Below the pieces are notes generated by a model. It did no database searches and was not told the origin of the DNA. It saw only the letters and a list, made by a program, of their open reading frames with translations. A stretch of 36,146 bases of DNA from a virus: positions 1-36,146 of IMG/VR virus record IMGVR_UViG_3300027861_000092. One strand, written 5' to 3'. This document shows positions 1-36,146 of the stretch, piece after piece (within the stretch, counting starts at the first letter, position 1; each line of letters opens with the position of its first letter). The translations under genes were made by a program, and so were the position numbers.

Positions 1-1514
1 CCTCCAGCAAATTTAGGATCAGTTTTTAATTCTGCACCAGTGATATATCTCACGCCAGATGCCTCTTTATTTCTTGTATTCGCAGCGTTCATTAGCGTTG
101 TAAAATTTGCCAAATCTTTTTCTTGCAGCATTGATTGTACTTTTTCTTGACCTCCCTGTACATGTACTCCATCGTCCCTGTCATAGCCCTGAAAAGCTTT
201 AGCTCTACTTGAATTATATTTTATTTTTTGTGAGTCTTTCCATTTCCCTTGAACACCAGTTCCAACTACTCTTTCACTACTCATTTCAATTGTCACTTTC
301 TTTCCTTCAGGTCTATACTTTTGATATTCCACGAGCCAAGCTTGTGTAGCTGCTTCATCTTGCTGTGCATTAACGCCATCTCTTACAACTTGTAAATCTG
401 CAGGGGTCCAAGGTGTGTCTTCAGTAGGATCAACAATTCCTGCATATGACTTCTTATTGCCTATCATTTCTTTCATCTTATCATCATTCACATTATTTAA
501 GAAATGCCAAGGAAGTTCTCCTACTTTAGTACCTTTAACTCCTCCATTTACTAATTCCCTTTTTCTCATTTGAGCCCAAAATTTAGGCATTTTTTGTGAA
601 TTTAAATCTTGGTTAATTTGATTACTTAATTGAGGATTGTTTTCTTCTATTGCTTGTAAGCTAGGATACGTTACAGTTTGTTGTTCAACCCATCGTGCTT
701 TACCACCTTCCCCTCGTTCTAATGTTTTAATCTTTTGCTTTGAATTATCCGCATCAAGCAACGTTTTAATACTAGACTTATAACGAGTGTCACTATATGT
801 AGATAGTAGGTCATCTTTTCCAACTAAATATGAATTTAAATCTTTACCATTTTTAGTATATGTTTCATATCTTGCGTTTAAGTTAGTACTTACCTCTTTT
901 CCGTTTTTATCAATCTTAACCATTTCAACTTGCCCGTTATCAAGCGTTTTCATTTTAAAGCTAGTATACTGACCGCCTTGAAATTTCATACCTTCTTCAT
1001 ACATAGCTTGACCACCTTCTACTGACATGTAAGTTTCATCAAATACACCAACGTTTGTACTCTTTTTAGATTTTGCTAGCTGGTTAGTTGATAACGCTTT
1101 TTGGTTATTAGCTACAAAAGTAGCGTTAGTACCAATCACTTTTATATTATACATAGCTTGAGATTGGAAATCCATATAATCATCTTTATCTTGCTGAGTT
1201 CCATTAGATCCGTAAGCTTTAGTATACTTTTTGTTTAAAGTACTAGCGGTTTCTCTAGCCCACGTTCTATTAGCTCTGTCCATTTGACCTACTAAACTTC
1301 CGTCAATTTTACCAAATTCACTAAGAAACTGATTTTGAACAGTTCTCGCTTCTTTATCAAGTGCTAACTCTTGAGCTTTTTTAGCTTTTTGATTTTTTAC
1401 TAAATTATCCATTGCAGTAGTTAGATTTTGATTCATTTGACCAAGAATAGCTACTTGCATTTCTGGTGCTTTGCTTAATTGATAATTAGGTAAATTTGGT
1501 TGTTGTGTTGCCAT
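1..1514 (-). CDS. Large internal virion (ejection-type) protein, 3' part beyond window
   Basis: Open frame from the ATG at 1514 to the left edge without a stop, giving the first 504 residues. The protein starts MATQQPNLPNYQLSKAPEMQ and is hydrophilic, rich in Gln, Lys and Ala, with long helical stretches (around residues 30-100) and no signal peptide or membrane segment in the visible part. I do not recognise a domain. It is the last visible gene of the head-tail block and follows a small Gln/Ala-rich protein with a hydrophobic N-terminus. This is the place where T7-like phages carry gp14-gp15-gp16 and crAss-like phages carry cargo proteins, so an internal or ejected virion protein is the best guess. 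The start lies 11 nt after the stop of the proposed frameshift extension of the preceding gene. It could instead be another large virion component. Confidence 0.6.
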   Translation of the reverse strand, partial: MATQQPNLPNYQLSKAPEMQVAILGQMNQNLTTAMDNLVKNQKAKKAQELALDKEARTVQNQFLSEFGKIDGSLVGQMDRANRTWARETASTLNKKYTKAYGSNGTQQDKDDYMDFQSQAMYNIKVIGTNATFVANNQKALSTNQLAKSKKSTNVGVFDETYMSVEGGQAMYEEGMKFQGGQYTSFKMKTLDNGQVEMVKIDKNGKEVSTNLNARYETYTKNGKDLNSYLVGKDDLLSTYSDTRYKSSIKTLLDADNSKQKIKTLERGEGGKARWVEQQTVTYPSLQAIEENNPQLSNQINQDLNSQKMPKFWAQMRKRELVNGGVKGTKVGELPWHFLNNVNDDKMKEMIGNKKSYAGIVDPTEDTPWTPADLQVVRDGVNAQQDEAATQAWLVEYQKYRPEGKKVTIEMSSERVVGTGVQGKWKDSQKIKYNSSRAKAFQGYDRDDGVHVQGGQEKVQSMLQEKDLANFTTLMNAANTRNKEASGVRYITGAELKTDPKFAG

Positions 1515-1525
1515 ATTATATTTTT

Positions 1526-1651
1526 TTATGTCCAACCTCCATAAGAGGTGTCGTCAATATTGTAATCTATAGTGTTAATACTTAAATCTGGAAGATTAGT
1601 AGGAATAGTAGTATCTGGGGTATTAGAGGCGCCTCCGCCTATGGATTTCCC
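1526..1651 (-). promoter_or_regulatory. Candidate -1 programmed frameshift site and C-terminal extension
   Basis: On the minus strand, positions 1651-1645 read G GGA AAT in the frame of the 216-aa gene, a heptamer of the X XXY YYZ type. A 5-nt spacer (CCATA, which includes the first two bases of the stop) is followed by GGCG-GAGG-CGCC (1639-1628), able to form a GC hairpin. After a -1 slip the frame reads TCC ATA GGC and on through 39 codons, ending TGG ACA TAA at 1526. The encoded tail is Thr/Asp/Asn/Pro-rich and protein-like and uses codons typical of this genome (ACT, GAT, ATT, AAT). The -1 frame is closed by TAG upstream (about 1678), so a switch must occur within about 40 nt. A one-base error or mutation is the alternative. 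Confidence 0.5.
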
Positions 1652-2289
1652 GCGTATGCTGCTCCCACACTGGCACTACCACTAACACCTTGCATCCAAG
1701 CAGCTTGAGATGCGTCGTTATAGGCTTGCTGTTGATTTCTTAAATAATCTGCTTCCGCTTGTTGTCTATTGATGTCAAATACCTCTCTTCCTTCTGCTAA
1801 CTGCCAGGCTTGTTGTTCTGCTCCAATAGCTGCTTGCTCTATACTCATTCTTTGCTGCTGTAATTGTTGTTCGCCTTGTGCTCTTAACTTTTGATTTTGA
1901 ACCTCTTGTTGTTCTATACTAGCCGATATTCCTTGTTTAGATTTAGCGGCGGCTTGTGCTAATGCTGTAGCTCCGCCACTTCCCATACCTGTCGCAACCA
2001 TACCCTCCATCATAGTAGCTAACGCTACGTCACTTTGTTGTTGTTGCATTTCTGCTGCTTGAGTAGCGACTCCTAGATTGGCATAAGTGTTACTTAATTG
2101 AGCTTTCATAGCTCTAATATCATCAGCTGCATTATAAATATCCTGTCTATTATTTATAAGTTGATCTACATTATTAGCTGCATTAATGACATCACCTTCC
2201 AGAGCCTCTGCTTTGTTTTTTTGAGAAATCGCACTTATCCCTCCTATTATTAATGGTGCTGCTATTGCAGCTACTATACCCATGCTCAT
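1639..2289 (-). CDS. Small internal virion protein, T7 gp14-like in position and composition
   Basis: 216 aa. Residues about 4-22 are strongly hydrophobic (MGIVAAIAAPLIIGGISAIS) and could insert into a membrane. The rest is Gln/Ala-rich amphipathic helix, including a QQQQ run near residue 80 and a long coiled-coil-like stretch at about 120-190. Small proteins with a membrane-active N-terminus that precede very large internal proteins are typical of short-tailed phage ejection machinery (T7 gp14 and analogues), and the order here fits. The start ATG overlaps the stop of the cupin gene (ATGA). The in-frame stop TAG at 1639-1641 directly follows a G GGA AAT slippery sequence, and the -1 frame stays open for 39 more codons to TAA at 1526-1528, so a longer 254-aa form may exist. 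Function is inferred from context only. Confidence 0.65.
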   Translation of the reverse strand: MSMGIVAAIAAPLIIGGISAISQKNKAEALEGDVINAANNVDQLINNRQDIYNAADDIRAMKAQLSNTYANLGVATQAAEMQQQQSDVALATMMEGMVATGMGSGGATALAQAAAKSKQGISASIEQQEVQNQKLRAQGEQQLQQQRMSIEQAAIGAEQQAWQLAEGREVFDINRQQAEADYLRNQQQAYNDASQAAWMQGVSGSASVGAAYAGNP

Positions 2290-2897
2290 ATCGTTAGTTT
2301 TAATTGGTTAATTAATTTCATATCTTCTTCAGTTATTCTTGGATCTTCAAATGTTTTAGCTGTCACCGCGTTCACTATTTCGTCTGGATCAGTTAATTCA
2401 GTAGCGTGCACCGTGACAAAATTACAGGGGGTATGTGTATATATAATACGTTTAATACCTGGTTTAGTAATACCGTAATGAGGCGCTTCAATATGTTCTA
2501 TTCCATCATGGGTTAAAATAGACATTTCTCCTTTTAATAAAAAGAAAGGATGAGATTGCGCATGTATCGCAGTTATAATAATTTCATTAGCTGGATTATA
2601 TATTTCTCTAATATAACAACCTTCTGCAAATGAATGTTTAACTGGATTAGTATTTAATAACTCTTTACCTGTCATAGATATAGGATTATTTAACATATCA
2701 TTTTCTACTTCACTTATTTTATTTCTAAAATCTTTTCTTCTTCTTAATTGTTGACCTATTTCCCATGCTTCATCAAAGTCAAAAGTATGCTTTATTCCCC
2801 ATTGTTTAGTTAGTTCTATAAACTGTTGTTTAGACTCTTCTTTAGTCAATGGAGCAGTTAACACTTGTTCTTTAATTTCTTCCAATTCTTTTTCCAT
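2286..2897 (-). CDS. Cupin-domain protein within the structural gene block
   Basis: 203 aa. The N-terminal 60 residues are charged helix. Residues about 85-170 look like a single cupin (RmlC-type beta barrel): IHAQSHPFFLLKGEMSIL (111-128) carries His112 and His116 in the first-motif position, and KPGIKRIIYTH (145-155) followed by TVH (162-164) resembles the second motif. The canonical HxH of motif 1 is spaced as HxxxH here, so metal binding is plausible but not certain. Similar cupin-like proteins are, from memory, common in marine phage structural operons with no proven role. Spacing to the 570-aa tail gene is 10 nt, and its stop overlaps the next start (ATGA), so it is co-expressed with virion genes. 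It may be a virion component or a carbohydrate-related enzyme or binder. Confidence 0.6.
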   Translation of the reverse strand: MEKELEEIKEQVLTAPLTKEESKQQFIELTKQWGIKHTFDFDEAWEIGQQLRRRKDFRNKISEVENDMLNNPISMTGKELLNTNPVKHSFAEGCYIREIYNPANEIIITAIHAQSHPFFLLKGEMSILTHDGIEHIEAPHYGITKPGIKRIIYTHTPCNFVTVHATELTDPDEIVNAVTAKTFEDPRITEEDMKLINQLKLTI

Positions 2898-2907
2898 TTA
2901 ATTTAAT

Positions 2908-4620
2908 TTAAGATGATTTAACAAAACTAGCTCCAATAGCCCAAATCTCTTTAGCTCCTTTATAATCTGTTGTATTATCGTTGGACACAGTAACTGTTAG
3001 AAAATAACCTTTTAAACCACTACTAACAGACGAAGGAAGAACTTGTCCATTTTGAGATATACTTTGATTTATTAAAGGAGAAACATACAAGTTTTCTTTT
3101 CTATCAAATCCAGCTCTTTTAGTATAACCAGTCGCTGGATCTATATACAATCCCTCGTTGTAACTCCAAATTCTCTGAGCATTATCACTTCCAACTATAT
3201 TAGGACTTTCATTTACTCTCGTCTTGTCTGTAATAGCAGAATTTATTTGCCAACCATTATCTCCTTCGTAATTTATAGTTTGAAAAACTTTCTTAAGTGA
3301 GGGATTATCGTTTAATATTAGTCTCACGTAAGAAGGAAAATAATTATCATAAAAAACTCCATGATTTCCATCAGGCGTATCTACATAATGATTATACAAC
3401 TTCATAGAAGTAGTAGTATAATATTGACCTTTTAAACTAAATATCCAAGAAGGTTTGTAAGTGTAAAAACTTACCCATCCTTTAATATTGTCGTCAAATG
3501 AAATAGTACTAAAAGTTGAATCATCAGCAAAAGCTGGTGTTTCTTGAAGAGATAAAGTATACGCTTTATTATAATTATCCCAACCTCCTACTATACGACT
3601 TTGATGACTATATGCGAAAACTCCACTAGGCGTACTTAATGGCGTTAATGTTACTGGCGGAGCAACTTGTACTTCATACTGTGTAGGAGAAACACTTGGG
3701 GATAATCTTTCTGTAATATTAACTACTAACGATCCAGTATCACTTCCAGTATCATCGTATATTCTACTTCCAACAAATATTTTACATATATCTATATTTT
3801 CCACATAAAAAGAACTTGTTGGGTATACTATTTCGTCGTCTGTTAAAGTGAACTCAATCTTGGACTGAGTATATAGATTATTAAATGAATTTAAATTATC
3901 TCTAAAATAATCTTTCATTCCATATTCAGAAATTTCAGTTAATCCATCCCTAGATAACCTTAATACAGTTGTACGGTCAGGATCTACAAAATACTTTCTA
4001 AAACCAAATTGAGCAAAAGATTCTGGGTTTTCCCCAATTCCATACTTACCTAAATAAGGTACTATTTGACCTATCACTAAATTAGTGGAAGTTACTGTTC
4101 CTCCGCCTTCCGCAGAATAAATAGCATCTTTATTTATCAAAGCTTTACTAACTTTATTCTCTTGAAAAATTATTAAATTAGTATCTTCAGCGAATAATTT
4201 TTGAATACTTCCATTAGCTGGGTTAAGACTAGAAATTATAGATTCGCCCACAGAAAAAACATTGGTTTGATTAGTTTCTGTTCGTGAATTATATATACCC
4301 GAATAAATCAAAGAAGAACTTCTTACATCCTGCGCAGGTGTTTCATCATTTAAATAAGCTCTCACGCCTTGAGCAACCATAACATTATTAAATCCTCCTT
4401 TGATTCTAGCTTCTTCAATGTACCAATTATAGTTGTAAACAGGTTCTGTTCCAGCACTAGTACTACTTGAAGCATTTACTGGAAAAGTTGGATATCCAAA
4501 TGGGTTCCAATCTAACCCAGGCCACACAGGTTCAGATGTTGATGGAGGTGCACTAGTATCTTTTTCAACTTTCTTTAGCCAAAAAGAATTAAAATATTTA
4601 ACTTCTATTATTGCCGCCAT
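2908..4620 (-). CDS. Tail nozzle-like structural protein (570 aa)
   Basis: Beta-rich protein with no signal peptide. The N-terminal 55 residues are Pro/Ser/Thr-rich, then a conserved-looking region NYNWYIEEARIKGGFNNVMV (about 63-82) is followed by repeated strand motifs (EDTNLIIFQENKVSKALI, FGFRKYFVDPDRTTVLRLSR) that resemble the propeller-type nozzle or hub proteins of short-tailed phages (P22 gp10, T7 gp12 class). The LRLSRDGLTEISEYGMKDYF stretch (about 221-240) fits a needle or plug-facing propeller blade. The gene follows the 1399-aa protein by 16 nt, and both may contribute to one tail assembly. I recall similar sequences from uncultured marine phages annotated only as structural or stabilisation proteins. 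The exact position in the virion is inferred. Confidence 0.6.
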   Translation of the reverse strand: MAAIIEVKYFNSFWLKKVEKDTSAPPSTSEPVWPGLDWNPFGYPTFPVNASSSTSAGTEPVYNYNWYIEEARIKGGFNNVMVAQGVRAYLNDETPAQDVRSSSLIYSGIYNSRTETNQTNVFSVGESIISSLNPANGSIQKLFAEDTNLIIFQENKVSKALINKDAIYSAEGGGTVTSTNLVIGQIVPYLGKYGIGENPESFAQFGFRKYFVDPDRTTVLRLSRDGLTEISEYGMKDYFRDNLNSFNNLYTQSKIEFTLTDDEIVYPTSSFYVENIDICKIFVGSRIYDDTGSDTGSLVVNITERLSPSVSPTQYEVQVAPPVTLTPLSTPSGVFAYSHQSRIVGGWDNYNKAYTLSLQETPAFADDSTFSTISFDDNIKGWVSFYTYKPSWIFSLKGQYYTTTSMKLYNHYVDTPDGNHGVFYDNYFPSYVRLILNDNPSLKKVFQTINYEGDNGWQINSAITDKTRVNESPNIVGSDNAQRIWSYNEGLYIDPATGYTKRAGFDRKENLYVSPLINQSISQNGQVLPSSVSSGLKGYFLTVTVSNDNTTDYKGAKEIWAIGASFVKSS

Positions 4621-4636
4621 ATTATAATCACTTGTT

Positions 4637-7600
4637 TTATTGAACTTTAACTGTTATAATGATTGGATCTGCTGCTAAAGATCCCATTCCTCCACTGGCA
4701 TCAACAGCTTCAAAAGTTAATTCAAATTCTAACCAATCTATTAAATAATCAGGCTTAGAATTACCTGTCACTGCATCACCATACACTGGAGTCGTGCCAA
4801 ATTGACTCCCAAGAGCTGAATTCTGATATCCTACGATGGGGTCATAGACATAACTGTATGTAGCTCCATTGTTTATTGTGTTAATCCCATTCCAGGAGAA
4901 TTGTATTTTTTTCGCAATTACTGAACCAACGCCCTGATTACTAGCATCGTCTGCGTCGAATACAGTGAAAAGATCTACGTAATTATTATTTTTTAAATAT
5001 TGAAAAGGTTCATAAGTAGTAGTAGAACTAGGACTTGCTATATATCCATTCAACCAAGATACTTGGTACCATACATAATTGTTAGGTCTTGGGTTGTTTT
5101 GACCATCTTTAAGTATTGCAGAAGTTAATGTCCATAATAATTCTTTACCTTGTAGAGTGGTATCTCCACTTCCATTAGTTGCTTGAAAGTAGTCCCAAAC
5201 AGTGTCAAGTCCCCGTGGAAATTTAGTAACTGGTGCTTTATCTAAATAAAAGGAAGATCCATCATAAACATCATTATAAGTAGGTCTTATGTTGCCCATT
5301 TCACCATCAAAAGTTTTATATAAAACAGCACCATCTGATTCTAAAGAAACAGTAAACTCAAATTCTACTAAATTTTCATCATTACCTACATACCATCCTT
5401 CTCCTGGACTTCTATTGGTTGATATGTTAAAATATCCGGTACCTAAGTTATTTATTTTAAATAAACTAGTAACATCATTTTGATCTCCATCTAACACATT
5501 AATTAAGCTACCACTAGCGTTTACAGTTAGAAAAGGAGAATTAGCATTATCTAATAAACTAAAATCATTAGTTATAACACTAGTTCCAACAATGCTTTCA
5601 TTTATATCTACTTGTACTGGGCTAATATTAGCAGGATAAGCGCCGGGTATACCTTCTGTAATCGCGGTGTTTAATGTTGTTACTAAATCTGAAGATGTAG
5701 TTTCATAAAATATGTTTAATAAAGATGGTACAGGTCTTGTTTCCATTACAGCTAACTGTGCGCTAAATTCATCTTCTTCAGGTACTCCAATTTGCTCCGA
5801 AGTACTCATTATTCCAATTAAAGGATTGTTGGAGGAGTTATAAATGATGCCTGGAGGACCAAAGGTTAAGACATCTCCCGCGTCAATTTCACCAGTCACA
5901 ATTAATGATTTGTTAAATACCACTTCAGCTGTTCCACCAGTAGCGTAATAAGCGACTATATATACTCCATTTGAAGGTGTAATCCTAGTTGAGCCTGTAC
6001 TACTAACTGACGTTACAGACATTCCTGGAAAAACAGTATCTTCACTAAAAGTTGTTAAAGGAAAAGTAGTTCCAGAAACTGGTCCTGCACCTACTACCGC
6101 CATGCGTCGTTGTAAAGAAATTCCTAAATCGGATAATTCAGAAATTTGAGTTACTCTTTCGGTATTTACTCCTGGATAAAACTGAGTACTTGCAAAATTT
6201 ATAGTATTTTCAACTCTTAAACTTAATATTTCATTAGAATTAAAGTTGGTTTGACTAGGCCCGATATTAGTTAAATCTTTAGGCACTTTATTAATATTAT
6301 CTCCAAATAAACTTACTGTAGCTAATGTTGTGCTTTCTACACCATCTTTATTAATAGCTCCATTAACTATTCCTGGTAAATAAACATTATAGTAATCTTG
6401 ATCTTGTTGTTTAACAACTATTTTATATGAATGCCATCCAGTTAAATTAGGATTTAATGCTGAATTATAAATAAAAGTTGCATAATCTGTACCTGCTGCT
6501 GGAGCTGGAATAACTGGATCATTTATACTAATAACATCTCCATCTACATACCCACTACCTGGTTGATTTATTACTACTGAAATAATATAACTTAATCCTG
6601 TACTCTTGAAAGTAACATAATCTACTGTTAATCCTAATCCTACACCTGTAGTAGCAGTTTCTACATTAGTTGCTCCTGGACCTGTGTAAGCATTACCCCC
6701 ATATAAACTAGTGGCACTATTAACTTCATACCCTCTAAATAGTCCTGGATACCCTACTTGTCCAGTATTTTCTGGAATTGTATTATTAAATTTTACTCGT
6801 AATGCATCTCCTGGCCAGGTTGAGTTAGTTCCACTTATTAATTCACTGGGACTAAATCCAACACCGTAATAAGGATGAAAAACCGTAGATCCTTGATAGG
6901 TAATATTGGAATCAGTAGTTGATTCTAGATCTATATTAGATAATACTACATCAGATTGTCTTCCATATCTATCTGATAAAACAACTCCTACTTGATAACT
7001 TCTATTTTGCTTTAAAGTGTGGTTTTGATATTCTCTTCTTGATCCAAATTCACCGGAAGCTTTTAGAGCAGCTCCTACTTCATAGTCTAAAAAATCATTA
7101 GATGTAAATCCGTCAACAAAATTTCCATAAATTACTCTATTACCTGAGATCTCTTGACTTTTCGCTCTTAAAGGTACTCTATCACTTACTCTTACAATTT
7201 CTGATTCAGGTAGTGTTCTTTGGGGACTTCGGGATTGATAATTATAGTATAGAAATTGATTATCGATAATAACAAATTGCGCGGGTGAAATAGTATCTAA
7301 TAAACGCAAATTAGAATCATTATCATCTTTATAAATAATATCAATACTTTTTACGTGTAATTCGGGTTCTATATTATCAAATCCTGTTTTGGTAGAATCT
7401 AAATAAATAGGACAAGGTATTAACAATTCTACATTTGTCACCTTGTTCACCATTATTAAATTTTCTGTACTATCAAAAGCTTGTTCAGTGTCTAGAACTT
7501 CTTCTGTAGTTGCTGCAAATGCTAAAGTTTTTTCTTCTTTCAAAAAATACCCATCCTGTTTAGGGATAAAACATGCTTGGGTGAAAGGAGATATTAAAGA

Positions 7601-8836
7601 ATACTCGTTATCAGTAAATTTAAATCTATAAGCAAATCTAACAAATTTTTCTTTTAAATATTGACAATCTCCTGGCCAGGTAGCGTCATAATCTGGATTA
7701 ATACCAATTGTTAAGCTTATAACATTTGCTATAACATCGGTAGCCCCACCATTAGGCCATTCAATAGTTACATCAGTTCCCACCACTGCAGTTATTCTAG
7801 CTAAATAAGGAGCTTGATCTGTACTAGATTCAACTTTAACTAATGTTCCTATATATTCAGTAGAAATATCAACTCCTGAATCTTTAGTCCAACCAGCAGC
7901 TGTTACATCAAAAGTACTACTCTTAGTCAAAGATCTACTAGATCCTCCGTACACGCAATGAAATGGTAATACTTCCGTACAAGTATCTTTCATTGACGAT
8001 GCTGTTTGTACAACTAAAGTTATTGCAGCACTTCCTACACGGGGAGCTATTGTAACTACATCGCCATCTTCATATCCAAATCCTTGGCTTATTATTTCTA
8101 CACCAGTCAACTCTCCTCCTAGTCCACTCGTAGCGTTGGTTATTTTAACAATTAAACCTGAACCACTGCCCCCACTAGTTGGAACAGTTTCATATAAGTA
8201 GTTAATGTAATCCTCACCTGTTCCCGGGGAAGTGATACTAAAGTCTACTATATAATCTCTTATAAGAGATATAGGTTCAAATGGATAATATTTCGCAACG
8301 TTAATTTGATCATCATTAGTATAGTAAGTAGGATTATTTAATCTAGCAGGATTTGCTTTTGTAACATTTATCTTACGTGGTTGGTTTCTATTATCTGTCC
8401 AAAAAAGTAAATCTTCTAATAGATTAACCCCTGTAATATGATGAGTTAACGAAAAATTTAAAAATTTTCCTTCGACTAGTTTGATGTTTATATTAGTATC
8501 TATACTTCTTTTCCATATTTGGCATATAACGTCATTAGGAGGGTAATTACTAAGTTTACTCACTGATGTATCTATAAAGTTAGTAAGAAAAAAGTATATA
8601 TCTTCATTTTGATCATCTACTAAATATCCAATTATATTGACATTACAATTTTCATCTAATCCAAAATCTGTAACAGATATATTTCCAAGCACGTTTTGTA
8701 AGGTACCTACATCTGCTCCTTCTGCTTGACTAACAGCAATATTAACACCCTCTCTATATTCACCATTACTAATAAGTCTACTATCTAAGTCTTGATTCAT
8801 TTTAGACTTGATAAAGGTGTTTTTAATTTCTGCCAT
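4637..8836 (-). CDS. Very large tail hub/stabilisation-like virion protein (1399 aa)
   Basis: The N-terminus has the pattern KSKMNQDLDSRLISNGEYRE (11-30) followed by NIAVSQAEGADVGTLQNVLG (32-51), which I associate with the so-called stabilisation proteins of crAss-like and marine short-tailed phages. A block at about residues 395-425 (FVRFAYRFKFTDNEYSLISP) and SYQVGVVLSDRYGRQSD (about 612-628) belong to the same family pattern. The whole chain is beta-rich, with Gly/Thr/Ser-rich linkers. Two short copies of a GxGYxDGDVxxI motif lie at about 252-263 and about 757-768, suggesting duplicated small beta domains. The C-terminus is Ig- or cadherin-like in composition. It starts 2 nt after the 391-aa gene. 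Probably the nozzle or muzzle part of the tail; not resolved further. Confidence 0.65.
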   Translation of the reverse strand: MAEIKNTFIKSKMNQDLDSRLISNGEYREGVNIAVSQAEGADVGTLQNVLGNISVTDFGLDENCNVNIIGYLVDDQNEDIYFFLTNFIDTSVSKLSNYPPNDVICQIWKRSIDTNINIKLVEGKFLNFSLTHHITGVNLLEDLLFWTDNRNQPRKINVTKANPARLNNPTYYTNDDQINVAKYYPFEPISLIRDYIVDFSITSPGTGEDYINYLYETVPTSGGSGSGLIVKITNATSGLGGELTGVEIISQGFGYEDGDVVTIAPRVGSAAITLVVQTASSMKDTCTEVLPFHCVYGGSSRSLTKSSTFDVTAAGWTKDSGVDISTEYIGTLVKVESSTDQAPYLARITAVVGTDVTIEWPNGGATDVIANVISLTIGINPDYDATWPGDCQYLKEKFVRFAYRFKFTDNEYSLISPFTQACFIPKQDGYFLKEEKTLAFAATTEEVLDTEQAFDSTENLIMVNKVTNVELLIPCPIYLDSTKTGFDNIEPELHVKSIDIIYKDDNDSNLRLLDTISPAQFVIIDNQFLYYNYQSRSPQRTLPESEIVRVSDRVPLRAKSQEISGNRVIYGNFVDGFTSNDFLDYEVGAALKASGEFGSRREYQNHTLKQNRSYQVGVVLSDRYGRQSDVVLSNIDLESTTDSNITYQGSTVFHPYYGVGFSPSELISGTNSTWPGDALRVKFNNTIPENTGQVGYPGLFRGYEVNSATSLYGGNAYTGPGATNVETATTGVGLGLTVDYVTFKSTGLSYIISVVINQPGSGYVDGDVISINDPVIPAPAAGTDYATFIYNSALNPNLTGWHSYKIVVKQQDQDYYNVYLPGIVNGAINKDGVESTTLATVSLFGDNINKVPKDLTNIGPSQTNFNSNEILSLRVENTINFASTQFYPGVNTERVTQISELSDLGISLQRRMAVVGAGPVSGTTFPLTTFSEDTVFPGMSVTSVSSTGSTRITPSNGVYIVAYYATGGTAEVVFNKSLIVTGEIDAGDVLTFGPPGIIYNSSNNPLIGIMSTSEQIGVPEEDEFSAQLAVMETRPVPSLLNIFYETTSSDLVTTLNTAITEGIPGAYPANISPVQVDINESIVGTSVITNDFSLLDNANSPFLTVNASGSLINVLDGDQNDVTSLFKINNLGTGYFNISTNRSPGEGWYVGNDENLVEFEFTVSLESDGAVLYKTFDGEMGNIRPTYNDVYDGSSFYLDKAPVTKFPRGLDTVWDYFQATNGSGDTTLQGKELLWTLTSAILKDGQNNPRPNNYVWYQVSWLNGYIASPSSTTTYEPFQYLKNNNYVDLFTVFDADDASNQGVGSVIAKKIQFSWNGINTINNGATYSYVYDPIVGYQNSALGSQFGTTPVYGDAVTGNSKPDYLIDWLEFELTFEAVDASGGMGSLAADPIIITVKVQ

Positions 8837-8838
8837 AA

Positions 8839-10014
8839 TTAATGTTTAATCCATTTAGATTTACCTCTCATAATTTGAGTAAATTCACCTAATTTAATAT
8901 TTTGCAATCTTATTTTAGCATTTCTTAAAGCTGAACTTCTGTCTTTTTTAAATCTTTGAACTACGTATTCTGGAATATTTCTACGTGTAGATAAAATGCT
9001 ATAAGCGATATGCATATACATTGCTTGTTCAGCCATTTTAGGAATTTTAGTATCAGCATCACTAGCTAAACCATCTGAAATATAAGAAAAAGTAATTAAA
9101 GCATCTGTTAATCCACTACTGAAAGAAAGAGTACCTGTTCTTTCATTAATACCAAACCAGCCGTTTTGTTGAGCTGTTTCTGGATTTAAACCATATAAAC
9201 GGCCATACCAATTCAAAGTTGGATAATATCCAAAATAATCTCCATAAGGATAATTTTGCCAATTTGTTGTGAAATTATTTTTTAAAGAATTCCATCTTTC
9301 TGTTATAATAGCTTGAGAAGCTTCTATATTATTTCCAAAAGAGTCTTGAGTGGGAATTCCCTTATCATCTTGAATAGGAAGTTCAGTTGGATAAGACGTT
9401 AATGTGGTTGGATATATTATTCGCTCTACTCCACTACCATCCACCCATGATACTTTAACATAATTAACATAATCTTGTGGTAAAGGTACAGATAAACTTG
9501 GAGGAATATTTAATTCCATTTCTTTTACACTCTTCAACGTGTCATAAGAAAACTCTTGTAAACCTCTTTTAGCATGAAATAACACATCTGTTCTTCTTAC
9601 TCTAGGAATAATATTATCAGGACCTACATATCCAACTAAAAAGTTATCTACAACATCATTTAAACTTATATATTCATAACTCCCATAATTTGTTCCAATA
9701 GTAGGTTCGGTCAATTGAATAATTAATTGATAATTTATAGTACCTGGATCATTCAAATTGGGAATAGTTATCTGTGAACCATTAGGTCCAGAGATATAAG
9801 AAGTATTTTGAGCTAATTGAATAGGAGATAATCCTGCAAAAATTGCAAATACATTATAGTTAGAAGTAGGTGCTATTTCTGTACCATTAATATCATAAGC
9901 ACTCACTAATGGAGTATCAAATGTAACATCAAAAATATATTGTGGAGTCGCCCCTACAGTGAACATTTGTTGTCCAGAATAATATTGAGCGTTTGTTTCA
10001 GTTATTAATCCCAT
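8839..10014 (-). CDS. Neck/adaptor or ring-like virion structural protein (391 aa)
   Basis: The first about 120 residues are beta-rich (a jelly-roll-like or Ig-like domain). Residues about 137-170 are helical (RTDVLFHAKRGLQEFSYDTL), followed by VPLPQDYVNYVKVSWVDGSG (about 175-194), and the C-terminal 70 residues are helical and basic (QRFKKDRSSALRNAKIRLQN). This mixture of a helix bundle with a beta insertion is what head-to-tail adaptors and ring proteins of short-tailed phages show. The gene sits between the 265-aa protein and the giant nozzle-like protein with 2-3 nt spacing. Exact equivalence to T7 gp11, P22 gp4 or crAss ring proteins cannot be established by eye. Confidence 0.6.
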   Translation of the reverse strand: MGLITETNAQYYSGQQMFTVGATPQYIFDVTFDTPLVSAYDINGTEIAPTSNYNVFAIFAGLSPIQLAQNTSYISGPNGSQITIPNLNDPGTINYQLIIQLTEPTIGTNYGSYEYISLNDVVDNFLVGYVGPDNIIPRVRRTDVLFHAKRGLQEFSYDTLKSVKEMELNIPPSLSVPLPQDYVNYVKVSWVDGSGVERIIYPTTLTSYPTELPIQDDKGIPTQDSFGNNIEASQAIITERWNSLKNNFTTNWQNYPYGDYFGYYPTLNWYGRLYGLNPETAQQNGWFGINERTGTLSFSSGLTDALITFSYISDGLASDADTKIPKMAEQAMYMHIAYSILSTRRNIPEYVVQRFKKDRSSALRNAKIRLQNIKLGEFTQIMRGKSKWIKH

Positions 10015-10017
10015 ATT

Positions 10018-10815
10018 TTATGATTTTTCTAATTGTTCTTCTTGTTGTATTTTCTGTGTAGCGACTTGTATTATTTGAGGATCTCTAATTACTACTCCAG
10101 CATAAAATAATATATTTATAACCACTTCAGTTTGTTCTGAATTATGCAACTCAAAATCAACTGATCCTGTATTAGGAGTTACAACTCCTGTCGTGCCTGG
10201 TGGAGCATAAATATATTGTCCTAAACTACCAGTTGTGTAGGCCCAAACTACATCTTCAGGTTTTTTAATATAATTAATTAAAATACATCCGTCTTGGTCA
10301 GGACTTAATATCGATCCAACGTTTATAGTATTAGGACTTAAAAATAGTTTATTATTCTCATATAAATAACATGGGAATGATTTTGTTGGGGCAGTTAATT
10401 TAGAGCGAGTTACTAAATTAAATTCATGACGATCTAATTGTTGAACTTCAACATAGGAACTGCTGAAGTTATAGTTTCCTGGAGAACCTGGAATTTCAAG
10501 AAAATCCCTAAAAGTTACTCCACCTAATCTATATAAATTACTAGGTATATCAAAACCTCCATTAGAATAAAGTGGATAATTAGAAGTTCTAAAAGTTTCT
10601 AATTTTTCTTCTGTATTTTTTAATCGATCAGAATATTCTACTTCTGTTTGAGGTGTGCGTGCATAGATATTTAAATCATCAAAATAACGTTCAAAAGTTT
10701 CTCTTTGCACTTGCGTAGCTATCTTATTAAATTCATAAGGAGTCATATACCCTCTTTGTTCTTTATTTAGAATTAATAAGACGGTTTGATATACGTCGTT
10801 TACATTTATAGCCAT
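10018..10815 (-). CDS. Neck/ring-like virion structural protein (265 aa)
   Basis: The N-terminal 50 residues are helical and resemble a conserved pattern found in many environmental phages (VNDVYQTVLLILNKEQRGYM, 5-24, then EFNKIATQVQRETFERYFDD, 28-47). The middle is beta-rich and includes GFDIPSNLYRLGGVTFRD (about 87-104). The C-terminus is a helix with QVATQKIQQEEQLEKS. The N-terminal helices and the position directly before the 391-aa adaptor-like gene make a portal-proximal ring or adaptor the likeliest role. It is the first gene after a strong terminator (10828-10854), yet I see no promoter between the two, so expression probably depends on read-through. Confidence 0.6.
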   Translation of the reverse strand: MAINVNDVYQTVLLILNKEQRGYMTPYEFNKIATQVQRETFERYFDDLNIYARTPQTEVEYSDRLKNTEEKLETFRTSNYPLYSNGGFDIPSNLYRLGGVTFRDFLEIPGSPGNYNFSSSYVEVQQLDRHEFNLVTRSKLTAPTKSFPCYLYENNKLFLSPNTINVGSILSPDQDGCILINYIKKPEDVVWAYTTGSLGQYIYAPPGTTGVVTPNTGSVDFELHNSEQTEVVINILFYAGVVIRDPQIIQVATQKIQQEEQLEKS

Positions 10816-10827
10816 TAGGAATATTTT

Positions 10828-10854
10828 AAAAAAAAGCGGCGCTATGGCCGCCTT
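10828..10854 (-). terminator. Intrinsic terminator after the 254-aa gene
   Basis: On the minus strand AGGCGGC pairs with GCCGCTT across a short loop, followed at once by a run of eight T. It begins 16 nt beyond the stop of the 254-aa gene, in an otherwise AT-only spacer. Its GC-rich stem stands out strongly from its surroundings. Confidence 0.85.
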
Positions 10855-10869
10855 AATTATAATTACATG

Positions 10870-11634
10870 TTAAGAGAGTTTTTTATCTATTGATTTAAAA
10901 ACTTCTAAACCTTCATCGGTCTGAAACCACACCGCTAAAGCAGAGTAAGGGTTTTCATCAAATGGAACTGTCATTAATTTTCTTCCATTAGATGCCCAAC
11001 TTACTGTTCTATTATCTTGTGATAGTTTCAATATACGACCTTCTATAGCTTTAATAGCTATGTTTCTTAATTGAATATTTTCATCAGAGACTAATTCTAA
11101 GAACAATTTAGGATTATTTTTAGCAAATACTAATAAATCTCTTTTTAGTTCTTTAGAACTCATCTTACTGACTCGAGATCCAACTTCTACTCTAAGAATA
11201 GCTTCTCCTTGATCTATATCTAAATCTCTAGCTACGTTTAAAGCGTCAATTTCTAGTTCTAAATAGTCAATATCAGAGGCCGCTCTTACTTGAGGTTTAA
11301 ACTCTCTATATTCTTTATCTCTTCTAGGATGATATAGAGATAATAATTTTTGTAAATTTTGTGATTCTTTAGGAACATATAACCTTCCTGATTTAAAAAC
11401 AATATGTCCTAGTGTTGCTGTTCCTTTCTGCTCATCCACAAAAGGAGAGGACATATTCGTAGCATATCTCAATTCTTTTTGTTCACCATTTTCTTCATCA
11501 AAATAAAGTAATGGAGATCTTCTACTATGCTTACAGTTCAATCTTAATGTTAAAGGTTTCTTATTTACCAAATGATAAAGACGATCTTTTATTTCCCAAC
11601 CATCTTCTTCTTTTCTTTTTTCTTTTGTTGCCAT
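10870..11634 (-). CDS. Conserved phage protein downstream of the capsid gene (254 aa)
   Basis: Soluble, charged protein without membrane segments. It contains RLNCKHSRRSPLLYFDEENG (about 31-50), VDEQKGTATLGHIVFKSGRL (about 66-85) and, near the C-terminus, TVSWASNGRKLMTVPFDENP (about 210-229) followed by AVWFQTDEGLEVF. I recall this pattern from uncharacterised proteins next to the major capsid gene in several marine phage groups. No enzyme motif is visible. Being flanked by a terminator on each side, it forms its own transcription segment together with read-through from the capsid gene, which suggests a needed dose between that of capsid and tail proteins. A head-completion or decoration role is possible but unproven. 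Confidence 0.6.
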   Translation of the reverse strand: MATKEKRKEEDGWEIKDRLYHLVNKKPLTLRLNCKHSRRSPLLYFDEENGEQKELRYATNMSSPFVDEQKGTATLGHIVFKSGRLYVPKESQNLQKLLSLYHPRRDKEYREFKPQVRAASDIDYLELEIDALNVARDLDIDQGEAILRVEVGSRVSKMSSKELKRDLLVFAKNNPKLFLELVSDENIQLRNIAIKAIEGRILKLSQDNRTVSWASNGRKLMTVPFDENPYSALAVWFQTDEGLEVFKSIDKKLS

Positions 11635-11649
11635 AATATAATATAATTA

Positions 11650-11680
11650 AATAAAAGCTAGAGTGCCGAAGCACCCTAGC
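11650..11680 (-). terminator. UUCG-loop intrinsic terminator after the major capsid gene
   Basis: Minus strand: GCTAGGGTGC, loop TTCG, GCACTCTAGC, then CTTTTATTT. The 10-bp stem has one G-T wobble, the c(UUCG)g tetraloop is a classically stable closing loop, and a T tract follows. It lies 14 nt after the capsid stop and 16 nt before the next start, so it would cut transcription after the most-needed structural gene. Confidence 0.88.
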
Positions 11681-11693
11681 AGTTTGATATTTA

Positions 11694-13250
11694 TCAAGTA
11701 GTGAATAACATAAAGTTATTAGCTGCTTGAGTAACTAAACATCTTTCAGATAGGAAGTGTACTTCCATAGCATCTAAAGATGATGTATAAGCTCCACCTA
11801 CAGAACCTGTAACCCAAGACTTAAGTCTTCTGTCATCAGCTTCTGAAGCTCTATATCTTACGTGTAAGAATGGACGTCTAATATTAGAACCTAACATTTG
11901 ATCGTACACTGTTGAAGTACCAGCAGGTACTAATACACCTTCGATATCTTTCGCTAAACCACGAGTAGAAGCATCATTAAGATATTTCCAGTCAGTTTTA
12001 TAGAAGTCATAAGAACCTCTTCTAAAACCATCAAACCCGAAGTTTAATGCCATATTAGAATCATTTTCAAATAATCCATAAGATGCACCATTAACTCCAT
12101 CTTGAGCTGATCCATTTACATTAGCAACCATATTGTCAATTGCTAAAGCTAAAGATCTATTACAGAAAATCATGTTTTCTTCAATAGCACCTTCAAAATC
12201 TAATTGAGCTAAAATAGAATCAAAATCATCTAAAGCATCATTACCACCGCCAGTACCAGCGAAGTTTTGATATTCATGACCTCTATCTTTAATAGCAGCA
12301 AATAAACCTTGCGTACCTTTTTGACCACTCATAGCTGCATTTCCAAGAGCAATGTTCCCTACAGAACCTGCACCTAAACCAGCAGTAGCTAATTGACCTT
12401 CAACCATCGCCATTTCCATATAATCTTCAAATCTTAATCTTGTTTCAGATTCAGATTTTAAATACCATAGAAAACCAGATGTTCCGTCTTCAGTCGCAAC
12501 TTCAACCCAACCAATTTGAGCAGTATCAGATCCATTGATCTCAAACTTATCTCTTATGATTATTGGAGAATTACTAAACTGTGTGAAATCAGGCTCAATA
12601 GAAGCTAAAGCATCTGTATTAGACCCTTTTTCCCATTCAGAACCATAAACAAATACTGCAACAGCAGAATTTAATCCACCTGAAGATCCAGATCCATCAA
12701 ATTCACCTGGAGTAGCAGCGCCTGTGGTTAAACCACTAGCTTCATAACAAGCAACAGTTACATCACATGTTCTAGTTACACCAGCAGTACCACCTTGGTA
12801 ATTACCAGGAGCAGCTGTTACTAATACTTTCATAGTCTTACCTTGACCAGCACCAGTTGTCCCATTTCCATAAACAACTAAAGTGTTGTTAATTTTAATA
12901 GCACATTCTTTGCTTCCAACAGCACCGCCAGCGGCACTAACGTCAGGATCAATGCTTACTCTAAGAGTAGTATCATCTATTACTTCACACGTTTCATAAG
13001 CTACGTGTAATCTATTTTGTTCAGACCAAACAACTTGGTCCGATGTCATTGGCATTTCAGCGCCAACCATTCTTAAGAATCCGGCAATAGTTCTATTACC
13101 ATATCTTTCTACCTCTTGCTCATAGAGCTCAGGTAAATATTGCTGCGCGAAATCGTTATCCCCATCTGTAAAAGACAAATAGTTAGTGGCTAACGCCATT
13201 CGCTTCTGAGCTGGTTCCAAATTTGGACCCAACGCTGGATTTAAACTCAT
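11694..13250 (-). CDS. Major capsid protein (518 aa)
   Basis: Identified by position (TerL, portal, scaffold, then this gene), length and features. It starts MSLNPALGPNLEPAQKRMAL, has helical N-terminal segments (DNDFAQQYLPELYEQEVERY), Gly/Ala/Ser-rich middle parts and a C-terminal block AMEVHFLSERCLVTQAANNF (about 494-513), consistent with an HK97-fold capsid subunit of a large-head phage. A Gly/Thr-rich stretch at about residues 110-210 may be an inserted surface domain. No protease cleavage site is obvious. The gene is followed by a strong terminator and preceded by the acidic scaffold-like gene (17 nt spacing), as in many tailed phages. HK97 fold is inferred from context, not seen directly. 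Confidence 0.85.
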   Translation of the reverse strand: MSLNPALGPNLEPAQKRMALATNYLSFTDGDNDFAQQYLPELYEQEVERYGNRTIAGFLRMVGAEMPMTSDQVVWSEQNRLHVAYETCEVIDDTTLRVSIDPDVSAAGGAVGSKECAIKINNTLVVYGNGTTGAGQGKTMKVLVTAAPGNYQGGTAGVTRTCDVTVACYEASGLTTGAATPGEFDGSGSSGGLNSAVAVFVYGSEWEKGSNTDALASIEPDFTQFSNSPIIIRDKFEINGSDTAQIGWVEVATEDGTSGFLWYLKSESETRLRFEDYMEMAMVEGQLATAGLGAGSVGNIALGNAAMSGQKGTQGLFAAIKDRGHEYQNFAGTGGGNDALDDFDSILAQLDFEGAIEENMIFCNRSLALAIDNMVANVNGSAQDGVNGASYGLFENDSNMALNFGFDGFRRGSYDFYKTDWKYLNDASTRGLAKDIEGVLVPAGTSTVYDQMLGSNIRRPFLHVRYRASEADDRRLKSWVTGSVGGAYTSSLDAMEVHFLSERCLVTQAANNFMLFTT

Positions 13251-13267
13251 AATTTTAAATTTTTAAG

Positions 13268-14446
13268 TTATGTTCTTTTTTTTATTTTTAACTTAGAACC
13301 ATCTGCACCACTTATGGCTTTAACTTTTAATCCATTAATAAACACATCCCCTGTTGAGGTTGATCGTGGTCTCCCATCTTGGATATTCTTAGATTTAGCT
13401 ATAATATCTTTAGCAGCATCGGCTTTACCTTGCTCATAAAAATGTTTAACTAAGTTGTCGGCATTAGCAGCAGCGTAAACAGCTTTGTGATAACCTGAGT
13501 AATCATGAACACTCCCATCATCATTTAAGAACTTCTTAAAAACGGATTTAAGATCTGATTGGCGATTAGCAGCTTCATTAGGATTATTTAATTTATATCT
13601 AAACTCTTTTTCTCCAACATTAAAATTAAATCCATTAAAATCTCCTTTAAAGAATTCTTGAGTTTTTTGTTTAAATGTTCCATGTAGCTTTTGTGCTTGT
13701 TCTTGGCTCTGTTTGTATGTATTGATAAAGTCTAAGGCTTCTTGTTGTTCTTGTGTAACATTACTATTTGATTTCAACTTGATATCTTTATAGTAATCAC
13801 TTTTAGAAGCTTCAAGAAAATTCTTAGCTTTGGCAATTTCTTCTTTATAAGCGAGTTTTTTCTTTTTAACTTCTCGCTCAGTTTCCTCTTCTTCATTCCA
13901 TGAAAATCTATCATCTAATAGAAAATCAATTTCTTCAGAATCAAGATGAGGTTTAGTCTTATTGTAATATTCTCTTAATGCTATATTATCATCTACATTG
14001 CTGTAGTCCTTATTTAAATTAACATAGTCTTCCACTGTTCCACCTGTGTCTTTCATAAATTTTACTAAACTTTCTATATTCTCAGGAAGTTCAGGTTGAG
14101 TTTCTTGTACTATTGGTGGTGTAACTTCTTTAATAGGTTCTTTTGTTTCTTCTACTATTTCTTCAATTACTTCTTCTTCGTTACTCTCTTGGGGAGTTTC
14201 TTGTTCTTCGGTGTGTGTTTCTCCCATAGGTTGCAATTCCACTTCGGATTCTTTCCCTTCTTCTTTGCTCTCTCCATCAGGCGATAACACAACCCTCGTT
14301 GTTTCTGACTCAGGAATGGCATCTTCTTCTTTTTTATTAAGATTTACTTTTACAGTATTTTCTTCTTTTGATTTATTTAATTTTTTAGGTCGTCCTGGTT
14401 TTTTCTTCACCTTGAACTCACCTTCTTGTTTTGCTTCTTCTGACAT
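13268..14446 (-). CDS. Scaffold-like head assembly protein with an AT-hook motif
   Basis: 392 aa, very rich in Glu and Lys, with an acidic, low-complexity N-terminal third (about 40-125) and coiled-coil-like helices at about 190-265. Position between portal and major capsid, length and composition are those of tailed-phage scaffolding proteins. Residues 14-22 read KKKPGRPKK, a classic AT-hook (GRP core flanked by Lys), unusual for a scaffold and suggesting DNA contact or a mixed role. The C-terminus is basic (KLKIKKRT), as in scaffolds that bind capsid through a positively charged tail. No protease triad was seen. Start context TATATTATATTATG has no Shine-Dalgarno. The scaffold call is inference from context. 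Confidence 0.7.
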   Translation of the reverse strand: MSEEAKQEGEFKVKKKPGRPKKLNKSKEENTVKVNLNKKEEDAIPESETTRVVLSPDGESKEEGKESEVELQPMGETHTEEQETPQESNEEEVIEEIVEETKEPIKEVTPPIVQETQPELPENIESLVKFMKDTGGTVEDYVNLNKDYSNVDDNIALREYYNKTKPHLDSEEIDFLLDDRFSWNEEEETEREVKKKKLAYKEEIAKAKNFLEASKSDYYKDIKLKSNSNVTQEQQEALDFINTYKQSQEQAQKLHGTFKQKTQEFFKGDFNGFNFNVGEKEFRYKLNNPNEAANRQSDLKSVFKKFLNDDGSVHDYSGYHKAVYAAANADNLVKHFYEQGKADAAKDIIAKSKNIQDGRPRSTSTGDVFINGLKVKAISGADGSKLKIKKRT

Positions 14447-14469
14447 AATATAATATAATAATTAATAAT

Positions 14470-16881
14470 TTAAGGGGCCATAAAATCTTCTGATGTTAGT
14501 GGGATTTGACCTGGTCCACCTCCTTTTTCAAAATCTACCGGAGCGCTGTCATTAGTTCTTTGCGCTATCATTTGACTTTGTTGTGTTCCTTGTATTCTTG
14601 TTCTTTGATCTTTTCTTTGTTCAATTTTATCTTCTTTAACTCCAGCTTGACTTACATCCATTTGCTTTAATTGAAGATCATAACCATGTTGCACTTCTGC
14701 CATTTTAAGTTTATGATTTAATTCAACTTGCATTTTTTGTAATGATAGTTCCATATCAACTTTTTTCAGTTGAGCTTCAGTTTCAGCTAATGCTTGTTGT
14801 TTCTGTACTTCGGCCATAGCAGCTTTTTCAGCAGCTTCTGCATTCGCTTGGGCTTGAGCTTGAATCATTTCTTTCTGCGTAGCTTGATCTTGTTCTTGTT
14901 TCTTTTTTCTTCTATACTTTAAAAATTGATTAGCTAATGTTAAATTTTTAACTTCTCTAATATCTATAGCGTCTTCTAAGTATATTTGATTTTCTTTTAA
15001 AGCGATTTGAATGTTTTGTTCTAATTGAGCTTTTTCCTCTTCATCTGGTTCTAGATTTATAAATATTCCAAAATCATGAATATTTAATTCTGCTAACTCG
15101 TCTAATGTTCCTACATTATAATTAGATAAACTATTTTGTAACGACTGTCTAGTTGTAGGATACATTAATGAATCTGCAACTCTTAAGGATATATTTTCAC
15201 ATGCTCTATGTGTTAAGAATAATCCAGCTTGTAATATATGTCTAGTAGCAGTATTAGAATTAGCAGCGGCTAATTTTTGTAAACCTACTAAAGAATCTTT
15301 ATCAGGGACACTAGCATCTCTAGCTTCATTTAATCCTGTTACGTCTCTTATCATTTGTAAATAATAATTATACGTTTGGATCAATGACTGCATTTTAGCC
15401 ATACCATTAGAACTTGATAATTCTTGTATAGGTATTTTACCTCTATTAACATCTCCATCTTGTGTTAAAGATCTACCTACAACAGAACCCGTTTGGAAAT
15501 ACATGTTCAACGCTTCTTTAGGATTATAATTTGTTCCATTTCCTAAATCTACTTCTGCTAAACCATCTACATCTAAATACACACCATCGGGCACTATTCT
15601 AGCTAAAACTTGTTGAAGTTTAAGATGGGTTAATTGTATCATGTCAGCGAATCCTGTAACTCTATTCACTAATGAATTAATTCTACCTTTATACATTCTT
15701 GGAGCACAAATTGCGTAATTCATGTTCACTTTAACTGTATCAGCTATAGGACGAGTCATATTTTTAGCTAATTCCCATCTCAACATTTGAGGATGTCCTA
15801 ATATTTTAGCTCCTGAATATAACGTTTCAATAGATCTTTCTAATTTTCCATAACCTAAAGCGTCTGCTGGTGGATCAAAAGTATCTTGCTTTTCTAATAT
15901 CTTTTCTAATCCAAAAGCGTTTTCTTTTAATTTAAAAACTTGATTAGTATAAGTTTTATATTCAAAATATAATACTTGAATCGTATTATTATCTTGTCTA
16001 CCATTCCAGTTTCTTATATAATTTTGATTTCCGGGATACTTTTGTATTTCTTCTAATTCCGCTGCTGTTAAAGCAGGGAATTCTTTCTTTAGTTCTGATA
16101 AGCTAATTCCTTTAACTTCTCCAACATACCATAAGTCTTGGAAATTAGGATCTTCTGTATAGGACCAAACTAAATGTGCAGGATCTACATAATCTACTAC
16201 TATCCCCTCTGATTCATTCCAAGTAGTTTTTAATGCTCCAATTCCACAAACTGCTAAATCATAGTTAATTCTAGCTCTAGTTAATTCATATTTATTCTTA
16301 TCTAATACTTGGTTTATAACTTCTTCTTCTGCAACTTCTACACTTTGTTTAAAATCCATTTGTAAATGAACCGCTAGTTCTTCTTCATCTTGAGGAGCAC
16401 TATCTCTATCGCCAGCATTAAAAGCATTAACACCTAGAGATTGTTCAACTTGTTCTAAAAAGCTTTTTGCGTTTATGTCTGTTAATAAACCTTCAGCATA
16501 TTCAGTTCTTTGCTTAGCACAAACCGGATCCTGAGCAAAAGCATTTATATCAAATGTACGTTGAGAAATTCCATTAACAACAATGTCTACAAATTTTGGT
16601 AATATTGGAACAGGTTTCCAGTCTAAATTTAAATATGATAAATCTCCATCAATTGCTAATTCATCTTTATATTTTTGTATAGATTGCTCTCCTCTTGCAT
16701 AAAGTCTTAATTGATGGAAATTATTATAATTTTGATAGAATTTATCTCTACCTTGTCCAGCCCAAAACCATTCACCTTCAATAGCGCGGCCTACTCTTAA
16801 TCCGTATTCCCACGTAGCCTTTTCCCCGTCTGGTACTACCTGATCTGGAAATGCACTATGACTATTTGTGTAAATTTTCAT
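14470..16881 (-). CDS. Portal protein (803 aa)
   Basis: Directly downstream of TerL (4 nt apart) and upstream of scaffold and capsid genes. Core segments include LRLYARGEQSIQKYKDEL (about 58-75), NLDWKPVPILPKFVDIVVNG (about 84-103), and a wing or clip region with VDPAHLVWSYTEDPNFQDLW (about 230-249), a pattern I associate with portal proteins of crAss-like and marine short-tailed phages. A long helical Gln/Ala/Glu/Lys-rich region (about 655-765) would form the C-terminal barrel seen in P22-type portals. At 803 aa it is longer than T7 gp8 (536) and near P22 gp1 (725). It forms the dodecameric DNA channel at the unique capsid vertex and docks the terminase and the neck proteins. Confidence 0.85.
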   Translation of the reverse strand: MKIYTNSHSAFPDQVVPDGEKATWEYGLRVGRAIEGEWFWAGQGRDKFYQNYNNFHQLRLYARGEQSIQKYKDELAIDGDLSYLNLDWKPVPILPKFVDIVVNGISQRTFDINAFAQDPVCAKQRTEYAEGLLTDINAKSFLEQVEQSLGVNAFNAGDRDSAPQDEEELAVHLQMDFKQSVEVAEEEVINQVLDKNKYELTRARINYDLAVCGIGALKTTWNESEGIVVDYVDPAHLVWSYTEDPNFQDLWYVGEVKGISLSELKKEFPALTAAELEEIQKYPGNQNYIRNWNGRQDNNTIQVLYFEYKTYTNQVFKLKENAFGLEKILEKQDTFDPPADALGYGKLERSIETLYSGAKILGHPQMLRWELAKNMTRPIADTVKVNMNYAICAPRMYKGRINSLVNRVTGFADMIQLTHLKLQQVLARIVPDGVYLDVDGLAEVDLGNGTNYNPKEALNMYFQTGSVVGRSLTQDGDVNRGKIPIQELSSSNGMAKMQSLIQTYNYYLQMIRDVTGLNEARDASVPDKDSLVGLQKLAAANSNTATRHILQAGLFLTHRACENISLRVADSLMYPTTRQSLQNSLSNYNVGTLDELAELNIHDFGIFINLEPDEEEKAQLEQNIQIALKENQIYLEDAIDIREVKNLTLANQFLKYRRKKKQEQDQATQKEMIQAQAQANAEAAEKAAMAEVQKQQALAETEAQLKKVDMELSLQKMQVELNHKLKMAEVQHGYDLQLKQMDVSQAGVKEDKIEQRKDQRTRIQGTQQSQMIAQRTNDSAPVDFEKGGGPGQIPLTSEDFMAP

Positions 16882-16884
16882 ATA

Positions 16885-19110
16885 TTATCTATTAATTTTT
16901 GATAAGTATCCTGTGTTATCATAGGTTTTAAAACCTAAATTCATAGGAGTTATAATTCTTTCTGCATTGGGTTTATATTTGTTTTTATTACAAGCCATAA
17001 TTGCTAACCCTGAACTAATGGACGCATCATGTTTTGTTCTATTATTCAAATTAAAATTTAACCAATCCTCTAAAGTTGCTTGGTGATACATATCTCCATA
17101 TCCATCCTTTAGTAATCCTACATATTCGTTGATATATGCTTCTATTGCTGCTGCATGAGCTTGTTTAATATCTTCACTAGAGTTAGGTATTCCACCAATC
17201 TCTCTTTCAGTTACAGATAATTTATTCCAAATCTTATCTGGTCTATTAATACTAAACCCTCTATATCCTCTTCGTTTAAAATAGTAAAGTAATCTAGGTT
17301 TATTATTTTCAGCCAATAAAGGCATTCCGTAAAAAACACAAGCCATTAAAACATCTTCAAAAAATATATCTGCAGTGGGAGGTCTAGAAATATATTCTAG
17401 GAAAAAATGATTAGGAGGAGAATCTTCTATAGAAAACTTAGTTAAACCATGAAGTGCTCCTTTAGATCCGCGACCATCAACAGTACCACTAATATCGTAA
17501 CTATCGCACCCAAAAGCCCCAACGTGTTCGTTGCCAGGATGTTTAACCCCATTTTTTATAATTACTCGATTTTGGAGATTTTTAGGTGGAACCCAAGATA
17601 TTTTAAATCTACCATTTCTAGTAGGAACAAATTGTACTTCTGTATCTTTGACTCCATTCTTCCACATGAAACTACCTTGTGTAATGTTTGTTCTATTATT
17701 TATATCTTCGTTATAATCTATCTGTTCATAAATTTTTACTAAATTAAATAAACTATCTTTAGTTTCATCTCTAAAAGCATGTTGCTCTGTTCTAGGAAAT
17801 TGACGATAATATTCATTTAAACTATCCGGATCAGCTTTTAATCCATCTACTTCATTTTCCCAGTGCTCAATGACTCCGACTGTAACTGGGAGACCATCGA
17901 TTCCGATTGTTTTATTTTTTGGTGTAAAAAATACAGGTGATCCAAAAGTATCCATGAATCCTTCGAAGTTCCATTCCATAGGGATGAAAAGAGAGTAGAG
18001 TCCCGAACTTGTTTGTCCATTTCTATTTCTTTGAGTAACGTCTGAATTATAGTATAATTTTTTGAAGTTGTTTCCACCTTTATCTAATGCGTTTGAAGTT
18101 GAGCCCATCATACACTTGCCTACTATTCTTCGGCCTAATCTTAATGTAGTTTTTGTAACTCTCCAGTTGTTTAATATATTGTCGGGTCGTTCCCATTTTC
18201 CTGATTCGTCGTGTGCTAATATTTTTAATTTCTCACCATCGTAAGAGTTGTCCCCCGTGTTTTTCCAATCAATTGTTGTATCAAGTCCTGCTAGTTCCTT
18301 TAATTTAACATTATCATCTAATTTCCTTCTAGTTAATTTTGAGGCAGGTACTCTATAAGCTAATTCAGTTTTAGGGCGATCCATACCATCTTGGATCGGT
18401 TTGAAGAAAAATGGATAATTAACGGATATTGGAACAACTTTATCTGTAAACATTTTTTTAGCATCAGCTCCTGTTTTGGATAATATACCAAATCTTGCAT
18501 CACTTGATATTGTTGCTTGGTTAACAAGCTCTGCCGATGACATAAAGGAGAAACCAGACCGTCTGTTTTTAAGGTAACACATTCCATAACATCTGGTGTC
18601 AGCTTTACATGCTTCCCAGAATATATAGAACAATCTATTGGCTTCTCTATAATCAGCTGATCCGACATCAATCTTTGACCATTGCAAGTACATGTAATGA
18701 GTACCAGTAATATAAGTAGGATTACCATTATTATAGAACCAATAACCCTCGTCTCGTTTTTTGAATTCATTGTCAATATAGTCGTACCAGTTTTCTTTAA
18801 AATCATTTGGATATTCCTCCCAGTCAAATCTACTTTTAATTCTAGCTAATTCTTTTGGATATTCTTGTTTTTCCCAATATTGCTTCTCTTTGTCTTCGCT
18901 TCGTTTAAAGCATTCATCTGCTGTTGGTAATGCAATACGAAGATTCTGAATCTCAATAACTTGTCCAATTTTACCTGTTTTAGATATTACTATAAAATCA
19001 TAATCTTCATTATAACCGTACTTCCATCTTTTTAAACGGTTTTCTTTTTTTAAAATAGAAGGATTTACAACATCTTTTACTTCTTTCCAAAGTGTTTGAT
19101 CGTTACTCAT
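16885..19110 (-). CDS. terL: Terminase large subunit (ATPase-nuclease)
   Basis: 741 aa DNA-packaging motor. A deviant Walker A-like segment LKNRRSGFSF lies at 180-189, the Walker B KILAHDE at 296-302 with Asp301 and catalytic Glu302, and a coupling-type motif GSTSN at 336-340. The C-terminal RNase H-like nuclease has GCDSYD (Asp536/Asp539), Glu601 in LLAENNK and Asp695 in TKHDASISS, matching the three acidic positions expected for the family. The deviant, lysine-poor P-loop resembles what I remember of crAss-like and related terminases. Start ATG overlaps the stop of the preceding small gene (ATGA); the portal gene follows after 3 nt. All essential motifs are present, so it is likely functional. 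Confidence 0.9.
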   Translation of the reverse strand: MSNDQTLWKEVKDVVNPSILKKENRLKRWKYGYNEDYDFIVISKTGKIGQVIEIQNLRIALPTADECFKRSEDKEKQYWEKQEYPKELARIKSRFDWEEYPNDFKENWYDYIDNEFKKRDEGYWFYNNGNPTYITGTHYMYLQWSKIDVGSADYREANRLFYIFWEACKADTRCYGMCYLKNRRSGFSFMSSAELVNQATISSDARFGILSKTGADAKKMFTDKVVPISVNYPFFFKPIQDGMDRPKTELAYRVPASKLTRRKLDDNVKLKELAGLDTTIDWKNTGDNSYDGEKLKILAHDESGKWERPDNILNNWRVTKTTLRLGRRIVGKCMMGSTSNALDKGGNNFKKLYYNSDVTQRNRNGQTSSGLYSLFIPMEWNFEGFMDTFGSPVFFTPKNKTIGIDGLPVTVGVIEHWENEVDGLKADPDSLNEYYRQFPRTEQHAFRDETKDSLFNLVKIYEQIDYNEDINNRTNITQGSFMWKNGVKDTEVQFVPTRNGRFKISWVPPKNLQNRVIIKNGVKHPGNEHVGAFGCDSYDISGTVDGRGSKGALHGLTKFSIEDSPPNHFFLEYISRPPTADIFFEDVLMACVFYGMPLLAENNKPRLLYYFKRRGYRGFSINRPDKIWNKLSVTEREIGGIPNSSEDIKQAHAAAIEAYINEYVGLLKDGYGDMYHQATLEDWLNFNLNNRTKHDASISSGLAIMACNKNKYKPNAERIITPMNLGFKTYDNTGYLSKINR

Positions 19111-19385
19111 TTACTTCTCCCTTCCGCAAAACCTTTAAAAGATCTTTCTTCTTTCTTTTCTTCTTTAACTATACCTTCTAATAAGTTTTCTTCTTCTTCT
19201 ATTCTATGAAGAATTTCAAATGCATCAAATATTGCCAACTTTTTTGTTGCAGCTGCATTCTTTAATCGATCCGCAGACACATCTTCGCCCGTGTCCACAA
19301 TCGGTTCTTGAGCCACTTTTATTAGTTCTTCCACCGCTAGTTGCCCAGCTTGGATTATACTCTTCTTCGTTTCCTTGACGTTCAT
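19107..19385 (-). CDS. Small helical protein before TerL, candidate small terminase
   Basis: 92 aa, mostly helical, with ATKKLAIFDAFEILHRIEEE (about 46-65) and a basic C-terminus. Its stop overlaps the TerL start (ATGA). A small helical protein directly upstream of terL is often the small terminase subunit, but I see no clear DNA-binding motif, so this is positional inference. The first about 53 codons overlap the 3' end of the 227-aa gene in another frame for 161 nt. In the overlap the codons are unusually G/C-ending (AAC GTC AAG ACG AAG), unlike the A/T-ending codons after it, as expected if two frames constrain the sequence. Confidence 0.6.
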   Translation of the reverse strand: MNVKETKKSIIQAGQLAVEELIKVAQEPIVDTGEDVSADRLKNAAATKKLAIFDAFEILHRIEEEENLLEGIVKEEKKEERSFKGFAEGRSK

Positions 19386-19908
19386 CTTTCACTAATATAT
19401 CTTTTGATTTCATACAATATAATAATTCATTGTCTACTACAAATTCAAACTCTCTGCTCTGTTTATAATAGACAATGTTATTTTCTTTTATTCCTAAGGA
19501 CTTTAAATGAGAGTTACTATATCTTAGTATACCTTTCTGTACTTGATCCGCTAAGGGTTTAATAAAACATCTATCTCCTAAAGTATTCCATTTATTATTT
19601 TGGTAATATAAATATATTTGATCTAATTCTACAAAATATTTATTATCCTTAAAATATAACTTACTATTCTTTTCTCGACCTTTCATGTCATAGAATTTCC
19701 TAAAGACATTATGATGAATAATAACTATATCTCCTACGTTTATATTAGTAATAATGTTTTTAGGTATCTGTGTTACCTTAGCTACTTTATTTACCGCTTT
19801 AAACGTTTCTATTTTAGTGTTGATAATAAGTTGTTTATCACCTACTTGTATAACGTTGTTATATCTTTCTCCAATAGGCTCAACGAGGAATTTATATAAA
19901 GCTTGCAT
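19225..19908 (-). CDS. GroES-like beta-barrel protein (tentative), 227 aa
   Basis: The N-terminus MQALYKFLVEPIGERYNN resembles the first strand of co-chaperonin GroES (compare MRAVGNYLIIKPID of the GroES in this window), and NVGDIVIIHHNVFRKF (57-72) resembles the GDxVxF strand near the GroES barrel end. Spacing between them is longer than in GroES, and further beta-rich sequence (YFVELDQIYLYY, RCFIKPLADQ) follows to about residue 175. No clear mobile-loop tripeptide is visible, so partnership with GroEL is uncertain. The last about 53 residues overlap the next gene out of frame and are Cys-rich (DCGHGRRCVCGSIKECSC), perhaps not selected as protein. The start overlaps the stop of the upstream gene by one base. 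Confidence 0.55.
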   Translation of the reverse strand: MQALYKFLVEPIGERYNNVIQVGDKQLIINTKIETFKAVNKVAKVTQIPKNIITNINVGDIVIIHHNVFRKFYDMKGREKNSKLYFKDNKYFVELDQIYLYYQNNKWNTLGDRCFIKPLADQVQKGILRYSNSHLKSLGIKENNIVYYKQSREFEFVVDNELLYCMKSKDILVKDERQGNEEEYNPSWATSGGRTNKSGSRTDCGHGRRCVCGSIKECSCNKKVGNI

Positions 19909-20135
19909 TAATATTCTAAGTCGTATTCTACAGAAATAGCCATATTAGAATTAAACTTCTTCCATGGAATAACTTCTTCATTCTTCTTAATGAATATATT
20001 ATATGAGCTATCTTCTTCTTCATATAATATATCACAAATAATATGACCTCCGTAAACTTGTTGACTTAAAGAATAATGCATAGCTTCGTTTTTATAATCA
20101 GATCCAATACTGATCTTTCTAATAACGGTATCCAT
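19908..20135 (-). CDS. Small conserved phage protein (75 aa)
   Basis: Soluble protein starting MDTVIRKISIGSDYKNEAMH and ending in a hydrophobic acidic tail (MAISVEYDLEY). It has an alternating strand pattern (HIICDILYEEEDSSYNIFIK) with a conserved Trp-Lys at about 58-59, suggesting a small beta domain. I recall the SDYKxxAMHY pattern in uncharacterised marine phage proteins near the terminase. No catalytic motif. It lies 2 nt after the coiled-coil gene and its TAA shares a base with the next ATG, so it is translated as part of the block. Function unknown. Confidence 0.6.
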   Translation of the reverse strand: MDTVIRKISIGSDYKNEAMHYSLSQQVYGGHIICDILYEEEDSSYNIFIKKNEEVIPWKKFNSNMAISVEYDLEY

Positions 20136-20137
20136 GA

Positions 20138-20389
20138 TTACTCTGCTAATGCTGGTTCTGCTTGGTCTACTTCAATATTAGTATAAGTACCATCTTCTAA
20201 GTTAATATTAACAGCACCGTATTGTTCTTCTAATTCTTTTTTAAACTTTTCTACATCTTGGTTTACTCCAGCCATTTCATGGAGTAACCCATGTTTGTTA
20301 GCTTCTAATACACCAATTTGGTTTATTAAATTGTTTAATTGTTCTTGTTGTGATTTAATTTTAGTTAATTGTTCTTCTTTAATTTTCAT
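20138..20389 (-). CDS. Small coiled-coil protein (83 aa)
   Basis: Residues 1-60 form heptad-rich helix (LTKIKSQQEQLNNLINQIGV), followed by a short strand-like tail with NLEDGTYTNIEV and an acidic end. There are no membrane segments and no enzyme motif. Coiled-coil proteins of this size lie among late genes of many phages and may act as assembly helpers or small virion parts, but nothing specific can be said. It starts in an AT-only context (TTTAATCAAATG) 26 nt after the fibre gene upstream. Confidence 0.6.
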   Translation of the reverse strand: MKIKEEQLTKIKSQQEQLNNLINQIGVLEANKHGLLHEMAGVNQDVEKFKKELEEQYGAVNINLEDGTYTNIEVDQAEPALAE

Positions 20390-20415
20390 TTGATTAAATT
20401 TAATTTATATTTATT

Positions 20416-21390
20416 TTATGTTGCTTCAAAATTAAGCCATATTATAGCTTCAGAGGTTTGTGCTCCAATTGTCCCTGTTTCTACTCCTGCAAAAGCCCAT
20501 ACTTCCCCAGCGGTCATTGCTATAGGACTTGATAATGTATTAATTTTACCAGGCCAAGTACCATTGTCACTAGAGTCAAGTAATAAACCTGTGGTAGTTC
20601 CAGCTCCATAACTAGCTGCATCATCAGGGTTATTTGAAGCTGCAAGGAGTGGATATGCGAATATTTCCCATGCATCTATACCAGTAACTCCTGTAAGTGC
20701 AGTATTATTTAACCATTTAAAACCTATAGATACTAATTCACAATCTCTAGTACAAACGTAAAGTGATGGTTCATTTTCGGCAGAAACATAACCAAATTGT
20801 GCTATATCGGTAGTACCTGTTATAGGAGATCCTGTGTTAAACAAGTTTCTAAATACTGCTGTTGTTTGAAAACTATCAGTTCCACCGCCAGGTGCTACTT
20901 TCCATATTGGTAATATACCTGGTCCCGATGAAGTTAATACATGATCAAGTGCACCTGCAGCAATAGATGTCCAAGTAGAAGCTGTATTAGCCGCAATAAT
21001 ATCTCCAATATTAGATGGTCCAGTAAATCCAGTACCTCCATGACCAGCGCTTAGAGTTCCACCTAAAGTTAAAGTACCTGAATTTGTTATAGGAGAACCA
21101 CTCCATGTCATACCTGTAGTTCCACCACTAGCTGCCACCGAAGTTACGGTACCACTCGTGGGAGTTGACCATTCTAAAGCTGCACCTGTTCCATCAACTG
21201 TTAATACATCACCAATTGCTCCACCAGTTATTGTAGTAAAATCTGTTAAATCTAAATTGGCTTCTAAATCGTTATAGAAATTAGATGTAGTTATATAGTA
21301 ATTAGCTGTATTTGTCTCAAACCCTACTAATCCTGTAAAATCTGTAAGATCTGTTTTTACTATAAATTCGCTAAATTTTTCGTTTGCCAT
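20416..21390 (-). CDS. Tail fibre / receptor-binding protein, anchor type A (324 aa)
   Basis: The N-terminus MANEKFSEFIVKTDLTDFTG matches that of the adjacent 263-aa gene (MADKKFSDFTVQTDLTNIDG), including GLVGFETNTANYYIT, and the following GDVLTVDGTGAALEWSTP resembles GDVLTESGGNAVWQAP in the neighbour. The middle is a Gly/Thr/Ser-rich shaft (GTVTSVAASGGTTGMTWSGS, SAGHGGTGFTG) and the C-terminal about 150 residues form a distinct beta-rich domain that does not match the neighbour. This design, a conserved virion-binding N-terminus with a swapped C-terminal tip, is typical of phage fibres. The target is presumably a host surface glycan or protein. Confidence 0.75.
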   Translation of the reverse strand: MANEKFSEFIVKTDLTDFTGLVGFETNTANYYITTSNFYNDLEANLDLTDFTTITGGAIGDVLTVDGTGAALEWSTPTSGTVTSVAASGGTTGMTWSGSPITNSGTLTLGGTLSAGHGGTGFTGPSNIGDIIAANTASTWTSIAAGALDHVLTSSGPGILPIWKVAPGGGTDSFQTTAVFRNLFNTGSPITGTTDIAQFGYVSAENEPSLYVCTRDCELVSIGFKWLNNTALTGVTGIDAWEIFAYPLLAASNNPDDAASYGAGTTTGLLLDSSDNGTWPGKINTLSSPIAMTAGEVWAFAGVETGTIGAQTSEAIIWLNFEAT

Positions 21391-21404
21391 TGTTGTTTAT
21401 TTTA

Positions 21405-22196
21405 TTAAGTTGATTCAAAAAGTAATTGACAAAAAGTTCTATCGTTGGTGGATGGGTCAATAGTACCAACCGGTTCGTCCATTCTTACCAAAAGTATATC
21501 TCCAGCTGTCACACTGTATGATACCACACTAGTTACTAAACCTGGTCTAGCAGTATATGAACCTGTAAAAGTTATACCTAAACTTCCTTGATCAGTCCAG
21601 TTAGTATTAATACTTTGATCGTTAAAATCACTTGCTGTTCCATTAGTAAATTTATACAATCTTAAATCGCATGATTCCCCCACTGCTATACTTAATATGG
21701 TGTTAGATTGAAAAAACCATTGAACACCCACTATCGTGCTATCAAAGGGAACTATATAAGGATAATAAAAAGTCCCTGAACTTGCGTTTGATCTTCCTGC
21801 TCCAGACCAATACAGACCTTTAAAAGTTGGTCCTTTAGTCGCCGCTGGAGTGGAAGTGTCAAATTGATCGTCACAATAAAAATCAGCAGCCCATTTAGAT
21901 GTACCACCAGCTGCAGGCGCTTGCCACACGGCATTTCCACCGCTTTCTGTAAGTACATCACCAGCTGTAGCTCCTGCTACATTTGTTAATGTATCAATAG
22001 CTGCTTGAGCTGTAATAGAGTTAGTTCCACCCTGTGCAATAGCTAGTTTACCTGTACCAAAGTTATCTAAATTTAAATTAGCTTCTAAGTTTGCTGGGGT
22101 TATTTTATAATTAGTCGTAGTATCAAACCCTACAAAACCATCAATGTTTGTTAAATCTGTTTGTACTGTAAAATCGGAGAATTTCTTATCTGCCAT
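21405..22196 (-). CDS. Tail fibre / receptor-binding protein, anchor type A (263 aa)
   Basis: It shares its N-terminal about 35 residues and the GDVLTxxG-xxxxW linker with the next gene, so the pair are tandem paralogues. The shaft is short, with KLAIAQGGTNSITAQAAIDT (about 50-69). From about residue 100 the C-terminal domain is beta-rich with GPTFKGLYWSGAGRSNAS and ends DRTFCQLLFEST, similar in final residues (LxFExT) to the neighbour. Both C-terminal domains may therefore be distant homologues that have diverged for receptor choice. Spacing to the downstream fibre gene is 14 nt. It is not known whether both are on each virion. Confidence 0.75.
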   Translation of the reverse strand: MADKKFSDFTVQTDLTNIDGFVGFDTTTNYKITPANLEANLNLDNFGTGKLAIAQGGTNSITAQAAIDTLTNVAGATAGDVLTESGGNAVWQAPAAGGTSKWAADFYCDDQFDTSTPAATKGPTFKGLYWSGAGRSNASSGTFYYPYIVPFDSTIVGVQWFFQSNTILSIAVGESCDLRLYKFTNGTASDFNDQSINTNWTDQGSLGITFTGSYTARPGLVTSVVSYSVTAGDILLVRMDEPVGTIDPSTNDRTFCQLLFEST

Positions 22197-22197
22197 A

Positions 22198-22458
22198 TTA
22201 TTGTATTATTATTGGTTCTGAATTTTGTGTTATTAAGTTATCGGTACCATTTTGACCTATTACATTAGAAGTAGGAGGAGTTCCACACAGTTCTAATACC
22301 ATTACATCAGTAGACGCAACTGGTTCTAGTTCTACATAGTCTGTTCCACTTGATGTTTCTAACTCAATATAACAAATAGTAGGGGGAGTTGGTCCAGAAG
22401 AACCTTGTCCAGGTAGATTATTTATTATTGGTATTATATTAGCTATACCTATCCACAT
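22198..22458 (-). CDS. Small virion-associated-like protein (86 aa)
   Basis: It begins with a hydrophobic stretch (MWIGIANIIPIINNL) followed by a Gly/Pro/Ser/Thr-rich linker and a repeated strand pattern (YIELETSSGTDYVELEPVAS, then TDVMVLELCG). It has a secreted or virion-like composition with few charged residues, and no recognisable domain. It lies between a small spike-base-like protein and two fibre genes with 1-3 nt spacing, so a fibre-associated role is the natural guess. Function unknown. Confidence 0.55.
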   Translation of the reverse strand: MWIGIANIIPIINNLPGQGSSGPTPPTICYIELETSSGTDYVELEPVASTDVMVLELCGTPPTSNVIGQNGTDNLITQNSEPIIIQ

Positions 22459-22461
22459 AAC

Positions 22462-22821
22462 TTATAGTAACGCTACTAAGTTCCCCACGCTACCAATAGC
22501 TGGAGTTGTTGCTTGAACTTGAACTGCTAATATAGGTAAGAAAGATCCCGCAGCGATACCATTTAAAGTTGTAGTTTGTTGTACACCTGGTGCCGATTCT
22601 TCTCCTACATCTCCTTCTAAAATTACTTCAATACTTGTATATGCTTGTCCACAGTATAATGCAGCTCCTCTATTAGGACTACCTGTACCTGGGATTTGAT
22701 TACCTAAACCTAAAGTATTAATGTCCACTGAAGCATGGCCCATAATTCTAGCATTATCAGGAATACTTCCACTGATAGTTCTTTTAGGTGAATATATGTT
22801 TTCTTGGTCTAATGATGCCAT
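22462..22821 (-). CDS. Small beta-rich virion protein, spike-base-like (119 aa)
   Basis: The C-terminal half has the pattern GIAAGSFLPILAVQVQATTP (about 88-107) and ends VGNLVALL, which I recall from small phage and gene-transfer-agent spike-base proteins (LPVrVxxVxATGTTA...IvAL). The N-terminal part contains GNQIPGTGSPNRGAALYCGQ (about 40-59). No membrane or signal segment. Its place before the fibre genes fits a base or attachment protein. The family assignment is by memory of the C-terminal pattern only and should be treated as tentative. Confidence 0.5.
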   Translation of the reverse strand: MASLDQENIYSPKRTISGSIPDNARIMGHASVDINTLGLGNQIPGTGSPNRGAALYCGQAYTSIEVILEGDVGEESAPGVQQTTTLNGIAAGSFLPILAVQVQATTPAIGSVGNLVALL

Positions 22822-22825
22822 TATT

Positions 22826-23281
22826 TTATTTTTTAATTTTTGTTATTTTTTCTGCGCCTCTAGATCCAAAGTACGCTACATAAACCGTTATAAGTAAAGC
22901 TTCTAATAAAGAAACCCAACCTGTATTTATTTCTAGTATAACTGTAGAATCTAATACTATAAATATTGTCATGGATAAAGTTAGATAAATGAGTGTCATT
23001 GGTCTAGTATTTTTACTAAGCCATGAATCAGATTTCATATCACTATTCCATCTATCAGAGATATTATCCATCTCTGCTATATCTTGGTCTAAAAGTTTTA
23101 AAGCGGTTTCTTTATCTTTAGGATTAATAGTACTATCACCTGATATAAGGTTTTTTACTATACCTAATCCTCCTTGATCTGGTAAAAACTCACCTACAGT
23201 ATCTAAAATAGTAGGTGCTTTATCTTTCAAGAAAATCCCTACTTTAGTATCTCTAAACTTTTTCTTTTTTTTATCCTTCAT
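22826..23281 (-). CDS. Candidate holin of the 3TM / gene-transfer-agent type (151 aa)
   Basis: Basic N-terminus (MKDKKKKKFRD), an amphipathic segment at about 20-45, a helical region with a conserved-looking SDSWLSKNTRPMTLIYLTLS (84-103), and two clear hydrophobic segments at about 96-112 and 122-140, ending FGSRGAEKITKIKK. The W-x5-RP...YxxxxYFGxRxAEK layout is that of the GTA-type three-TM holin family. Such proteins make holes in the inner membrane to time lysis. The amidase gene is 2 kb upstream in the same block, so lysis genes are spread rather than adjacent. Start overlaps the previous stop (ATGA). Confidence 0.7.
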   Translation of the reverse strand: MKDKKKKKFRDTKVGIFLKDKAPTILDTVGEFLPDQGGLGIVKNLISGDSTINPKDKETALKLLDQDIAEMDNISDRWNSDMKSDSWLSKNTRPMTLIYLTLSMTIFIVLDSTVILEINTGWVSLLEALLITVYVAYFGSRGAEKITKIKK

Positions 23282-23484
23282 TTTATAGGCGTTTCTTTAA
23301 CCCATTTTGCATTTGGGAAATGATAATCATAACCTGGATACATAACCTTTGCGTAACCATTATTATCTACACCTAACACTTTAAAATCTACGTCTTTCAT
23401 TGTTATATGACAACCTTCTATAATGTTATGTTTTTTATTAACATCTGGAGAATTTCTTTTATAACCTTTTGTAGATTTTTTCAT
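23278..23484 (-). CDS. Small basic protein (68 aa), unknown
   Basis: A Lys-rich N-terminus followed by a small beta-rich domain (DFKVLGVDNNGYAKVMYPGY, about 33-52) and a C-terminal FPNAKWVKETP. It resembles SH3- or KOW-like short barrels in strand pattern, but I cannot assign it. Its stop overlaps the start of the holin candidate (ATGA), so the two are probably translated together. No enzyme motif or membrane segment. Confidence 0.55.
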   Translation of the reverse strand: MKKSTKGYKRNSPDVNKKHNIIEGCHITMKDVDFKVLGVDNNGYAKVMYPGYDYHFPNAKWVKETPIK

Positions 23485-23489
23485 AAAAC

Positions 23490-24170
23490 TTAAAATCCTT
23501 TTTTATGGCGTTTTGTTGTTTTACCAGCGGAAAATCTATTTCCCTTTTTTAAGTAATGAGATTTGTTTCTTCCTACACCTGAGTTTCTAGCTAATCTGTT
23601 TTCTTTAATTTTGCTACCTATACCAAGACCTCCTATATTAACTTTAGGAAGTTCTGCATTTATGCTACCAAATCCCATACCTCCAGAAGCTCCACCACTT
23701 TCAGGGTTTCCTCCAATTGTAAAATTACTATTTCTGACTCTCATTTGATTTCCCAGGTTGATTTGATTCCCTTCTAAATCCGTTGCTACCTCTGGCTTTA
23801 TGTTACCTTTTAAATCAAATTTATATTTATACTTTGTAGGATCTGACGGCGTGTGTTCATCACCTTCAACACCAGGTGCTAAACCTTTTCTAATCTTTTT
23901 TTTGTCACTCATAGAGGATATTTGCTCATCTGTGTATATTTTACCTCTTTTAGCTTGATTTGGATTTGGTTCTTCTTCTGACACTTGCGCCATGCCAGCT
24001 TCATACATTTCCATACCTGGCGTTCTACTAGCATCTATAGCCATTCCATCTTCTGTTAACTGTGAAGATTGCTGTGGGAAGTATTCTCCCATTTTTTTAT
24101 GCACAGCTTTTTTTCCCATAGAATCTCTGTCTCCATACATACCGTGTTGATAAAGTCCTTCGTTTTTCAT
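23490..24170 (-). CDS. Hydrophilic protein of unknown function (226 aa)
   Basis: Low hydrophobicity, rich in Gly, Lys, Asn and Met, mostly disordered in appearance. It has a Gly-rich C-terminal half (GGNPESGGASGGMGFGSINA, about 153-172) and a strongly basic tail (KTTKRHKKGF). No known domain. Basic, disordered proteins of this kind in phage late regions are sometimes virion-internal or DNA-binding, but that is speculation. Start overlaps the stop of the metallopeptidase-like gene (ATGA), and the next gene starts 5 nt after its stop. Confidence 0.5.
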   Translation of the reverse strand: MKNEGLYQHGMYGDRDSMGKKAVHKKMGEYFPQQSSQLTEDGMAIDASRTPGMEMYEAGMAQVSEEEPNPNQAKRGKIYTDEQISSMSDKKKIRKGLAPGVEGDEHTPSDPTKYKYKFDLKGNIKPEVATDLEGNQINLGNQMRVRNSNFTIGGNPESGGASGGMGFGSINAELPKVNIGGLGIGSKIKENRLARNSGVGRNKSHYLKKGNRFSAGKTTKRHKKGF

Positions 24171-24502
24171 TTTTTCTTTTTTAGTGGTATTTCTTTTTTG
24201 TAGGCTTCAGCTTCCCAAGGAAGTTTTTTGTCACCTTCTTTTAGTTTACTCCTAGAATATTTTTTTCCTTTCCAGTAAATGTTCTTGTCATCGTAATACA
24301 TGTCTCCTCTTTTAATTTGATCGACATGTACCATTTCATGACTAATTGTGTTTTCCAATTGATCTTGGTCACACATGTTTTTATTAATTATAATATTTCC
24401 AGTATTAGTTGTAACTCCGTTTATACCTTCGCCTCCATCTTCACCTAGTCTAAACACAGATGTCCAATCTACTTTATAAGGAGATTTAAGTTTAAAACTC
24501 AT
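24167..24502 (-). CDS. Small HExxH metallopeptidase-like protein (111 aa)
   Basis: It contains HEMVH at 55-59, the zincin active-site motif (two His ligands and the catalytic Glu), preceded by NTGNIIINKNMCDQDQLENT and followed by DKNIYWKGKKYSRSK and LPWEAEAY, where Glu97 or Glu99 could be the third zinc ligand. No signal peptide. The layout (strand, active helix, then a downstream WExEAY helix) matches small phage metallopeptidase-like proteins that I recall from Bacteroidota phages. Roles could be prohead maturation, attack on host protein or lysis-related cell-wall work; nothing here decides between them. It starts ATGA-overlapping the 56-aa gene. Confidence 0.6.
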   Translation of the reverse strand: MSFKLKSPYKVDWTSVFRLGEDGGEGINGVTTNTGNIIINKNMCDQDQLENTISHEMVHVDQIKRGDMYYDDKNIYWKGKKYSRSKLKEGDKKLPWEAEAYKKEIPLKKKK

Positions 24503-24669
24503 TTCTTTTTAGTTAACTTATCTACAAGGTTATTACTGAATCTATTTAGGTCTTTTTGTCTTTTTTTACAACCACAATCTTTACCTGCTTTATTCATAAT
24601 AGCTTCTGTTATCTGGTGAACCCCACTTACTCTCATTACTTTATGTACTTTGTCACCAAGATTTCTCAC
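24499..24669 (-). CDS. Small CGC-motif protein (56 aa), GTG start
   Basis: Reads from a GTG that overlaps the TGA of the membrane-protein gene (GTGTGA) to a TGA overlapping the next ATG. The protein has KAGKDCGCKKRQKDLNRF (28-45), a Cys-Gly-Cys plus basic helix pattern that I recall from many small phage proteins (CGCxxRxxxLN) of unknown function. An internal ATG 11 codons in is an alternative start. The tight overlap on both sides supports a real gene. The two Cys could bind a metal through oligomerisation. Confidence 0.6.
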   Translation of the reverse strand: MRNLGDKVHKVMRVSGVHQITEAIMNKAGKDCGCKKRQKDLNRFSNNLVDKLTKKK

Positions 24670-24827
24670 ACGCTAGATTTAAAAGCTTGTAGAAATTTTG
24701 CTATTCCAAATCCAAATGCTATACCAGCATATAATGGATGTGCTTCTGCTATTAACGCTACTCCTATAAGAGCAGATGATCCACTCGCAAACAAAGGAGA
24801 CATAACTACTTTTTTAATTTTATCCAT
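24666..24827 (-). CDS. Small membrane protein (53 aa)
   Basis: A basic start (MDKIKKVVM) is followed by a nearly continuous hydrophobic stretch (SALIGVALIAEAHPLYAGIA, about 18-37) broken by a polar turn at AEAHP, so two short membrane helices are likely. It ends SSV*. ATG start in an AT-only context (TATTATTATGG). It lies 11 nt after the 75-aa gene and its stop overlaps the next GTG. Could be a holin-type or membrane-remodelling peptide; no family recognised. Confidence 0.6.
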   Translation of the reverse strand: MDKIKKVVMSPLFASGSSALIGVALIAEAHPLYAGIAFGFGIAKFLQAFKSSV

Positions 24828-24838
24828 AATAATATTTT

Positions 24839-25066
24839 TTATTTACAATCTAAACTTTTAGCTTTTTTAGCCACACAAGCTAAAATACTTTCCTTACTTC
24901 CTTCACCTTTATATCTTCCAACTAATCTCCTTGCTGCTGTAACATGGTCACAATCTGGAACTGGAAAAGATCTATCTGGTCCACAAAAGGTACTTGAAGA
25001 CATATTGTCTCTTTCTTTTGTAGTTAATCTTTTTTGTAATGGAGAATTCATTCTTTTATATGCCAT
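24839..25066 (-). CDS. Small Cys-containing conserved phage protein (75 aa)
   Basis: The core FCGPDRSFPVPDCDHVTAAR (27-46) is followed by RLVGRYKGEG and a C-terminal ACVAKKAKSLDCK, with four Cys overall. I recall this SFPVPDCxHVxAARRLxGRY pattern from small domains attached to or encoded near phage head proteins, but its function is not known to me. No membrane segment. It starts 2 nt after the His-rich gene and is followed by the small membrane protein. Confidence 0.6.
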   Translation of the reverse strand: MAYKRMNSPLQKRLTTKERDNMSSSTFCGPDRSFPVPDCDHVTAARRLVGRYKGEGSKESILACVAKKAKSLDCK

Positions 25067-25068
25067 AA

Positions 25069-25302
25069 TTAATGTTTCATATGTTTGTGAATTTTATGAG
25101 CAGAAGCTTCAAACCCGTGCTTTTCTACATCAATCCTATGGATTTCTCCTTTAGCATCGTGTATTAATTCTCTATCGTGAATCATTTCTTCTTTTGCTCC
25201 TTTGTCGCCTTTTTTATATCTTTCATCAGCTTTATGCAGTTGACCTTTTGCATCATAAATCAATTCTCTATTATGCATCATGTCTTTGTCATCTCTATTC
25301 AT
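25069..25302 (-). CDS. His-rich protein with an internal duplication (77 aa)
   Basis: Two copies of MxHxRELIxDAKGxxHxxD: MMHNRELIYDAKGQLHKADE and, after a charged linker, MIHDRELIHDAKGEIHRIDV. The C-terminus is His/Lys-rich (HKIHKHMKH). I place the start at 25302 because it follows the amidase stop by 10 nt; a start at 25344 would overlap the amidase by 32 nt and add 14 residues. The duplicated helical unit with regularly placed His could bind metal, but no family is recognised. Function unknown. Confidence 0.6.
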   Translation of the reverse strand: MNRDDKDMMHNRELIYDAKGQLHKADERYKKGDKGAKEEMIHDRELIHDAKGEIHRIDVEKHGFEASAHKIHKHMKH

Positions 25303-25312
25303 GTTGTGTATG

Positions 25313-25726
25313 TTATAAGTATTTATATTCCTCTGTCGCATCATAAGATGGACATGCTTTATTTGAAAAATCTCGATGGCCGTGTATAACAGCGTCGGGA
25401 TACATTGCTTTAAGTGTTCTTAGCACCGCTAGCAAACTATCTTTCTGACAATCATATCTAGTATCTTTCGGGGTCTTACCATCTTCTTCTACGCCTCCGC
25501 AATAGCAAATTCCTATTGAATTTCTATTATGTCCTTTTACGTGTGCCCCGATTTTGGCTATATCTCTACCTTTGTGTATTTCACCATATATATCTATATA
25601 GAAATGATAACCTATGTCACTCCATCCTCTACCATCAACATGCCATTTTTTAATGGTTTCTACAGGAATATTTTCACCTTCCCTAGTAGCTGAACAATGT
25701 ACAATTATTTTATTTATTTGTCTCAT
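25313..25726 (-). CDS. N-acetylmuramoyl-L-alanine amidase, T7 lysozyme type (endolysin)
   Basis: 137 aa single amidase_2 domain. Zinc ligands His10 (IIVHCSAT), His117 (GHRDF) and Cys125 (ACPSYD), and the catalytic Tyr40 and Lys123, all occur with the spacing of T7 lysozyme (His17, Tyr46, His122, Lys128, Cys130). No signal peptide or cell-wall-binding domain, so it needs a holin to reach the peptidoglycan. It cleaves the bond between N-acetylmuramic acid and L-alanine. T7 lysozyme also inhibits T7 RNA polymerase, but there is no evidence of such a second role here. ATGA overlap with the upstream gene. Confidence 0.92.
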   Translation of the reverse strand: MRQINKIIVHCSATREGENIPVETIKKWHVDGRGWSDIGYHFYIDIYGEIHKGRDIAKIGAHVKGHNRNSIGICYCGGVEEDGKTPKDTRYDCQKDSLLAVLRTLKAMYPDAVIHGHRDFSNKACPSYDATEEYKYL

Positions 25727-26031
25727 GGATTTGTAGATGTTGTAAAACCACTTCTACTAAGCATTAGACTGTTGTATTCTTTTTCATCTCCTTTGCTAAT
25801 AGCTTTTGACAATGGACCACCTTCCGTAATACTAGATGCAGGATGTTCTTTAAAAAATTTAGTTAATAACCTATTACTTGCTTCTGTATTGGACTTTTTA
25901 GTTGTTTCAGGAGTTGGTATTTTAACACTAGGGTCTGCGTCTATAGCATAATTGCCAACACCTTGCTTTAAAGGATTTTTAACCATCTGCATACACGCGC
26001 TCATTCGTTTTAAGTCTTTTCTAATCTTCAT
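25723..26031 (-). CDS. Protein of unknown function beside the endolysin (102 aa)
   Basis: Basic N-terminus with two Cys-Met-rich helical turns (MSACMQMVKNPLKQGVGNYA), then a hydrophilic C-terminal part with EASNRLLTKFFKEHPASS (about 50-67) and a Ser-rich tail. No membrane segment or catalytic motif seen. Its start overlaps the end of the 54-aa membrane gene by 11 nt and its stop overlaps the amidase start (ATGA). Position suggests a lysis accessory role but nothing in the sequence proves it. Confidence 0.55.
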   Translation of the reverse strand: MKIRKDLKRMSACMQMVKNPLKQGVGNYAIDADPSVKIPTPETTKKSNTEASNRLLTKFFKEHPASSITEGGPLSKAISKGDEKEYNSLMLSRSGFTTSTNP

Positions 26032-26185
26032 TTTTTTTCTTTTTCATAACCCACCACTTATGTACAGTATACCCAATAGTTACTAGAAGTAAAGTTATTT
26101 TTAACACGGGTTCTAACCAATCGAAACTTGCAATAGTGAACGAAGTTATATTTAAACAATACAACTTTAGATCATCCAAGCCCAT
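26021..26185 (-). CDS. One-TM membrane protein, second holin candidate (54 aa)
   Basis: The sequence has a polar N-terminus, one hydrophobic segment EPVLKITLLLVTIGYTVHKW (25-44) and a strongly basic tail (KKKKNED). N-out/C-in pinholin-like or spanin-like layouts are possible. The ATG shares a base with the TAA of the upstream 57-aa gene, and both lie inside a perfect 6-bp hairpin. Two genes further downstream is the amidase, so a role in lysis is likely by context, but no family is recognised. Confidence 0.6.
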   Translation of the reverse strand: MGLDDLKLYCLNITSFTIASFDWLEPVLKITLLLVTIGYTVHKWWVMKKKKNED

Positions 26186-26197
26186 TACTTCTGGGCT
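26179..26197 (-). promoter_or_regulatory. Hairpin over the stop/start junction of a membrane-protein gene
   Basis: On the minus strand AGCCCA-GAAGTAA-TGGGCT forms a perfect 6-bp stem with a 7-nt loop. The loop holds the TAA of the 57-aa gene and its last A begins the ATG of the 54-aa gene, whose TG falls in the stem. It could couple translation of the second gene to ribosomes finishing the first. Confidence 0.5.
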
Positions 26198-26358
26198 CTA
26201 AGTACAGCGTTACCCTTGTAAACCTGTGGTTTAATCTTAAAAGCTGGTTTGACAGTTGTTGATTTATCTCCAGCCATTGTTTTAGTTGAGTTGTCCACAC
26301 CTGGCATTGGCCTAGCCACACCGGCGGGTCTTTGGTTGTTTTTATATCCTGTTGGCAT
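26185..26358 (-). CDS. Small basic protein (57 aa)
   Basis: Starts MPTGYKNNQRPAGVARPMPG and ends KGNAVLRAQK*. Rich in Lys, Pro, Gly and Val, no membrane segment, apparently disordered. Good start in an AT-only context (AATTATGCCAAC). It lies 12 nt after the 180-aa gene and its stop overlaps the start of the 54-aa membrane gene. Function unknown; supported by tight packing and codon use like its neighbours. Confidence 0.6.
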   Translation of the reverse strand: MPTGYKNNQRPAGVARPMPGVDNSTKTMAGDKSTTVKPAFKIKPQVYKGNAVLRAQK

Positions 26359-26370
26359 AATTATTTTTTT

Positions 26371-26913
26371 TTAATCGAATAAATTTATTCCGTTTGCGTT
26401 TAAAGTAGAATCTACTTTTTGCATATGTTTTTCTGAGTCTTCTTTGGAAATCCCGTATTGTTGTTCTAATTCACCTTTTGCTCCATAAATTTTATGGATT
26501 GAAGTAGATCCCTGAGTCCTTAATGATTTTTGAATTGACTGAGGAAAAGTAACACTTGCTGGATCAATTCCTTTAGATTTAAAAGTTTCATCTGATTTAG
26601 CAGCAACTTGTTTCCAATAAGGATTTGCAAACTGACCTTCTCCCATTCCAGCCATAGTAGTACCTGTACTATCAGCAGCTGTTTGAGCAATAGGTGCAGT
26701 ACCCATTTGAGCACCCATCCCCATTTGATTATTATATATTTGGGGACCTTGTGGTCCTGCTACAAATGCATCTCCCATAGGTGGTGGAGTATTAGTAGTT
26801 CCTTGTGGATAATAACTTCCTGTTTGAAACTGTTGTGGAACAGTTGGAACATTTCCTTGAGGAATAATGTTTGTAGCTATTTGTTTAAGTGATCTGTCTT
26901 TCATGTAAGCCAT
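26371..26913 (-). CDS. Pro/Gln/Gly/Met-rich protein (180 aa), unknown
   Basis: The N-terminal about 90 residues are low-complexity and rich in Pro, Gln, Gly, Thr and Met (VPTVPQQFQTGSYYPQGTTN, MGMGAQMGTAPIAQ). The C-terminal 85 residues look folded and helical (NPYWKQVAAKSDETFKSKGI, LEQQYGISKEDSEKHMQKVD). No known domain. Disordered Pro/Gln/Gly-rich N-termini occur in virion-associated and fibre-assembly proteins, but that is only a resemblance. It starts 1 nt after the winged-helix-like gene. Confidence 0.55.
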   Translation of the reverse strand: MAYMKDRSLKQIATNIIPQGNVPTVPQQFQTGSYYPQGTTNTPPPMGDAFVAGPQGPQIYNNQMGMGAQMGTAPIAQTAADSTGTTMAGMGEGQFANPYWKQVAAKSDETFKSKGIDPASVTFPQSIQKSLRTQGSTSIHKIYGAKGELEQQYGISKEDSEKHMQKVDSTLNANGINLFD

Positions 26914-26914
26914 G

Positions 26915-27361
26915 TTATCTAGTTTTATCTTTGTTTATGTTTAAAATAGAATGACTTAAAACCTTATTCATGTAGCTGTCACCCTTCATTATTTTATTAC
27001 TTTTTTGTGTAGTAGGAATATCTTCCTCCCCTAAAATTATTTTATATATTCTATTTAATAGTTGTTTAAATTTAAAAGATGTTTTGTAAATGTGATATTT
27101 TTGGGTTGTTCTATTTCTCTTTCTCCAAACAACTATCCAATCTTCTTTTAATAATCTGTTCCATCTTCTATTATCCCAACTATAAGAATACACTCCTTCT
27201 TTAAAATCTTGTTTGGTAAATAAATCTAAAGCATCTAAATACATTAATAGTTCAAGGTCTGCCTCTTTAATATTACATGTTTTACTAGCCCATTTACGTA
27301 TAATCCTATAATGTTTAAATAAATTTAAACTTTTTAAGTCAGAAGGAGTTAATTTTCTCAT
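26915..27361 (-). CDS. Winged-helix (MarR-like) DNA-binding protein, putative
   Basis: 148 aa. Residues about 30-110 show the order helix-helix (ADLELLMYLDAL), a short strand/turn (FTKQDFKE), a helix with NRRWNRLLKEDW (69-80), then a beta-wing (IVVWRKRNRTTQKYHIYKTS) and a final helix (FKFKQLLNRIYKIILGEEDI). That is the MarR-type winged-helix order, and the recognition-helix region is basic and aromatic. ATGA overlap with groES. Being co-translated with the chaperonins, it may regulate late genes or be a structural DNA-binding protein. Target unknown. Confidence 0.6.
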   Translation of the reverse strand: MRKLTPSDLKSLNLFKHYRIIRKWASKTCNIKEADLELLMYLDALDLFTKQDFKEGVYSYSWDNRRWNRLLKEDWIVVWRKRNRTTQKYHIYKTSFKFKQLLNRIYKIILGEEDIPTTQKSNKIMKGDSYMNKVLSHSILNINKDKTR

Positions 27362-27618
27362 AAAACTATGATCACGTCAGACTCTCTTATAACTGAATAT
27401 ATCTTTTTATTTATCTCTATTAAGTTACCACTAGCTATATCGAAGTATATTTTATCTTTCTTTTTTATTCCTTTTACCTCTGTCCCAACACTTAACACAT
27501 TAGCTTCTTGATATCTTATATCATTTCTTTGATTTTTCCCTAAAATTAATCCTCCAGTTGTTTCTATAGTAGCTGGATCAATAGGTTTTATGATTAAATA
27601 ATTTCCAACCGCTCTCAT
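27358..27618 (-). CDS. groES: Co-chaperonin GroES (Hsp10)
   Basis: 86 aa against 97 in E. coli. The first strand RAVGNYLIIKP (2-12) and the mobile loop at about 17-35 with Gly-Gly-Leu-Ile-Leu (22-26) match the GGIVL of bacterial GroES, where the hydrophobic tripeptide docks into the GroEL apical domain. The barrel strands ANVLSVG (39-45) and DKIYFD (55-60) follow. The roof hairpin is shortened and the C-terminal strand ends SDVIIVL. It caps the GroEL ring to form the folding chamber. It overlaps groEL by ATGA and comes after it, opposite to the usual bacterial groES-groEL order. Confidence 0.88.
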   Translation of the reverse strand: MRAVGNYLIIKPIDPATIETTGGLILGKNQRNDIRYQEANVLSVGTEVKGIKKKDKIYFDIASGNLIEINKKIYSVIRESDVIIVL

Positions 27619-29156
27619 GCTCTCACATTGTTAATTACACAATCAGTGGATAAAATAGTAGTAGCTACTGAAGCCGCGTTACGTAGAGCACTTTTAGTAA
27701 CTAGTAAAGGATCTATTATTCCGGACTTTACCATACTTACCGTTTTACCTGTAACCACATCTAATCCTTTTCCTTTTACTATTGGAGGTTCATAATTTAT
27801 TATACCAGCATTATTTAAAATTATTCTATAAGGAGCTTTAATAGCTTCTAATAAAATCTTTTCTGCGGGAGATTTAGGTTTTATATGATCTGCTGCATTT
27901 AGCAAAGCAATACCACCTCCTGGCACTATACCTTCTTTAATCGCGGCTTTTGTAGCACAAATAGCATCTTCTACTCTATCTTTCTTTTCTTTAAGTTCAA
28001 CTTCAGAATTAGCCCCTACTTTTACAATAGCTACTTTTCCAGTTAATCTTGACAATCTTTTTTCGTATCTTAACTTTAAATTAGTATTAGATGTTGATTC
28101 TATTTTATCGCGTAAGTTAGTTATTAGTGTATTTACTTCTTCAGACATTTCTTCTACTTGTAATATAGTTTCTATTCTATTACTAATAGCTTTCTTACAC
28201 CTACCCAAAGCATCAATACTTATTAAATCAATGTCATCTCCTAAATTTTCATTAATTATTGTTGCATTAGTTAGAGCTGCTAAGTCATCTAAAATTTCTT
28301 TACGGTTAATTCCGTGAACAGGAGCATCTATAATATTTACTTTAATATTACCTTTTACTTTGTTCATTGCTAATGCAGTCATTACTTGGGGATCTACATC
28401 AGCTATAATTAATAAAGATTCTTTTTCTTGTATAACATATTCTAATACACTTTGTATTTTCCTAATATTCTCTATTTTATTATCTAATATTAAAACGACC
28501 GGATTATCTAATTCTGCTGTATCTCTATCTTTATGTGTTACAAAATGTGAATTTTGAAATCCAGCTTCATATTGTACTCCTTCTATTTTTTCAATAACTG
28601 TATCCGGAGAATCGTTTGTTTCCATCATAACGATCCCGGTCTCATCTACAGCTTTAAATGCATCACTTATCAATTGACCTAGTTCTGCATCGTTATTGGC
28701 TGATATTGTGGCTACTTGTTTTATTTTTTCACCTCGTACTGGTAAGGCTACTTTCTCAAGATATTGCACCACTTTGTTAACAGCCAAATTAATTCCTTCT
28801 TTTAACTCCCTCGGCGATTCCGATTTTTGCGCTTTATAAGCTTCTTCTAGTATTGCATGCGCTAAAACCGTGGCAGTCGTCGTTCCGTCTCCTGCTTCTG
28901 TCACTGTTTTCCTTGCTGCTTCTTTTAGGAGTTTAGCTCCCATGTTCTCTACTGGATCTAACAATATAACTGAATTAGCTACTGTTACTCCGTCCTTAGT
29001 TATCTGTGGATTTCCTCGGTCGTCTTCCATTATTACACACTTACCGCTAGCCCCTAAAGTGGAACTAACGGCTCTAGTGAGTTTTTCTATACCTTCGTAT
29101 ATTTTACTTTTTGCATCCTTACCGAAGCTAAGATGCTTTACTATTGTCTCATTCAT
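27615..29156 (-). CDS. groEL: Chaperonin GroEL (Hsp60), phage-encoded
   Basis: 513 aa against 548 in E. coli. ATP-site motifs are intact: ITKDG (52-56, Asp55), GDGTTTA (89-95, Asp90) and RVEDA (394-398, catalytic Asp397), plus GIVPGGG (409-415). The apical substrate-binding segment reads GFQNSHF (199-205) where E. coli has GYLSPYF, so the hydrophobic face is altered (Tyr203 equivalent is His). The equatorial segment near residues 450-475 is several residues shorter, and the C-terminal GGM repeat tail is missing; the protein ends INNVRA. It uses ATP to fold proteins in the host cytoplasm, likely large phage structural proteins. No Shine-Dalgarno. Confidence 0.95.
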   Translation of the reverse strand: MNETIVKHLSFGKDAKSKIYEGIEKLTRAVSSTLGASGKCVIMEDDRGNPQITKDGVTVANSVILLDPVENMGAKLLKEAARKTVTEAGDGTTTATVLAHAILEEAYKAQKSESPRELKEGINLAVNKVVQYLEKVALPVRGEKIKQVATISANNDAELGQLISDAFKAVDETGIVMMETNDSPDTVIEKIEGVQYEAGFQNSHFVTHKDRDTAELDNPVVLILDNKIENIRKIQSVLEYVIQEKESLLIIADVDPQVMTALAMNKVKGNIKVNIIDAPVHGINRKEILDDLAALTNATIINENLGDDIDLISIDALGRCKKAISNRIETILQVEEMSEEVNTLITNLRDKIESTSNTNLKLRYEKRLSRLTGKVAIVKVGANSEVELKEKKDRVEDAICATKAAIKEGIVPGGGIALLNAADHIKPKSPAEKILLEAIKAPYRIILNNAGIINYEPPIVKGKGLDVVTGKTVSMVKSGIIDPLLVTKSALRNAASVATTILSTDCVINNVRA

Positions 29157-29182
29157 TGGATTAAATTAAATTAAATTGGTTT

Positions 29183-29476
29183 TTACTTAAATGTCTTTAC
29201 GATTTTTGGACCCTTAAGGAATTCTAGTTTTTTAGCATAATGTTCCACTGATCCATCTATAGCAGATTCTGCACCTTCTATAGTTTCTCTTCTTGTAACA
29301 TCAATCCATGTATCTTGATCCTCTATGTCTTTATATTCTGTTTGGTAAAATCCATTTGGTAGTTGTACTATTCTCCAGTTGGCTTTATCAGCAACATGGT
29401 TCCAAAGGTTAATCATATCTTGATTAGGGTGTTGTGGGGTACTACTCCACGATTGAGTACGGTATAAAAACGTCAT
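29183..29476 (-). CDS. Small conserved phage protein upstream of groEL (97 aa)
   Basis: Soluble, aromatic-rich N-terminus (MTFLYRTQSWSSTPQHPNQD) with a central NGFYQTEYKDIEDQDTWIDV (about 41-60) and TRRETIEGAESAIDGSVEHY (61-80). I recall the pattern from unannotated marine phage proteins near fibre genes. No catalytic motif and no membrane segment. It lies 33 nt after the 109-aa gene and 26 nt before groEL without a visible terminator, so it is in the same transcription unit. Function unknown. Confidence 0.6.
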   Translation of the reverse strand: MTFLYRTQSWSSTPQHPNQDMINLWNHVADKANWRIVQLPNGFYQTEYKDIEDQDTWIDVTRRETIEGAESAIDGSVEHYAKKLEFLKGPKIVKTFK

Positions 29477-29509
29477 AGTTTTTGGTTTTATTTGGTAGTG
29501 TACTGTTCT

Positions 29510-29839
29510 CTAACCTCCCCAAGGCACACCTTCTTGAGTAGGCGGGGTTAACGCTGCTATAGCGTTATTTAGTCTATTGGTTGCGACTTGTTCTTTTTTC
29601 AATTTAAGATCTTCTCCTATTTCTGCAAATACCCAAGTCAATACGTCTTCTTCTGTAAGATTTTCAAATGGTATAAAATCAGGACCAATCGGCGCTGTGA
29701 ATTCAGTACTAATCAAAGTTGTGCCATGTACTATTTTGTTGCCTACTGTTTCCGTGGCTGTACATTTACAACCCGCTTCAAACACATATCCTGTATCTGT
29801 AATACGTTCTAATGTTGATACGCTCCATATTATATCCAT
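29510..29839 (-). CDS. Small conserved phage protein following the repeat fibre (109 aa)
   Basis: Starts MDIIWSVSTLERITDTGYVF. It has a beta-rich N-terminal half with two Cys in GCKCTATET, then FIPFENLTEEDVLTWVFAEI (about 55-74) and a helix, ending PPTQEGVPWGG. The layout (strands, FIPYEdLTEEdVixWV, helix, xxGxPW end) is a family I remember from fibre regions of many marine phages, without a known role. It may be a fibre-assembly chaperone, given its place right after the 815-aa fibre gene, but this is inferred from position alone. Confidence 0.6.
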   Translation of the reverse strand: MDIIWSVSTLERITDTGYVFEAGCKCTATETVGNKIVHGTTLISTEFTAPIGPDFIPFENLTEEDVLTWVFAEIGEDLKLKKEQVATNRLNNAIAALTPPTQEGVPWGG

Positions 29840-29873
29840 ATTGCTTAAGATTACTTATTTTTTTAATTTTTTA

Positions 29874-32321
29874 CTAAGCGGAAATTTCGATTACAATACA
29901 TAATCTATATGGACCTAAACTTCCGTCCGGTAAATCATTACTTCCTTCTCCATCAGATTCTATATATATATCACCGTGTTTTAGTCCAGCCGACAAAGCA
30001 TCATCATTGCTAAAAAAGCAATAGTTACCTGCATTACCATTTTCGTTAGCATCACCTTTCGTACTGTCATAGAATCCATCTGTCGTGTCAGGACTAATAC
30101 TTATTAAGTGACTATATGAACTTGTTCCTAAAGCTCCTTTATTTCTTTGATCAGCATCGTAGCCTAAAGCAATACCACTATCATATCCTTTAGCTGTTGC
30201 TCCTACTACAGTTGACTTTAATTCTCCAACACTTCCCGCTCCAATATTTACTGAATTTGCTGAAACGGTTGCTGTGTGATCATTATAAGCGTTATCCCCT
30301 ATAATAACCATATCGCTTAAAACTCCTGTTAAAGTACCACCTCCATATTGTGATCTATATCCTATTACAACATTATTATTTTTTACACCTAATAATCCAG
30401 CTTGACCTCCAACAAATACATTCTGAGCACCATCTGTTAAGTTAGTTCCTGCTTCAGAACCAATCATAACATTATTAGAACTTGCTGAGGTAGTACCATC
30501 TAATGCTGTTCCTGCTTCATCTCCTATAACTACATTACCTTCATTAGCATAATGCGTTTGTTTATAATTTCGTAAAGCATAATGTCCTATAGCTATATTA
30601 CTATTAGATCTTAAATATCTTCCAGATTCTTGGCCTATACATACATTTCTTGCTGCTGCAGTTGGTGTTAAGAGTGGATCACCACCATCATAACCCGCTA
30701 AGTAAAATGCTTGAGTTCCTATTGCTATATTATAATCACCTTGAGAACTACCACCTACTTCTCCTCTTCCGGCTTCAAGACCTATAAAAGTGTTATATGA
30801 TGCTTCATCGTTAAGATTATCCCAAAGCTGTCCTGACTCAAACCCTATAGATATCGAGTTTGTAACGGCGCTGGCTCGGTATCCTATGGATACAGAATTA
30901 GATCCCGCATAAGTCTGGTAACCTATAATAACATTGTAGTAATTTGCCGATGCTAAAGGAAAACATTGGCTACCGCCTGTAAAGCCTATGCCATTAGTAT
31001 GAGATTGATCTCCTATTACTACACCAGAATCTCCCGATGAATAAGATTGATATCCTACTACAGTGGTAGAAAAACTAGTAATCTTTTGCAAGGCATCACT
31101 ACCAGCATTTGCTCCAATTATTACATCTCGATGACCAACTCTATTACCTGCACTATAACCTAAAACTACACTTTTGTAATTGCTAACATTAGTAGGTATT
31201 TGATGTCCAGCACTTGTTCCAATCACTACACTATCTCTTATTTGGCCATCTGTTACACCGCTACAGTCATTTTGAGCACCATACCCTATAACTACAAAAT
31301 TACTAAAACTCGACGTGTCTGCAGGTAGTTTTTCCACTGCTTTTGATCCAATAACTACAGCTTGGACAGCGGTATGAGCACCTCCATTATCTCTACCTAA
31401 AATTAAACTATTAGCAGTATAACTATATACTTCAGTTTGTAGATTAACTTCAGTTCCGGCATTCCCAATTATCATAGTGGTATCAGCGTCTCCCTCTACT
31501 TTAAATAGATTTGAATCTCCTGTATTACTAGCTTCTAATATATCTGACTCATATGCTTCATCAGAGGCGTCCCCTGACCACATTTTATTATGGGTTATGT
31601 TACTAGTTTGATTACCTGCACCGTCAATAGTAACTGTTTTAGCTAAACTAGCGACAGTAGTTGTAATACCATTAGTACCTATAAAAGTTAAAGTATCAGT
31701 TCCATCTGTATCTACAACTGAAGTGTTAGGAATTGCTTCATCATCTGATACAGTGATATATCCAGCATTAGCTATACGTATTTCGTAAGGTGTAGCACCA
31801 GGTCCAATAGTTGCACTAATTCCTGCACCTGCATTAAAGTACACTGTCTCTCCTGCACTTACTACTTTAGTAGTAGCAGCATCGTCTTCCATAATCCAGT
31901 TATAAGCTGGACCAGCTCCTCCTGGTATATCTATAGTAACATCATCTCCTACATTACTTACTAATACTCCAGTTCCGATAAAATCATATGAAGTTGTCGT
32001 TGCAGTAACCAATACTCCACCATCATAAGTTATTAAATCTGTACCACCACTGCTGAACTCTGTCCAATCACCTGTATTAGTTGTAGCTCCTGCTGGGTTA
32101 GTAGTTAATATAAATAACTTAGCTACATCAACTTGGTACACGGACATTCCTTCTGCTCTACGTAATTCCGTAAGAGTTCCACTAACACCTAATCGTTCGT
32201 TTTGATCAGCCACTGTTCTATATCCTCCGTATCCAAACGTATCTAAGTGAGTTGGAAATTGAGCTGGGGTTCCGCCGTTAGCTCCAGTGGGTCCGATATT
32301 GTTCGTAATCTCTACTGCCAT
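29874..32321 (-). CDS. Repeat-rich tail fibre/adhesin with YadA-head-like beta-roll (815 aa)
   Basis: The N-terminal domain (1-100) with RRAEGMSVYQVDVAKLFILT is unlike the other fibres and probably attaches to the virion. A Thr/Gly-rich shaft follows (100-300). From about residue 305 to 720 some 20 copies of an NxVxIGxxAG-type repeat occur, for example DSVVIGTSAGH, NSISIGFESGQ, SNIAIGHYALR, GNVVIGDEAGT and QNVFVGGQAGL. This is the 12-24-residue repeat of left-handed beta-roll heads of trimeric adhesins (YadA, Hia). A trimeric receptor-binding stalk or head is expected. The C-terminal about 70 residues (HGDIYIESDGEGSNDLP) form a different tip domain. Confidence 0.8.
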   Translation of the reverse strand: MAVEITNNIGPTGANGGTPAQFPTHLDTFGYGGYRTVADQNERLGVSGTLTELRRAEGMSVYQVDVAKLFILTTNPAGATTNTGDWTEFSSGGTDLITYDGGVLVTATTTSYDFIGTGVLVSNVGDDVTIDIPGGAGPAYNWIMEDDAATTKVVSAGETVYFNAGAGISATIGPGATPYEIRIANAGYITVSDDEAIPNTSVVDTDGTDTLTFIGTNGITTTVASLAKTVTIDGAGNQTSNITHNKMWSGDASDEAYESDILEASNTGDSNLFKVEGDADTTMIIGNAGTEVNLQTEVYSYTANSLILGRDNGGAHTAVQAVVIGSKAVEKLPADTSSFSNFVVIGYGAQNDCSGVTDGQIRDSVVIGTSAGHQIPTNVSNYKSVVLGYSAGNRVGHRDVIIGANAGSDALQKITSFSTTVVGYQSYSSGDSGVVIGDQSHTNGIGFTGGSQCFPLASANYYNVIIGYQTYAGSNSVSIGYRASAVTNSISIGFESGQLWDNLNDEASYNTFIGLEAGRGEVGGSSQGDYNIAIGTQAFYLAGYDGGDPLLTPTAAARNVCIGQESGRYLRSNSNIAIGHYALRNYKQTHYANEGNVVIGDEAGTALDGTTSASSNNVMIGSEAGTNLTDGAQNVFVGGQAGLLGVKNNNVVIGYRSQYGGGTLTGVLSDMVIIGDNAYNDHTATVSANSVNIGAGSVGELKSTVVGATAKGYDSGIALGYDADQRNKGALGTSSYSHLISISPDTTDGFYDSTKGDANENGNAGNYCFFSNDDALSAGLKHGDIYIESDGEGSNDLPDGSLGPYRLCIVIEISA

Positions 32322-32322
32322 G

Positions 32323-33819
32323 TTATATACTTATTGATGCGGGTATTACCCCATTTTGTTTCATTGCTGTTCTATATACTCTGTAAGTTATAGCTGTACC
32401 TAAACCTCCATTAACTGGTACGTTTGTTACTTCAGTATAAAATCTAAAATTATCACTACCGCCCTGATTTAGAGTATATGGTGCGCCTGCATTTGTATCA
32501 ACTCCAAATCCACCACTTACCCAACTATTTAAATCAACCCACGCTGTTGGAAATGCTAAATACCAATATTCCCCTGTAACACCACTACCCGTTGCGTCAA
32601 AACTTTTAGTTCCACTTAAACTATTCCCTAATACTCCTGTAAGCACCGTAGGTATTTGTATGTTGGTTAATGCAGCATTTGGACTAGTTCCCCAGTACCA
32701 TTTGTAATACCATGTAATTGTGAATTTAGAAGCGTTACTAAAAAATACTGTTGGTCCTGAAGGATTATCAGCTGTAGTAGTAGCTCGTGCCTGCCATGAG
32801 TGAGTCCTTGCAACAAGAGGTTGTATGTTTAATCCTATATTCGCTGATGCTGTAGGACTAGTAGATGCTCCTGTAATAAGTGGATTTGATGCTCCACTAT
32901 TAATAGGAGATGTTATATCATTTATTTCTAAGGTGTTTGGTTCTACATTAGCTGCATAAGCGTTAAATGTCCATGTAAAATCCCTAGGACCACCCGTTAC
33001 TGAGGTACCTACTTCTAAAGCAGTTGTTTGACCTACCATTGAAAAGTTAGTAAACGCTGGGTTTTGGTAAGGATAGAATATTCTGTTCATTATCTCGGTT
33101 AATGTCCACCCTCTATAGTCTCCACTACCTATTGGGTCTTCAAGAGCAGCCCAAGTTTCACCTGCACCTTCTGCTACACCACCTACGTCAGCTGCTATAG
33201 ACACAGGAAGGGGGTTTTCGTAAGAAACTGTACTTCCAGAGTCAGCTGGAGGGCTTGTAGAAAGTTGAAATGTGCCAGCTAGGTAAGAAACGTAGTAAAT
33301 TAAGCCCGGAGAAATAAAATCTGCCTCAATTGGGCCTAAAACCCCGCTAGAATTAGCTGTTTCAAGTGGTAAAGCCCCAATTCCATCAATATTCAACGTT
33401 GAATTTGCAGATGTATTGGTCGATGTGAACGATATCTTGTAAATAACGTTCGTTGAGTACTGTGTTATTGGCGGAGTCGCCACTCCTGTGTAATTATTAG
33501 CCACATACGAGTTAGCATCTATGGAAATTATCTCTGTTGGGATAACAGGGACAGCGTCTGGTTCAGCACACCACGTTTGTGTTGAGGTACTGTATACTAA
33601 TATATCCCCATCCTGCAGTGTTACGCTAGAAGGAGGGCAAAACCCTTTACCAAAAAGTTTAAAATCGTTTAATTCTATTATTTCTGGAAAGAATGTAGCA
33701 ATATCCTCTAAATACACACTCTTAGTAGGTCTACCGGAACGATTATCACTTAATATAAAGAGTTGTTCTCCATTTAACTGGGAAGCAAGTATCCTTGGGT
33801 AGCTATATATTATAGCCAT
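32323..33819 (-). CDS. Fibre/adhesin protein, anchor type B (498 aa)
   Basis: The N-terminus MAIIYSYPRI...IDATxxxx region (MAIIYSYPRILASQLNGEQL) is shared with the 158-aa gene directly upstream (MAIIYSYPGIGTVSTSDVLP), including the RPTKSVYLEDIATFF versus FPTRSITMSQIASFV stretch. The middle has a second module (PAFTNFSMVGQTTALEVGTS, about 255-274) and Ig-like, Pro/Thr/Ser/Asn-rich sequence, and the C-terminus is beta-rich. No signal peptide. Its start shares a base with the stop of the 158-aa gene (TAATG). Probably a tail-fibre or host-binding protein with a reusable virion anchor; the binding target is unknown. Confidence 0.7.
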   Translation of the reverse strand: MAIIYSYPRILASQLNGEQLFILSDNRSGRPTKSVYLEDIATFFPEIIELNDFKLFGKGFCPPSSVTLQDGDILVYSTSTQTWCAEPDAVPVIPTEIISIDANSYVANNYTGVATPPITQYSTNVIYKISFTSTNTSANSTLNIDGIGALPLETANSSGVLGPIEADFISPGLIYYVSYLAGTFQLSTSPPADSGSTVSYENPLPVSIAADVGGVAEGAGETWAALEDPIGSGDYRGWTLTEIMNRIFYPYQNPAFTNFSMVGQTTALEVGTSVTGGPRDFTWTFNAYAANVEPNTLEINDITSPINSGASNPLITGASTSPTASANIGLNIQPLVARTHSWQARATTTADNPSGPTVFFSNASKFTITWYYKWYWGTSPNAALTNIQIPTVLTGVLGNSLSGTKSFDATGSGVTGEYWYLAFPTAWVDLNSWVSGGFGVDTNAGAPYTLNQGGSDNFRFYTEVTNVPVNGGLGTAITYRVYRTAMKQNGVIPASISI

Positions 33820-34295
33820 TACGGCGCGGTTACATTAATACTATACCATCCATCAACGCCAGCACAAATTGAACCTTCTATATAAACTTCCAGTGTACAT
33901 TCATCCGTATTAAATCTTATTTCCCCTGATGATGGAGCATCAGGTCTTTCTGCTATGGTTCCGCTTGGTAGTTTTAAAGATCCAGTAGAATCACTTGACT
34001 TTATAGCTGTTTTATCACCAGTTGGATTACCTACAATTGCTTCATTAGCTCCTAGTTTAAGTGATAAATCTACATCTCCTTTACCTCCCGGAGCGCTACT
34101 ACTAACATCTAATAGTACGTTACTGCTTTCTACTAAGTTAACTCCATACTCTCCACTAGCTCCTTTAACAAACGATGCTATTTGAGACATGGTAATAGAT
34201 CTTGTTGGGAAACCTTCTTCACTCATGTCACATATAGGGAGTACATCACTAGTAGAAACAGTACCAATTCCTGGATATGAATATATTATTGCCAT
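33819..34295 (-). CDS. Short fibre protein, anchor type B (158 aa), first late gene
   Basis: It carries the same N-terminal anchor as the 498-aa gene, a short Ser/Gly/Asp-rich shaft, and a C-terminal domain with SGTIAERPDAPSSGEIRFNT (about 110-129) followed by EVYIEG and GWYSINV. This ERPxxPxxGxIRFNTD...W pattern is common at fibre C-termini. It is the first gene of the leftward block, downstream of the divergent intergenic region, in an AT-only start context without Shine-Dalgarno. It may be an accessory spike sharing an attachment site with the larger protein. Confidence 0.7.
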   Translation of the reverse strand: MAIIYSYPGIGTVSTSDVLPICDMSEEGFPTRSITMSQIASFVKGASGEYGVNLVESSNVLLDVSSSAPGGKGDVDLSLKLGANEAIVGNPTGDKTAIKSSDSTGSLKLPSGTIAERPDAPSSGEIRFNTDECTLEVYIEGSICAGVDGWYSINVTAP

Positions 34296-34366
34296 CTTAC
34301 TTTTTTTTAATTTTTAATATCTTGTATAATATAGTTATTCACATATTTTAATAGATATTTACAATA

Positions 34367-34408
34367 TGACATAAGCCTATTATTAAGTACCTTTATTAGC
34401 TATTGTCA
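34367..34408. repeat. 42-nt imperfect inverted repeat, copy 1
   Basis: Starts TGACATAAGCCTATTA and ends TAGCTATTGTCA. TGACA/TGTCA and AGC/GCT pair, with a 2x2 internal loop. The same length and frame of pairing recurs at 35379-35420. Confidence 0.6.
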
Positions 34409-34424
34409 CTATTTCAAAACCATG

Positions 34425-34442
34425 TTACATATATAGAAGTAC
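34425..34442 (-). promoter_or_regulatory. Weak leftward copy of the phage promoter-like motif
   Basis: Minus strand TACTTCTATATATGTAAC matches the rightward motif AGATAATATAAATGTAAC at 12 of 18 positions, including the TATAnATGTAAC end. It lies about 130 nt upstream of the first late gene. Confidence 0.35.
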
Positions 34443-34605
34443 TGCGTTACAAAAACCATGCCAACTTTTTTTTTCAAAACCAAAACGGATTTTTTTAACC
34501 TGGGCTCCCCTTTTCCTCTACATTTTCCCTTTATTTGTTTAACGTTTTTGCGGAGCATCTCTCTCCTATCTTCCTCATTTTTGCAGACTAGCTACGACAT
34601 ATGCT

Positions 34606-34623
34606 AGATAATATACATGTAAC
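34606..34623 (+). promoter_or_regulatory. Promoter-like motif, copy 1
   Basis: AGATAATATACATGTAAC, 17 of 18 with the consensus AGATAATATAAATGTAAC, 31 nt before the start of a 32-aa ORF. It follows a pyrimidine-rich spacer. Confidence 0.55.
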
Positions 34624-34654
34624 TTATTTAATAACAAACTAAAACCTCATCACT

Positions 34655-34753
34655 ATGTCTAAATTAATCAACACAATCCAAATCAACTCAATCAGCATCA
34701 TCATGAATATCATATTCATATCTTACTTCACATTCTTAATCTCTTTAATATAA
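34655..34753 (+). CDS. Short hydrophobic peptide (32 aa)
   Basis: ATG in a CATCACTATG context, reading MSKLINTIQINSIS and on to a hydrophobic end (MNIIFISYFTFLISLI), so one membrane segment is likely. It follows a promoter-like motif by 31 nt. Ile codons are nearly all ATC, unlike the late genes. So short that chance cannot be excluded; the motif and start context argue for a real gene. Confidence 0.4.
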   Translation: MSKLINTIQINSISIIMNIIFISYFTFLISLI

Positions 34754-34782
34754 TATTATACAAAGTAAATACGAGTATCAAT

Positions 34783-34800
34783 AGATAATATATATATAAT
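34783..34800 (+). promoter_or_regulatory. Promoter-like motif, copy 2
   Basis: AGATAATATATATATAAT, 15 of 18 with the consensus, 17 nt before the 76-aa gene. Less conserved at the ATGTAAC end. Confidence 0.45.
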
Positions 34801-34817
34801 AATTAAACTAATAAACT

Positions 34818-35048
34818 ATGCTTAACTTAACTAAACTACCAGTATTAAATAATAACCACGAACAACTAATCGATAACCTAGATTATATTGATCTACACTC
34901 TAACCCTTCTCAATACCTCATCGCCTATTCTTATATCTCTAACTTACTAGATATATCCGCCGAACTAATAATTAATAACATAGAATTCTCTCATCATCCT
35001 TGCCCAATATCTGACGAATCTTACTTACTAATTAATATCAATCAATAA
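34818..35048 (+). CDS. Small protein of the rightward region (76 aa), unknown
   Basis: Starts MLNLTKLPVLNNNHEQLIDN in an ATAAACTATG context, rich in Leu, Ile, Asn and Ser, with a helical middle (LIAYSYISNLLDISAELIIN) and two His in EFSHHPCP. No signal peptide, no known domain. It sits between promoter-like motif copies 2 and 3, so it is probably a separate early-type transcript. It may be a host-takeover protein, as small early phage genes often are, but nothing in the sequence shows this. Confidence 0.6.
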   Translation: MLNLTKLPVLNNNHEQLIDNLDYIDLHSNPSQYLIAYSYISNLLDISAELIINNIEFSHHPCPISDESYLLININQ

Positions 35049-35072
35049 TACAAACTAAAAACGATTTTATAT

Positions 35073-35090
35073 AGATAATATAAATGTAAA
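35073..35090 (+). promoter_or_regulatory. Promoter-like motif, copy 3
   Basis: AGATAATATAAATGTAAA, 17 of 18 with the consensus, 33 nt before the 79-aa gene. Confidence 0.55.
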
Positions 35091-35123
35091 CTAAATTAAT
35101 AATCAAATAAATAAATAATAACT

Positions 35124-35363
35124 ATGAAAACTAATAAACTAACTACTAAAAGATTTGTAATCAGAAAGTCACTAATTGGAACTAATTCTATAATCACTTT
35201 CACTAACAATAAAAAACAAACTTATACTTATGACCATGATGAGATTTACTCAACATATCAAGAAAAGTTTGAATCAATGAAGTGTTTTCAAGAGTACAAA
35301 AGTTATACTAATAGTAATATTGTACCAAAATTCTGCAGAGAATTAAGTGAACTAAGTGAATAA
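35124..35363 (+). CDS. Small protein of the rightward region (79 aa), unknown
   Basis: Starts MKTNKLTTKRFVIRKSLIGT in an AATAACTATG context. It has a basic N-terminal strand pattern (SIITFTNNKKQTYTYDHDEI) and an acidic helical C-terminus ending ELSELSE. Soluble, no membrane segment, no motif recognised. Codons are A/T-ending, unlike the C-ending codons of the two genes upstream. The 42-nt inverted repeat (copy 2) begins 15 nt after the stop and could end the transcript. Function unknown. Confidence 0.65.
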   Translation: MKTNKLTTKRFVIRKSLIGTNSIITFTNNKKQTYTYDHDEIYSTYQEKFESMKCFQEYKSYTNSNIVPKFCRELSELSE

Positions 35364-35378
35364 AAACTTAATAACATG

Positions 35379-35420
35379 TGACATTAGCCTATTACTATCT
35401 AATCTTATAGCCTAGTGTCA
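35379..35420. repeat. 42-nt imperfect inverted repeat, copy 2
   Basis: Starts TGACATTAGCCTATTA and ends AGCCTAGTGTCA. About 11 bp of a 12-position stem can pair (one mismatch, one G-T). Same total length as the copy at 34367-34408. It is 15 nt after the 79-aa gene. There is no T tract directly after it, so it is not a classical terminator. Confidence 0.65.
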
Positions 35421-35443
35421 TACTTTAACACTTAAATATAAAT

Positions 35444-35461
35444 ATTTAATATCTATGTAAG
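35444..35461 (+). promoter_or_regulatory. Promoter-like motif, weaker copy
   Basis: ATTTAATATCTATGTAAG matches the consensus at 13 of 18 positions, including TAATAT and ATGTAA, 64 nt before a 28-aa ORF. Confidence 0.35.
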
Positions 35462-35525
35462 ATAATGAGATATCATGTGTAGAACTATAACTAACTTTTT
35501 AACTAATTAACAAATATACACTCTT

Positions 35526-35612
35526 ATGCTAACTTTAATAACAACAATACTACTAATTATTCCAACTACAATTCTAGTTGATATTATTCACCAATTAATA
35601 ACTAACAAATGA
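35526..35612 (+). CDS. Very short hydrophobic peptide (28 aa)
   Basis: Reads MLTLITTILLIIPTTILVDI and ends HQLITNK*, almost entirely one membrane helix. Its TGA overlaps the ATG of the next ORF (ATGA), the coupling seen throughout this genome, which supports translation. No family recognised. Confidence 0.45.
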   Translation: MLTLITTILLIIPTTILVDIIHQLITNK

Positions 35613-35716
35613 AAAAATATAATTCAAAAAAAGATGAACAAGTGGCTAATGAAGCACTTCTAGCAATGATAGTAATCTTTTGTGTAATGGTAATTGTAAA
35701 TTATATTACAATGTGA
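35609..35716 (+). CDS. Short membrane peptide (35 aa)
   Basis: Basic and polar N-terminus (MKKYNSKKDEQVANEA) followed by a membrane helix (LLAMIVIFCVMVIVNYITM) up to the stop. ATGA overlap with the 28-aa ORF suggests a two-peptide membrane unit. Function unknown. Confidence 0.45.
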   Translation: MKKYNSKKDEQVANEALLAMIVIFCVMVIVNYITM

Positions 35717-35730
35717 ATACGATTGGTGAA

Positions 35731-35748
35731 AGATAATATAAATGTAAC
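35731..35748 (+). promoter_or_regulatory. Promoter-like motif, best copy
   Basis: AGATAATATAAATGTAAC, taken as the reference for the consensus, 81 nt before the 48-aa gene and 15 nt after the 35-aa ORF. GTCATACTTTAGCA follows at 35768-35781 and resembles GTCATACTTTAACA at 35417-35430. Confidence 0.6.
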
Positions 35749-35829
35749 AAATAAAACATGTAGTTGATAGTCATACTTTAGCATGTATAAATAAAATGAA
35801 CACTTGACTCAGCACAAAACTAAATAACT

Positions 35830-35976
35830 ATGAAAACTATATTACTAAAAATAGATGAAGATAATGATATCTTTGAAATGAGAATTGGAAATGAAGTATA
35901 TACTCTTGACAATGTATATCAAAGTAAATATGGAAATCTATTTGATGAACTAAATATGGCAATAGAAACTAATTAA
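35830..35976 (+). CDS. Small acidic protein (48 aa), unknown
   Basis: ATG in the conserved AATAACTATG context. The protein reads MKTILLKIDEDNDIFEMRIG and ends MAIETN*, acidic and soluble, with a likely strand-strand-helix fold (EVYTLDNVYQSKYGNLFDEL). It follows the best promoter-like motif. No family recognised. Too short to classify, but codon use and the start context resemble its neighbours. Confidence 0.55.
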   Translation: MKTILLKIDEDNDIFEMRIGNEVYTLDNVYQSKYGNLFDELNMAIETN

Positions 35977-35998
35977 TAACTAATAAAAATAAATAACT

Positions 35999-36146
35999 AT
36001 GTATAATCCTAACTCACCAAGTAATTGGTCATGGTCTAAAGCATTCGCAGAAATGAATAAGACAATAAACAGACAAGAACTCGAACAGCAAATAATAAAT
36101 CACTCACATAACTATGACGGTGGTATAAAGAAGTTCACTGAACTAA
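35999..36146 (+). CDS. Small protein, 5' part only (window ends)
   Basis: ATG at 35999 in AATAACTATG context, open to the edge: 49 complete codons starting MYNPNSPSNWSWSKAFAEMN, with a helical segment (NKTINRQELEQQIINHSHNY) and then GGIKKFTEL. Hydrophilic, no motif recognised. It starts 22 nt after the 48-aa gene with no motif between, so it is probably in the same transcript. Confidence 0.55.
   Translation, partial: MYNPNSPSNWSWSKAFAEMNKTINRQELEQQIINHSHNYDGGIKKFTEL

Follow-up and report, generated by a model that had tools for sequence, protein, structure and literature searches.

Does every ribosome that reads the small structural-type gene at this locus stop at its TAG codon, or does a minority shift frame there and extend the protein? 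The window, meaning the whole 36,146-nucleotide stretch of DNA from a marine bacterial virus that was analyzed (IMG/VR IMGVR_UViG_3300027861_000092), carries a 216-aa ORF whose 3' end was described in an initial annotation as a canonical –1 frameshift cassette within a gp14-like internal virion protein gene. Programmed –1 ribosomal frameshifting, through which a minority of the internal virion protein encoded at the gp14 position is extended at its C-terminus (254 vs 216 aa), was found to be the reading that accounts best for the observations and is held with considerable confidence.

The cassette in the window

The 216-aa ORF occupies 2289..1639 on the minus strand, as do all the features of the cassette, and its 3' end reads GCG GGA AAT CCA TAG. 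The slippery heptamer G GGA AAT (1651-1645) is in frame and conforms to X_XXY_YYZ. The spacer CCATA (1644-1640) separates it from the stem GGCG-GAGG-CGCC (1639-1628). A1640 and T1627 form a possible fifth pair, and the stem-loop AGGCG-GAGG-CGCCT (1627..1640) then begins 4 nt past the heptamer (5 nt if GGCG/CGCC alone is counted). The 0-frame stop TAG (1639..1641) falls within the spacer and the first stem base. In the –1 frame (1526..1645), 39 codons encoding SIGGGASNTPDTTIPTNLPDLSINTIDYNIDDTSYGGWT are followed by TAA (1528-1526). The ATG of the next gene lies at 1514, 11 nt beyond this TAA; that gene, in the gp15 position (1..1514, minus strand), is cut by the window edge and encodes at least 504 aa. 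The heptamer, spacer, stem, TAG, 39-codon open frame and 11-nt gap reported in the initial annotation were thereby confirmed base for base.

No ATG, GTG or TTG codon occurs within the extension of the window, so an ordinary independent start there is unlikely, and independent initiation was rejected. By itself, the hairpin of the window does not exceed dinucleotide shuffles of its own sequence in stability (z about 0); the evidence for it therefore rests on comparison across relatives.

According to the proposed mechanism, most ribosomes would terminate at TAG and release the 216-aa internal virion protein. The stem-loop would pause a minority of ribosomes while GGA occupies the P site and AAT the A site. 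These ribosomes would shift back by one nucleotide on the heptamer and translate the 39 further codons, yielding a 254-aa form in which the helical body is unchanged. In the absence of protein or reporter data, slippage itself, its efficiency, a fixed ratio of the two forms, the presence of both in the virion and the function of the tail are all inferred. AAT is generally a weaker slippery A-site codon than AAG in E. coli, which counts against this reading. The same A-site codon is also found in relatives L002, L162, L211 and L233. A peptide example from the extensions is DLSINTIDYNIDDTSYGGWT.

Identity of the protein and related systems

The gene is placed in the gp14 position of a putative ejection-protein operon, in which a small gp14-like gene would be followed by a gp15-like and a very large gp16-like gene. 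T7 itself has the order gp14-gp15-gp16, which is described for ejection operons (PMC8954989). This order, from the small (216 aa) gene through a gp15-like to a large gp16-like gene, is also found here. On the contig of L002, the nearest relative, two ORFs come after the family gene: one of 561 aa, the counterpart of the truncated gp15-position gene, and one of at least 2902 aa. The latter, in the gp16 position (L216 1921-10626), runs off the contig, and part of it, towards the end, resembles a polynucleotide kinase (phrog_415, E 5e-8). The portal and terminase match those of Flavobacterium Elemovirus, Cellulophaga Callevirus phi38:1 and related phages, and group with podoviruses. Elsewhere in the window, a GroEL-like chaperonin is encoded at 27615-29156 on the minus strand (phrog_5725, E 7e-138).

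The 216-aa protein has several hundred relatives in IMG/VR. With hhalign (95%, E 2.7e-8), a homologue of the family was identified in phi38:1: gp099, whose annotation is 'structural protein' and which precedes structural genes of 549 aa and 1691 aa. The AlphaFold2 model of the protein is helical throughout its core, with a mean pLDDT of 78. The best BFVD match of this model is an 'Internal virion protein' (E 1.5e-3), and several weak fold matches are likewise internal virion proteins. Alignment of the model to T7 gp14 (8e4g_a) with VIA-align gave Z 7.4, tied with unrelated helical proteins, and Foldseek and VIA searches of the PDB revealed no decisive fold. With hhalign, the family profile had no significant match to T7 gp14 (probability 0.3%), and comparisons with Elemovirus gp20 and with the MW202828 gene were not significant either. 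Pfam gave no match for the window protein, and no homologue was found in INPHARED by tblastn. Ejection proteins are known to share little sequence even between phage groups (PMC8954989).

Gene order, homology to phi38:1 gp099 and the helical fold speak for the 'gp14-like' label of the initial annotation, and the same three lines support the identification as a virion protein, but significant sequence similarity to T7 gp14 is lacking. The gp14 position is well supported, while homology to gp14 is unproven. Given this position in an ejection operon, the most probable role of the extended form is that of a minor subunit in the internal core or the ejected channel, although location in the capsid and ejection are both inferred.

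The alternative that survives best, while still unlikely, accepts the frameshift but takes the gene for an assembly chaperone of the lambda G/GT type and not for an internal virion protein. Lambda G/GT uses the heptamer GGGAAAG and is located before the tape measure gene. Both systems have an X_XXY_YYZ heptamer close to the 0-frame stop and a small gene placed before large structural genes, and in both the minor product (inferred here) is extended at its C-terminus. The lambda products, however, are chaperones and are absent from the virion (PMC5009743), whereas the phage examined here groups with podoviruses by portal and terminase, and its homologue in phi38:1 carries a structural annotation. 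Moreover, the extensions in this family are only 15-45 aa long, modular and exchangeable, and the weak fold matches to internal virion proteins also argue against a chaperone. No tape-measure or tail-tube family was matched by the window proteins scanned; single family members gave weak tape-measure matches, of the kind that helical proteins give.

Phage –1 frameshifts are known mainly in tail chaperones, capsid genes and major tail genes. A 2016 review (PMC5009743) names tail genes of the lambda type together with several examples from capsids and tails. The capsid gene gp8 of Kuravirus YF01 has a –1 frameshift with GGGAAAG near its stop (PMC9965538). In this gene and in T7/T3 gene 10 (10A/10B), as proposed here, a podovirus produces a virion protein with a minor extended form; both precedents encode major capsid proteins, whereas here a small ejection-operon gene is concerned. 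Proteins of the T7 gp14 / P22 gp7 type and phi38:1 gp099 are alike in size, operon position and helical prediction, the ejection-protein class being described as 181-240 aa with these features (PMC8954989), and with gp099 there is sequence homology as well. They differ in that no report of frameshifting was found for them, and T7 gp14 is not matched significantly by the family profile. In the open-licence literature searched, and in the passages of PMC5009743 consulted, frameshifting had not been described for any ejection protein. In its parts, the cassette corresponds to standard –1 frameshift sites; it represents a known mechanism in a gene class for which no report of frameshifting was found.

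If the frameshift reading is correct, a DNA-injection machine would contain its smallest subunit in two forms, and this would also point to –1 frameshift signals operating in phages of Bacteroidota. Since standard gene calling ends at the 0-frame stop, such tails would go unrecorded when abundant marine phages are annotated.

Conservation and recurrence of the cassette

L002, identified as the nearest relative in the viral-contig scan, lies on a separate contig and is 81-83% identical. In its 3' end, GGG GGA AAT CCA TAA, heptamer and stop position are both retained, with a stop codon different from the TAG of the window. The stem reads AAGCG-GGGA-CGCTT compared with AGGCG-GAGG-CGCCT in the window; G-C is replaced by A-T at pair 1639/1628, and pairing is kept. 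The last 19 residues of the two extensions are identical (LSINTIDYNIDDTSYGGWT). A scan with the extension only gave no match beyond the L002 contig.

L002 thus passes the check proposed with the initial annotation, namely a homologue in which heptamer, hairpin and extension are conserved while the 0-frame stop is kept, and the description as a canonical –1 frameshift cassette is supported. Homologues with the extension in frame and no stop would have refuted it; for the extension of the window, none was seen among the relatives examined. Relatives L003-L005 (about 70-74% identity) have no extension, and the next gene begins straight after the stop. As these closest cassette-free relatives manage without a tail, it appears from the sequences to be dispensable for the protein.

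Broader scans gave a family set of 238 distinct 3' ends. A cassette was scored where GGGAAAN or AAAAAAG/C lay no more than 6 nt from the 0-frame stop, the –1 frame continued for 10-60 codons past the stop, and any overlap into the next gene was at most 10 nt. Cassettes were present in 20/238 family 3' ends and in none of 534 further ORFs with a minimum length of 150 aa from these same loci (Fisher p 3.4e-11). These counts are not independent by descent; as judged from them, recurrence exceeds chance. Fifteen of the 20 cassettes have GGGAAAN and five AAAAAAG/C, and the extensions typically stop 9-20 nt short of the next gene. The heptamers of L022, L035 and L011/L012 were discounted as chance occurrences, as the –1 frame either enters the next gene or ends within nine codons.

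A perfect stem (score at least 11) starting 3-7 nt after the heptamer was observed in 14 of the 20 cassettes compared with 17% of randomly chosen positions at these loci (p 3e-7); 9 of the 218 non-cassette family members met this criterion. Relative to dinucleotide shuffles of the same 40 nt, hairpin stability was only weakly negative on average (mean z –0.7). The stem is apparently a signal across loci and not within one sequence.

On a tree of 159 family cores, the cassette label needs 12 changes, at least eight of which are forced by well-supported branches; the cassette has therefore been gained or lost many times. The tree was built by a quick method and has open forks, and 15 cassette rows were labelled at that stage.

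The recurrence bears on a second alternative, in which a 254-aa in-frame gene was split either by a recent frameshift mutation or by an indel error in sequencing or assembly, and nothing is programmed. The window sequence is without raw-read support, and one pair of relatives does show a tail in frame: L070 has a frameshift tail (PPVEVGEEWGSYTPSL) with homology to the one that L087 encodes in frame (PPTEVGETWGSYTPTL), with a score of 82 vs a shuffle maximum of 38. Nevertheless, the same apparent break occurs at the same heptamer in L002, on its separate contig and with its different stop codon, and cassettes with heptamer and stem recur in the family and not in the other ORFs. GGGAAA with a downstream stem is, in addition, not an expected target of random indels. 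Because cassettes recur with both elements, the L070/L087 pair looks like exchange between two tail encodings and not like error. An indel artefact was rejected on the strength of L002 and the family recurrence, and this explanation as a whole is considered very unlikely.

Even less can be said for transcriptional slippage as the source of the long form. Polymerase slippage is conceivable on the A-run heptamers (AAAAAAG/C) of five family members, but the window and 14 others have GGGAAAN, with identical-base runs of only 3-5, and a stem at ribosomal spacing fits frameshifting.

The C-terminal tails

The divergence of the tails was compared between relatives. Homologous extensions were grouped as window/L002, L106/L112/L200, L109/L132, L150/L161, L162/L211 (with L233 similar) and L169/L344. 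When six pairs of relatives were pooled, pS was 0.39 and pN 0.17 in the –1 frame (p 6e-7). Amino-acid-level selection is thus observed on the extensions, which on this sequence evidence evolve under constraint in the –1 frame; for window/L002 alone the matter is unresolved, and the pair by itself does not demonstrate selection (pS 0.22, pN 0.16). The idea that the region is a non-coding or regulatory element between genes (a terminator or RNA processing hairpin), with a frame open by chance, can draw on the hairpin at the gene end, which in the window has no T run after it, and on element types other than a terminator not being excluded, but it is scarcely tenable against pN below pS over six pairs, open –1 frames that mostly end just before the next gene, and the homologous in-frame protein tail of L087.

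The type of heptamer can differ over a conserved tail: it is AAAAAAG in L106 and L112 and GGGAAAG in L200. L162 and L211 are far apart on the core tree, yet have homologous frameshift tails (YTRSELMxxFGGAxVK). This pattern suggests that tail and cassette may travel jointly by recombination.

Taken over the family, the C-terminus seems to behave as a modular slot that is empty, filled in frame, or filled by frameshift. A wider interpretation is offered only tentatively, with somewhat less than even confidence. In a widespread family of ejection proteins of marine Bacteroidota podoviruses, the C-terminus would be an exchangeable slot, and recurrent gain and loss of the cassette would provide a defined minority of tailed subunits, a few specialized subunits in an otherwise symmetric ejection channel or core. 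Within the family, gain and loss of the cassette and its conversion to in-frame tails are replicated naturally many times over.

A further tail, SDRRLKKNI..., follows the core in frame in 12 of 159 others (L014, L016, L101, L103, L111, L117, L119, L126, L130, L174, L181 and L190), where it makes up the C-terminal 75-90 aa or so. Pfam Peptidase_S74 (PF13884) matched this tail above the cut-off in L117 (5.6e-6) and just below it in several. The tail resembles the Peptidase_S74 intramolecular chaperone, and a chaperone of the tail-fibre type is unexpected on a gp14-position protein.
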